Below, in pieces: positions 1-64,000 of a stretch of 64,000 nucleotides of DNA. The position numbers and the translations under genes are program-made. The stretch lies in contig NJPS01000022.1 in NCBI GenBank assembly GCA_002946415.1, forward strand, positions 868,001-932,000, written 5' to 3'. The notes under the pieces were generated by a model. The model was not told where the DNA came from and ran no database searches. It saw only the letters and a list, made by a program, of their open reading frames with translations. The first letter of the stretch is position 1. The number at the start of each line of letters is the position of its first letter. Source of the stretch: Rutstroemia sp. NJR-2017a BVV2. Taxonomy: Eukaryota; Ascomycota; Leotiomycetes; Helotiales; Rutstroemiaceae.

Positions 1-2
1 GA

Positions 3-173
3 GATGTCGCTGCGGACCAGAGGACAGCGGAACTGTACTCGGCGGTAGGCGATATGATTGGGACGGACCCCTCCATTGTCTGCTTGATGAGATGGATATT
101 GATGGGTTTGCAGAAAGGAACACGACGAAGCATGTCGTCATCGATGGAAATATTCTGGAAAAGGGGTCAATGA
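3..173 (+). CDS. Possible 3' end of an unidentified gene cut by the window edge
   Basis: Frame 3 is open from the window edge to a TGA at 171-173, giving 56 residues with protein-like composition (Asp/Ala/Leu-rich start, a hydrophobic middle, a basic end). I do not recognise the family. Frame 2 is also open, to a stop at 281-283, so the frame choice is a judgement based on composition. It could equally be an untranslated 3' region. If real, the gene starts left of this window and its product cannot be named from this fragment. Confidence 0.28.
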   Translation, partial: DVAADQRTAELYSAVGDMIGTDPSIVCLMRWILMGLQKGTRRSMSSSMEIFWKRGQ

Positions 174-3100
174 AAATTTGCTCGAAGGACCATAGGAAGT
201 ATTCTTTCGACATGCCATCATGCATGTGTTTCTCCTTCCTTTGTGTTGTTCTCCTTCGTATCTGGCGAAATAGAGATTATTGAAGCGAGCGAATTAATGG
301 CTAGTAATGCAACTAATTCGTACAGCCTCCGCATACTGACACTTACTTATGCATGCGATAGCGAAAGTAAGAAGTTAGCTGGCTGTAGCTTTCTTATTTT
401 CGAAAGCCGCTTTTGAACCGAGCGGCGAGTTCTCCGTCATCACGAGTCAGTTATTTGATGAGAAGGCTGCCCACGGATGCTGAAGCAGCGAGACATCTAC
501 AGCTGATGTTAGACATTTTGAGTGGAGGAGGGAGACCCTGGGACGTTGCCAAGGCTTTAGATGAACCAGGAAGGTCAAGTATAAGAATTTAGCATAGCTT
601 TTGTTGTAAAACCATACCTCGGGTAGAAAGAAGTTGAGACGAAATGCCATGGTAAAATTTTGACCGATAAGTTGATTATTCGCCCCAATTTGACGCCCGA
701 AATTCTCGTCACCGGGGAATCAGCACATTCTACCGTATCTGCGAAGTAAGGCGGAATGAGAAGGGAAAAGGGGGAGGGGAGGGGTAGGTGGGTTAGGCAA
801 AGATCTTCCTGATGATCGATAATCTGAAACGACCCAGGATTGTGCTTGATAATCGGGTGCAAATTTCTGTAGTGATGGTGGGAGTACCTGCACGACCCTT
901 AATACCTCCCGTACGGGTAGGTATTTTGTCGGGTTCGTTAGTGATGTTTCGCTGGGTTTGAGGGACTGGTAGCATGAAAAGTGTCTCTGCTTGTCGGTGC
1001 TTGAATGTTCCCACCCGGATTCATTTGTTATGCACGGAAGCATAGATAGTTCTTCTCGTCCTTCGTAGAATGCGGTTCTGTACGGTAGACTCCTCTCCGG
1101 ACAGCCGTCACTAGGTTCATCCCCATACTTGAAGTTCGAATAAGATTTGACTTCACTGTGCTGTGCTGTGCTGTACCGGCATCCAGAGGAGGATGACTAC
1201 AGTATGAGAAGGGCAAGGAGACCCCAACTATCGAATATGTCGTACCATGCAGCAGACGCAATGCAAGCAAGGCTGGTGGAGAGAGTGAAAGAGCAATACA
1301 GAGTAACGAACAAAAGCCTCAGCCGTTAGTAAAATATATTGAACCCCATCGTTGGCCATGGGAGACCGCCTGATTTCGATGTTTGGTTCACAACCTAGCA
1401 GCTGGGCACGTATGCTGCACGCTGCATACTGCACGCTGCATGCGAATGAGGAGTTTAATTGGCCGAAGCAAACCGAACGAGAGCTGCCATCCGTTTGCTC
1501 CAATTAGATAGGCATAAAATATAAAATCATGATCGCGAGGACGAAATGTATGGTGGGATATGTCGGTGGGGTGCATATTGTGTTGTGTGTCATGTATTTG
1601 TCCTGTCGTGCCTGTCTCACGAACCCATTTATCCAACCTGGCAGCCTGAGCTTGAGCCTGAGCAGTCCCTTCCTGTTGCATTTCGTTCTTTCTACTCCTT
1701 CCATTCCGTCCATTCCCTCTTCTCATCCTAATCCTTGCGACTCGCGAGAAGATTGCACCGTTGAACCGCTTGACGGAGAAGGAGAACATTGTCCTAAAGC
1801 ACGTTAAGCTCCTTTGGGACATTTAGCATGATCGCCCAGGAAGGCTGATAATTTTGTGAGATTCTGAGAATTACTCGTATGGCAGGCTAACCAATCACAT
1901 ATCGGTATCTCCGGGAGTGCGGAGAGTCTCTGATCAAGTAGCCAATGATATTAAGAAGGACCTGAATCTCCCCCTTGATAGTCGACGAAATGAATGATTT
2001 GGCCGTCCGAAGATCAAATCGGGTAATAGTCGAACATTCGTTGTCCACGAGCTCTCAAGGATTATTTCGAACTCGGCTCTTGGGAAAGTCCTTGCACTGC
2101 TGCACACCACACCACACCACACCACACCCCATCCAACTCATCAGAGATCACAGCCGCCTTGAACTTTGCCTCTGTGGCTCTGTGCCTCTGTGCCTCTGTG
2201 CCTCTTCAACAAGCTGCCCATCACAGTCTGCTATCTACCGCCCACCGTCTACCGTCTACCGTCTTTTGCCCAACCTCCACCCCTTCCGCTCTTCACCAAT
2301 ATTGTCCCCTGATTATTAGTAGATATACTTCGTAGATGCTTTGAGAGACTTCACTGACACCTCAAAGTCCCACTTCGGAAAGTCAAAATTCGATTCTCAC
2401 TAAACCCCAAAGACGAAAGTGCTAGCACTAGAAGCATTTAGCATTTCTGTGCGAAGGTGCTACAACCAGGTTGACCGGCTTGCTGGGGAGGCTGTACTTG
2501 CTAGGTACGGCAACTTCTACGAACTTGCGAAGTACGAAGTAAGCTGGCGCTGGGAGAGAGGAGAGGAGACCTACGTCCGTCCCTCTTCGTATTTTATATC
2601 CGTGCGATGATTGATTAGATTTCTACCTTGATACAATTCAATATCAGACCAAAAACTAAAAAAGAACCTAAAACCGAAAGAACCACTCCAATTTCGAGGT
2701 CCGTCGGACTGTCTCTCACTCCAGGAAAAAAGCTTCAATATTCTTTATGCCGTCCCTCAATTTTATCTAAACTTGTACCATCACAATAACACAACAACAT
2801 CCACCACCACCACTACAGCCAGAGCCTCCTCCATCTCTGCGCTGTGCAAGCAGAGAAAACCACACTCCTTTTGATTTGCGTTTTATTTCCGCACGTACGA
2901 GTTGTCTTATACTTTTTACCGCACTCATCGTACTACAAGTACAAGTATTACGGCAATCCCTCCACCCTTTATCTGGGACTTGCTGCGTTTTTTGATACAC
3001 CCTTCCAATCGGGAATCGGCACTGTCGCTTCGTGGTGGAGTTCAGGTGTCGCGTTGACAAGGGAGTAGAAAGACCCGTTGGAACTTCTTAAAAGAAGACA

Positions 3101-3393
3101 AGACATTCACAACTACAACAGAAAATTCCCCCAAAGGTAATTCTCTCAATAGTTCTCTTTGCCTTTAATCAACCGTCTTCCCGCTTCGACAAAGGAACAT
3201 GATTTTGTGACGGGTTTTAATTTATTTGCTCTTCATCTTATCCTAACAAGCCCTGCAGTTCGCTCATTAATCGGACTCGCATCTCAACTTCCGACCGAAT
3301 TCCGATCATCGTGGCAGAGGCACCAAAAGAATAAGATAAACGGAGAATTTCAAACAACGACGAAGCAGCCTGGCTGCAATCCCACGGTCGAAG
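174..3393. other. Intergenic region and long 5' leader of the histidine kinase gene
   Basis: No convincing protein gene is visible over 3.2 kb. The part nearest the kinase (about 2600-3390) is rich in C/T and A tracts, as expected for a fungal promoter and leader, and holds short ATG-started frames such as 2844-3068 and 3159-3401 that would act as upstream ORFs if transcribed. Simple repeats lie at 2101-2128 (CACCA units), 2170-2203 (CTCTGTGC units) and 2245-2265 (CCGTCTA units). Confidence 0.6.
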
Positions 3394-6300
3394 ATGTGTG
3401 AGGAAACGTTAGCTGCTACCACTGCGATTTTGCAAGGCATCGCGACGACCAATCTCAACCTCTCACAGTCGCATAGTTATGGCAGCAAAGGCCTCAAACT
3501 TCCGGGGGCGGATACGGCAGAGAAGCTTGCACTTGAGCGAGAGATAGCGGCGTTGGTGTTGAGGGTTCAAAGACTGGAAACAAAAGCGATCACAGCCAAC
3601 AATCACACACTACCGGATACGCCAAACGAAATAGGAGCGCCGTCTGCTTTTGCAGATGTTCTCACTGGTGCTCCATCAAGATCCTCCAAGACGACTACAT
3701 CGTCAAGGCAGCAACTCGTAAATTCGTTACTCGCAGCTAGAGAAACGCCCACAGGAGGTGACAGGCCGCCCAAATTCACAAAACTGAGCGATGAAGAACT
3801 CGAGGCACTCCGAGAACATGTCGACCACCAGTCCAAACAGCTTGATAGCCAGGCCTCCGAGTTGGCTGGTGTTCATGCTCAACTGTTTGAACAGAAACAA
3901 AGACAGGAACAAGCACTCAATCTTCTGGAGGTCGAGCGTGTAGCAGCACTCGAACGAGAACTTAAAAAGCATCAGCAAGCCAACGAGGCTTTCCAGAAGG
4001 CGCTGCGAGAAATTGGAGAAATCGTTACTGCTGTCGCCAGAGGTGACCTCAGCAAAAAGGTGCAAATCCACTCCGTGGAGATGGACCCTGAAATTACAAC
4101 TTTCAAGCGGGTAAGAATTGCACATCGAAACGCTTTCAACAATTGTCTGATTTGTGTTTAGGTAATTAATACTATGATGGATCAACTTCAAATATTCTCC
4201 AGCGAAGTGTCCCGTGTGGCCAGAGAGGTCGGCACAGAAGGTATCCTTGGCGGGCAGGCAAGAATTTCAGGTGTTGATGGCACATGGAAGGAGTTGACTG
4301 ATAATGGTATGCTGACGATGCTCCTACCAGTATGAATATACCTGCTTACAATGTATAGTCAATATCATGGCACAGAATCTCACCGACCAAGTGAGAGAAA
4401 TCGCATCTGTTACCACAGCAGTAGCGCACGGAGACCTCACACAGAAAATCGAGAGACCTGCTCAAGGTGAAATACTCCAACTGCAGCAGACGATTAATAC
4501 CATGGTGGACCAACTACGATCGTTCGCCGCGGAAGTTACCCGAGTAGCAAGAGATGTCGGAACAGAAGGTATTCTTGGGGGACAAGCGGAGATCGAAGGT
4601 GTCCAGGGCATGTGGAACACTTTGATAGTCAACGTCAACGCTATGGCCAACAACCTTACTACACAAGTGCGCGACATAGCAATTGTTACGACAGCTGTGG
4701 CCAAGGGAGATCTTACCCAAAAGGTTCAGGCGGAGTGCAAGGGAGAAATCAAGCAGCTGAAGGAGACCATCAACTCCATGGTGGACCAATTGCAACAGTT
4801 CGCGCGAGAAGTCACAAAGATTGCTAGAGAGGTCGGCACCGAGGGAAGACTTGGAGGCCAGGCTACGGTACATGACGTTGAAGGCACATGGAGAGACCTA
4901 ACCGAAAATGTGAATGGTATGGCCATGAATCTTACGACACAAGTGCGAGAAATTGCCAAAGTTACCACTGCTGTGGCAAGAGGAGACTTGACGAAGAAGA
5001 TCGAAGTGGAAGTCAGGGGAGAGATTGCATCCTTGAAAGACACCATCAATACCATGGTTGACAGGCTCGGTACATTTGCCTTCGAGGTCAGCAAAGTCGC
5101 TAGAGAGGTCGGAACCGATGGAACCCTTGGTGGGCAAGCGCAAGTCGACAATGTGGAAGGAAAATGGAAGGATTTAACCGAGAACGTGAACACTATGGCT
5201 AGGAACTTGACCACTCAAGTGCGCGGAATCTCAACGGTTACGCAAGCCATTGCCAATGGTGACATGAGTCAAAAGATCGAAGTTGCAGCTGCGGGTGAAA
5301 TACTCGTATTGAAGGAGACAATAAATAATATGGTCGACAGATTGAGTATCTTCTCAAACGAGGTGCAAAGAGTCGCCAGAGATGTGGGTGTGGATGGTAA
5401 GATGGGAGGACAAGCTGACGTTGCTGGTATTGGGGGACGTTGGAAGGAGATTACAACTGGTATGCGACCTTTATAGATCTACCAACATGACGTTTGTCTA
5501 CGAGTATAAGCTAACCATTGCAGATGTCAACACTATGGCAAACAACTTGACGACCCAAGTGCGAGCTTTCGGTGATATCACAAACGCCGCAACTGATGGC
5601 GACTTCACGAAGCTGATCACAGTCGAAGCATCTGGTGAAATGGATGAACTGAAACGAAAGATCAACCAGATGGTTTACAACTTAAGGGATAGTATTCAGA
5701 GAAACACTTTGGCCAGAGAAGCTGCCGAGTTTGCCAACAGAACAAAGTCCGAGTTCTTGGCCAACATGTCTCACGAAATACGTACTCCGATGAATGGAAT
5801 CATAGGTATTGAGCTTCCCCTCCCTTCAACTCGTCAATCTATCTCGAATTCATACTGACCTGAATAGGCATGACTCAATTAACTCTGGATACGGAACTCA
5901 CTCAATACCAGCGCGAAATGCTCAACATTGTCCACAGTTTGGCTAACAGTCTATTGACCATCATAGACGATATTTTGGATTTGTCGAAGATTGAAGCCAA
6001 CCGTATGGTGATGGAGGAGATTCCATATACACTTCGAGGAACAGTCTTCAACGCCCTGAAGACCCTTGCTGTGAAAGCTAATGAGCGATTCCTGGATCTC
6101 ACCTATCGTGTTGACAGCTCGGTTCCTGACCACGTCGTTGGTGATTCATTCCGTCTCAGGCAAATTATCCTCAACTTGGTTGGAAATGCCATCAAATTCA
6201 CAGAGCATGGTGAAGTTTCTTTGACGATTCGGAAGGCCGAGCAAGACGATTGTGAACCCAACGAGTACGCGATCGAATTCTGCGTTTCGGACACTGGTAT

Positions 6301-7671
6301 TGGTATTCAAGCTGACAAACTCAACCTGATCTTCGATACTTTCCAACAAGCCGATGGATCTATGACGAGGAAGTTCGGTGGTACCGGTCTTGGTCTTTCC
6401 ATTTCCAAGAGACTCGTAAACCTCATGCGCGGAGATGTGTGGGTCAAGAGTCAATATGGAAAGGGTAGTTCCTTCTACTTTACTTGCACAGTTCGTCTTG
6501 CGACCTCGGACATCAGCTTTATCCAGAAGCAGCTCAAGCCGTACCAAGGTCACAATGTCCTCTTCATCGACAAAGGACACACAGGCCATGGCAAGGAGAT
6601 AATTAACATGCTCACCCAACTCGGTCTCGTTCCTGTAGTTGTCGATTCCGAACAACATACCAACCTGCTTGGCAACGGAAGAACCAAGGAGAGAATTGCA
6701 TCTACATATGATGTAATTGTCCTGGATTCTATCGAAACTGCTAGGAGCCTAAGATCCATTGACGAATTCAAGTACATTCCGATTGTCCTTCTGGCCCCTG
6801 TCGTCCACGTCAGTTTGAAGTCTGCTTTGGATCTTGGTATTACCTCTTACATGACAACACCATGCTTGACGATCGATCTCGGTAACGGCATGATTCCTGC
6901 TCTGGAAAACCGCGCCGCACCCTCTTTGGCTGATAATACCAAGTCATTTGATATCTTGCTGGCTGAAGACAACATCGTCAACCAACGCTTTGCTGTTAAG
7001 ATCTTGGAGAAATACCATCACGTTGTCACTGTTGTTGGAAACGGTCAAGAAGCCCTGGATGCTGTCAAGGAGAAGAAATACGACGTCATTCTTATGGACG
7101 TTCAAATGCCCATCATGGTAGGACTGGAGTAAACTAATATCTGAACAAAAGCTAATTCTATACTAGGGAGGATTTGAAGCAACGGCCAAAATCCGAGAAT
7201 ACGAACGCAGCCTTGGAACCCAAAGGACGCCCATTATCGCTCTTACGGCACATGCTATGCTTGGCGACCGAGAAAAATGTATACAAGCTCAGATGGACGA
7301 ATATCTCTCCAAACCTCTCAAGCAGAATCATCTGATTCAAACCATTCTGAAATGTGCAACACTTGGTGGAGCATTGTTGGAGAAAGGTAGAGAACGACAA
7401 AATCACGAGGAGAGTCCCAATTCCAAAAACGGCACTCAGACTCAGCATGCTGGATCAAGTCCAACTCAGACCCATTTGAGACCGCCCATCGAACCTCGCG
7501 CATACACAACAACAGGACCAATATCCCATGGAAGTTTGGAAAGCCCGTCAGTTGTGACATCAGAGGTTGAGGATCCGCTTTCAAGGGTAAGCAGTTGCTA
7601 GTTTACATTCCACCTTCCAAATCCCGTACTAAGCAATTGCGTAGCTTCTTATGCGTGCGCATAGCAGCTAA
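3394..7671 (+). CDS. nik1: Group III hybrid histidine kinase, HAMP-repeat osmosensor (Nik1/Os-1/Bos1 type)
   Basis: Cytosolic hybrid sensor kinase feeding the Ypd1 phosphorelay and the Hog1/Sak1 MAPK pathway. It is the known target-linked protein for dicarboximide, phenylpyrrole and related fungicides. Seven exons are inferred: 3394-4110, 4162-4306, 4359-5459, 5524-5805, 5868-7117, 7167-7586, 7645-7671, giving 1313 aa, close to the usual length of this family. Residues about 190-700 are tandem HAMP units with recurring VTTAVA..GDLT and VGTEG.LGGQA blocks. The phosphoacceptor His is residue 738 in [11 protein letters not shown]. ATPase boxes follow ([27 protein letters not shown]). The receiver domain has its phosphoacceptor Asp at residue 1159 in LMDVQMP and a SKPL lysine. 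The last exon codes only eight residues (LLMRAHSS), a conserved family ending that supports the final intron. No lesion is visible. Family identity is firm; the exact start is likely but not proven. Confidence 0.97.
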
Positions 7672-9809
7672 TGAGGTTCAACTCGCCAAAAACTTGAGAT
7701 ATGATATATGGAATGACACTGGGAAGCTGTTTTAACTGCTCCACCTTTTTTCTTTTCTTTTTCGTAGATACCACCACCTGCGAGTACAAAGTTTTCTTTT
7801 TTCCCTCAATCTCATTCGATTATATTTCGAACGGCGGAGGCGTTCTATGGGATTTGGGGGGTTTTATAAATGCTACTTCGTCAAATATATGGAAGACGGA
7901 TAAGCAATGTTTGGCTGCATGGAATGTTTGCCTTTTTTGTTTTGGCTTGCAGTTTTTTTTCCGGCACTGCTTTGCTTACTTCGCTTCATGACACTCGCTC
8001 CGATGTGGAAGCATGGTGTTTGCTACTATTACTTTTGTCTGGTTCGGTCTTGAGGATAAGTTCCCGTTGTCTTCGTTATCGGATTTCAAGGGCGGAGGGA
8101 GGAAAGCTCGTGATGGATGATCGGTCGGTCGTTTCGGAGCGTAACATGGATCGGATGGATGGATGGACGAATGAATGCGTGGATGGAAGGCGTGGCCATT
8201 CATTTGAATAATGACAATGACATCCACTGCACAGCATAACATAGCATACATGCACCCACATATATTTGAAAGGAGGGGTGGTGGATGGAACGGAATAGGA
8301 TGGGGCGGGGGGCGAAACAAATTTTACAAACGCTTCGACATATGTGATTTTGATGTATGGAGACTAGGAATTGAATTGAATGATCATGACGATAAAAAGA
8401 AAAGGAAAGGTCGCTGTTTGTGCGGGCATGCTGTGCTGTGTGCTGTATCACGACGTGCTAACTTGATGGCTTGCTTGTTTGGTCCGGTAGAAAGAGGGAT
8501 CTAGGAGGGGTTGGGGGGACTCTTTCTCGTATACCAACTACAGTAGGCAAGTTAACCTCCAGCCTACCTACCAGCGAGCGAGCGAGTGATGTATACATGT
8601 CGAGGAGAGCTTAACTCCGCACTGTATCGATTTTCACATCTCCACTCGACTCTACCTTCGGCACATGTTAATGTTGGCCGAAAGATGTCTCGACTCGACC
8701 TGTATGCAGACATACACATACATATAAGTCCGATTCGGATATCTATGTCTATCTTTCTATCTTTATTTACATGTCGTGTCACCCCAAGGGCGCGGCAGAG
8801 ATTTTGACAACGTTGTAGATGTGGATGTGGATATAGTTGTCGTAGTCGTAAGCCTACTGTAGAGAGGCGTTCAGCAGTCAGCATGTCTACCTCCCCCCCC
8901 CTCTCGTGGCAATGCTAGGGTTGGGATGGCTGTATGTATGCATAATGTGCGTGTCTCCGTTTACGAAGTGTTCATTGACCTTGGTAGAATGAATGAATGG
9001 CTGGCTGGCTGGCTGGCTCATAACGTATCTCTTTTCCTTCTGGGACATTTCCAGGATCTGTCTGGTGAAAGGTTTGAGTTCGTATGGTATCGTATCGTAT
9101 CGTATGGCAGTAGGCATTGTAGGTTAAGAAGGGGAACATGGGGAGAGAGGGAGGCTGAAGACAATAAGACATTCGCACTCATGCGTACCAAACGGCTATA
9201 CCCCATCCCCCTTCTCTACAAGGATCGTATATTAATCAATCTCACCTACATTTACTTCTTACTTTTACTTCTTACTTCCCTTACCGTATCAGCGTTGTAC
9301 CCAGCTTGCGTCGTCAAATTACAGCCGAGGAGAGCGAGCACAAATCCCTCTTCCCACTGACTCATCCGGCCAGCTTAGACGCCGAGGTGGAAAGCAAAGC
9401 AATCACGTGTGTGGTACGGTGGTAGGATGAGATGAGATAGGTTTATGCAAGGTGCTGACGGGTGGGGAGGTGGGATACGGCAGAGATTATGTGGGGTGGG
9501 GATATAGGGATGGATATAAGGAATTTAGAATTGGAGTTAGGGTTGATAAGTGTCGGAGTTTGGGTACGTACTGTATAGGGAGTCGGGAGTTAAGTATACC
9601 GAGGGGATGGAGATGACCGGTGATCAGTTATTCATTTCCTCGACTTCGGTGTAGGAATAGTTTTGAGAGAATTTTATGATTTTCTTCGTGGAACGTGGTA
9701 TTTGATTATGAGCTATTATTCGCAAACATCGTTCAAAGTGTTTTGCCTTCCGACGAGGATTTTCTCCTACCTCTTCTCGGTCCCCTCTTGCTTCCTCACA
9801 ATCTTGACC
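7672..9809. other. Intergenic, with simple repeats
   Basis: This spans the 3' flanks of two convergent genes. No protein family is recognisable. The open frames (for example 8926-9360) run through simple repeats such as GGCT at 9000-9018 and GTATC units at 9084-9106 and look accidental. Several G/A-rich tracts occur at 8260-8320 and 9420-9620. Confidence 0.6.
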
Positions 9810-10838
9810 TTAGAGATCAATATCAGGTCCAAATCCAAAATCCACTGGTTCCTCCACAGCATTCATTCTCGTCCATTCATCAATAGCATCCATATTCTTA
9901 CAGATCTTCGTTTCCGGTAGTTGAGGCAACGGTATTTTAGCCACTGAATCCCACTGCCAAGACACAGGCGTCGTGTCGCCGTTGCAGAGCAGGGACTGGC
10001 GGATCCAGTCTAAACAGTGATCTGTGAAGTCGCGTTTTCGTCAGTCCAGTTTAAGTACTGATGTAAAGAAGGCGAGAGGGAGAAGAAGAACAGAGGAAAG
10101 GTAGAAGTAAACTAACCAAGATGTTTCGCCCCATGCCCAGTGTAATTTCTCCTCCCACCAGGTAAATAGAAGTCCTTGAAATGCGGTAAGCGATAGTGCT
10201 CAACTCCATCGAGCCAGAGCGCTTGTCGGATTGAATTGAGGCAATGTAGCTGGTGATAGATCTCCAGCTGGATAAGGTATTTTGACGGGTCTGATGGGAT
10301 GGGTAGGGTTTTAAGGGGGAGACGGTCGGCAAGCGAGGGAGGTATGGAGGTGTGCATGCTCTCTGGATGGGTTCTTAGCAAGAAAATCTTAGGAATGAGA
10401 GGAAAGAATGGGATTCCAAATACCATTGTAGAGCATCTGCCATTTATCATCAGTGGTATGGTCGGGGAGACCAGTTGCTGGGTTCGCCATGAAAGGATTG
10501 TGGTAATGGAGCGAGTTGGATTGTTGAACAGGAATATACTGTATGATTTCCTGTACCGGTGCTATTTGAACGTGGAGTTAATTGCCAGAAACCAGAATAG
10601 GTGACTGAATCGCTGGATACTGACTGTACATCTGAAGACTGCCGGCAGCAGACCTAGAATTTTGCTCAACTATCACTACGGTGAGTGCTCCAGCGAGAAC
10701 AGCGGCAGCGTAGAGACATGCGAGAAATATGATATGAAGGTAATAAGAGATCCTTCGTCCTTGGGTCCGTTTCTTGCTCCATGACTTCTCTTCATCGTTG
10801 GTGTCTTGGACGAGGTGGTAAGCAGCGTCGTCTTCCAT
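9810..10838 (-). CDS. UstYa-like DUF3328 protein, putative RiPP-modifying oxidase
   Basis: Members of the UstYa (DUF3328) family act in fungal ribosomal-peptide pathways (ustiloxin, asperipin, phomopsin and others), where they are implicated in oxidative side-chain cyclisation of the core peptide; a few act in other secondary pathways. Proposed exons: 10838-10593, 10538-10424, 10362-10117, 10021-9810, about 272 aa, a normal family length. An N-terminal membrane segment lies at about residues 33-55. Both hallmark HXXHC motifs are present: HQLHC at 157-161 and HLDHC at 201-205, the second formed across intron 3. The downstream DHCLDWIRQSLLCNGD block and the SWQWD stretch also match the family. 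Introns 2 and 3 have clean borders. Intron 1 (10539-10592) is assumed because the continuous frame carries a TAA at 10578-10580, and its donor GTTTCT is weak, so a disabling mutation is possible. The gene is divergent from the repeat precursor at 12376. Confidence 0.88.
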
Positions 10839-12220
10839 TTTGGTGGAAGATAGATGATTGAGCGAGAAGAAAACATCAATTGAGTGATATACAGAGAATG
10901 GAAACAGGAAAAGGCGAGTTCTTCGACCAGGAAAAGGGGGAGTCCTTCGAGGAGGCCGAAGTGGAAGGGTTGGTAGAGTGTGGAAAGTTGTCATGCAATA
11001 CTTCGCCGTCGTAAACCATCCCAGTAGAGAGCACGTTCACGCGGGCTGTCCATGAAGTCATTCGAATCTAGAGCCAAAATGGCAAATGGGGTGGTGTACA
11101 TACTTGAATAGCCTATCGTGCTGTCAGGGATGCTTTTTGACGATGGACTACTATTTTCTCACCGCGAAAAATAAGATGCCAAGACAACATCATAAACCGT
11201 GGCTTGACTTTACCCCAGACAATCAACTTCGCCGTTATAGTTCTTGAGCAAGTGGTGGCGATTGGGTTGTAAGCTCCGGGGCAGTGAAATAATGATACCA
11301 TTGTACTCGGTATGGCAAATCGTAGAATCAACATAAGCAAATAGAACAATGTCAACAACAATGACCTTCACGGGTAATGCAATACCAAATGACAGTCGGC
11401 ATAGAACTTTCGAGTGACTATGAAGTACACGGTGAGTTCAGTCCCGGGAACTTTGGATTAGGCCAGATAGAGTTCTCGCCCGTATGGAACCTCGCCCAAC
11501 GACGGAGGTCTATTTGCCAACAAGAACAGGCAGTCGACGAATAGGCAAGAGTCAACTGGGGGTGAAGACCGAAAAGGTCTAGTTCGCGTCACTGCATGTT
11601 GCATAATGGAGTGCTCCTTGCTCGATAGTTGGAAAGTGAAGGCTAGGGGATGATACGATTACACTATCACGAATAGTTAGGTAACAGCGAAGACCGCCTC
11701 CAATGCCGACTAGCTTGGTAAGCTTTAGCCAAAGTGTCACATTTGGGGGGAAGATTGGAACTCTCCGAGGACGATGTCTTGTTGGCCGTTGATTGACATC
11801 TCCAACACTCGGGCAATCACCGATCTGTCGTTTCATATCACATAGCATGGCTCGGGAAGTTGCCAAAGAAGTAGGCATCATTTCCACTTGGAGGTAGTAC
11901 TGCATCTCACCTCAGCACTTTGCAGAAGTTGTTAACTCATTGACTAGGTTTGGGCTTCGTTGTGATGCGGGATAATGAGGCGATACGACGGGTTGCCTCT
12001 CCTGGATGGGTACAGCCTATGTTATCAATATCACAATCACCTTGCACACGGGCACACTTATGCCATGCAGACGCAGGCAGCGTGATGATTGATCGTTATA
12101 TTGCATGGTGTTATGAGCATGATTGAAGATGTGATCAAGAAGATACTCATTTGCATGTAATGATTCGACAGAATCAACTATGAGACGAGCTGACAGTCTT
12201 CTGCTCACTGTCAGGGTTCC

Positions 12221-12234
12221 CCGCTCGAGCTCGG
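12221..12234. promoter_or_regulatory. CCG-N8-CGG motif, candidate Zn2Cys6 binding site
   Basis: CCG at 12221-12223 and CGG at 12232-12234 flank eight bases, about 20 bp upstream of the TATA element of the precursor gene. Fungal Zn2Cys6 regulators bind paired CGG/CCG triplets with fixed spacing. No Zn2Cys6 regulator gene is present in this window, so this is only a candidate and could be chance. Confidence 0.25.
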
Positions 12235-12253
12235 TTCACTTCATGAGAAGAGT

Positions 12254-12261
12254 TATATAAA
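12254..12261 (+). promoter_or_regulatory. TATA box of the repeat precursor gene
   Basis: TATATAAA lies about 120 bp upstream of the ATG at 12376, followed by a C/T- and A-rich leader and a favourable start context (ACACCATGA). Such a strong TATA element fits a highly expressed, regulated secreted-protein gene. Confidence 0.55.
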
Positions 12262-12375
12262 GACAGCCATTTCGCTCCTAAAGATATCCTCATCAGCCTC
12301 CTCTTTGCAGCATACTGAACACATTCTTACCAAATTATTTCTCAATCTCCCAAACTTCATTCAAACTCCAACACC

Positions 12376-13152
12376 ATGAAGGCCACATACGTCCTAGCAA
12401 CTATGGCTATGGCCAGCTTCACTGTTGCAGCACCCATTGCGTAAGAGTCCAGTCTGTGGTCGCTATGCACAATTATGCTAACGTTGGTGGGAATAGTTCC
12501 GCAGAAGCTGAAGCCGAAGCGTAAGTTCGATGTTATGGTCTATCATATGTTCCTGCTAAGCTTACATTACCAAAGTGCTCCTTGGGCGGACAAGCGTGAA
12601 GCAGAGGCGTGGCCAGAGGCTTGGGCAGATAAGAGATGGGATGAAAAGCGTGATGCAGCTCCCTGGGCTGATAAGAGATGGGCTGACAAACGCGATGCTG
12701 CTGCTTGGCCTGAAGCTTGGGCCGACAAGAGATGGGCTGACAAACGAGATGCGGCTCCTTGGGCCGACAAGAGATGGGATGAGAAGCGCGAAGCCGCCGC
12801 ATGGCCATGGGCAGACAAGAGATGGGCTGATAAACGCAATGCTGCTGCTTGGCCTGAAGCTTGGGCCGACAAGAGATGGGCTGATAAACGAGATGCGGCT
12901 CCTTGGGCCGACAAGAGATGGGCCGATAAACGCGATGCCGCTGCTTGGCCTGAAGCTTGGGCAGACAAACGCGATGCCGCTGCTTGGCCTGAGGCCTGGG
13001 CTGATAAGCGCGAAGCTTGGGCCGACAAGAGATGGGCAGACAAACGAGAGGCAGCTGCTTGGCCTGAAGCCTGGGCTGACAAGCGCGAAGCCTCCGCCTC
13101 GCCCGAAGCTTGGGCTGACAAGCGTGAGGCCGAACCCGAGATCCTAGCCTAA
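12376..13152 (+). CDS. Secreted Kex2-processed repeat precursor with Trp-rich cores; candidate RiPP precursor
   Basis: Three exons (12376-12440, 12497-12520, 12576-13152) encode 221 aa. Exon 1 is a secretion signal (MKATYVLATMAMASFTVAAP). The 24-nt exon 2 adds an Ala-Glu-rich spacer (SAEAEAE). Exon 3 contains 21 Lys-Arg sites, the Golgi Kex2 cleavage signal. Segments between sites fall into classes: WAD (six), WDE (two), DAAPWAD/APWAD (four), and the longer xAxAWPEAWAD form (seven, counting the divergent EASASPEAWAD) plus EAAAWPWAD and EAWAD. Every repeat carries Trp; there is no Cys and no Tyr in the array. The tail is EAEPEILA. N-terminal EA/DA/NA dipeptides after KR resemble Ste13-type trimming sites of alpha-factor precursors. 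The adjacent divergent DUF3328 gene makes a UstA-like RiPP precursor the leading idea. Alternatives are a peptide-signal precursor of the Kex2-processed repeat class or a structural secreted peptide. It lacks the Cys-containing WCxxxGQxC core of common ascomycete alpha-pheromones. Confidence 0.9.
12576..13131 (+). repeat. In-frame tandem repeat array of the precursor
   Basis: Units of 15, 27, 33 and 39 nt encode WADKR, DAAPWADKR, EAAAWPWADKR and DAAAWPEAWADKR forms in mixed order. Blocks such as the segments starting near 12700 and 12840 are nearly identical at the DNA level, including silent sites, which suggests recent duplication or gene conversion and probable copy-number variation between strains. 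Confidence 0.9.
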
Positions 13153-14270
13153 AGATTTTATATCTTAGCTTCTCCAAGTTGCATCGTACCCCCAAGAAGA
13201 TCGGTAATGAGAGCTTGGCCAGCAACACTGGACAGAAGAAGGAGTGCAATTGTGGGCTGGGAGGATTGACGTGTGGAAGAATGTCTTGCTTGATTTTTCC
13301 ATTCATTGATTGCAATAGCCATTTCTTTTCTTGGATATCGCGGATCTATAACTAAGTAGGAGAGAGTAGCATGTTAGTTAGCACAGTCCTTACCATATAA
13401 TACATTTGAATGGGAGCTCAAAGTATTGTTGTTGCTTTATGAAGTGAGCTGCAAGGTTGATATCTCGAACGAGTATTGTCCATAATGTGATACCGTAGTC
13501 GTATTCAAAGACATCGTAGCAATTGGGATTCTGCGCGCTTCACTGACGTTGGAATAGTATGCTAGGGAGAAGAAGCTTCTTCGGCTAAGTTCTGGATTTC
13601 TAGGAGATAAGCTGCGGGGACCGATCTGCAAACACACGTGAAGATGAATCTCTGCCGTTCATTGGCCGATGCCGTCCTCTGCAGAATTATTGGCATCAGG
13701 TAAAAGAGCTCGAAACATTCCGGCAAAACTCGAGTTATTGACCAGTGCAAGAATATTGTAGCATTCTCCAGCTGCGAAACTGTCTGCGCAAACTTTCTTC
13801 GTTGCTATTCACTTTCTTCTTCACCGGAAAGATGCAGTCCTCCAAGTGTGAGTTTCTGACTCGAGACGGTCGTCCCACAATTTCTTACTAGATCCACCAT
13901 CTTTCCTCTCATCGTCTTTCACATGCTCGAAAAATCCACGGCATCGTGCTCGAAACCATCCACTGTTACGGCCTTTATATCTTCGTGTGGCCCATTTATT
14001 CCACTCTTCGTTGCAATACTGCCGAGGAAGGAAGCAGAAAGAGTCCATTTTTGTAGCAGTTCTTCACTGTGCAGCAGGAAGATTTCGGCAATACAAGAAG
14101 ACGTCATTCATTAGCTGTGTCTCACGCCAGCCACAGTGCGTTTGAGCGAAGTTTTTTTTTCTTCTGTCTCTATTATTACATATCTAGGTAGTCTTACAGT
14201 CCACCTGCGACACAACCTACTTGGCTGGCCCATATAAGACCTCCCTTCTTCTTCTCGCAGCATCTCCATC
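13153..14270. other. Intergenic between precursor and acyltransferase genes
   Basis: This holds the precursor 3' flank and the promoter of the downstream gene, with a TATA-like TATAAG at 14233. Short frames here (for example 13821-14048 minus) show no recognisable motif. I see no further biosynthetic gene. Confidence 0.55.
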
Positions 14271-15911
14271 ATGGTGAACTTCTTCCCCTCCAAGGTGGCC
14301 GTCGCCCCCACCCCGCACGATGTCCTCGAAAGCCATCGCCGCACATTCGCAGCCCGCGTGTCCGAAGGCACAATGCGACCATTGGTTCTTCCCTACCATC
14401 TCTACGGTATCATCGCGCTAGAAATATATCTCTGCATACCGCACATAAATCGACCGTTATTATATAAAGCGAGATGGATTGTGTTGGCGGGGATTATATG
14501 GTTTGAGCTGAAAACGCTGTTTAATACCAGTAGCGAAAATATGGCAGTTGGTTTTGCGGCGGGGTTGTTCTGTACATTTAGCATTGTTACAAGTCTTAAC
14601 TGGCTGGTCTTTATGAAACCGCAATTTGAGGCGAAGAGGGTGGAGAGGAGGAAAGGCTGGAAGGGGTCAAAGGACACCGAGGAGGAGGCACATCAGAGTG
14701 AGAATTACAGAGTGGATGGGGAAGACTCGGAACTCAGACAACGTGGTCAGACGAATGGAAATGCGAGTAGGAGTGCCTCCAAGGATGACAAAGAAGGTGG
14801 TCAAGTAGCCCAGAAGGGGTCCAGTGAGGAAACCGAATACTACTGGCAATCCTACCCAGACAACATATGGGAAAGAATAGACTGGGTAGTCGACCTAGTG
14901 ACGAACTTTCGCGGTCCAGCATGGAACTGGCAAGTCCCAAACCTACCCGAACTCCCGCCATTCGTCAAATCTAAACTAGGAGAGCCCATCACCGAAGCTT
15001 CAAGACGCGATACGTCCTCCTCAGGAATCCGCCGCTTCAACACCCGATACGAGCTCTTCCGTGCACAAGTCCCCCGCTTCATCATCGGATACTTCCTCCT
15101 CGACATAACCAAAACCCTCATGATGAACGACCCCTACTTCTACCTCGGCCCCAACAACTACCCCGTTCCCTCGTACGTCGCCACCATGTCCCCCGTCTTC
15201 CGCTCCATCTACCGGCAGCTCCTCTCCATGACCGCGATCCTCACTTCCCTCGAAATGACCTTCCTCATCGCCCCCCTCATCATGTGTCTCCTCCTCGGGC
15301 CTTCCGTGCTCGGCCTCCGCGGCGAATCCTGGTACTACCCCACGACCTGGGGCTCTTTCTCTGTCATCCTAAACAAAGGTCTCGCCGGACTCTGGGGCAG
15401 CTGGTGGCACCAAATCTTCCGTCTTGTGTTCTCCTCTCCAACCACCTATCTCATCTCTCAGGGGTACCTGAACCCCAAATCCGTAACAACCAAACTCGTC
15501 GCCTCGCTCATCGCATTCGGCATCTCGGGGATTCTGCACTCAGGGGGAAGTCTCTCGCAGATCGCGCCCACGCGCCCTTGGCATCCGTTCCTGTTCTTCA
15601 TGCTGCAGGCGCTGGGGATTGTTATACAAATGGCTCTGGCGATGGCGTTTAAGGGCGTGATTAGGAAGGTGCCGAAGGGGGCGAGGCAGGCGACGAATGC
15701 GGCATATGCGTTGGGGTGGGGATTGTTGACCGGGTGGGTGCTGGCGGATGATTTTGCGAGGGGGGGGTTGTGGTTGTATGAGCCGATTCCGGTGTCGGTG
15801 TTGAGAGGCTTGGGGTATGGGTATGAGGGGGAGGGGTGGTGGTGTTGGGAGCATGTGGGGGTGGGCTGGTTTCGGGGGAGGGGGTGGTGGGATAGTGGGG
15901 TTGCGATTTAG
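14271..15911 (+). CDS. MBOAT/wax-synthase-like membrane acyltransferase
   Basis: A single-exon gene of 546 aa. Family members move acyl groups from acyl-CoA to hydroxyl acceptors; in fungi several wax-synthase-domain proteins are tailoring enzymes in secondary-metabolite clusters (Tri7-type). Several hydrophobic segments are visible, near residues 45-65, 70-85, 90-110, 270-285, 320-350 and 410-480. A hydrophilic, charged loop lies at about 125-190. The wax synthase core is the LWGSWWHQIFR block followed by GILHSGG, with the expected active-site His at 423. The C-terminus is Trp/Gly-rich. The gene lies 1.1 kb downstream of the repeat precursor on the same strand, so a role in acylating the peptide product is conceivable, but adjacency is the only evidence; it could also act on lipids or another metabolite. 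Confidence 0.85.
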   Translation: MVNFFPSKVAVAPTPHDVLESHRRTFAARVSEGTMRPLVLPYHLYGIIALEIYLCIPHINRPLLYKARWIVLAGIIWFELKTLFNTSSENMAVGFAAGLFCTFSIVTSLNWLVFMKPQFEAKRVERRKGWKGSKDTEEEAHQSENYRVDGEDSELRQRGQTNGNASRSASKDDKEGGQVAQKGSSEETEYYWQSYPDNIWERIDWVVDLVTNFRGPAWNWQVPNLPELPPFVKSKLGEPITEASRRDTSSSGIRRFNTRYELFRAQVPRFIIGYFLLDITKTLMMNDPYFYLGPNNYPVPSYVATMSPVFRSIYRQLLSMTAILTSLEMTFLIAPLIMCLLLGPSVLGLRGESWYYPTTWGSFSVILNKGLAGLWGSWWHQIFRLVFSSPTTYLISQGYLNPKSVTTKLVASLIAFGISGILHSGGSLSQIAPTRPWHPFLFFMLQALGIVIQMALAMAFKGVIRKVPKGARQATNAAYALGWGLLTGWVLADDFARGGLWLYEPIPVSVLRGLGYGYEGEGWWCWEHVGVGWFRGRGWWDSGVAI

Positions 15912-16812
15912 GGGGAGGGAGTAGGAAGGGGGGGAAAGGTGGAAGTAGATGGATTGTGTAGAATTTAGTCGATGATAGATAGCAGCTTAATCAATGTATC
16001 AACCTTCCTCTATTTTCTTCATCGAGTCTATGACTATCTTCCTCAAAATTCTGCGCTTAAAAGAAGGAAGGGGGAAGGGCTCATCAACCGTATATAAAAA
16101 GAAGAAAGGGAAGAAATCAAGAAAGGCCGCGAAGGGGGGTACTATAAGGCAGGTAAGGGCGAGGATTGATTGACTGACTGAGGTGTCTTTCCCCTTACCC
16201 CACAGTGCAAGATAGGTCTTGTCTTCACGATCGTAGGAGTTTAGCGAACTAACTTTTATACTGTATCGAGCGTGGTATTTTATGTATTAAATACAAACAG
16301 CTCTCTATCTAACCAGCTAACCCATCCCGCGAGCCCGCAAAACAAAGCTTGCTCGGGGAATATAAAGTGACCAACGATTGACCTTGCTGTGCTCAGGTGT
16401 CGAATGCTGAAGAGGGAGGGTGGGATATCTCTAACGTTAACTACACTCATACATACATACATACATATAATATCGATGCACAATAAACAGACAGTAGCCA
16501 AACAACCCCGCCAGCCAGCCAGCACCCATTGATTCCTCCGTTCAATCCATTCAATCCGCAGTCCCACCCCCGCAGTCCAGCCATACAAAGAGATTCATAA
16601 ACCGGACGGAATTCCCCACCATATTCCAGTGAATATACAATACAAGCATGTTTGACATGCCGTTATTCCTCCCCAGTATCTTTCTTTAGTGAACCCGGAA
16701 CTTTTGCACCCAATCCAATCCAAGTTCATTCATTGATCCTATCCCATTCCTTCCACACCATAGACACCCAAGATAGACAAGACAGACAAGCGAAAAAAGG
16801 AGAAAACTCATA
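15912..16812. other. Intergenic between convergent genes
   Basis: No gene is visible. It contains a CATA microsatellite at 16448-16468 and A/G-rich tracts around 16060-16140. Confidence 0.6.
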
Positions 16813-17679
16813 TCACCTCCAAGTCGCATGCAAGCCCGACCTCGTCCTCCTCCTCCCCTTCAACCCCACCTCCCCCGCCCCCATCAGACTCTTCCACCTG
16901 CGTCCCACACTCGCCTTATCCTTCCCCAAGCTCCTCGCACAATCCTGCCACTCGCTTTTACTCAGCTTGAGTTTTTCCAGCACCAGCTCCACCAGCATGC
17001 GATCTTCCTCCGTCGACCATTCACCGCCTTCTTCTTCCTCCTCTGCTTCTTCGTCCACTTCTTTGTTTTTCAGATCCCGCGTTCTGCCTGCGGAAAACAC
17101 GAACGGTTCGTCGGTGTGGGTGTCCGCGCCCGTGAGATGCAGACCGTGGAAGTCGCTGCGCTCGAGGCCTAGGGGGAGGACTTCGGGCGCGATGCGGCGC
17201 ATGCGTTTGGGTGTGCTGGGGCATTGTGAGGATGTATTCTCCTTCTCCATGTCTGCGATTTCGCAACTGCGCTCATCGTCTATTGCTCTCCTGCGCTTGT
17301 TCAAGCCGCGGGGAACTTCTTTTTGCGTGCGCTTGGTGATGCGCTTTCGGTCGGTGGAGTCGGGGGCGGGTTTCTTTGATGATGTGGATGAGGATGAGGA
17401 TGGAACGCGCAGTCGCAACTTTGGGTGGCTGGGTTTGGTTGTGGCGAGTGAGGAGGAGGGAATTTCGTTGTGGACGATGGGTGGTGAGGGGAGTTGGGTG
17501 GGAGTGGTAAGCATGGATTGTAGTGCACGGCAAGTGGTGAATAGATTGTTGATGCTGGTTGAAGCCGATGGAGAGGGGGTGGGAGAAAGTGGAGGTGACG
17601 CGAACAGCAGACCGCGAGCGCGTGGTTGCTGGGAGAGTGGTTGCGACGAGTCGCAGGTGAACGCGGATGGCAACAACAT
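16813..17679 (-). CDS. SANT/Myb-like nuclear protein, conserved hypothetical
   Basis: A single-exon 288-aa protein. The N-terminal half is low complexity (Ser/Pro/Thr). Basic stretches at about residues 110-135 (DRKRITKRTQK, NKRRR) resemble nuclear localisation signals. A block with PKRMRRIAPEVLPLGLERSDFH follows, then a Glu-rich acidic run. Residues about 219-266 (GEWSTEEDRMLVELVLEKL ... WQDCARSLGKDKASVGRRWKSLM) have the spacing of a SANT/Myb helix-turn-helix unit with conserved Trp residues. The C-terminus is Arg-rich. It is probably a DNA- or chromatin-binding protein. The long plus-strand frame 16652-17707 covers the same DNA but is of low-complexity antisense type and was not accepted. 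Confidence 0.78.
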   Translation of the reverse strand: MLLPSAFTCDSSQPLSQQPRARGLLFASPPLSPTPSPSASTSINNLFTTCRALQSMLTTPTQLPSPPIVHNEIPSSSLATTKPSHPKLRLRVPSSSSSTSSKKPAPDSTDRKRITKRTQKEVPRGLNKRRRAIDDERSCEIADMEKENTSSQCPSTPKRMRRIAPEVLPLGLERSDFHGLHLTGADTHTDEPFVFSAGRTRDLKNKEVDEEAEEEEEGGEWSTEEDRMLVELVLEKLKLSKSEWQDCARSLGKDKASVGRRWKSLMGAGEVGLKGRRRTRSGLHATWR

Positions 17680-20600
17680 CGTTTTTGTGGGATTTTATTT
17701 TGTATAGGAGATGAAGGGAATGGAATGGTATATAATTGAAGGCAGCTGTAGGCAGCAACAGTAGATGTTGTTGTTTATTCTCGCAACGGAAGGGAAAAAG
17801 CAATGCAAAGGATGCGACAATGCGCAGAAAACGATGCGCCGGAAAGCGTCGGAGCGTGACAATTGTTTCTTATTCTTCTCAAAAGTATATCAAAAGAATC
17901 GCCGTCTTCTCTTCTAACGATGAGAGTTATGAGATTGGATGCGATGGTAGAGGATTGAGGGTATCCCCAGAATGAAAAGTGGTCGCAATGGCTCTTGAGC
18001 TGGGTTTCGTGTAGTAGAAAGAGACGAACGAGAGGGTCGAAATCTCAAACGGGCGGGATAACGGGAGTTAATAATGCACGGCGATTATGGCAGGGGAGAG
18101 GGGATGACGGTGATTGGCTGAGGCCTCGTGAGAAGTGCTGAATAAAATTTGTGGAGACGCTAGATCTTTAGTGAATTTTAGTGCAGCCTCTACGACAGGG
18201 ATTATGAGTATCAACCAGTTAACCTTGCACTTCTCTGAGTTCTTTTTTCCACAGAGTAACCTTAACCGCAGCAAGCTCGACTATTTCGCTCGTCACTACT
18301 TCCCGCTCGAAAGCCGTCGATGGGATAGAATCAGCAGACCTCAAACCTCAATCACAGCATACAGATGCTTTGCTCTTTCAAGAATTTACTGAACGCAGTA
18401 CGCACCAGTCGAAAGAGCCACTTCATACTTCGTACTCTCCCTCCCAATCGCCATTCCCATTCCCATCCACATCCCCATCTAGACATTCGGTGAAGCGTGG
18501 ACAACCTCCTAACCTTGGAGCGAGTAGCTCCTCCTCGCTTTCATGCAGTCACCGTTACAATACAACCACCATCCCCTTTCGCGAACTGTTGAACTACCAA
18601 AGATTCAGACAGTAAGGAGAGCTAAAAGCATGCTAGGCGAGTAGTCGAGTTCTGGTCCTATGACCAGCTTTTCCCTTCTTTTCCCTTCTCGATCACGACG
18701 TGGTTAGTCGATACTCGAATGTCTCTGGATGCAACCTTTCTGCCGGAAACTCGATCCCTTTATACGTCGCCGTGTTCCGTAAGGTAATTCTGGAAAGTAA
18801 GATGCTGAGCAGTGGCAAAGGCTGTCATCATTGGCATAGGCCATATACGTATAGCATTGACAGCTCCTCACATCTAAGCACTTGCCAAACTCATTGTCGT
18901 CATTCTACCCTCACCCTGACCTCATAAATCTTCCATCTCATCGGGCATTACTCGAGACTCCGCTCGTCACGAGCCAGCCCATCCCAAACCCTTCACCGAA
19001 TCTTCTTCTCCTTATCTCATGCAGCCATCGGGCAGCTACTTAGTACATCAGTCGAGGGACATTTTACCGTTTTCTCTGCACATACAAGTATACAGTACCG
19101 AGTACTCCCTCGAATCGTGTGTGTGCAATCCCCTCTCATTCGTCCGTCTGTGCCCTTGTCGTCCCTACCCTTGCGATCTTGCGGGGCACACTAAGAAACT
19201 CAATCGCGTCAAGTCGCGTCAAGACGCGTCTCACGCGTTGCACTTTACACGTACTTCGGTGGATTATGAAAATTTTGTGCAAATCCTGGCATAATTATGA
19301 TTATGATGACCTTCATCTCACGATTCCCATCAGCTTACTCCCCTTCGGACTGAATCATTGTCTTGCTCACCCACATAAGCATCAATCTAGTTAACGTAGT
19401 ACTTAGTAGATCCAAGCCATCGGTGCTCTTACAAGAAGCTCTCATTTCCCCTTCCTTACATATTCTTTCCTGTCTCGTCTCTCTCCTTCGGAATCCCCGG
19501 TCGGTACTTCGTAACTTAGACTATTAATTCTCAATCTCATCACAATCCCTTGGCCTCCCTAATTTAGTCCTTGCCGCCCGCGTTCAATCCTGCAGTAGCG
19601 TCTCGCTGGACATGTACGACCTTACTTGCATCAACAACCAACCACTGCCCATCCCCTTGGCCCCCACTCTTCTTCGCTCCAGCCACTCCAAATCTAAAGG
19701 GAAATAAAATCACGCGTTCCAATCACGTACTTTATCATACAGTATCGTATCTGCCTGCCACTGCGGAACGGAGCGAGATATCAGAAGCTCACCCGGTAGT
19801 TCCAGATTGGTGATGTGCAGTGCAGTGTGCAGGGGCGCGGGGGCCAATCGTTCGCTCATGTTGCTATTTTCTGCAGGAAGGGTCTGCTCTGCTCCCTGCT
19901 CTGGTACCTGCACTGCCGAGAGAGCCCCAATCCCCAGTGGAGGGAAGTGTGCCGGAGGATATTGCGATGAGATTACTGTACCTCGAAGAAATGATGTGCA
20001 TGTGCGATGGCGATCATGATTCATGTCTGGTAGATATTACCTTGAGGGGATGGAGTAGTCTTCCATTCTAACCGCGCTGATTCATGGATGGAACAAACTG
20101 CGTTTGGATAATATGGAGGAAGTTGTCTAGGTAGAAGACACTCTTAAGATGGTGGCCAATGATAACCTAATCCATATGAGTTATCCAAAATGGTCTCAAG
20201 TGAACATCAAGGATAATTTCCTACCCGCGGCCAACTTCTACAAATTTGACCCAACCCATGCAAGAGATATCCTCACCCTCCAACCGGAGCTCGCGCATAG
20301 TCATTGCCGTGCAAGTGCAGCTCATTATCCCTCGGGACAGTCCGTTGCTGACTCGTATACCATTCATTGCTCGATATTCCTCTTCCGCTGCTCTCAAAGA
20401 CGGTTTGGTTGACACGGCAACACATGACTCCAATTCAACGAGTCGAAGCTTCACCACCATCACACGCATCAATCTTCATCTTGCTGTCTGTCCTACCACA
20501 TGACTCCGCTATGCTACTCTTCCCGCGTGACGCCTCCTCCAATCTCCCCTCGCGCACGAAGACTTTGGGAGGGCGTCAAATGTCTGAGTTCTCCTCGTAC

Positions 20601-21199
20601 ATTTGCTGTGAACAGAGATTTTATATTCCTGGGTTCGTCTCGTGAATTCGATTTGCACCTTTCCAACCCTCATTGCAATGGTTGGCTATACTGTACAGTA
20701 TACCAAGTTGAACAGACAAGTAATGAAGCGCGTACATGCTTAGATCTATGGACATGGACGTTCACACTTCTTGGCAGAACTGGCCTTGCACATACGCCTG
20801 CTTGACAGGAAACTCATGCATGTACTGTACCACGCAAAGAGGCTCAGATTCCTGGTGGCTTTGAGGATGAGACTAGGGAAAGCAGTGATAGTTAGACGCA
20901 CCATAGCAATTTAATATCAAGAAAAGATAAACCATCATCATCGCGTGCAAGTCCTTCCTTCCTTCCCTCCTTCCTTTCCCCTACGCTACAGTACCCAGTA
21001 AACAACCACACTCAAACCTACTCTTCCCTTCTCTCTTCACCCATTCTCCCTGTCCTAATCTCCAGCGTACATCATCACCATCCATATGCCACATTATCTA
21101 CCACCATCCCTATATTTGTAAGGTATGTCTTAATCCCCCCCGACCAAAAACCTGGACCGGGGTGTCCCTTTCTTAATTCGATTTGGTGTTCTCTTCAAC
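17680..21199. other. Gene-poor stretch, nothing recognised
   Basis: About 3.5 kb with only short, unremarkable frames on both strands and C/T-rich tracts, for example around 20960-21060. No protein motif, RNA gene or bounded repeat could be supported. Confidence 0.5.
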
Positions 21200-22330
21200 T
21201 TAATCTCTCAGTGCCAGAACAACAATGAGAATGTGAGAATCTCCCAATCCAAACCGGTTAATGGAACTATTAGAACCTCTCAGGACAAAAATAACACTCA
21301 ACGCAAAAACGGCAATGAAAGCATTACAATCTCTCAGTGCGAAAAGGACAACGAGACCATCACAATCTCTCAGCGCAAGAAGGACAATGAAATCATTCCA
21401 ATCTCTCGGTGCGAAAACAACACTCAATGCGAAAATGATAATGAAACCATGACGATCTCTCAAGGCAAGAATAGCAATGAAAATCTTCTAATCTCTCGGT
21501 GCAAGAAGAACAATTAAACCATTCCATTCACTGAGCACAAGAACAGCGATGAAAGTATTATAATCTCTCAGTGCAGTATAATCTCTCAGTGCAGTATAAT
21601 CTCTCAGTGCATTACAATCTCTCAGTGCAAGAACAGTAATGAAACCATTTCAATCTATCAGTGCGAAAACAACAATAAAAGCATTCCATTCACTTAGTAC
21701 AAGAACAGCAATGAACCTATTCCAATCTCTCAGTATATTACAATGTCTCAGTGCGAAAACGGCAATGAAAGCATTATAATCTCTCAGTGTATTACAATCT
21801 GTCAGTACAAAAACGGTAATGAAACCATTTCAATCTCTCAGCACAAGAACAACACTCAACGCAAAACCGACAATGAAAGCATTAGAATCTCTCAGTGCAA
21901 GAACGATAATCAAAGCATTACAATTTCTCGGTGCAGTACAGTCTCTCAATATAGTACAATCCCTCAATGTATCCCAATCACCCGGTACATCCCAATCTCT
22001 CTGTGCAGTACAATCTCTCAGGGTAGTTCAATCTCTCAGTGCAAAAACAACACTCAACACAAAACCGATAATCAAAGCATTACGATTTCTCAATACAGTA
22101 CAATCTCTCAGTACATCCCAGTCTCTCAATGCATTCCAATCTCTCGGTACATCCCAATCTCTCAGTACAGTACAATCTCTCAGGGTAGTTCAATCTCTCA
22201 GTATATTACAACCTTTCAGTGCATCCCAATCACTCAGTATATCCCAATCTGCTAGCACATCCCAATCTCTTAGTACATCCTAGTCTCTCAATATATCTCA
22301 ACCTCTCAATACAGTATAATCTCGCAGTGC
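21200..22330 (+). repeat. Degenerate minisatellite built on the motif CAATCTCTCAGTGC
   Basis: For about 1.1 kb the sequence repeats CAATCTCTCAGT(G/A)C-type units at 15-18 nt spacing (clearest at 21560-21620 and 22000-22210). In the first half these units are separated by AACAATGAAA/AACAACACTCAA-type spacers that form longer units of about 35-40 nt. Because the spacing is often a multiple of three, more than one frame stays open (21233-21517, 21743-22255, 21819-22283), giving Ile-Ser-Gln or Gln-Ser-Leu repeats. I treat these frames as by-products. Confidence 0.85.
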
Positions 22331-23031
22331 AAAACAACAATGGAGCTATTCCAACCTCTCAAAATCTCTCGACCATTCGTTCAATAATCAATCTCTGAAA
22401 CTCGTTCGAACATTCATTCAATAACAATCCCCCAAATACCTCTAATTCTTCAAACCTTTTAGAATATTCCTTCGATAATAACAAACAACTTCGATTATTA
22501 TCCCCAATCGACTTGTTCTTTCTACTCTAAAGAGAGGTCCAACCCCTTATTTTGGGCGAGAAACTAGTTCGTATATCTTAACTACCTAGCTTCGTACTTC
22601 TCGTGAACAACTATTGTTTCTAGATAGTTGATTCGATGCTAGCAGCAGTTATCCTAGTTATTATCTCCTCGAGATCAGTGATCCTAACCCCTACCAGCAA
22701 AGAAAGAGTTAATAAACTTAACTATTTCTATACTTGCTGTCTATACTACCTCTTTTCGTACTACTTACTTACTCACTCACTGTACTATCCATGCTAGTGG
22801 ACCTTAAAGACCCTAACCTAAAGCTAACATATAAATCTCCTTCCTTATCCCAGATATCTTGCTCACTCACTCACTCACTACAAGAACAATCTCTCAGGCT
22901 CTCATCTCATCACATCTCCTGCCCTCACTCTCCATCACCCGTAAGCTCTTTTGTTGGGAGGGGGAGGGGTTATTATCGCCCCATCCATCTGCATCTGTAT
23001 CCGTAATCCACAAACACGAACCCCGAATCAA

Positions 23032-23264
23032 GGTGGGTAGGGTACCCGCCGGGTTGGGGCACCCATGGGTGGGTTATAATAGCTGATTTGTACCCATTGG
23101 GTGGGTTAGGGGTGGGTGACCCAACCCATTAGCTGTCACGGACCCTTTCCAGGTATGTGCCACCCTGGTTGGGTAGGTGGACAGTAGGAAAACCCACCCA
23201 TGGGTACCCGTGGGTGGGTTGAAGATGCCAATTACCCACCCATGGGTACCCATTTCGCAGCCTA
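23032..23264. mobile_element. Degenerate GGGTACCC-type MITE, related to the copy at 31084
   Basis: It shares a long left-hand block (from GGGTACCCGCC through GTTATAAT) and a right-hand block (AACCCACCCATGGGTACCC ... CGCAGCC) with the 31 kb element. The right end reads ATTTCGCAGCCTA, the hAT-like terminus. The matching left terminus is not visible and no target duplication could be found, so this copy is probably older or truncated. It is internally palindromic, with repeated GGGTACCC and CACCCATGGGTG motifs. Confidence 0.7.
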
Positions 23265-24445
23265 AGAAGGTAGGGTGGGCATTGTTGAACTGAAAGGGGG
23301 GAGGAGACTAAGTGAGGATGAGCTGAGGGTTACATTCGAGCTGGAATAGCGACGAGGAGATGGCCTCGTATCGTGAGGGATGTTATCAAGGTAGCACGAG
23401 GAGTGGAAAGTCAAAATGAGAGAGTTGGGTATGAGAGGGAATATCATTACAGATATCATTCTAGAAGTGTCTTTTACATGAGCTTGGGAATTTTGGAAGA
23501 AGTCTATAAAGGATTAATTGGAAGATGGTAAGGCTAGGAGAAGGCAGATTGGAAGACTTAGGGATAGGTTGTATATAGGACTTAGGTGGTTGACACCAAA
23601 CCTGGGGATTTAGGGATTGCTCGGGGGACACATCATGAAGGACAGCATAGTGGCTAGAAGGGAGTGTACTTAGAACTTATATGCGCGTGGTCGCTTTGAG
23701 GGTAATGGAGGAGGTAAGGAGTGTGATGGAGGAAGAGGATAGCACAAGGTGTTCATATCAAACGACCTAGCGGTCCTTCTTGTCCACCAAACCATACCAT
23801 CTATACCAAGTTCATTTCGATTTAATCACACAACCGCATACACACCATATATAAGAAGAAGGCATCTTTTTGGTGTCCGAAGATCTGTATATTTTCTCTA
23901 AATACAAAGCTAATTACTCTACATGTAAAGGCAAAAGAACAGAAGAGAAAAGAAAACAAATTATGTGTTAAAAAGGGAGATATGATACACCATGCGCAGT
24001 CAACAGTTGCTACTGTACTTCTGATAAAGCACTAGTATTGTAACTCCCGCATCCCCTGCAGATCTCCTGGTATTGTAATGTAAACGTATGACAAGTGTCA
24101 TCCCAACCATGCGAAGGTATTATGTTGGTACAAACGGGAAAGAAGGCAAACGCAAGATCTCTCTAATACAAGATGTAAGAAGGTAGTAGCAGGCTCGTTG
24201 CAAAACTTTCATGCTAAGTGCATAAATGTGAAAATAAGGACTGGTAATGCTTTTGGGTATCGTTCGAGAGACGGGTAGGAGAGTCGTTAGTCGTAATCTG
24301 AGGATTATAGGTGTAATGACGCGTTCAGGGGTTTGAGAGGAAGATGTAAAAGGTAGAAGTGGTTAGTCGTGTTTTTATGTTTGATGTGCGAAGAGGGAGC
24401 AAAGCAATGTATGCAAGCTTGCTGGTAACGTGTTTGAGCTGACAA
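23265..24445. other. Gene-poor flank, 3' side of the RGG protein gene
   Basis: No coding sequence is recognised. The right part (about 24000-24445) is the probable 3' untranslated region of the minus-strand gene ending at 24446. Confidence 0.5.
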
Positions 24446-26518
24446 CTACTCGCTCATATCGGCCTCCGCGTCGGCATCACTGTCCTGCTCATCGACAGTC
24501 CCTTGCTCATTGACGGAGGCTTGCTCATCGCTATCCTCGTCATTGCTGCCATAGTCATGGCTCTCCTGATCATGATTGGTAATGGTATCGGTCTCACTAT
24601 CCTCAGCTTCCTCAGCGTCTTGTTGTTGTTCAAACACCAGTGCAGCGTGGGCAGCATCGGCTTGCTCAGTCAAACCTTGGAATCTCATCTCCTCAAGTTG
24701 TTCGCTCTCAGCACGCATTTGCAGCCGAGCCTGTTCCCGTCTACTCTGGCGGTTAGGGGTTGCTTGAGGTTCTACAGTCGTAACACTTGCCTCCTGGTTT
24801 TCTGTAGCATTAGACGGAGCATTAGGGACATCCCTGCTAGATGAAGTAGATGATGGCATGCGTAACAAGAGATCGTGCAGGTCATTGGGGATGGTGTCTG
24901 CGTAAAGGTCGAATGCATCACTTGCGACACTGCCGGCACTGTTGGAGCTGGCTTCAGTTTGAGGCTGGACAGATCTGCGGGGGCTTTCTTGCATCACCTC
25001 ACTCTCGCGAGTCTGTCGAGCTTGTCTTCGCAGCGCTTCTGTGTGAGCTTGGAAGGCGTCTTTCTCCCGCTGTGGTGTAGGGCTTGGTTCATCCTCCTCT
25101 TCTACCCGCATGCTCTCTCCACGACCGGCACCTCTTCTCTTAACGCCAACGTTGACGCCTTGCGCTCCGCGGCCACCCCGAGCACCACGAGTACCACGTC
25201 CACCTCGAGCACCTCGCCCACTCTCCGCAGGAGCGCTTGGAGTTGGGTCACTGGGTGGCGGTGAGTCGGAGTCATCATCCCAGTCAACACGGCCTGTGAA
25301 AGAGATTGGTGTAGCCATCGCACGCTTGATTCTCTCCGCTGGTGACAGCTTGGACTTATGTTCCTGCACATCCTTATGTCGAGAAACGGTCATATTCGCA
25401 TCAAAGCTGGGGCGAGTCTTAGCATTCGCTTTGTGATGTGCTGTCCAATCCAGCTTTTCCAGGTCAGGCTGATGCTGCCCGTCCTTGGAGACCTCCTCCC
25501 GACACTTAATGTCAAATTGCTTATTACAAATAGTACAGCGCTGTACCACATTCCCATTTCGACTACCGCAGATATCACACTTTGCAGTGTGAACGACGAC
25601 CTGGGTAAACTCAGTATGCTTTGCACTCCCGGGGTTCCGCCACGGTCCGGTCAAAGGTAGACTATTTGATGGACGATATAGAAAAGGAGGTGGAGGAGTT
25701 GGGATGGTGGGGGTCCCACTATAGGCACCAGGTGTGCCGCTTTCCTCGCGGAAACTCACACGACTGCGTCGACCACTGGCACTGGGGCTATTGACCGGGG
25801 TGTTCGGTACAGTGTCGCTACTGTTGTTCATCCTACAATGCCCACTATCGTTCGACCTCCTCCTTGACACGTAGAATGCGCGATTGAAGTCATGATGTGA
25901 AGGCAGTGCGTTTTGGAAATATCCACCCCTGCTCGAAGTTCTGATCGGAGTATTTGGGCGCGTGAGGAGTGGTGGAGGACCCATGAAGTCTCTTGGGTTT
26001 GCCATACGGCCGCCGTTTGCCAAGTAACTCAGTTGAGTACTCTGCCGGGTAGAATTTATAGCCTCCTCAAAGCTCACATTGGGATTGAAGATATCCACCG
26101 CTGAGTAGCTGGTGGATTGGTGTCCTGGTAGTGTGAAATTCTCTGCTCTCGTTGGGGCCAACGACGTTACGAAGAATGACGAGTTAGAGCAATTGTCTAG
26201 ACTATGATGACCTGTCATGTTGCCCGGAGTTGACAGAATCTGGTTGCGAAAAGCTTCGAGAGTCGAGTACATATGAGGAATTACAGGAACTTGGCGGTTC
26301 TGGGCTATTGGCCGAGGGCTTGCTGGGATCTGCGGACTCAGAAGGAGACGAGGACTCGGAGGCACACTGGTACGCATACTCGGAAGCACTAGAGGACCTT
26401 CCTGCACTGGCAGTTGAGGACTACTAGGCGGACTTTCCGGAGTGTGAGCACTCGCGGGTGTGTTCGGACTACCGCTGGCATCGACCGGCGTCGAGCCTGA
26501 GAGCTCCTCTTTAGACAT
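24446..26518 (-). CDS. Zinc-binding, RGG-rich conserved hypothetical protein
   Basis: A single-exon 690-aa protein. Residues 1-310 are Ser/Pro/Thr-rich and probably disordered. Residues 314-339 hold a compact Cys cluster (CDIC ... CTIC ... C) that looks like a zinc ribbon or B-box-like site. Residues about 433-465 form an RGG box (GRGARGGRGTRGARGGRG), typical of RNA-binding or methylated nuclear proteins. A Gln/Glu-rich segment follows at about 590-640, and residues 640-690 are strongly acidic. I know no named function. The architecture suggests a nuclear RNA- or chromatin-associated protein. The start is the first in-frame ATG after upstream stops. Confidence 0.8.
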   Translation of the reverse strand: MSKEELSGSTPVDASGSPNTPASAHTPESPPSSPQLPVQEGPLVLPSMRTSVPPSPRLLLSPQIPASPRPIAQNRQVPVIPHMYSTLEAFRNQILSTPGNMTGHHSLDNCSNSSFFVTSLAPTRAENFTLPGHQSTSYSAVDIFNPNVSFEEAINSTRQSTQLSYLANGGRMANPRDFMGPPPLLTRPNTPIRTSSRGGYFQNALPSHHDFNRAFYVSRRRSNDSGHCRMNNSSDTVPNTPVNSPSASGRRSRVSFREESGTPGAYSGTPTIPTPPPPFLYRPSNSLPLTGPWRNPGSAKHTEFTQVVVHTAKCDICGSRNGNVVQRCTICNKQFDIKCREEVSKDGQHQPDLEKLDWTAHHKANAKTRPSFDANMTVSRHKDVQEHKSKLSPAERIKRAMATPISFTGRVDWDDDSDSPPPSDPTPSAPAESGRGARGGRGTRGARGGRGAQGVNVGVKRRGAGRGESMRVEEEDEPSPTPQREKDAFQAHTEALRRQARQTRESEVMQESPRRSVQPQTEASSNSAGSVASDAFDLYADTIPNDLHDLLLRMPSSTSSSRDVPNAPSNATENQEASVTTVEPQATPNRQSRREQARLQMRAESEQLEEMRFQGLTEQADAAHAALVFEQQQDAEEAEDSETDTITNHDQESHDYGSNDEDSDEQASVNEQGTVDEQDSDADAEADMSE

Positions 26519-28956
26519 TATAGGAGATCTCTTTCTTTAGCACGTAGCTTGGATGTGTTCAGGAGTCGATTGGAGTTCGGAATCTGGAGGAAATGATACT
26601 CCTGTAGTACTTCTGTAAAGCGATTATATCAGTTTCGGATCTTCTTTGGCAAATAGTATGACCTCAAAAAGGAGAAATGAAGGAAGGGGATGGAGGACTC
26701 AAGGATTTAAAGCACAAGATCGTTTGATCTCAATAAGCAGAGATAAAGGAAGGGTATAGAGGATAGTAGCGTGAAGGCACAAGATCATTGTTTGATCTCA
26801 ATAAGGAGAATTAGAAACCACGAGATCTTTCTGCGAGTACTTACTGGATGTTAATACTACAAAGCTACCTTGAAATGAAACGCAATGATGTTGAGTCACC
26901 ACACAGCAGAATGACTTCGGTCTGCAGGGCGAAATGAGCGCAAAGGAGATCTTGAACAGCTGTAGAAATTCAGAATTAGCTTCGTGTAAAGTTTGTGGTC
27001 GTCACAGTTATATGCTCTGATCATGACTGATCAAGCTGTAATTGCTGCCAGCGGGTAGAGTTGAGATAGGTCAGATGAGAGTTGCCAGAGAATAGTTGTT
27101 TTCTATCTGCTCCGGCTGCTCGACGGCAACTTGGCTTGAAGAGCTGGTAAATTTGGAAGATTAGACTTACAATAGTTACTTTCAAGAAGCTCTTGACTAT
27201 AATTCTCTGAGTTAGAAGACTTAAAGTAGATATTGACCTTGATGATTCAAGTTTGATGGTTCGGGCGCGCGTAGAAAGTGAGATCGGAGCGGAAAGTTCA
27301 AGAAAAACGCGCTCCTGTACAGAGGAAAGGCGCAGCACTGCTGTAGCAGCGGGAGGATACAGTAATTCGCGTGGAAAGCTTGTGTATTTTACTTATAAGG
27401 AACTAGATATGCTTGCAAGCAAGTAAAAGGGAAGTAAATGAAGTTCTTGATGAAATTTATCTTCAGTGCGAGGTATTTTGGAAATTGTGTTGCATTTGGA
27501 TGAGTAGGAAGGTGTTGAGCAGAGAGTATCGGGGATTTATGGAAGAGATTTGAGTGGGACTGTGGGATATTTCAATACTAGCATCTCTCGCTTCAAGGGG
27601 ACTCGGACTCGGATCGATCGAATAGCAGGGCAGCAGGCAGACCACTGGGTATTCTCCATCAAGTGAATCATCGTATGATGTAGGACAGATACATCCGGCC
27701 CCATGTATATACTCTTTTAGGCGGTAGGCAAGAAGTTGGCAGAAGACTCGAAGAGTCACTGTCGGAAATGAGATTCAATGGACTTCCGACTGCGGAGGTG
27801 ACTGCAGGAATCATTCAATTGCACGGCACAGGCCTCTATGACAGTGAGGACATCCAGAGAATTAGTTAGTTCCATACAGTACAGGAGAGCAGGTATATTT
27901 AATGCCAGTGGCCGCCTCTGAACTGGGTCGAATGACTCTCATCAAGGTTGTTAGCTGAGGAAGCAGGTCATGCCATGAGAGATTCGGTGGGCTATGGTTT
28001 GGACTTCCTAATCGGGGAACTTGAATTTTGCGGTATTCTCAGGCATTATGAAGACAGACACGTAGATAGCCAAGTGCCAGTGTACGCATGGGTCTGTGAG
28101 ACTGTGCCAGTGGCCTGGAACAATACACTTCAAAGCAAATGACAAATACATACATACATACATGCACCTCTGAACTGTAGCTTAAAAATCAGACTTCAAG
28201 TTAATCGAACACTGCATTGAATCACCTCATTGATAAATATGGTGCTTAGTTCAACCTAGTCAACCCACAGTCACCGATTACAGGAGACGTCGTACGGAAG
28301 GTTGGTATGGCACACTTAGAGGGGTTGCATTATGAAACGCTTCTCGATAGGTGCACCATTCACAGTAGATTTACCTTATTTATAGATCTTGAGGCTTTTG
28401 TGTAGTCGTCTGCTAAAGACTCGAGAGATTATAGTCTGACTCATAGGACTAATATGTGCGCGAATGGACTTGAGAGATCATGATGATTCAAACGTGCTGA
28501 GCTTGAGGTCACTTCAAGTTCAAAGTCACTCGAGGAGGAGCTGTAAATAGAACTAATTTAACTAACTAGAAGAAGAAATACAGCGAGGTGTTGAATATGC
28601 TCGCTTTGTTTGATCTATTGGTACTTCCACACCTTAACGTTTCTTTGTTGAGTCAAGTTGGAAAGGTGGCGGGATTGGTGTCGGACCTTTCATCTTTGTC
28701 TTCAAGACTCAAGTTCTCGCTTTTGATGTATGCGGATGCGCTTATTAGACAAACCTTCTTAAGGCAATTCAATTGTGAAAAGTCATACCATTAAGTGGAT
28801 ACTCTTTGTTGAAATGTAACTAACTACCAAATGTAAACGTGAATCTCATTCAACTTGAAAAATAAACCTGTAGCCATCGTGGAGCCACTGGCATAGACAG
28901 GTCCTGGCGCGCATTGTTGTTCCGCTGCCTTTATTTTCTCTCAAGCTCTCCATAGG
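26519..28956. other. Intergenic, upstream region of the RGG protein gene plus gene-poor DNA
   Basis: Within 26650-26830 a roughly 70-90 bp unit containing AAGGAAGGG...ATAGAGGA and CACAAGATC...TTTGATCTCAATAAG is repeated imperfectly, 130-300 bp upstream of the minus-strand start at 26518. A CATA microsatellite lies at 28147-28162. No gene is supported. Confidence 0.5.
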
Positions 28957-29152
28957 ATGAGCAGTTACCCAAAGAAAAGTCGATGCGCAACCTATCTACC
29001 CAAAATATACTTTGGTCCCTCGCCAGACAGTCCCTCTTCTTTTCCTCATAAAGTGGAAGTTCGGATTGCTCTCTTGTCAATACTTCCAAGCCGTGATTCC
29101 CAAACTGGCAGTGGCATAACGATTAGTAGGCGACAGCGCACCCTCTGGGCCT

Positions 29153-29555
29153 CTGCTCTACGAGCTGCAATGCCTCGCAGAGTCTCAGTTGCTTATTTTA
29201 TTGCTGTGAGACAGCTCTATGCAAATCGAGGCCGAGCTCATCGACAAGGTGCGGCAATTAGTCGAAGGAACCTACAGTAAGCTGCCCGAACATACAGAAT
29301 CACTCCAAGTTGTGCACCATTGACCTGCCAAAAGACTCTAACTTGAACCCTAATGATCTAGGCTTTGTGACAGACTGTGAGCGACTCTGAAGCTTCTATT
29401 ACGACAAGCAGAAGCCAAATACTTTGACAGTTGAGTTTGAACTGACACCGAGCACTCTGTACATCGATTTACTCTGCAGCTCTACCATTACCCGCAACCA
29501 AGTCGACAAAGCATTAACGATGTGCTCCTTCCCTCAATACCTCTCCTGCGTGTGA
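29153..29555 (+). pseudogene. Decayed coding relic of unknown family
   Basis: The frame starting at 29153 (LLYELQCLAESQLL...) continues past an in-frame TGA into an ATG-started stretch at 29219 (MQIEAELIDKVRQLVEG), shifts by +1 near 29318, and continues as IDLPKDSNLNPNDLGFVTDC, with another TGA near 29388, through FYYDKQKPNTLTVEFELTP to a TGA at 29553-29555. The three parts together look like one natural protein broken by stops and a frameshift. Both internal stops are TGA, as C-to-T mutation of CGA would give. I cannot name the family. Confidence 0.45.
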
Positions 29556-31083
29556 CTCGAATCGAAATACAAGAACTTTCTGCAATAATCATACCTCAAA
29601 CAAATGCCAACAACTCTTCCCACTAAGCCCAACGTCTTTAGCTGAAGGCGGCGACGAAGTCATATTACCAGAGCCAGCAGAGTCCACTGCGGCCAGCAAT
29701 GTCAGTGGCTGAACTTGAATGACCCAACCGACGTACTACATGAACAAAGCTTCTTTCAACTGCAAAATATACTTCAGTATCATACGTTCATAGCAGTGTT
29801 GAACACTGTTCCGTCAATTCCTCTATCCTCAGTCAACATTCTCAGCCTTGAACCGAAGTTCCTATCGCGGGGTTGACGCTCTACATCACCTACAGCGCAG
29901 AGACGAGATTAAATACACCTCAGAATTTATACTTTATACATGGGTTGGGAACTTGGGATATGGGCGGGTCTAGATCTTTGAAGTCCTCTTGGAACAGTCT
30001 CGGTCCACCGATATCATGTAGTAGAACCAGGGATCGCGAAAGATCCTTCCGCATTTGGCACTGCGTGGACCCTCCCGGGCCCGCCGCACTTCGCCCGGCG
30101 ACGCCCGCAGCCCGCTCACTATCTTTTCGATGTAGCAACTACAGATGTGGCAGGTAGCAGACTTTATCTTTGTCCAGTTCATTGCTCCTCCCCTGCTATG
30201 CAAATCTGCGAGAGCTAACAACTTGAAGCATTAGACTAAAATGCGATTTCTACCTCCTCACTTGCTCCACTCCTAGCCTCCTACTCCAAATTTCCACGGT
30301 TTCCAACTTCTCTTACAATATTACAAACAAATATACCACGGGATTAATTAGCACACACTTGAAGAGGGCCAGCGTTGAGAATTTGAGGTTTGTTCTGCGG
30401 TGGTCTTGCTAGCTGTAGACTTTTTGCCTGTGATCACTTCTCCGCTATCTCTTTGCCAGGCCTTCCAACCTTTGTGCGGGACTTGTATTTAGTCGGCAGC
30501 GGCCCTACGATCATAATACAATACAACCTAATCAAACTGTGATATATCCTTCGGGTTCGTTGTCTATACAATGGTAGAGATCCCTGGAAAAACCATGATT
30601 CCCCGCAGACTATGAGACAGCGAGAACTTTCTGATCTTTTCACACTTGCCAAATACACACAGACTTTCACCACAGCCATTATGATCGACAATTGACAAAA
30701 ATGCAGGAATCCCCCGAGGGTCGAGACGTTGACGACATAATAGTATCGATTCAATCAAGTGAAAGAGCAAGCGAGCCAGGCGAAACAAGCCACCTCATTT
30801 ACAACATTCTTCAAACATGTCCTACTACTCTCTTTTTGTCTTGGTCAGCACCTCGATCTCTGAAGTAAGATCAATATCTACACAACTCTCAAGTAACTCT
30901 CACCGTTTGTCTATCCTGCACACGACCACATCCTTGAGCCTCCACTTCCCGTTCCCGTTCCGGACCACCCCCACTAACTTTTACATTCCAGAATCCACAC
31001 CCGAGTACAATCCCATCCATCATAATCGAAAGCTTCTCCAACCGCCAGCGTCTCCACATCGAATAGAATGGAATACCCTCACT
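29556..31083. other. Gene-poor stretch
   Basis: Coding-like fragments fade out to about 29700. A GC-rich patch at 30068-30115 contains a CCGGGC...GCCCGG hairpin in otherwise AT-balanced DNA. Nothing else is supported. Confidence 0.45.
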
Positions 31084-31260
31084 TAGGCTGCGGACCTACC
31101 TCCGGGTGGGTCGGGTACCCGCCGGGTTGGGGCACCCATGGATGGGTTATAATGACTAGAACCCACCCATCACCAAGACTGGTATGTGCCACCCCTGGTT
31201 GGGTGATGGGTTGGTTGCAGTGCTCGAAAACCCACCCATGGGTACCCATTCCGCAGCCCG
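31084..31260. mobile_element. hAT-like MITE with 8-bp target site duplication
   Basis: A 177-bp element with inverted ends (GGCTGCGGA at 31086-31094 and TCCGCAGCC at 31250-31258) is flanked by a perfect direct repeat CCCTCACT at 31076-31083 and 31261-31268. An 8-bp target duplication and ends of the form TAGGCTGCG fit the hAT superfamily. It has no coding capacity, so it would need a transposase encoded elsewhere. It is rich in GGGTACCC and ACCCACCCATGG palindromic motifs and related to the copy at 23032-23264. Confidence 0.85.
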
Positions 31261-32748
31261 CCCTCACTCATTTCTAAACCCGCACATCGACTCTCCAACC
31301 CCTCGTCAACAAACCAGTCGAGCCTGCCGAGCCTCCAGCAATCCTACCTCACTCTCTCGACTGTGACTTAACAATAATAAAAGCCTCGGGCAGAGAAAGG
31401 CCCACAAGGCAGGCTGGGAGCCAAGAGGAAAAAGGGATTACACTTATACCTACACCACCTACCTCCCTTGCAAGTTGCAACCTTACACCTACACCTACAC
31501 TATACACTATACACCTAAATCCTAACCCTACACCTCCACTACATAACTACACTTCCAATTTGTACACCGACGCAAAGTAAATCCCAGCCTGGGAATCAAA
31601 TACATGGTTGGGAATATCTGAATATGCTCGACAGTCTCTGAAGATTGCATGAGAATGGCTACGTACACATGCGCAGGTATGCAAAGCTTACTGCCCTCAT
31701 ACTCTCCTCATCTACGACAGTACGCAGCTATGAGACTAGTACGAAACCGTGAGTCTACGATGCCCTTAGCTAACAGAGCATTTCAATCCAGACGCAGCAG
31801 TGCAAAACCAAATAGTATCCTATCAAGTCAACTATAGAACAGTGAGCACTGCTTCTTAGAAGACTAATAGATATTAAGCAAGCAGACCTTTCCCTCGAAC
31901 TCGAATATGCGAAGCACAGCGTAATAACAGAAAGAAAGAAGTCATTCCCCGCGCTGCAGAAGTTCATCATGGAGTTTCTTCAGAGCACTCGCTGCCCTTA
32001 ATAACCTGCAGTTTCAACGTAACTATTCGCGTCCCGTCATCCCCAATGGTGCTGGGGTGCAGAACCGTGCAGACTACACTTTCCGCACACTTTCCACACT
32101 CCGGCTATCCTCTAGTTAATCGAGCGAGATTCTGCAGCGGTCTGCACCCCACTATGGTCTTTCTGCACCGTTCTACACTCTATATTAAGATTTCTGCCAT
32201 CGTTCTGCACCCCATTCGAGAATTTCCACTGTATGCCAATCGTTGCTTTTAAACTAAAATTAGCAAGCATGAATTTCGTACTCTATACACTAACAATAGC
32301 CTTTCTATACATACATACATACATACATACATACATACCATTGCAACCACTCCCCTAACTAACACAAACGAAGTTCTCAACTTCTCGCTACTTAGCGTAC
32401 GTACGCGATTTCCGTCCGACCCCCTATTTGAGGCAGTCTTGGCATGCATGCATGCATGCGGAAAGGAGGCGAGGTAGACGGAAAGTGTAAGTCAGCAGAG
32501 ATGTTGTTAGTTAGTTAGATCTGCGAATAAGACGGTATTAGAAGCATTGCATCATGGCTGGCAACTTTATACTTATAGCTCACGAAAAATTTCATTCCGA
32601 GGAGTTCGTGATTCATCATTGATTTGTGTGATGCTTAAAATAATAACCTCAACTCCAATGACTCCATTTCTATTTCACCTCCACTCCCGGCCCCCCCTAA
32701 AAAAAAGCTATGGAATATATGCTCAATCGTACTTTGTAGATGCATATT
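31261..32748. other. Gene-poor stretch with simple repeats
   Basis: Contains ACACCTAC-type low-complexity DNA at 31450-31540, the GGGGTGCAGAA motif cluster at 32054-32213, a CATA microsatellite at 32306-32338 and a CATG run at 32442-32459. No gene is supported. Confidence 0.5.
32054..32213. repeat. Cluster of GGGGTGCAGA/TCTGCACCCC motifs, possible small inverted-repeat element
   Basis: GGGGTGCAGAACCGTGCAGA at 32054-32073 is inverted as TCTGCC.TCGTTCTGCACCCC at 32193-32213. Further copies of the inverted form occur at 32131-32150 and 32157-32177. The outer pair could be the ends of a 160-bp element, but no target duplication is seen, so a local tandem or inverted motif array is equally possible. 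Confidence 0.5.
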
Positions 32749-34524
32749 CTACCACCCCTCCACAACCCTCACCTTAACATGCAACCCCTTCGCCGGTCTC
32801 GCTGTGACACCCCCCTTAATAACCAAATTCCTCTCATCCAGCAACTTCCCATCCTGTAACTCAAACGCAAGTCTCCCGACCCATGCCGCCAACAAGCACG
32901 CAAACTCCGCCTTCGCAAACGCCTGCCCGATACAACTTCTCGGGCCGTGCAAGAAAGTAAGAAACGCGTAATTGCTCGACGCTCCTCCGCTCGTGCTGCG
33001 CGCGTCCCCATCCCTCGGCATCCAGCGATCGGGATTGAATTTGCGCGCGTCCGGCCCCCACAGCGCTTCGTCTTTGTTGGTGGCCCAGGGGACGATCAGC
33101 ACTTTGGTGCCTTTGGGGATGCGGTGCCCGACCAGGGTAGTGTCGACGGCGGCTTCGCGGAGGGTGAGGGGAACGGGGGAGAAGTAGCGGAGGACTTCAT
33201 TGCAGACGGCGTTGAGGTAGGGCATGTGGTCGATGTCTTGGCTTGTGACGGTGGCGGTGGAGTCGGGGCTGGGTAGTCTGGAGCGCACTTCCTCTCGGAG
33301 ACGAGACTGGACTTCGGGGTGGACGCAGAGTAGATAAATGGCCCATGTCATGGCGCTGGCGGTTGTTTCGTGTCCGGCGGCGAGGAAGGTCATGAGTTGG
33401 TCGATGAGATTTTCGTCGGAGAAACCACCACTTTCGAGAGCAACGCTGAGAATATCCACGTCGTTCAGTTCTTTCTTTGCTAGCTTTTGTTTCTTCTGGT
33501 TGATAAGTTGCCTGCACGTTGATCGGATGACCGCGGCAGCTGCCTCGATCTCACCATTTCGCTTGACAGGTATTCTCGAGACGAACCAGCCGGGCAAGAA
33601 GGTATTCAGAAATCCTAGCAACTGAGCAATAGGTGAGGGCTTGAAGACGCTTCGGTAAGTGCGATTGAGTACGGTATTTGGATCCTGGATGGCTCCGAAG
33701 TTTTGACCAAGACCAGCTGTTCCGATAATGTCCAAGGTGGCTCTACTTGCCCACTCCATTGCTTCCATATACGCGACGCCTTTTTCTGCCACCGGAACTG
33801 GCAGTGGCTCATCCGCATCCTCGCTCTTATCCACAAATGGCTCACTAGGAATTTCGCCTCTTTCTTTCGCCTTGACTTCTACGGTCATAGCTTGAATTGC
33901 TTCGCAAGACTTGCTCCAAAACACGGCATATAAGTCCTTGACGTGTCGAAAGGCAAATGCAGGCATTAAGTTCTTCCTCTGAATTTTGTGTTCATCTCCT
34001 TCGGCCAACAAGACACCGATTCCAAGAAGTCTCCCTAAGCCGATCCGGACGGTTGTAGGCTTAATGAAGTCATAGTTTTTCGTGGTAAGAACCTCGCTGA
34101 GCGCTTTCGCATTGGTGACGAGGATTTTCTCCTGGTTTAGGAGACTCAGGTACCTTATAATGCCATCGTTGGGAACCTCATGTACCCTTTGGACGGTTAG
34201 TTTGGAGAGCATATATGAGGGGCGATTTTATATTTACCAGTCAAGCATTGGTGCTCCTGTTGGTTCTTTAGCGATCCTCCCAAATTGTCCATTCCACCAA
34301 CTACCACCCTTCGGACTGGGTAAATGTCTCAATGGCGAGAAGTATTTTGGATATAGGAACACACTCCAGATTGCAAAGGCCAAGAACTGGAGTAACCATA
34401 ATTGCACCCATGTCCCCACGTAAGTTGGCCGAGAGAACAGCAGCAGATCAGGGCGGTGCTGAACCAGTATGTAAGAAAGGGTCGTTGGCAGTACCAGGAA
34501 TTCTCTGAAAGGTATAGACGACAT
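32749..34524 (-). CDS. Cytochrome P450 monooxygenase
   Basis: Two exons, 34524-34238 and 34186-32749, joined over a 51-nt intron, give 574 aa. The N-terminal hydrophobic segment (about residues 38-60) is an ER membrane anchor, followed by a Pro-rich hinge (SPLRHLPSPKGG). Diagnostic P450 features are the I-helix oxygen-binding motif AGHETT, the K-helix EVLR, the FNPDRW region, and the haem loop FLHGPRSCIG with the thiolate ligand at Cys514. The IRYLSLLNQEKILVTN and KNLMPAFAFRHVKDLY blocks are typical of a broad fungal P450 group often annotated as CYP4-like or benzoate-hydroxylase-like. Substrate is unknown. No biosynthetic neighbour is recognised; the ORF at 34763 is divergent from it by about 240 bp. 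The start at 34524 is preferred over an ATG at 34653 because it begins at the usual distance from the anchor. Confidence 0.93.
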
Positions 34525-34762
34525 TGCGATGGAAGAATGGATTGAAACCGAACAGAAACTCTTCCAAGGGGCAAATATCTCTTGAAGTACCTTTATACCG
34601 GAGTCGGAAAGTTGTATTGGGCCGAGGGGCGCCTGCTTCGTCGCGGGTTTCAAATGACCTTGTACAGTAGCTACTAGCTACATGTAATTAGCTGGAGTTC
34701 AAACCAGCTAGCTTGCTCGAGCTTCCCTGGAGGAGAAGTGGCAATTAACAAAGAGGTGTAGA

Positions 34763-35566
34763 ATGAAGTTGGAAGCAGAGGTCTATCTGGGCATCAAGAG
34801 AAATGTATATATATATACGCAATCTAAAAACAGAAAAAGAAATCGCGGAATAAAGGCAAAGTGGGACTGCGATGTTACCTACCCTACTTGTTGGTTTCTA
34901 GAAGCAGCATCGCAACGTATCGCATACCATTTTCGGATGAAATCATTGAAATCAACCAGGGTTTTAGCGCTCATGTACGATGGACTGTGCGTTGCTTTGT
35001 TCCCCCGCGTGGGCGATGAACTTTACACGGCGATCAACTCTTACTGTACTCGTACTTCATTGGCTTCTGCTCCGTGCTCGCGAATCATTGAAATGGTCAT
35101 AGGTCCTCTGTTCATGTCGTGTAGGTTTCCGGGAGAAAATGTTTGGCATTTCGTTCGGACACCGTTTGTCTGGCGCGACTACCAAAAGTACGAAGAAGCC
35201 ACTCAGCTTGCTGGGTTTACTTTACTAATAAGGAAACAGATGCGGCGGCCGGGGACAGTTCTCGATCCGTTCGGTGCCATGGTTGTTCCGAAAGGCCTGA
35301 CCACCTCAAGCTGTTACCTGGAGACATATGAGAGGAAACGTGTCTTGTCCACGAATACTCCCCAGTCGTTGCGGTGTTTTTACGAAATGTTTTGGTTTCG
35401 GTATTTGAGTCATATGGCTGCGGCACGTATACCGCACGGAGCATCGCGAGCCCAGCAACTACCTACTCAGGGAAACAAGGAACCAGGGAAATATAGAACA
35501 AGTTCAGGGAAATTTACATTCAGACATGCAACAAACCAGCAACTGCTCAGAATCTCAGGGAAATAA
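34763..35566 (+). CDS. Unrecognised 267-aa open reading frame, possible orphan
   Basis: An uninterrupted 804-nt frame, longer than expected by chance here, but with no family I know. The translation is rich in Cys, Trp, Arg and Tyr, has no clear signal peptide or membrane segment, and its last 50 residues run into a local tandem repeat (GGGAAAT..A units). It is divergent from the P450 gene by about 240 bp. It may be a lineage-specific gene, a relic, or an accidental frame. Confidence 0.3.
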   Translation: MKLEAEVYLGIKRNVYIYTQSKNRKRNRGIKAKWDCDVTYPTCWFLEAASQRIAYHFRMKSLKSTRVLALMYDGLCVALFPRVGDELYTAINSYCTRTSLASAPCSRIIEMVIGPLFMSCRFPGENVWHFVRTPFVWRDYQKYEEATQLAGFTLLIRKQMRRPGTVLDPFGAMVVPKGLTTSSCYLETYERKRVLSTNTPQSLRCFYEMFWFRYLSHMAAARIPHGASRAQQLPTQGNKEPGKYRTSSGKFTFRHATNQQLLRISGK

Positions 35567-35680
35567 GAAACAAATCCAGGGAAATTTACTTTGAGATGTG
35601 CAACAAACCCAGCGCTTACCCAGAGACATATAAAACAGGTTCAGGGAACTTCATCAGACATGCAACAAGCCCCAAGCCTC
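35455..35680 (+). repeat. Imperfect tandem repeat with CAGGGAAATTTAC and CATGCAACAA motifs
   Basis: Units of roughly 75-90 bp containing CAGGGAA(A/C)TT(T/C)A followed by GACATGCAACAA(A/G)CC recur around 35500-35540, 35575-35610 and 35640-35670, and fade further right. The array overlaps the end of the 34763-35566 frame. Confidence 0.55.
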
Positions 35681-36602
35681 ATTCAATATCCACCAGATGG
35701 GTAGTGATTATCACTCATAGATATGCAACAAACCCGCCCAAAAGCCAGACCCAAGCAAGGCACATATCCTGGGATATACTCTCAGTCTTATATATCCGAA
35801 ATAGTCCGCCTTCATCTCTCGATGCTCCAAAGACAACAAATATCACCGAGGAGATTCAGAAAGTCTGGACACCTCCTGCTGTCTTCCTTATCTACGACTT
35901 CCTCACTCACACACATCATCAATCCAAGTCAAGCATCTCATATAGTATAGTGATCAATAACCATTTAATTTCTCCCTATTCTTGCATATAAAACCATGCC
36001 ACACCAGTCTCGTGATCTCATAAGTTATTTTCGAGACAAACAACAAAAAAGCCAGACCCAAACCCAAACCCCAACCCTATCCCATTCCCGTACGATACGA
36101 GTCAAAATTGAGAAATCGAAAGCCATTTCATCCAGCGCACGCCATCCGGCTGAGTATCCCAAGCTCAAGCCGCAATAATTAAAACCCAACCTCCTCCCCT
36201 CCCTTCCCTTCCTTCTTTGCACCCCCCAACCAACCGACCATCCATCCATCATCCCTCATCACCAAAATCAAAACAGCAAGAACCAATTCCCAAAGTCAAA
36301 CTCCCATCCAACCAGACAAGAGACAGAAGATTCGAGAAAAACTTAACAAGACGACAGACCCCAAATGTGAATCCGGCATTATACTCAACAAGTAAGTTGC
36401 TTTGCACTGGCAAGAATGACCGATGATACAAAAAACATTTCGAATAACAACGCCACACACGCCATTCCGCATTTCTTTTTTCCATATGCTGCTACAAACA
36501 ACAACACCGACAATCATGCCGAACGCAGACGCCCATATCTAAAATGCATGTCGAGGGTACTATACAAGTACGGAAGATGCCATCTTTTGCATCGCAAAAC
36601 AT
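35681..36602. other. Intergenic, 3' side of the CDC14 gene
   Basis: No gene is recognised. A-rich and C-rich tracts are present, and the right part (36400-36602) probably carries the CDC14 3' untranslated region. Confidence 0.55.
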
Positions 36603-38763
36603 TTACATCCCGGAGACTTTTCGAGTCGTGACGCTGCCGACTCTTCCACTAGTTTTGCGGACCCCGCCAGTGGTATCTTTATTTCGGATACTGTCACCGC
36701 TGCGTTTCGGACTGCCGCGAACCTTGCCAAGTGTGCTAGAACCGCTGCCAGACTTTATCGCCGAAGGTGTCTTTGGACGACCTCCATTCCCGATGTTCTC
36801 GATGTCGTGGCTGCTATCGTTGTCGATGCTTGTGTAGATTGTTGTCGTCGTTTGGCTGATGGAGCGTGATGCCCTATCACCACGGCCTGGCGACCTGGAA
36901 GATTTGCGGCTGGTACGCATGCGGAGTTGCCATTCATCTTCGCCATCTGCATCATCGATCGATGAACGGTGAATTGAGATGACTTCAGTCTCGTGTTGTA
37001 CGTGCTCATCCTCAGTGGTGCTGTATGCTGAAACATTACGTCCATATGGATGATGGCGATCGATTCTGCTTGTTTTCCTTGGTTGACCTGGAGTTGGTGC
37101 TGGCAGGTAATCTTCCTGAGCTCCAATGCTGTGACTTCGCTCATTGTCGACTTCTCCAAGCGGGGTCCGTGAGCTACCATTTGGAGGGGTAGCAACTTGA
37201 CCGTTGTGTGAGAAAGTTCCCTTTCTTGGTGTGGTTGGGACCATGCTTGCGAGCTTTTCCTTCATCTTCAGCTCGAATTGCTCCTCAACCCACCATTCAC
37301 GGAATGTTCCCTGGTTGAGATGAAGCCAATGTTGCTGAGGACCGACAACCATTCCAGGTCTCATGAAGCGCATGTATGCGATGATTTCATTGGCAGTGAA
37401 GCCATATCGGTAGATGAGATAGGCTCCAATCAGGCATCCTGTTCTTCCAAGTCCAGCTTTACAATGAACAGCAATTCCTCTCTTCTGAACCGTAATCATC
37501 TCATGGGCCAAAGTAATGAATTTTCGAACGACACTTAGCGGTGGGCACGTGCCATCGTCAAAGATCATATCCAGATGTTCAATACCCAAGGCGGTGAAGT
37601 ATGATGGCGAGTATAATTCGGAGTTTAAGCGAACTACTAAACCAATATTACGTTCCGAGAAGTGCTTCAAAACATTCTTGAAAGGTGCCGGCAAAGTCGG
37701 ATGGACGTCGACGTCATCCAGAGTTGTTGGCAAAGTCGCGTATAATGGAGAGGATGGCAAGATTGGTTGCACTGGATGGTGTTGTGGGGAAGCGAAAGCG
37801 AGGAAATCAGGAGTCAACCAATTGAAGTCTCCTTGATCCACTCTCTCAAATCGTTCATATTCTTCCAGATCGAATTGAGGTAGAGCACAGAAACCTTGCT
37901 CCTTTGCGCGCCAGACACCGTAGACAACATCTTGAACTGTAATTCCATAATCGGCTTGACTGTATCCTGCGTCGCGGAATGGCATGAGGGGTGGGTCCGC
38001 CTGTGCAATTGGCGCAAGCGCGAGATGTGGTGCCCACGATTGGATCAACACCATATACGTGGCTAAGAGACATGCAGCGTTGGCTCGACCTAAAGTGGTT
38101 CCGTTAGTTAAGTTGGTCCAGCAAATTTTCCATTTCCAAAAAAAGCTTACTTCTTGCATCGGCTCTGCTCCAGAATACGACCGGCTTATTCTTATTTTCA
38201 GGTGCACCAAGGATGTCATGGAATTGGACCGCAAATCTGTAAAGATGTCCAATGTGCAATGGTCCAAAATCGTGATGAAAGGCGTTGTATAGTAAGGAAT
38301 CATCAATTGTGAAGTAATATGGTGGCTCTCGGTGCTTGTCTCCAACAACGGACGGTCCATCTGCAGCTCGTGCTGACCGCTTGCTCGGAGATCGTCTAGA
38401 GCTTTGCTGCTCTGGATACGGGAAAAGGGTATCGGCTGTGGGAGGAGTAGTATAAGACGCTAGATATAGTCGGTCTGTGTATGTTAGCATATTGGTCGGC
38501 TTCGTATGATCTCGGCTTCGATCCGGTGAAGGCGTCGCAGGCGCGCCGGAATGTTTATCATCTGGTAATAATGTTGCCCACTGGAGCATAGAAGCATAGT
38601 CCGTTTGATACATGATAGCGATAATGTAAAGATATTGAGTCAATGGCACTCAATGCTTCGCGCTGCTGCAGGAGTGGTCTTGTGATGATATTGTGTGAGA
38701 GATAAGCATACCTGGGATGTACTCGATGATCTGCCCATACTTCAATTGAGAGGAAGGAGGCAT
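36603..38763 (-). CDS. CDC14: Dual-specificity protein phosphatase CDC14
   Basis: CDC14 reverses Cdk phosphorylation at mitotic exit and acts in septation and sporulation; it moves between nucleus or nucleolus, spindle and septum. Three exons, 38763-38712, 38474-38151 and 38089-36603, give 620 aa. The 52-nt first exon encodes MPPSSQLKYGQIIEYIP, which joins naturally to RLYLASYT. The N-terminal non-catalytic domain is residues about 18-200. The phosphatase signature HCKAGLGRTGC carries the nucleophile Cys335 and its Arg. The downstream LRP-like RFMRPGMVVGPQQHW block matches the family. The C-terminal third is Ser/Arg-rich and disordered, with several SP/TP sites and basic patches. Intron 1 is 237 nt, long for this window, and contains a coding-like open frame. 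PCC1 is divergent, 1 kb away. Confidence 0.95.
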
Positions 38764-39761
38764 CTTGGGATAAGACACGCTAGGGCGCGGAATCTAGTCG
38801 CAGTCGCGAAGCTCGTTCTCGTAACAATAGACCGAGGGAAGGTGTGTTGTTGTCGTGGTAGAGTAGGAGCGCTGATGAGGTGACTCGAGGTCCGGATGGA
38901 AGTCGCAAGTTTATTTTGATGTTGTTGATCCCGCTCAAAATAAAAACAAATAAATACTTCGTGCGCAAAAGAAAGTGAACTTCCTCAAGACCCGACAGAG
39001 AGAAATAGAGATATCTTAAGAAAAAATACTCTCAGTATAATGTATAATCCAGAGGGAAGTATTGTTGAAGAAGAGGAAAGATTTCAAAATATTGAAGGAA
39101 TTCTTATGAACTTTGTATGTATGTGACTTCAGTGATCAATAACAATCTACTAGTCTGTTTATGGCAATTGATTCTGACCGGGCAACCACCGCCATTTGCT
39201 TGATACTTTTTGCGGCAAAAACATTTAAGCTTAGACGAAAGGATGGATGGAGGAGGAGGATGGGAGGCTTCTAGTGAGAGAATAGGAAAGCAATTCTTTG
39301 AATCCTAATAAGAGCTGTTTATCGAAAGTGTTGAATATATCTGCATTTTGAACCATAGTTGAGCAGTTGAAGAGTTAAAAGTTACTAGTACGAGATTCCC
39401 CTAAACTGAGTGGTTCCTCCTAGACAGTTCGAACACCACTCTGTACAGTGTGCATCCTATCTTTCAAATCTGAGAGACCGTTTACCTTCTCTCCCGCCCT
39501 CACACCTTAAAGTAAAACTTTCCCATCCCATGTACCGGTCGGGATCACTCTGGCCCAGCGGCCAGCGCCCACGCTGATCTAATCAGCAACCAGCAAAACA
39601 AACGAAAACAAAAAATAACAGAACCCCTGCATAAGCCAATCTCTCCACCAACCCTTCAACCCATGCACTACACAACACATTTCTGCCTCCTCTTCACCTA
39701 GCAACTTACCGCCCGGCCTCTTCATAACATAAACACCTTATCAGCCACAATATACCGAACC
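38764..39761. other. Divergent promoter region of CDC14 and PCC1
   Basis: A 1 kb region between two divergent starts. It contains A-rich stretches and a C/T-rich leader before PCC1; no coding sequence is seen. Confidence 0.6.
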
Positions 39762-40336
39762 ATGACGACCTCGACCACGGACCCTGGATTTCCTTGCTCT
39801 CTGTACGTCTGGTCCCACCTCTCCCAGCCATCTATCTCTCCTACTTCAGAATGTCCTCTCTTCTCGTCCTAGTTCAGTCTACAGGCAAACCTGGCATGCC
39901 GATGCCGATGCTGATGCTGATGTGATGATGATGACGATGATGACGGTGACGGCTAGTGGGGTCATTGTCCACATCGCATCGCATGCATAGCATAACACCG
40001 CACAGCACAACACAACACAGCACATACTAACCAGCACACTCCCACAGCACAATCGACATTCCCCTCCTAACGCCCCGCCTCGCCCACGCCGCGCTCAGCG
40101 CCCTGTCGGTAGACAAAGAGCTCTCGCCCCTAGTGCGCCGCGAATTCACGACCATTCGTGCGCCGGGCGCGGCCGACGAGACGATCCTGCGGACCGAATA
40201 CAAGGCTACGACGAATCGCATGCTGCGGGTCTCGGTGAATGGGTTCATGGAGAGTTTGGCGCTGGTGCTGGAAGTGATGGGGGAGCTGGATGTGGATATT
40301 CTGGAAGCAGGAGAGGAGGGGGCTGCTGATGTGTAG
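39762..40336 (+). CDS. PCC1: EKC/KEOPS complex subunit Pcc1
   Basis: Pcc1 is the small dimerisation subunit of KEOPS, which makes the t6A modification of tRNA and supports telomere and transcription functions. Two exons, 39762-39802 and 40048-40336, around a 245-nt intron give 109 aa, normal for the family. The protein begins with a short leader (MTTSTTDPGFPCS). The CTAG/Pcc1 fold then runs from TIDIPLLTPRLAHAAL through ALSVDKELSPLVRREF and ends with the signature YKATTNRMLRVSVNGFMESL and VMGELDVD. The splice joins CT to CACAATC, restoring the conserved Leu-Thr-Ile start of strand 1. The intron includes a GATGCTGAT-rich low-complexity stretch at 39900-39950. Confidence 0.93.
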
Positions 40337-41054
40337 ATCTGAGGGTCTGTGTTAATGGATACTTTGACTGGCGGGGGGAGATGTAGGGCTTTGGGCAAGT
40401 TACTTTACTGTTCGTGTTGTAACTTTCTGACGGGCTTCGTTACTTCAGTGGATAGACATACATAGAGGAGATACCGAAGCAGGTGCTGCTGCCTCTGTGC
40501 GGTGTGGGAGAGATGGCAGTATGAGAACAGAGAACTGAGAACAAATTTCACACCCTAGTCCTTCGAGGACATTGGAACATTAACAATGCACATCACACCT
40601 ACCACAACTCTCAAGTTGGCTGAATTGTGAAGTCTTGTTATACAATAAGCTAGCGTACGATGCATAGCAGCATGCTCTGAATTATACAATCCTGCCTAGA
40701 TACAGTGTTATGTTCTACTCATGGCAATAGCCGGTATCTATATCTTGAATTTCGAACAATATCTGCATTAGACCCGTGCCATCCATTATTACCACCTCTC
40801 CGAAGCCTGTCCCAATGCTAAGTCCATGCGTTAAGAATGCTTCCAGTATCTTTTTTGGAAATAACTTGATGGTGATAAAAAGTGTCAATAGACGCAAAGA
40901 GGCCGCCAACTCCGCCCAGTACCCTTTATTTTTGAACCTTTCCCCGAAGTCATTAATTCAATAGCTTCATACATAGGTATCATCAAGAACCATAACTCCC
41001 CCCGATAAAAAATAGGCAAATGACAAGTCAGAATTATTCCCTCCAATCCATAAA
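40337..41054. other. Intergenic between convergent genes
   Basis: 3' flanks of PCC1 and of the bHLH gene. No gene is seen. Confidence 0.6.
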
Positions 41055-43157
41055 TTATGACGCTTTCTCCTCCAGTTGTTTTTCTGCTGCTTCAGCTCTC
41101 TTGGTTGCTGCAGCCAGGTCATTTTGTAGTTGTTTAATGTAATCAATGGCCTGCTCGACTGTGCTAGCCTTGCTGTTTGCACTCTGGCCGCCCTTTGCGG
41201 TTGCAGATTCGTTCTCCCCGCCGTCTCCGCTTCCGCTTTTCTCTCCAGAACACTCCTTGGTTTGCTTTCGAGGAAGTAGAGTAGCAATCTCGTGAAGTGC
41301 AGAATTGATTCTGTTTCGTCTTCCTTGCTCGGCGATCTTGTGCGATGTGCGTTTTGATGTTAAATTGGTTGATAATTCTGAGGGGTATGAAACACCTGGA
41401 AGATGCGTTCCTTCGAGGATGTTCTGATAATTCGACTTTGAAGCTAGAAGGAGAGAGGCAGCTGCATCCTCGGACGACACCGCACCTCCTGGAAGTAGAG
41501 GCTTTATACTTGGTGAGATTTTCGGCAGAAGTGCCGGGGACACAAGGACGGAAGTGCCAACTCGTTTCTTGGAACCACGTGCTGCTATCATCGGCGTTTT
41601 ACGCCCTGTTCCATTTGTGCCATTCATGGCATTGATCTGAGGACTCTGGCTCGCTGATGCTGCTACACCAGGTCGGGTGAAGGCGGGTGAAGGTAGTGCT
41701 TGGAACCCGGTCTTGGAGCCTGTTGCGCTCAAAGTTGGTGTCATTTGGCCATCTGACTGTGTATCAATACGTGATAAAGATGGTCTGTGGGAGGTGGAGG
41801 TGGAGGTTGAGGTTGCAGATTCCGGAAGCGCAAAGTTTTCCATGGAAGGATCATCAAGATCCATCGCTTGACCCATCATTTCTTGGTTGCCATTTGGTGA
41901 TTGCGTGAGTCTCATCAGTGAAGCTGGGGTTGCTGGCGAACCACTGGGGATTCTGTTCCTAGCGGCATTTTCCTTCTGTCCTAAAATGTATGGCGATCTG
42001 ACTGCTGGTTTCGGTGTGGGAAGCGGGGGTGGCGCCATATCTGACAGATGCTCGGGCGATATAGATCCATTTTCAGACTGGTCGGTGCTAGGTGCCGAAT
42101 TTGACGAAGCTACCTCCCTTGCCTGGGACGCCTGAGCGTTTGATGGTTCGAGGATGTCCCCCAAAGTCTGAGCACTTATAGACGTGCTTAAGCTCTTCTT
42201 GCCGCGGCGCGGCTTGACTATTGGTGATTGTCGAACAGCACGAGCATTAGCGCGTGGTTTTGGTCCAGGCTTTCGATTGGCGGTTTTCCTCGAAGGTATT
42301 ATAGAGCTTGCAGGCGCAGAGTGAGAATCGGCATTCAAGTCGATTGGAGAGTTGGTCGTGCCAGAATGGCGTGGATCAAAGCTTGAGGAATGTTCTCCTT
42401 GAGCGTGAAGAGCTGGCGAACTCAGAGGGCTAAAATATGCCCCTGGCACCGTGTATTCCGGAACGGGGAAGTGCGTCTCCAGAGGAGTAACTGCTGGTGA
42501 AACCAGAGGTGTGAAAGCCATCTGGTAGTTCAGTTAGCGTCTTTCCAGGTAGAAACATAGGACCACAGAGGAACAACTACACGTCCCACTCAATGTACTG
42601 ACCTCTTGCTCCTTTTGTAGACGATAATTCTCAAATACAGACGATGGCTGTTGCGAATCTGCTTGTGAATAAAATTGGTTCTGGTTTGCCCCATGCATTT
42701 CCATGCTGTTTGGTGTTGGCGGTATAATCCTATTTTGAGTATAGTAATTCCTTTGCTGCTCCTGGAGTTGACGTTGTTGTTCCCGAAGTCTTTGGTGTTG
42801 TAGATACCGGATTTGCGCATCAATATCAGTCAGGCTCTCCGCAGGACCTTGCGCGTGAGCCATTGTAGTCCCGGGTATGGCTGGTTGACTCGACGTGGTT
42901 GTTAACGACGGAATGTGTTCTTGCATTGACCCCGTATGTCCAATTCCGCCAGCATTTGCCATCCTTGCCATCATCGATTCGGCATTTTCTGCATGCATAA
43001 TTTGTGCGCCTTGGCTTTGTTGTTGGTTGAAATCGAAGTCGAAGTGTAGGGCGTCTCCCAAGTTGGGCATGGTCATGTCTAAGAATTGTTGGAAATCATC
43101 TTGCGAAGACACTGGCAAGGTGGGATCTTGAAGATTCCAGCCTCCAACGGAATCCAT
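41055..43157 (-). CDS. nuc-1: bHLH transcription factor of the NUC-1/PHO4 type (phosphorus acquisition regulator)
   Basis: NUC-1/PHO4-type factors activate phosphate-scavenging genes under phosphorus starvation. Two exons, 43157-42603 and 42521-41055, around an 81-nt intron give 673 aa. The N-terminal part is Gln-rich with an acidic DFDFNQQ stretch. The second exon opens with the conserved MAFTPLVSPAVTPLETHF and GAYFSPLSSPALHAQ blocks known from this family. A basic PKPRANARAVR...KPRRGKK patch follows. The bHLH domain is at about residues 574-650: basic region HKIAEQGRRNR, with the E-box-reading Glu at about 582, helix 1 INSALHEIATLLP, a long Ser/Gly-rich loop, and helix 2 with leucine-zipper-like AIDYIKQLQNDLAAATKRAEAAEKQLEEK at the C-terminus. 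The match is strong at family level; which phosphate genes it controls is not visible. Confidence 0.88.
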
Positions 43158-46100
43158 GATTGCTAAGAATGCTGAAATGCAACTGCGCCCTAGCTCTATC
43201 TCTTGTTGACGTTGGGTATGTTGCTCGCCGGAGAAGTGAGGGGTGCCGACAGAGGTGCGTGTAAGTGCGCCGTGCGCGGGTTGGACGTTATCAAAACGAC
43301 TTGTCTTGTGCGATGTTGTGTTCGCTGCTCACTCCATAAGTAAGACAGTTTGGTCGGTCCGTCGCGTGAGTCGTAATCAGCGTTATCCCAACTCATATGA
43401 AATCGGAGTTGAGGCCGAGTGAGTAGTACACGGCTTGGAGAAAGCGCAATTGCCACGAAAGGAGATCGATCAGACGGCAGACGGCAGGCGGACAAAATAC
43501 CGGTCAAGAAGACAAGAAGTCAAGAACTTCTTTCTCTGTCCTCGTAGAGTTTTTGCGACTCAAATTTGTGTTGTCTTCCTCTGCAAATACTTACTAGTAA
43601 GTTCATTCGAACTTCGTTAAACCCCGTACTAATTTAATTGTCGCCTTTTTGCACTCAAGGTTTTAACTTTCCCAAGACTCGCTCGTATCGCTTCCCTCCG
43701 CTCCTTATCGTCTGCAGGTGATTCGGGCGGTAGGCTGGCTCTTGGGTAATACTGCAATGTCAAGCTTTTATAGCTTCCCTTCGAACGAAAATGGAGCTCC
43801 TCGGACATATATATCCATGAATATCTGGACGATTGAATGATGGAACGATTGAACGATTGAACCAAGGTGCAATAGTCTGTTCCGCTTCTTTTTGGCACAT
43901 TCTGTACAAGCGGTACTACGGTCGCAGACACGAATGCGCATCCCAGTAAAGTGGGAGAGGATGGATGGGGGGTGGTGGGTGGAGGCTTGTTGGAGAGCTG
44001 CTTGAGAATTGCTTGATACCGATTCAAGAACTACGCTCCGAAGTCGAGTCCCGCACTGTCAAGGTTCTCACTGGCCACAGCCGACGACGCCTATTATCCC
44101 TCATATAACTTTAGGAATGTCAAAGATTTCAAGAAAAGTCCAAAAGGTTACTCCACAACCTCATCATCCAATTTCTCCTCCACATCCAGCCCGACCATCG
44201 ATGCTCGAGAAGCGGCGCATCACCAGCAGCATTCATCGGATAAATTTCATTACATATTGCGACGTCAGCTGGTCCATTCACATCTCAACCTCAAGAGTCC
44301 TTTGAGACAATACGACTGGAAGAAGGCGATGGGAGGGTGTGACCTTCCATCTTCATAATGGTGTTCCCGTAGAGGTGTGTGGGGGTAAAAGGGTTGAAGG
44401 GGTCAGAAGTCAACAGCCAATTACAACGGGGGTGGAGGAGATGCAGAAGCGTGAAATCGTGCATAAGGGGCGTATTCTCTGGTCTTCCAATCAAACATTC
44501 AAACGCATCCCGTTATTTTTTTTCTTCATGATTTTCAGTAATTCAAGGACCTCGGTGCGACTTTCATTTATATAGTGTCGTTGCTGTCGTTTCGACGGAG
44601 AACGTCGTATTAAGCTGACGGCTACCAGCGGAAACAAGTGCTCGAAGCAACTTGCCCACGGCCTAGACCCTTTGCTGTGGAGGTTTGTGGAGGTTTGTGG
44701 AGGTTTCCGTTGGTCTTGCAGTCCCTGGTGCTTCCTGGTGGTCCCTATTCACGGCTAGATGCCAAAACCCAAGCTTCTTTCCAGCTGTTAGTCATAGTAG
44801 TCCTAAGTAGGTACAAGCTACGTTTGGAGAACAACATGCCCCCAAATCTTACACATTCAGTACAGTCATGGAAAACGAACTGGATAAGGTCCGTGCTCAC
44901 GACATCAAAGGTCGTCATCAACGACAAGTTTCAGGCTCGTCAGAAGTGACATCTCACTCCTTCTAGAAGCATTCTGATTGTCATAGAAGGAATGGCATAT
45001 AGAAAAAGCAACCACTTACGGAGGCAAAGCCATGTAAAAGCCTGCATTCCCATGTTGCTGGCCAATTGGCGTTCGTCCCGAGTCCACGATGCTTTATCCC
45101 GTCCAGGGGGTTGCCTCCCTGCAGATATGATGGCATAAATCGGAGGCTTAATATGAGGCTTCCGCATTAGTTCACAGCATTTAAAGTATTTAGTAGATAC
45201 TTGTTGCTGGACGATCTTCTGTTTTGATCAACATCAGGGTTGAAGGATGCTCTTGTACTGCCTGCGTCGCAGATTTCTTGTGGGGGTATCGCGAGCTCCA
45301 TTACAACTTACTCAGCACTGTTCCCATGGTCTGTTAGATAGCGCGGATCAAGGACTATGCTCCGCCATATCTAGCACCGTATTCCGATCAGGGGCGGCAG
45401 CCTCCCCAAGGGGGTATCGTGAGGATGCCCAGCAGCTGTATCCAGGTATTGGGTTGATCATCGATGCCTATATTTGCCTCCTTTAAGTCTTTCGGCGACC
45501 AAAACAGCGACATTACTCGGGTTGAAGCGAGATGGACATGACTAAGGTCTGCAAAAGTGTCGCAGGGCTTTTATTATCCCAAACAAGTGTACGATGAATG
45601 GATGCGCCCAAAGACGCTAGTTTCTTATATCTCCAGGTGCAATTTGGGGGGCAGAATCTACGCCTCGGTATGTTTAACACTTCGATGTCCACTATGTCCA
45701 GGCTTGAAGAGGTTCCAATGTGTTTCAGAGGGGCTCATCGTGCATCTGCCCCGGCTCCGTCTGCAGCCTGACTTCTGGGTATCCTTTTCTTACAAAAGCT
45801 TTCGGAATGAAGCCTCGCCTATCATATAGATTAATCTAAATCTTTCTGGTGGCATCTCCCAGTCTCGGAGTGCCTACCGCAATCGTTAAACGCGCGGCAT
45901 GGATTTTTGGTTAGTATGACAAGGGCACCTATATACAGTCATGCTGTGTAACTCAGGCCTAGAACTGTGACGCTTCCGTTTCTTCTGATTCGTCCGTGAC
46001 TAGAGAGACGCCAAGAAGTGCCGGTTACGCCCAATACCCCTCACATGATAAGTCTTCCGCTTGATTATAACTTTGGGTTTCACTGGTTGCACACCATCTA

Positions 46101-48049
46101 TTCGAGTGAGTGGTGACATCTCATGAATCATGAATTCTACTTGCCACTGCTGCCAGTAAATTAAGCAAGTCCGGAGGCAATCCTAGGCTGTTCCGTATGT
46201 TACATCCTACACCCAAACATTTTAAAAGTATGCAGCCACTCACAGCTGTTAAACAAGCATTTTGTATCAGAGTCGAAGCAACTACAGGAAGAGTGCAATA
46301 TTGAGGAGGCCTTGGCCAAATCTATAGATGCGCCTCTTCCAGCGAGAGTCCTTCTCCTCATGAGCTTGGCACCTAGACCTTGCTAACGGGTGAAAAGAAT
46401 TCATTTTGGCAATTTTTGTTATGTGAGTTCACGGTGTATCTCTATGCAGCATATCGAGATTTGCAATATGTTCCTTCTTAGCTTAGACAAGCCGTGATTG
46501 GACCATGAATGCAGTCACTGTTGCAACCGTTTCATCTTTCCGATTTTGCCAGCAAGAATATCAGGATCAGTGAACCATTAGGTGAATGAGCTCCTGAGAT
46601 GATGATCTTTGACATCGTCCACTCGCAAGTGAAGAGCGGCCACGACCTCAACCTATTGAAATTCCCAGTACTACACTCGGGGGTACATAGTGCCATACTC
46701 AGCATTACTCGCCGTGCAAGATTTGTAGGTGCGTATTGCTGGTTAAATACAAAGTATAAGCGAGCCATTGGCCGCGAATCCCTGAGATGGGGAGAAGCCT
46801 AAACTCAGTGCACTCCTTCATTCACGTAGAGAGAGGGGTAAGATAAGCGAGCTTTATGGTAGCAATAGACCAGACATACAGATATTCTATTTGTTTAGAG
46901 GATGTTTAGGGAGTTCTATTCATATCCTCTTCCAGCATTTGCACGATGTCTGCTGTTCCAGTACCAAGAAAATCTCTATATCTCTAGTAGTACAAATTCT
47001 GCCATGCCTCAATCAAACAGCGCACTCTTCTTCGCACGCCAAGGTCTGTAACCATATCCAAACTCCCTCAACGCTTCCAAATCATCAGTAGCACCTCCGG
47101 CCTCCAAGCTGAACCTCGGCTTGTCTCCTCACTGTCTCCGCGCAAGTCGGATCGATTATCCCCATCACTAGTAGGGGAGCGAGAAACTCGTCACATCTAC
47201 TTCGTATTACCGGTGTCTGGGGGGCAGGTGGTTGGATCTGATTACTTTCCACTCCTCCAATTCGCAATGGGAGATACACCTGCTTCACAGTAGGACATCG
47301 GCTTATTACTGACTATGGCGTCGGTGTTAACATAGACGCCTTACTCCCACCGCAGAAGCTTGTGATCATGGTTAGCTTGTGCTAACTCCACTTTTGTCGT
47401 TCAACTCCTATCCCTAAGCTTAATAAGCCGTTGTGGCCGATATAATTACCCTTGCGGCCATGTTCCTAGGTAGCATATCTCGATTTCGAGAGACGGCATA
47501 TTCACGAGAGTAGACTATCTGCAACACTTTGATTCCGTAGGCTGTGGCACAAAGCTTGGCTTCGAGACTCGATTAGATGGCGGAAAGAAGGCAGGTTGTG
47601 TGAAATATGAGAAGCGTATTGCGAAGTCTCGAGGTGATTTGAACGAACCGGAAGGGTAAGGATTCGGACGGCGAGGTGAAGCAGTCTAGATCAGCCTCTG
47701 TTATGGTAGAGCTATCGCAGCTACGAGACGATCATTCACAATGTCAGTTCAGTTCCACAAATCATCATACTAGCCTTCTCGAAGCACAAACCTTTGGTGT
47801 CAGTATTCTGGAATTCTTAAACTCAGCCATTTCGCCACTTCTGGCTCTTCCCTCGACGGCAGAGACTTCTGTGCACTCACTTCCAGGTCTCTGAGCAACC
47901 TGCAGCATCACCCAGCTCAATCACGCCGATTCCAGGTTGAGATTTCACGGAGCAACGTACTTCGCGAAAATCTCGGCATAAACATGGTCCAGACAACAGA
48001 CTCGAAATCCATACATAGCTTTCTGTAACGTCTTCTCAGACCAGCACGA
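43158..48049. other. Long gene-poor stretch
   Basis: About 4.9 kb. The left end (43158-43620) is the promoter of the bHLH gene. A GTTTGTGGAG triplicate lies at 44679-44707. Short frames (for example 43629-44027 minus, 45557-45829 plus) show no family I can name. Base composition is mixed and the DNA looks like old, decayed sequence. Confidence 0.45.
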
Positions 48050-48290
48050 ATGTCTCTCACGCAAGTAGTCGAGGTTGCTCTTACCATAGGAGTACGTTTC
48101 TTCTCTGGAGTTTCCCTTTCCTCTACCTCACCTTCTCCAATGCCCTCCAATCCTTCCTCCCCCTATCCCCTCCTTGACCCCTCGCTAATCCGCGTTTAGG
48201 CAGCAACCCCCAACAGACTAAAAGTCGGCCTAACATTCGCACAAGCTGGCGCCCAAGGCATGATCTTCGCATATCTTACTCTCAACGGTG
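48050..48290 (+). CDS. Possible small split gene or gene fragment
   Basis: An ATG-started segment 48050-48091 (MSLTQVVEVALTIG) ends at a good donor (GTACGT) and an acceptor at 48198-48199 leads in frame into AATPNRLKVGLTFAQAGAQ and GMIFAYLTLN, ending at a second donor near 48290. The pieces read like one natural, hydrophobic protein. What follows is ambiguous: several acceptors between 48305 and 48325 are possible and none gives a clear continuation. It may be a small unrecognised gene or a surviving fragment of a broken one. Confidence 0.35.
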
Positions 48291-48299
48291 CGTCCCTAG

Positions 48300-49845
48300 C
48301 CACTAAGTGCCGCTCAGCCTATGCCGCAACTCCATCGTGCACAAGCCATCTCCGTACAAGTCAACGAAACTGATGTTCGCAACGTGCAAGGAACGGTGAG
48401 TTACAAGCTGACGGGTCGATTATTGTATTAACTGTGATACTGTGAGAATGCCTCTCTATCATTTTAATTCGTTCTTCCTGAGCGATACAAGCATCTGAAG
48501 ACCTGGAGACGTGTTGCTGAGCAAAGAATAATCAACCGTTCCTATCCCTCTCACTGATCGTCATCGAGAGGAAGCACAGTTCCCCACGGGCGGCAGAGAG
48601 ACCAACGTAGTCTTAGCCGTGGATGTATTATGCATCTTGGTTCTTGGTGAGAATGTATGGCTGACTTGCCATGATGGCGTTTGTAGCTAGCTAGTGTGCT
48701 AGTGTGCTGCGGTGGAGTTGATGACAGTTGCTGGTGAACATACTTATCTCTTATTCAAACTCCCCTACCTCCTGTTCTGTATTTCCATCTACGAAGTTCG
48801 TTTCTCCTGTTATTATCTCACAGGAGGCAACCACCCTCGTATCCCAGCCCTTGCTGACACAGCTCATTAGATCCGCGTCCACGCTCTGTCCATCTCCAGG
48901 GGTGATTCCCATACTCGAAAGCAACGCCGACGATAGGAGGAGATTGAGAAGGCCTCCGATATTACACGAGCTGCCACACTGGCGGTGAGGGCAGATGCTG
49001 CAGTTCTTCTGTGTAGTCCTGCTGCCCTGTATGTCTGTTAGTGGAACAAATATGATGGTTATTATGTCTATACAGTTATCTTTTACTGAGACAGTCAGCG
49101 ATGGAAGTTCCTGAAATGCTAACACAAACATGAAAGTCCGGACGCTATTTGATACCAAATGAGTCCTCAAGGGTTAGAAATGAAAATTAAACTCCAAGGT
49201 GGCAAACAACCGTCAAAGACGTAACATATTTGAGTACCATATGTCTTCACCAGGTCAAAGTTCTTACCTACTACGTGCTGATCGCAATATGATTCTACCT
49301 AAAAGAGCCTGGATATGATCCTGAGCTTCTCTCTTGATTTCTACTCTAGTTAGCCAGCAGAATTCATCAACCAGCAATGCAAAGCCCGCGGCGAGTTCAA
49401 GAAAGGGGTGGCAAGCTCCTCAGCCCATGCATGTAGACAAGCGTGGTAGAAACACTCATGAGATCAGCCACAGCAGAATTGGACTCGCCATGGCTTTCTG
49501 CCGAGGACCTGATTTAATCTTCCTATTTTTTTCCAGAGCCTCCTATCTCACACTGCGTAGAAAGATCGCCTGATCACAGCATTCATCAGAAGAGAGTGAC
49601 GACCTTGCGAGACAAATCTTCTCATCACTCAACACACATCATCGAGGAAACAATCATACTCAAGATCTTGTATACCAATTAAGAGGAAAGACACAAGGTG
49701 GCACAGCTGTCATCGTGCGGAAACACACATTGAAATGGCATCGCGACACACAGAATTTACTTCATAAAAGATTCGCAGTGGACAATATTTATGCACCTGA
49801 ACTTGTATTAGCCCACTGCTGAAGTGTAAATCGACATCTACAGAC
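48300..49845. other. Gene-poor stretch
   Basis: Only short frames without motifs. I see nothing that can be supported. Confidence 0.45.
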
Positions 49846-50164
49846 GCCCAATTCCAGCAGGTACGAGACCAAGCCGAAGACTACACGGGAGTAGTAGATT
49901 GCAGTAACCTTAGCCTTGAAGCCCTCCTCCTACACCGTTTTATCAAGGAAGCAGATACGCCAGAGGACACACCGGTAACGCCCATCACAGTATCTCGTGA
50001 GTAAATGCTTGAATCGATCCAAGAGTACGAAGTTAATAAGTACACCAAGCGCCGTATCCAAAAACCGTAGACATCCTTTCTGGAGACAGCGACGAGGATG
50101 AAGACTAGCCAGAGAGGATCGATGAAGACGAAGCCCTAAGACGCCGAAGACTCTTGTGCAGGTG
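49846..50164 (+). pseudogene. Decayed coding relic of unknown family
   Basis: The frame from 49846 reads like a natural acidic protein (AQFQQVRDQAEDYTGVVDC, then LSLEALLLHRFIKEADTPED), is interrupted by TAA after TVSRE, continues as MLESIQEYEVNKYTKRRIQKP to a TAG at 50068-50070, and then continues in another frame as VDILSGDSDEDED, a TAG, and PERIDEDEALRRRRLLCR to a TGA at 50162-50164. Two stops plus a frameshift in an otherwise coherent protein indicate a pseudogene. No family was recognised. Confidence 0.45.
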
Positions 50165-50926
50165 ACTATCCTTCCAAAGAAACTACGTAGGACCAATAAT
50201 CACTCACAGCACTTGTGTTTATAAGTCCGCAATCTGACCTCATGCTTTCGAAAGTTCAATTGTTAACATCTTCACCACATATGTATCCAAACCACTTGGT
50301 TCTCAATTCGATATCCCGATAACTCGATTCGAGTACTACATGCGAACAAGCAACCATTTACATCCGGATGACTTAGGTATACATTCAGCATCTTAGTAGT
50401 TCAGTTTGTTTCATATACTGAAAATCCTAAAACTCTACACATATATCCTGTCACTTTGATGTCATCCGACACCCGCCGACACCCGAGTCACTTAACTTCA
50501 TGCACATAATACTTTGCTTGGTTTTAAGAATTTGCTACTTTTTTTAGTCTAATCGATTTGAAGCTGAAAAGCCAGACCGCAGCCAAACCAACCGTATATG
50601 AATCCACGACGAGGGAAATGACATAAAGAACTGGTCTTCAATAAAAAATTCGGGAACTGGGGAAAAGGAAAAGAGATGTAGGCCGGTCCAGATGATACCC
50701 GCAGGACCGAGGGGAATGAGGTAGAAAGGGCAGATATAGTCTGGTTTGGTGCATTAAGAGTCTAAAGGCACAGCAAGTTGCGAGTCGGACCCCCCAAAAA
50801 GCTCATCTTAAACATTCGCCCTCTTATCATCTCATCTGCCGAAAGCGTCATGCAAAACCCATCATAGCCTCCTCCATTCCTCGTACGCCCAGTGGACCAA
50901 ACATCAACGCCATTACCGACGATCCT
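50165..50926. other. Intergenic, 3' side of the 14-3-3 gene
   Basis: No gene is seen; it includes the probable 3' untranslated region of the 14-3-3 gene. Confidence 0.55.
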
Positions 50927-51966
<1,040 letters not shown>

Positions 51967-54388
51967 CGTTGCGGTTTATTTGTCTGTTGAAAGAATGAGA
52001 ATTAGTATCGTTCGTCGATGAATAACAAAATTGGCTGCACGATAATGATAGATGTTATTGAAAGAAAAGTGGTAAACGGTTGCGAAAGTGACGGTGGCAG
52101 ATAGGAGTTGAAATAGGCTGTGACCAAAAAATCGGTCAGAACCCTTGCAAATGCGCCAACTATGCGTCTGCGTGAACAAATATCCCAATCGATGCGTTTT
52201 CAGGATGTTTAGTGAAATCGAGAAAGCCGAACTCGCTGAGGATGAAAACCGGAAAGTACCCCTCAGTATTCAGGAGGGGCAATCGCAGAGTCTTGTTGGA
52301 TAATCGGTGTAGTTCGAATGACCGACAAATCAGTCTCGCGGACCCAAACAACCATCTGCGGCGAATGGTAGACTGTGCTGGCCATCCGCCGACGGCCGTT
52401 GAGTGAAGAAACGTCCTGAGCGGGTTGTAGGGAGGGAGGGAATGGATGACGAAATGGAAAGCGGGAAATAAGAATCTCACCTTGTGTAGATAGTACGAGG
52501 ATAGAGGAGAGTTAGGAGAGAGTGTTCTTACTCACTAAAATAAAAGAGAAAGGGTATGCGACGGTGGGAAAATGGGGAAAATGGGTATGTTGGTTTTTTG
52601 GTTTGTTGATGGGATTTCTGGATTTGGAAGAAGAGAGAGGTAGTTGCAGCTGGGCTGGTTGACTTGTGAGAAGTTGATCGAAGGACGACGACCAATTTCG
52701 CACTAGTGCCACTTTAAATTGGGAAGCGATCGATCTACGCGGTGCCAGGTGAAGGTGAAATGGTAAATGGTGAAGGACCGACCAGAACAGAATAACGAAA
52801 AGGAGAGACGAGGACGGAAAGATTCTATTGCCGCGTATTGTTTACGTCTTATTGTGGAAGGTTCTATGTGCTTATTTGTTCTATTCACGCTCACTGAAGT
52901 CAAAGATTGTTGGACTATAAGAGGATGCAAGGCGAAAATCTCGTTGAGATTCTCCGGCGGTTGTCTACAGTAAGGTACGGGATACGGGTAAGTTACTGAT
53001 GCGTTGGTTTCTAGCCATGTGGGTTCGGTTTGACTTGAATACTTTGCGGGCGAGGTCTGGACAGGAAAGGACAAGAAACGGCCTCCCACGATAAGAAGCA
53101 TAGCAACTTCCCCTTTAATTATTGTGTTTGAGAACGAGAGAACGACAGACAGCAGCAGCAGCCTCCTCTTCTTCTTCTTTCTATTCGTAGATCACATTTG
53201 TAGAACATGGCGCTTCCCAGGCCTGAGAACTTGCATAGCGTCGAAGAAGTTCGATGGGGGACGCTCAAATTCGTGGTTTTAATGCATTGAGATTACCTCA
53301 GTCGCATGATTGTAACATGATTTGACCTTGTCCCGGATTCTCACAAGTCTCTCTCGTTCTTTGGCTCTAAGATGCCTTAATGGCGGTTTGTTCCAAGCGT
53401 GCTCGAAAGGGAGGGGTTTGCTTTTGGGTAGCAGCACTGCCACAATGCCAGCACCGGAAACACTGCGTTACTCCGCGAGTTATTGTGCCGTTGGTACTAA
53501 CTAGGGAGTCAATAGCCCAGTCAAGAAGAATCATATCCGGCTGGTATAGCCAGTGCCTAGTCATGTACCGCGAGCAGAGTACAAAGAGAAGAATCATACA
53601 CACACATCTGTACGAAGTAGTTTATTGACGGTGATACGTTCGCGCGGCACATAGTTTCTCCTCACCAGCGAGGAGCGTGGGGCATCTCGCTAGGAGAGGA
53701 GTTCATGACCCCCAATATTTCAGCCCACAGTTACTTTCGTACAGTACAGTTCCCTGGAGATACTTCTTCAAAGTCTATTTTTCCAACTTTTGTAAATGGA
53801 CCGATAAAGTAACACAATCTGCGTATTTGAAAGGTAGAAGATCCCGTGCAAGCATCCTGCTGCCAAAAGTTCTATTGTATATGTGCTGTCCCAAAGCCGA
53901 TGGCGTGAACGGTGAACGATGAACGGTGAACGGTGAACCTTCCTACTGCTTGCTGTAATTCCATTCATCACATGCGCCAGGCATGTACATGGGAACGCAA
54001 ATACTTGTTGTCTAACAACATTGCTTTGGTTAACCCCCGGGCCACGGCACATCTCATCCACCGGCTTTGAGCATGCATTTAGGAGCACCTGCCACATGGC
54101 AATCCATTTTCACCTGATTTCGTCCGATCTCACATGATCATATGATCTAGATATCTCCCCACCATTGAAAGCCGTATAATTCAGGCAGTAAGGCATTAAA
54201 CCGTCATCGTAAACCTAACATCCAAGCTTTCATCCGCAAAGGAAGCTTCGGACCTCACCTAGCAAATCAACTCACAACCACTCACACCACCAATTGGCTT
54301 TTACCCCTCAAATAGTACATAATACTGTACCAGCACAATCTCGCAACTACCCGCACTTAAACTCCTTCAAAGGAAAACCATCGTCATC
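51967..54388. other. Divergent promoter region of the 14-3-3 and IF1 genes
   Basis: 2.4 kb between divergent starts. The part next to the 14-3-3 gene holds its probable leader with a roughly 0.5 kb intron. A 9-bp tandem repeat (GGTGAACGA/GGTGAACGG units) lies at 53906-53938. No protein gene is recognised. Confidence 0.55.
51984..52480 (-). other. Probable 5' leader intron of the 14-3-3 gene
   Basis: On the minus strand, AAG|GTGAGA at 52480 and TTCAACAG|ACAAATAA ending at 51984 are good splice borders, 18 bases before the ATG. Leader introns are common in highly expressed fungal genes. This is inferred from signals alone; the exact donor could differ. Confidence 0.4.
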
Positions 54389-55116
54389 ATGTATCGCACA
54401 GCACTTACATCGCTGCGTCCTACTGTCCGCTCTACCTTTTCACCAGCTGCAACCCGCGCTTTCAGTGTATCTGCTCGCACAATGGCTGGAGGTGACACTG
54501 GTGCTAGTAGACCTGGCGGAGTTGCTCAAGGGTATGCATTTTGTTGTTTCGTTTACCATCGTACGATTCTTGAAGGAGGGAGTTTTCGCAATTCTGTCAC
54601 TGGAAACGAGCCATGGCAGGGACGGAATGGACTTGTTGCATCCAGTTCTTTCTCCTGTAGGCATATATGCCATTGAATATGAGCAGGCAATGGAACGTTG
54701 CATGATCTCAATGGCATATATGTTTAAGCAACCCAAGCTTCTCACCTAGTAGCTATACAACGAAAACAAAGCTAATCAGATCCCGAACAGTGACGCATTC
54801 ACCAAGCGCGAGAAGGCCAACGAAGACTACACCATTCGCATGCGCGAGAAGGAGAAGCTTTTGGAGCTCAAGAAGAAACTCCAAGAACAACATGAGCACT
54901 TGAAGAAGCTCGAAAACCACATGTATGTTTTCCGCTCCCCTCGATTCCTCCCCTTGTCTCCTTCCCCTTCATCCCCCGACCCCCGCTCTGTCTTTACTAC
55001 ATCCAAAATCCATCCACCTTTTATGGTGCCCTGTTCAAACTATCAAGAGACATAGCTAACCATATCTCTTTCCCTCCAGTTCCGACCTTGAGAAGCAATC
55101 CGACGAGCAGAAATAA
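54389..55116 (+). CDS. INH1: Mitochondrial F1F0-ATP synthase inhibitor IF1
   Basis: IF1 binds F1 and blocks ATP hydrolysis when the proton gradient collapses. Three exons, 54389-54531, 54791-54922 and 55080-55116, give 103 aa. The N-terminus (MYRTALTSLRPTVRSTFSP..RAFSVSAR) is a typical Arg/Ser-rich mitochondrial targeting peptide. The inhibitory region is G.RPGGVAQGDAFTKREKANEDY, restored across intron 1, and the rest is a charged coiled coil (REKEKLLELKKKLQEQHEHL) that pairs two inhibitors. Intron 1 is 259 nt and includes a GGCATATATGCC palindrome near 54659. The last exon codes only a short Asp/Glu/Lys tail. Confidence 0.92.
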
Positions 55117-55831
55117 GTATACCTCACTTAAACCCCACTTTGTGAGCGGACTTCTAGCCCAAGCTTTCCTCGGCACGACAATACGATACCCATGGAGCCT
55201 CTTTGGTCTTCTCTCCGTTTGCTTTGTTACTTCACAGGACAAACGCTAATGCTTTTGAACCATTTTTCAGCTAGATACTAGTCTGTCAATGGTGATAGAA
55301 ATGCTTGGAAGGGCAGGGTTTGGGAAAGAAGGAAGGATTTGCAGAGTGGAGGAGGGTTGTTATGGATCATGACAAACGATGATGTTACGGTCGATTTGAT
55401 ATCAAAGTGAATTGTATAGTACATATTATCTTCGAATTCTCTACTCGTGTTTATGAAGGCGTGCAGGAGACAATATTGATATCATAAGTGCTCTCATGAT
55501 TCTCTTCAAGGATTTTTTTGTTTATGATCATACATTTAATGTCCGCTTGTGGCGATCGAACGGCACAGTTTCCATAACATCTTCGTTTCTTCTCTCTATC
55601 CAGGCCGCCTGCTGTAGAGTCATCGATTCTCCCATTGTTTTGTCAGTTCTTCTTCCTCGCATACGTAATCGCAAAACCCCGCGATTTCAATATTCATTAT
55701 AGACATATCTCAAAAAAGACCATCCATTTATTCCTTCCCCCCAAAACGTAAAACGCCCATCCTACCTAACAAGTCGAGAAAAACAGCAACCAATCTTCCC
55801 CTGCCCCGTGGTCTCCGCCAACTCAAGCTCT
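55117..55831. other. Intergenic between convergent IF1 and NSP1 genes
   Basis: 3' flanks of both genes; no gene seen. Confidence 0.6.
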
Positions 55832-57927
55832 TCATCTCCGTCCCATAAACGATCTATAGAAGTGATCCGCGGCATCGCTATCCGCGCCCGCAAAGCCATT
55901 CTGCCCCATACTCTGACTCAATTTCTGCGCCGCCTCGACCTTTTCCTGCAGCGTCTTCGCGTTCTGATCGATCCATTGCAGCTGCATGAGATGGGAGTTG
56001 AGGACACGGACGATGTGTGATAGCTGGGTTTTGTGCGTGTTAATATTTGTACAATTATGGAAACAGGGCACGGAGGGGGATATAGCAGGAAGGGAAAAAC
56101 ACTCACAGGATCATCCGACTTATTACTCTTGTTTAATGTCGCCGACGCCTCGTTCATAGCATCAATCATATGCGTAAGATCTTTGCCCATCTCATCCAGT
56201 CTGTCTGACAATTTCTCCGCCAGCTTGTAAGTCCTCTCGCGTTCCTGATCAGGACCTTGTAAAGTCTCGCCGACTTGATGTTTGAACATCTCGTCAACGT
56301 CCGCCTCGTAGCGATCGAGCCATGCTGCGATTTCATCTTGCTGGCTTTCCACTGATGACAATTGGCGTTCCACTTCTGCACTGGCTCGCTCGGCTTCGAA
56401 GGTGCTGTTGTACAATTTTTGGATCTTCTCGCCGTTTTCGACAAGGAGACGATCCCATTGTGCGACTTTGGTGGCTTGTTCTTGGAATTCTTTTTGGTAT
56501 TTGGAGAGGTCGGATGCCCAGCGAGTGATGATCTCATCCATGGTTTTGTTCTTTAGACGAGAGATCTGTGGGCTCGGTCCGGATGTAGAAGCTCCCAAAG
56601 CTGGTGCTGCCGCGCCGCCAGTAGCAGTACTATTCGCGCCTGCACCTACCGTCCCGGATCCCGCGGTTTGGTTCAAATTAGAGCTGGGTGCGCTTGAGCC
56701 CGCGGCCGGTGTTCCCAAACTGGCGGGCGCTGTAGTCTTAGCTCCGAAGAGACCACCAAGACTTGGTGTAGCTGCAGCCGGGGCAGGGGTGGATGTGGTT
56801 GTGGCGGCACTCGAAGTTGCATTTCCGAACAGAGATGGGGTTTGCGCGGGGGCAGATGAGGCGGGCGTTGATGCGGTGGTCGTGGTAGGTTTTCCAAACA
56901 AACTGGTGGCAGATGTCGCAGCTGGAGTTGATGATCCTTGTTGAGCAGCGGTACTGGCTGCTGGAGTGGCAGATCCAAGATTGAAGGTCGCAGCTGGCTT
57001 TGGTGCTTCAGTAGCAGGGGCTGGCGCCGGCGTTGAGCTTCCCGCTGCCGGCTTGGCTCCAAATAGCCCTCCGGCAGCAGGTTTTGAGGCTGCACCACCA
57101 AACAAGCCGCCGCTTGGTGCCGCCGCTGAGGCACCAGAGAAGAGTCCACCTGCGGGAGCTGACGTAGTAGGTGTCTGTGCAGGTTGTGTCGTAGTAGCGG
57201 GTTTTGGTGCACCAAAAAGACCTCCTGTAGATTGTTGGCCACTGAACAAACTGGTTGTACTTGCGGCTGGAGCATTGTTCGTAGGAGGTGGTCCGGCAGG
57301 GGTTGTGGATGCGAAGGAGAAGAACGGCTGCTTGGCAGGTGCTGGAGTAGTTGATCCCAAAGCAGGCGCGGATGGAGCGCTCGTTCCTGGTGTGCCAAAT
57401 AGCCCTCCCGTCGCTCCTGGTGCAGTCTTGTTCAAGCCCCCAAAGAGGTTTGCCGTAGGTGTAGCAGGCTTGTTTTCTTGTCCTGGCGTTGAAGCAGCTC
57501 CATCAGCCTTTGGCTGTCCGAAAGCACCAAATGAAGGTGTAGTTGTTGCACCTCCACCAAAAAGCCCCCCTCCTGTTGTAGTCGTTGGTGTCGTAGTGGC
57601 TGCAGCATTTCCGAAACTGAAAGATGGTTGACCTGGAGCATTTCCTGTGCTTTGTCCAAAGAGACCACCTGCTGGTTTAGCTGCATCTTGATTCGTAGCT
57701 CCTCCCGCTCCCCCAAATAATCCTGCTCCGGCTGGCTTCGGAGCACTAAGCGCGCTTGTTCCCCCTGCTGCACCACCAAAGAGAGGAGTCGATGAAGCCC
57801 CAGATGTAGCTGTAGTAGATCCAAAGAGCCCACCGCCAGCAGAGCTCTTAGGTGTATTATTTGCTGCTCCACCACCAAATATATTCGAGCTTCCCCCTGC
57901 TCCCGCACCGCCAAAGCTGAAAGACAT
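55832..57927 (-). CDS. NSP1: Nucleoporin NSP1
   Basis: NSP1 is the central-channel FG nucleoporin that forms the Nsp1-Nup57-Nup49 and Nsp1-Nup82 subcomplexes. Two exons, 57927-56107 and 56023-55832, give 670 aa. The start is at MSFSFGG, inside a slightly longer frame; this N-terminus is the usual one. Residues 1-460 are an Ala/Thr/Pro-rich unstructured region with many GLFG, LFG and SFG repeats. Residues about 485-670 are the conserved coiled-coil Nsp1_C domain (SRLKNKTMDEIITRWASDL, WLDRYEADVDEMF, ending HIVRVLNSHLMQLQWID). The intron interrupts the coiled coil, and the short second exon completes it (FYRSFMGRR end). The start is 485 bp from a divergent gene, so the two probably share a promoter. 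Confidence 0.96.
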
Positions 57928-58411
57928 CTTTAAAATATTATTGGTATTTGGATAATGGAATGGAGCGTCGAATTGGAAGGAGGAAACTTTTCGATGTTTG
58001 TTGATTGTCAATCCCAAGAGCTTATTTCCAGCGGAGGAATGGAAAGATCGGCAAGCTAATATCGCAAGGTAGAAGATCGATTTAAACTACAGCTTCTACA
58101 ACAAGTGAATTGAATTAATGAATCCTGCGCATTTCAATTCAAAAGCGGTTGAGACTGTTTACTGAGATCTTTTTGTTTCCCTTTGACCAGGCGCGACAAC
58201 TTTTGGGTATTCGCGCCTCATTCAAAATTTAAGCGAGTTTGGAACACCAGAAGCTTGCTTGGAGGTCTAGAACCGAAAGGGTGCAGTGCTGTTGTTCACT
58301 GTTCTCTCAAGACTTTTCTTGTTGATGCTCTGTTGGCATAGTCAACGTGCCTCTACTAAGCAATCATTATCCATTGATTTAGGACTTTTGAAATTGTCAT
58401 TTCAATCAATT
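57928..58411. promoter_or_regulatory. Short bidirectional promoter region, NSP1 and Laa2-like gene
   Basis: Only 484 bp separate two divergent start codons, so both core promoters must lie here. No clear TATA element is seen on either side, in line with housekeeping expression. Confidence 0.5.
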
Positions 58412-60186
58412 ATGGCTGAGGACGACCATGGAAATCTAGAACCTCCCCCAAGAACCAGCATAGATGATCCTGGAGCGCGCGAGTTAGGTAAGATTGCGAT
58501 TAAAGCGGTTTATTCTATTCATACGGAAGTCAATTCGTTCTAACTTGTGTTTTCCTCAATATAGAATCTTCTGATTCCTCAGAAGACCATTTCTCAGATG
58601 CGCAGTCGGGACTCGACCCTTCTACCACTGCATCCCCCACGGTCCCCACTACCCGCATCGAGAAGGTCGACGATGAACCAAGCTATGGAGAGGTTCCAGG
58701 AACCGATGCATACAAAATGAGAGCTGAGGATGCAGAGCCAGATGTGGTAGCCATGGCTCCCGAGTTTCACGATCCAACACGAGCCAGACGACCATCCACT
58801 CCCGGCGACCTTCCAATCCCCACCACTGTTGTCGAGAAGGTTGACCCTGACACTCCGAGTCATGGAGAGGTTCCCGGAACACCTGCTCACGAAAAGCGGA
58901 AAGCAGATGCAGTTCCAGACTTGGTGCTGAAGACGACTCCTGGTCGCAGTCGTTCTGATACCACGAACACTACGAGATCCAGAGCTGGCAGTACGCCGGG
59001 AGATCTACCAATTCCTAAAGTCAAAGTTGAGAAGATAGATGCCACTCCAAGTCATGGAGAAGTTCCCGGCACAGTTGCATATGAGATGCGCAGAGAGGAT
59101 GCTGAGCCTGACGAGCTCGTGGTCAGTGATACATCAGGTTAGAAATACATTTCCCCGCAAGCTGTCCGAAGGCATTGACTGAATCCAGGTCACCAGACTT
59201 AAGCCAAGACCCGCCGTCTCCCGAGACATCGGCCATGAGTGATGAGCCAGAGTCTCCCAAGACAGTGAAAGCAGCCGTGACGGAAGAATATAACGAAGAT
59301 GAAGATGGTGAAGATGGTGGATTTGGTGATGATTTCGATGATTTTGAGGAAGGAGAAGAAGACGCAGAATTTGGTGATTTTGATGATGGATTTCAAGAGC
59401 CTGAAGCTGCTCCTCCCCCACAGCAAATACCTGTATCACCCTCATTTGTAAGTAGCAATCTACATTCTTTAGATAGCAATATAACGACATCTAACGAAAC
59501 TATACTTCCAGCCTCTCTTAGACTTAACAAACCTCGAAACCCCAGAAGAAATTCGCACCGCAACAGAACCGTTCCTTGAAAGCATATTCCCAACAGACAC
59601 AATCGATACCTCGATCCTCCCACCCCTCAACGCCCCAAACCCCATCTTCCTCACCCCACGCTCCGCCTCCCTCTGGTCTCAACTAGTCGCCCCACCACCT
59701 CTCCAACCACCAAACTGGATCCGATCCCGCATCCGACGTCTCTTCCTCGTCAGCCTGGGCATCCCCGTCTCCCTCGACGAAATCCTCCCCGCCTCCTCCC
59801 AAAAGAAACTAATCCTCCCGTCCCTCTCCCCCCGCTCCTCTCTCGACTCCCGCCGACTCAAATCCACATCCTCCACCTCCATCGACTCACAATCCCACTC
59901 CCAAAATTCCCGATCCGAAAGCCGGCGTCGTAAAGGCCCTCCACCTGCTCCTCAGCTCGATCTAGTTTCCGCAAGACAGTTATGCGAGATTACGGATGAA
60001 GCACTAAATGGATTCACGATGGCCGAGTTAAAGAGTCATGTCGCGAAACTGCAAGAGATGGAAGGAGTGGCGAAGGAATTACTAGATTATTGGACGAAGC
60101 GGACGGATGAGAAGTTGGGAGATAGAGAGGCTTTTGAGGGGGTTATTGAGAATTTGGTTCAGCATGCTAGGAAGGTTCGGAAGTGA
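58412..60186 (+). CDS. DUF5102/Laa2-like protein, probable AP-1/clathrin trafficking accessory
   Basis: Four exons, 58412-58487, 58565-59137, 59197-59447 and 59512-60186, give 524 aa. The N-terminal half is disordered, with three imperfect repeats of the form VEKVD....SHGEVPGT.AYE.R.EDAEPD near residues 45-75, 100-130 and 165-195. An acidic block at about 250-285 carries GFGDDFDDFEEGEEDAEFGDFDDGF, which has the DFxDF/FGDF form of clathrin-adaptor ear-binding motifs. The C-terminal half includes a structured region (LDLTNLETPEEIRTATEPFL, SIRRLFLVSLGIPVSLDEIL-like text) and a helical end, as in DUF5102 proteins related to yeast Laa2. Function as an adaptor accessory is inferred from family and motifs. 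The acceptor of intron 2 was chosen at 59196 because the earlier CAG would give an immediate stop. Confidence 0.82.
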
Positions 60187-61701
60187 TCAAGGAAACGGCG
60201 TTCAAGGTCTATCCAGACAAATGCATCATTCTTGTTGTGGGACCGGACAGTAAACAGCTGGGTTTAAATTTGGGGTCAATGAATTACTGCATCCCTGGTG
60301 TGATGAATGAAAGAGTGGAATCAGGTTGAGTCAGTTCTTTGCAGAGTGCGTAGTTTAGGAAGCAAGATATTCTAACTAGCTAATGAACAGAAGAGAGGAA
60401 GACAGTCTTTGCTCAATGTTTATCCAGCTTTTTTGCAAGACATCACAGATCAAAGTAAAGACGTGAAACCGTAGTATATAAGTTACAGCCTGCATTGCAG
60501 TTTGCGAAAAAAGTACAGCAGATCTACCTCCATGAGTCGACTCGGTGAGCGAATTTCGTTGTATATTTGAAGTTACGGTAGAACTGTTTTGCAGTGGACA
60601 ACATGATTAAGTGTATGCTACCACTGCTGTAAAGGCATCGTGCTGTTCCGGTCTGTCAAAATATTCTCTACTGGAGCGGAAGAACTATTTAGATTCATCA
60701 TGACTTTGCCTCATTATCACATTCACAGAATCACGAATTTCACGTCGAAAACCTAGTATCCCATGTCCATAAACTCCATTCCATTGCCTAACTAAACCAT
60801 GCACCGGCCTGCCATCAAGAGGAACAGCTCCACCGTCGAAACCAGCAGCAGTAACAAGTCAAACCAACCACCGAGGTCAGTCCGGAAAGTGTAGTTAAAG
60901 AACCGGAACTAAGGAAGTGAGGAAATTGTAGCCGCCATGACAAGCCCTGCATAACGACGAAGGTCAAGTATCTTTTTCCGAAGTAAAAAACCACGCAATC
61001 ATAAACTCCAACGCAACGCGCCCTCCTTCCATCCCTGCCTTCGAGTGCCCACAAAGCGGATTAGAGACCTCCATTTTCACCAAAGAGATGTATCGAATCG
61101 AAGAAGAAACCATGCAGACTCAAGCTAGACTATGTACGAAACGCAAGAAGTATGGTATCATGAAGAGTATACCAAACTCGCAAAGAGGGGGGAAGTCGAG
61201 ATCCATCTCGTTTCATGCAACCATATATGCCATCCTAAAAGACGCCAAGGCCGTCATGAAGCAAGCCCTGAAATATATAAAGCAACGCTCGTGAGAAATG
61301 CAAATGTGATTGATCCGGCCGTCATGTCATAACTTCGTGAGTGAAATCCAATGCGAGAAGAGAAGTATCGTTAAGCAGAGATATAATAAAGCATAAATAA
61401 GTAAAGCCACCATCAAGTCCATTCCCATCCGGTTGAGGGATGGTACCAGACAACGCAAAAGTATCGAATCGAAATGTATCCTGTATAAGTTGACTCAGAA
61501 AGTCGAATGTCATAATCGAGGAAGAATTGGCATGAGCAAATAACCAGCTACATTGGGTATAGTGCGTGAGCAGAAAACCGTTAAAAAAGACCAGTGTCAA
61601 AGCTGCAAAGTTGTCGTGAAAATACGCGCCGAGGGGTATCCGCTAAAAGAGTTTTCGAAAACGAAGAGTTGCAGAGTAGGGAAGGACGGCATGGTGCCGA
61701 C
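60187..61701. other. Intergenic between convergent genes
   Basis: 3' flanks of the Laa2-like and RNA-binding protein genes. Short frames at 61088-61332 have no recognisable motif. No gene is supported. Confidence 0.55.
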
Positions 61702-63893
61702 TTATTGCTTGTAGTAGGAATTGCTGTTAGCGTTGTTATAACCAGTGTTGTAATAGACTGGCTCCTGAGGCTGGGCTTGGGTCTGGTTTTGATCATATTC
61801 GTTGGGTACCATTGAACTCCCTTGGGCTCCGCGGACTGGGTGTGTGGGACTGTTCTGATAGAACTGCGGTTGAGGAGTGGCGTTCTTGTAGCCAAAGCCG
61901 CTTGAATTGAAGGGCGCAGTGCTATGCGAGGTGGCGGGAGGGGTTCTACACGATCGGATTAGCACAGCGTCTAGATAGCGGAAGCTGGTGAGAAGAGTCC
62001 CAAGCATATCAAAGTTAAGAAGCCAGAAGCAAATAATTCCAACTAGGAATAGAGTTCAAGAAGGACATGACTAAGAAGGGCAAAGACCAATGACTAAGGA
62101 ATGTCTCGCAGCCTAAGGATAATGTAATGACCTGTAGTTAAACACATGCGGGGAAAGTGACATCTGTCGCACAGGATCGGAACACACACTATAGGAGGTG
62201 GTACATGACTGTGTGTATAAGCAACGGGGAAGGGAAGGGTTCGAAAACTGGATCTGATAGGTGAAGAGTACAATTTGTAATCGAGCTCGCACAAGTCGCG
62301 AGTCTCCTATGTAAGAAAGAGAGTCTAAACTTTTTGCGCTTTTGTGGACAACGTCGAAGATAAGAAAAGACTGCTCCGAAGCATAAGTGCGTTGCTTTGC
62401 AAGTAAATCTCATGGACAATTTGACTTGTCCATGGAGTGAAAGCAAGCAGGTCATACGACAAGCCGAGATTACATGTAAAGAAAAGGAAAAGAAGATAGA
62501 AAGCTAAGATCATGGTCGCATGAAAAGTCTATGCTTATACATGGGCATCATTGGAAACGCAGATTCCCACCCATCCGATACTTTTGAAGTAACGCTAAGA
62601 GGAGAAACAGTTATCCAGGCATTGGACGCGAAGAAGTGAAGCCCCGAAAAATGGCAAGCCAAGTGCAGAAATACGCCATGCTATACTAAACTCCATTCGC
62701 GAAATAAGATGCATGCTTACTACAGGACTGTCAGTTTATGTAAATCTCAATCGAGAGGCGACTTACCTGTATTGGTTGAAAAGTTGTATAAGGGTTATGT
62801 CCCTGTGGCATTCCCATGGACTGGTAATGCGGTGGGGGTGGAGCAGGTCGATATGGTGTGCCGGCTGGTCCGGAGTTGTTTTGCGAGCGACCCCAGGATA
62901 AGCGGACGCGAGAGTTGCCAATGGGATAGCCTTGCATTTGGTTGATAGCCATCTCGGCGGCATGACGCTGGACGAACTGAACAAATCCACATCCCTTTCC
63001 AGGAGGAATCTTGACGTATGTGATTTCCCCAAAGCCTTGGAAAAAGGATCTCAATTCATCCTCAGTGACGTATCCAGATAGTCCTCCAACGAAAACGGTA
63101 GTGTTGTTGGGGTCAGTGAACTGATTCATTGGCTGAGGTGCGCCGTAATAACCCATAGGAGGTCCTCCCATACCATATCCGCCAGGCATACCCATAGCTC
63201 CAGGCATTCCCCCGGGCATGGGCATACCAGCTGGGCCAGCACCTCCAGATTTATTCTTAGGGGTGGCGGTGCTGATACGCATAGGTCGATTGCCACAGTA
63301 AACGCCTTGCATCTCAGTGAGAGCCCGCTGTTGGTCGCCTTCCTCTGCGAAGCGGACGAAGCCATAGCCCCTCGACATTCCGGAAATTGGATCAGTCATA
63401 ATCTTAGCCGACTTACACGAAGGGAATCTGGCTTGGAAGAGCGATACGAGAACGTACTCGTTAACCTCAGGACCGAGATCGCCAACGAAGATGGAGAATT
63501 CGGGACCACGATCATCGCTGCCAAAAGTTAGCAAGACATTTCAAAACTGCCAAGGGCATTGGAGCAAAGGAATATGAACCGGGAATCTGACCGACGATCG
63601 GCGAGACCTCCTCCAGAAGCCCAGTTGAGCTTGAACGGTCTGCTTGTGTTGGGAATCATGGATCCATTAAGGGAGAGTGCTTTGGCCGCAGCAGCTGGTG
63701 TGGAGAAATCAATGAAACAGTAACCTGCGTTTCTGTGAAACAATCAGCCAATAGTCTTATAAGTCACACGGGATAAACAGAAGCGCACCCTGAGAATTTG
63801 TCGCGAATCATCTTTACGTTGACTTGCTCCCCCATCCCAAACCAGACGCTTCGGATAAAGTTCTCGTCAATCCATGGCTCTAGTTCTCCCATC
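61702..63893 (-). CDS. Three-RRM RNA-binding protein of the Csx1/Nam8/TIA-1 type, 5' end missing
   Basis: Proteins of this group bind U-rich RNA and act in mRNA stability or U1-dependent splicing. Visible exons: 63893-63789, 63732-63592, 63517-62767, and a terminal coding part ending at a stop at 61702-61704 and extending up to about 61946. RRM1 starts inside the first visible exon (WMGELEPWIDENFI, RNP1 AGYCFIDF), RRM2 has FSIFVGDLGPEV and GYGFVRF, and RRM3 has TTVFVGGLSGYVTEDELRSFF and GCGFVQF. A Gly/Met/Pro-rich linker separates RRM2 and RRM3, and the tail is Gln/Asn/Tyr-rich. The N-terminus lies beyond base 64000: an acceptor at 63894 is preceded by intron-like DNA with no donor before the window edge. 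Joining exon 62767 directly to 61946 breaks the frame, so a small exon in between is probably unrecognised. Confidence 0.9.
61947..62766 (-). other. Long intron region of the RNA-binding protein gene, with an unassigned exon
   Basis: About 820 nt between a clear donor (CAG|GTAAGT at 62767/62766) and the C-terminal coding part. No acceptor tested before 61946 gives the right phase, so at least one short exon or an alternative form must lie here. All other introns of the gene are 56-110 nt. Confidence 0.5.
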
Positions 63894-64000
63894 CTGTTGA
63901 TATGATTAGCCGCGGCCGGTCATTGTGAAGAAGGATTAAGGATTGCATAGTGTTGAAAAGCGGTGCCAATTAGTGCGGATATAGAGTTTTCATCAAAATT

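Follow-up and report, generated by a model that had tools for sequence, protein, structure and literature searches.

Among the closest described systems are the dikaritin-type RiPPs, for which a UstYa/DUF3328 gene in the vicinity is given as the defining feature (PMC12048977). DUF3328 proteins have been described as dicopper enzymes acting by the cross-linking of side chains (PMC12186524), and UstYa proteins also act in non-RiPP pathways (PMC12048977). The cross-linked residue is Tyr in ustiloxin, phomopsin and asperipin-2a (PMC7329392). As victorin, which is counted among the dikaritins (PMC9769878), is cyclised at Phe (PMC9233826), we did not treat a core Tyr as defining the class. Kex2-processed repeat precursors (KEPs) were defined by Umemura as having a signal peptide and at least three repeats of at least 8 aa between Kex2 sites, and that 2020 survey counted 1,758 precursor genes that have a DUF3328 gene no more than 15 genes away, DUF3328 genes being commonest at the position next to the KEP gene (PMC7329392). 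In Sclerotinia, four pairs of adjacent DUF3328 genes have been reported, along with one candidate RiPP cluster (PMC6941272).

The locus described here lies in a window of 64,000 nucleotides (the whole stretch of DNA analysed) from a genome taken as that of Rutstroemia sp. NJR-2017a BVV2 and is plausibly a further case of this known class of fungal peptide pathway. An earlier note had presented it as a candidate new fungal RiPP locus; a new type of locus is overstated given the number of KEP–DUF3328 pairs already published. The note's remark that it knew of no described pathway with these repeats is supported: a PMC literature search with the repeat strings gave 8 papers, of which none was fungal by title. 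The features of the locus are as follows.

5864..7132, forward strand: left neighbour, kinase/receiver part of a hybrid histidine kinase gene (Pfam HisKA, HATPase_c and Response_reg on 5864-7129)
9810..10838, reverse strand: UstYa/DUF3328 gene, four exons, 269 aa (translation, Pfam and alignment)
10838-10625, 10561-10424, 10362-10117, 10021-9810, reverse strand: UstYa exons
10839..12375: divergent intergenic region common to both genes, 1,537 bp, putative promoter region
12376..13152, forward strand: KEP gene, 221 aa (spliced translation)
12376-12440, 12497-12520, 12576-13152, forward strand: the three precursor exons (translation)
12376..12440, forward strand: putative signal-peptide exon (MKATYVLATMAMASFTVAAPI...; translation, hydropathy and inspection)
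12576..13152, forward strand: repeat exon, 21 segments, each with W-A-D or W-D-E followed by KR
14271..15911, forward strand: MBOAT_2 (PF13813) gene, single exon, 546 aa (translation and Pfam)

The precursor gene has introns of 56 and 55 nt, and its product begins with a putative signal peptide, hydrophobic as judged only by inspection and Kyte–Doolittle hydropathy. Exactly 21 KR sites are present in the spliced translation, in agreement with the earlier count of Kex2 sites. The segments end in W-A-D (19/21) or W-D-E (2/21), and seven of those between KR sites are 11 aa long and one is 9 aa long, i.e. at least the three repeats of at least 8 aa by which KEPs are recognised. Tyr is absent from the repeat part (the sole Tyr of the protein is residue 5) and every segment ends in W-X-D/E, consistent with the earlier description of the cores as Trp-based rather than Tyr-based. 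Across the 21 W[AD][DE]KR units, mean entropy was 0.19, 0.09 and 1.08 bits at codon positions 1, 2 and 3; the low values at positions 1 and 2 indicate a constrained protein sequence, which ruled out chance repeat DNA as the source of the precursor. A paralogous precursor was also rejected, because both matches in the genome at E up to 10 were this gene's own exons (4 candidates scored), and no homologue was found in the protein database at E up to 1e-3 (7,994 candidates scored). This database search gave no copy of the precursor either, and the gene seems to be unannotated, unlike those of the catalogued KEP–DUF3328 pairs, which came from surveys described as scanning annotated proteins (PMC7329392). 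This suggests that surveys starting from annotated proteins miss such precursors, and published pair counts may be too low.

The earlier note had listed WAD, APWAD and AAWPEAWAD as cores, but the precursor is better read as carrying a single core, W-X-D/E, preceded by spacers that Ste13 can remove. Of the 20 later Kex2 segments, 8 lack a spacer; in the others X-A or X-P makes up 38/38 spacer dipeptides, a register reached by 0 of 100,000 within-spacer shuffles, although this count is not a true probability because spacer copies duplicate each other. When the 8 distinct spacers were each used once, the register was 26/26 and no shuffle reached it. Dipeptides of the X-A/X-P kind are the Ste13 trimming code. 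In the C-terminal tail EAEPEILA, which lies outside the count, the register is broken at EI and LA fits again. Segments that all end in W-X-D/E and spacers of X-A/X-P seem to distinguish this precursor from those of the catalogued KEP–DUF3328 pairs.

Ascomycete alpha-pheromone precursors have the same Kex2 and Ste13 X-A/X-P architecture, which, together with the signal-like N-terminus, would fit a mating alpha-pheromone or a peptide derived from it. However, WCGRPGQPC, the alpha-pheromone repeat in 31/36 Sclerotiniaceae (PMC10569646), is encoded elsewhere in the genome, with 10 copies at C55:295612-296535. The W-X-D/E core is unrelated to it, the precursor has no Cys and its repeats have no GQ or PG, and pheromone genes as a rule are reported without UstYa neighbours (PMC7329392). 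We therefore rejected this identity as extremely improbable. The Ste13 code could instead belong to a precursor whose Trp peptides stay linear and unmodified, serving as a secreted signal or at the surface as the products of other KEPs do, with the UstYa gene adjacent by coincidence or acting on another target. Precursors of linear alpha-pheromones typically show a perfect Ste13 register such as that of the 20 later segments (PMC10569646, PMC9769878). Similarly, the -AADW KEPs of mushrooms (Agaricomycetes) give short acidic Trp peptides behind Ste13 spacers, e.g. SGVAADW, which by LC-MS are linear or minimally modified, but these are from Basidiomycota and have a C-terminal Trp, unlike the peptides predicted here (PMC9769878). 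Among KEPs with DUF3328 neighbours, which resemble this locus in having a secreted Kex2-repeat precursor with UstYa next to it, W content (20.5%) does not exceed that of KEPs without such neighbours (24.5%; PMC7329392), which is also in favour of linear peptides. The lack of Tyr in the repeats also favours linear peptides.

The UstYa protein encoded by the neighbouring gene is complete: its match to Pfam UstYa (131.2 bits, E 6.8e-38) covers positions 3-218 of the 220-position profile, and it carries HQLHC and HLDHC, the latter spanning an intron in the gene. Both HXXHC motifs are expected in UstYa proteins. H158, H161, C162 and H202 (P0002 numbering) were invariant across 18 aligned UstYa rows, and H205 and C206 were present in at least 90% of them, the exception being P0001, a database model of the same gene. 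The protein search gave 26 matches among 496 candidates, and relatives with >41% identity were limited to Rutstroemia, Monilinia laxa, Cirrosporium and metagenome proteins; the M. laxa relative (EYC80_006078) aligned end to end with 59-60% identity. Searches of solved structures gave no credible match (best E 0.42 and 0.083). In a weak AlphaFold model of the M. laxa relative (mean pLDDT 70.6, pTM 0.56), the HXXHC motifs are on predicted helices 155-170 and 198-217.

The layout matched the earlier description of a DUF3328 protein with both motifs, divergent from the precursor: the two start codons are 1,537 bp apart, and a complete enzyme encoded by the adjoining gene gives the known minimal arrangement of precursor plus UstYa. 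The locus has two dikaritin-type features, UstYa as the next gene and both HXXHC motifs, and lacks the core Tyr of ustiloxin, phomopsin and asperipin-2a. The closest UstYa match has its edge 2,069 bp from the start of the precursor. Since regions no more than 2.5 kb from any UstYa match make up just 0.52% of the genome, this adjacency is unlikely by chance, contrary to a coincidental neighbour of a linear-peptide gene. Furthermore, KEPs were present at 4 of 10 UstYa loci examined (29 loci in the genome), and in every case a divergent UstYa lies no more than about 2 kb away. This count leaves out an Arg-rich frame (L029:6769-7089) and the alpha-pheromone gene on C55, which is 10.4 kb from UstYa matches; the block-shuffle control of the scan (0, 0, 0) is a weak one, as no tandem repeat survives shuffling. 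At the three other pairs, all Tyr-bearing, the divergent UstYa match and the repeat frame downstream of it are 1,331-1,398 bp apart, compared with 2,138 bp by the same measure at our locus, which has the only Tyr-free KEP of the four. The recurrence of this layout argues against linear peptides, as does the report that a DUF3328 neighbour is missing from all 227 KEPs of yeast type (100%) and from 98.6% of the 216 of fungal pheromone type (PMC7329392). On balance, we regard a linear product as possible but doubtful.

A dikaritin-like peptide pathway of two genes, located between conserved genes, is in our view the rather probable explanation, favoured by the complete UstYa, its adjacency, the recurring KEP–UstYa pairs and the Ste13-coded spacers. 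The precursor would enter the secretory pathway, where Kex2 would cut after KR, Kex1 would take off KR and Ste13 would strip the X-A/X-P dipeptides; most of what remains would be W-A-D, or APWAD and WPEAWAD where trimming is partial. The Trp core would then be oxidised by membrane-bound UstYa, whose most likely action is to link or dehydrogenate side chains, perhaps through an i-to-i+2 link like that in the Y-X-I of ustiloxin, and the product would be secreted with no part played by MBOAT. In favour of this explanation, other parts of the genome code for a Kex2-type P-domain and a DPP-IV-type peptidase. Evidence against a two-gene pathway is the Tyr-free repeat part, a Ste13 code common to linear alpha-pheromones, the failure to find a precursor homologue in the protein database, the part that UstYa proteins also play in non-RiPP pathways, and a window with no tyrosinase match and, in the 40 of its proteins and ORFs that were scanned, no domain of a transporter or peptidase.

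Asperipin-2a also has one precursor and one UstYa-type enzyme, but its cores are of Tyr/Phe (PMC12186524) rather than Trp, and no reductase or transporter was recognised beside our pair. Ustiloxin and phomopsin share the Kex2 repeats and an aromatic residue that precedes its putative partner by two positions (Y-X-I versus W-X-D/E), whereas the triad here has neither Tyr nor Ile and no tyrosinase nearby in the window. The precursor and UstYa might be part of a larger scattered pathway, with tyrosinase, peptidase and transporter elsewhere, and indeed all 23 exon-level tyrosinase domain matches were outside the window. Nevertheless, just one DUF3328 protein is reported for asperipin-2a (PMC7329392) and nothing was found that ties distant genes to the pair, making a scattered pathway quite improbable.

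With two genes and a Tyr-free precursor, the locus is a compact case for asking whether UstYa-type copper oxidases act on Trp. A three-residue ring is conceivable, albeit unlikely, in which UstYa would join the side chain of Trp to the beta-carbon of the Asp or Glu two residues on, with the same spacing as the Y-I link in the Y-X-I of ustiloxin; the Ste13-coded spacers would erase themselves after Kex2 cutting, so that a dedicated peptidase would be unneeded. Three-residue cyclophanes are known from bacteria. If the ring is real, this UstYa would be a Trp-acting enzyme, of which none was recognised in the PMC literature searched, and a fungal counterpart of the bacterial systems.

The MBOAT gene follows the precursor as previously described, 1,118 bp downstream, and this proximity would suit a three-gene cluster in which MBOAT acylates the peptide. 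However, its sequence relatives numbered 135 among 7,993 candidates scored, and the best 120 of the 135 were spread across Leotiomycetes, including Blumeria, Erysiphe, Golovinomyces and Podosphaera. These four genera are powdery mildews. In contrast to the few UstYa relatives with >41% identity, such close relatives throughout Leotiomycetes indicate that MBOAT, as judged by sequence search, is probably a conserved neighbour outside the pathway. We therefore rejected it as a cluster member, the role proposed earlier, and consider a three-gene cluster very improbable. In agreement, the MBOAT relative in Sclerotinia is SS1G_12696 and the histidine kinase shk1 is SS1G_12694, a numbering that suggests a conserved flank.

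The precursor gene contains two short GT-AG introns (56 and 55 nt), and its spliced product has 221 aa and 21 KR sites. As the earlier note had observed, it is divergent from a UstYa (DUF3328) gene, whose product is complete at 269 aa; the two start codons are 1,537 bp apart, and the UstYa match and the repeat frame 2,138 bp apart edge to edge.

Features of the window
9810-10838, minus strand: UstYa gene
12376-13152, plus strand: precursor gene (Kex2-processed repeat precursor, KEP)
14271-15911, plus strand: MBOAT_2 gene
32749-34227: cytochrome P450 gene (Pfam scan)

Codon variation in the 21 W[AD][DE]KR units was almost confined to third positions (mean entropy 0.19, 0.09 and 1.08 bits at codon positions 1, 2 and 3), and therefore the array is constrained as protein. 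The repeats are indeed Trp-based rather than Tyr-based: all 21 segments end in W-A-D (19) or W-D-E (two), and the sole Tyr of the precursor is residue 5, with no Cys or His. Each of the 20 later segments has an even number of residues ahead of the W-X-D/E triad (none in eight of them), and all 38 spacer dipeptides are X-A or X-P. Two parts were not counted: the first segment, which begins wherever the signal is cleaved, and the EAEPEILA tail, in which a single dipeptide, EI, departs from the pattern. No within-spacer shuffle reached 38 (0/100,000; mean 23.5, best 33) and, with the eight distinct spacers each used once, none reached 26 (0/100,000; mean 15.5, best 24), these counts not being true probabilities because the repeat copies are related. 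Runs of X-A/X-P after a Kex2 site are described as a mark of Ste13 (PMC10569646, PMC9769878), and the same genome encodes a Kex2-type P-domain and a DPP-IV-type peptidase.

A genome search gave no further precursor copy, both matches being exons of the same gene. The protein-database search (7,994 candidates scored) returned no relatives at E <= 1e-3 and not even the precursor's own copy, so the precursor appears to be unannotated. Since the Umemura 2020 survey is described as starting from annotated proteins (PMC7329392), a survey of this type would miss it. The earlier note knew of no described pathway with these repeats; in agreement with this, the repeat strings gave eight papers in the PMC open-licence literature (without supplementary files), none of them fungal judging by title.

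The UstYa model has four exons (Pfam UstYa, 131.2 bits), and its splice sites are supported by end-to-end alignment with a Monilinia laxa protein (59-60% identity). In the database model of this gene (P0001, 196 aa), the N-terminus with its helix is missing, as is DHC of the second HXXHC motif; the annotation thus hides the complete enzyme, which was obtained by a different splice choice. Relatives numbered 26 among 496 candidates and included proteins of two Rutstroemia strains, M. laxa and Cirrosporium (43%). Metagenome relatives reached 89% over part of the length, and the remainder 27-41%. None of the named relatives is from Botrytis or Sclerotinia, some of the 26 being nameless.

Genome-wide, 79 exon-level UstYa matches were grouped by us into 29 loci, after dropping two C74 duplicates. 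KEPs were sought at the window and nine further UstYa loci (20 stretches of 10 kb) and were present at 4 of these 10, a count that gives no estimate of KEPs without UstYa because only the surroundings of UstYa genes were scanned.

KEPs at UstYa loci
C15, window: repeats without Tyr
C34:1023497: repeat AYVHGSYGYDKR, Tyr present; overlooked by a stricter scan
C54:262612: repeat NRYATAKR, Tyr present
C59:45880: repeat GTDADAANKVYKR, Tyr present

At C34, C54 and C59, the repeat frame has an opposite-strand UstYa match upstream, at distances of 1,387, 1,398 and 1,331 bp. In all, 0.52% of the genome is no farther than 2.5 kb from a UstYa match. Additional UstYa matches occur on the other side of the KEP at C34 and C59, the one at C59 being nearer (543 bp) and convergent. 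In stretch coordinates, these three Tyr-bearing pairs are at L024:1998-2375, L029:1613-1963 and L038:881-1138.

The earlier note proposed a new RiPP locus. The pair itself stands, but the class is not new: a precursor with an adjacent UstYa gene is a published class, the survey reporting a DUF3328 gene within 15 genes of 1,758/7,878 KEPs, most commonly as the next gene (PMC7329392). Trp alone argues neither way, since W content is given there as 20.5% in KEPs with a DUF3328 neighbour and 24.5% in others. The precursor could instead yield linear peptides; we consider this rather unlikely, because pheromone-type KEPs are reported almost never to have a DUF3328 neighbour (PMC7329392). Given this and the published class, we favour, with some confidence, a two-gene dikaritin-like pathway, and the candidate pair is probably functional. 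UstYa-type enzymes are described as using a dicopper site to cross-link side chains (PMC12186524), and other roles given for them are hydroxylation, chlorination and participation in non-RiPP pathways (PMC12048977). Ustiloxin and phomopsin carry a Y-X-I link (PMC7329392), the spacing of which is shared by the W-X-D/E triad; as a guess, an i-to-i+2 link might form on the Trp of the triad.

The genome also has a WCGRPGQPC alpha-pheromone gene with 10 exact copies of that repeat (C55:295612-296535; stretches L011-L018), with UstYa matches ∼10.4 kb away (C55:284529-285248). In strain BBW, a UstYa gene is reported two genes from the pheromone gene (Umemura 2020, PMC7329392).

An MBOAT acyltransferase does follow the precursor, but the proposed cluster role was not upheld. 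MBOAT_2 (PF13813) had 135 relatives among 7,993 scored candidates, and the best 120 of these were mostly from species that we take, from organism names, to be Leotiomycetes, powdery mildews included, with weaker relatives in Colletotrichum and others. The left neighbour of the precursor-UstYa pair is a hybrid histidine kinase. Since the Sclerotinia MBOAT_2 relative is SS1G_12696 and the histidine kinase shk1 is SS1G_12694 (PMC7168625), we infer that the pair sits between two probably conserved flanking genes, the kinase and MBOAT; for SS1G_12695, the PMC open-licence literature gave no paper. Among 40 window proteins/ORFs, Pfam domains were P450 (32.7-34.2 kb), phosphatase, HLH, 14-3-3, RRM, LAA2, kinase and Myb-like. 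Matches to tyrosinase, transporter or peptidase domains were absent, though short-exon genes could escape, and 27/30 ORFs of follow-up scans had no match. All tyrosinase domains of the genome lie outside the window, and no link to the pair was found for the P450 gene, ∼20 kb away.

An 18/36-bp minisatellite of ∼1 kb (CAATCTCTCAGTACATCC type) occupies 21306-22328, and the frame across it (21698-22252) has no Pfam match. The source is Rutstroemia sp. NJR-2017a BVV2 (Helotiales, Rutstroemiaceae; taxid 2070413), and a database protein of that name matches part of the window's UstYa at 98% identity. The 43.4-Mb genome comprises 79 contigs, the window being C15:868001-932000. On C74, one UstYa and one DPP-IV match of C25 recur at identical coordinates, and three UstYa matches from C50 reappear on the opposite strand, which suggests that some contigs of the assembly are redundant or joined.
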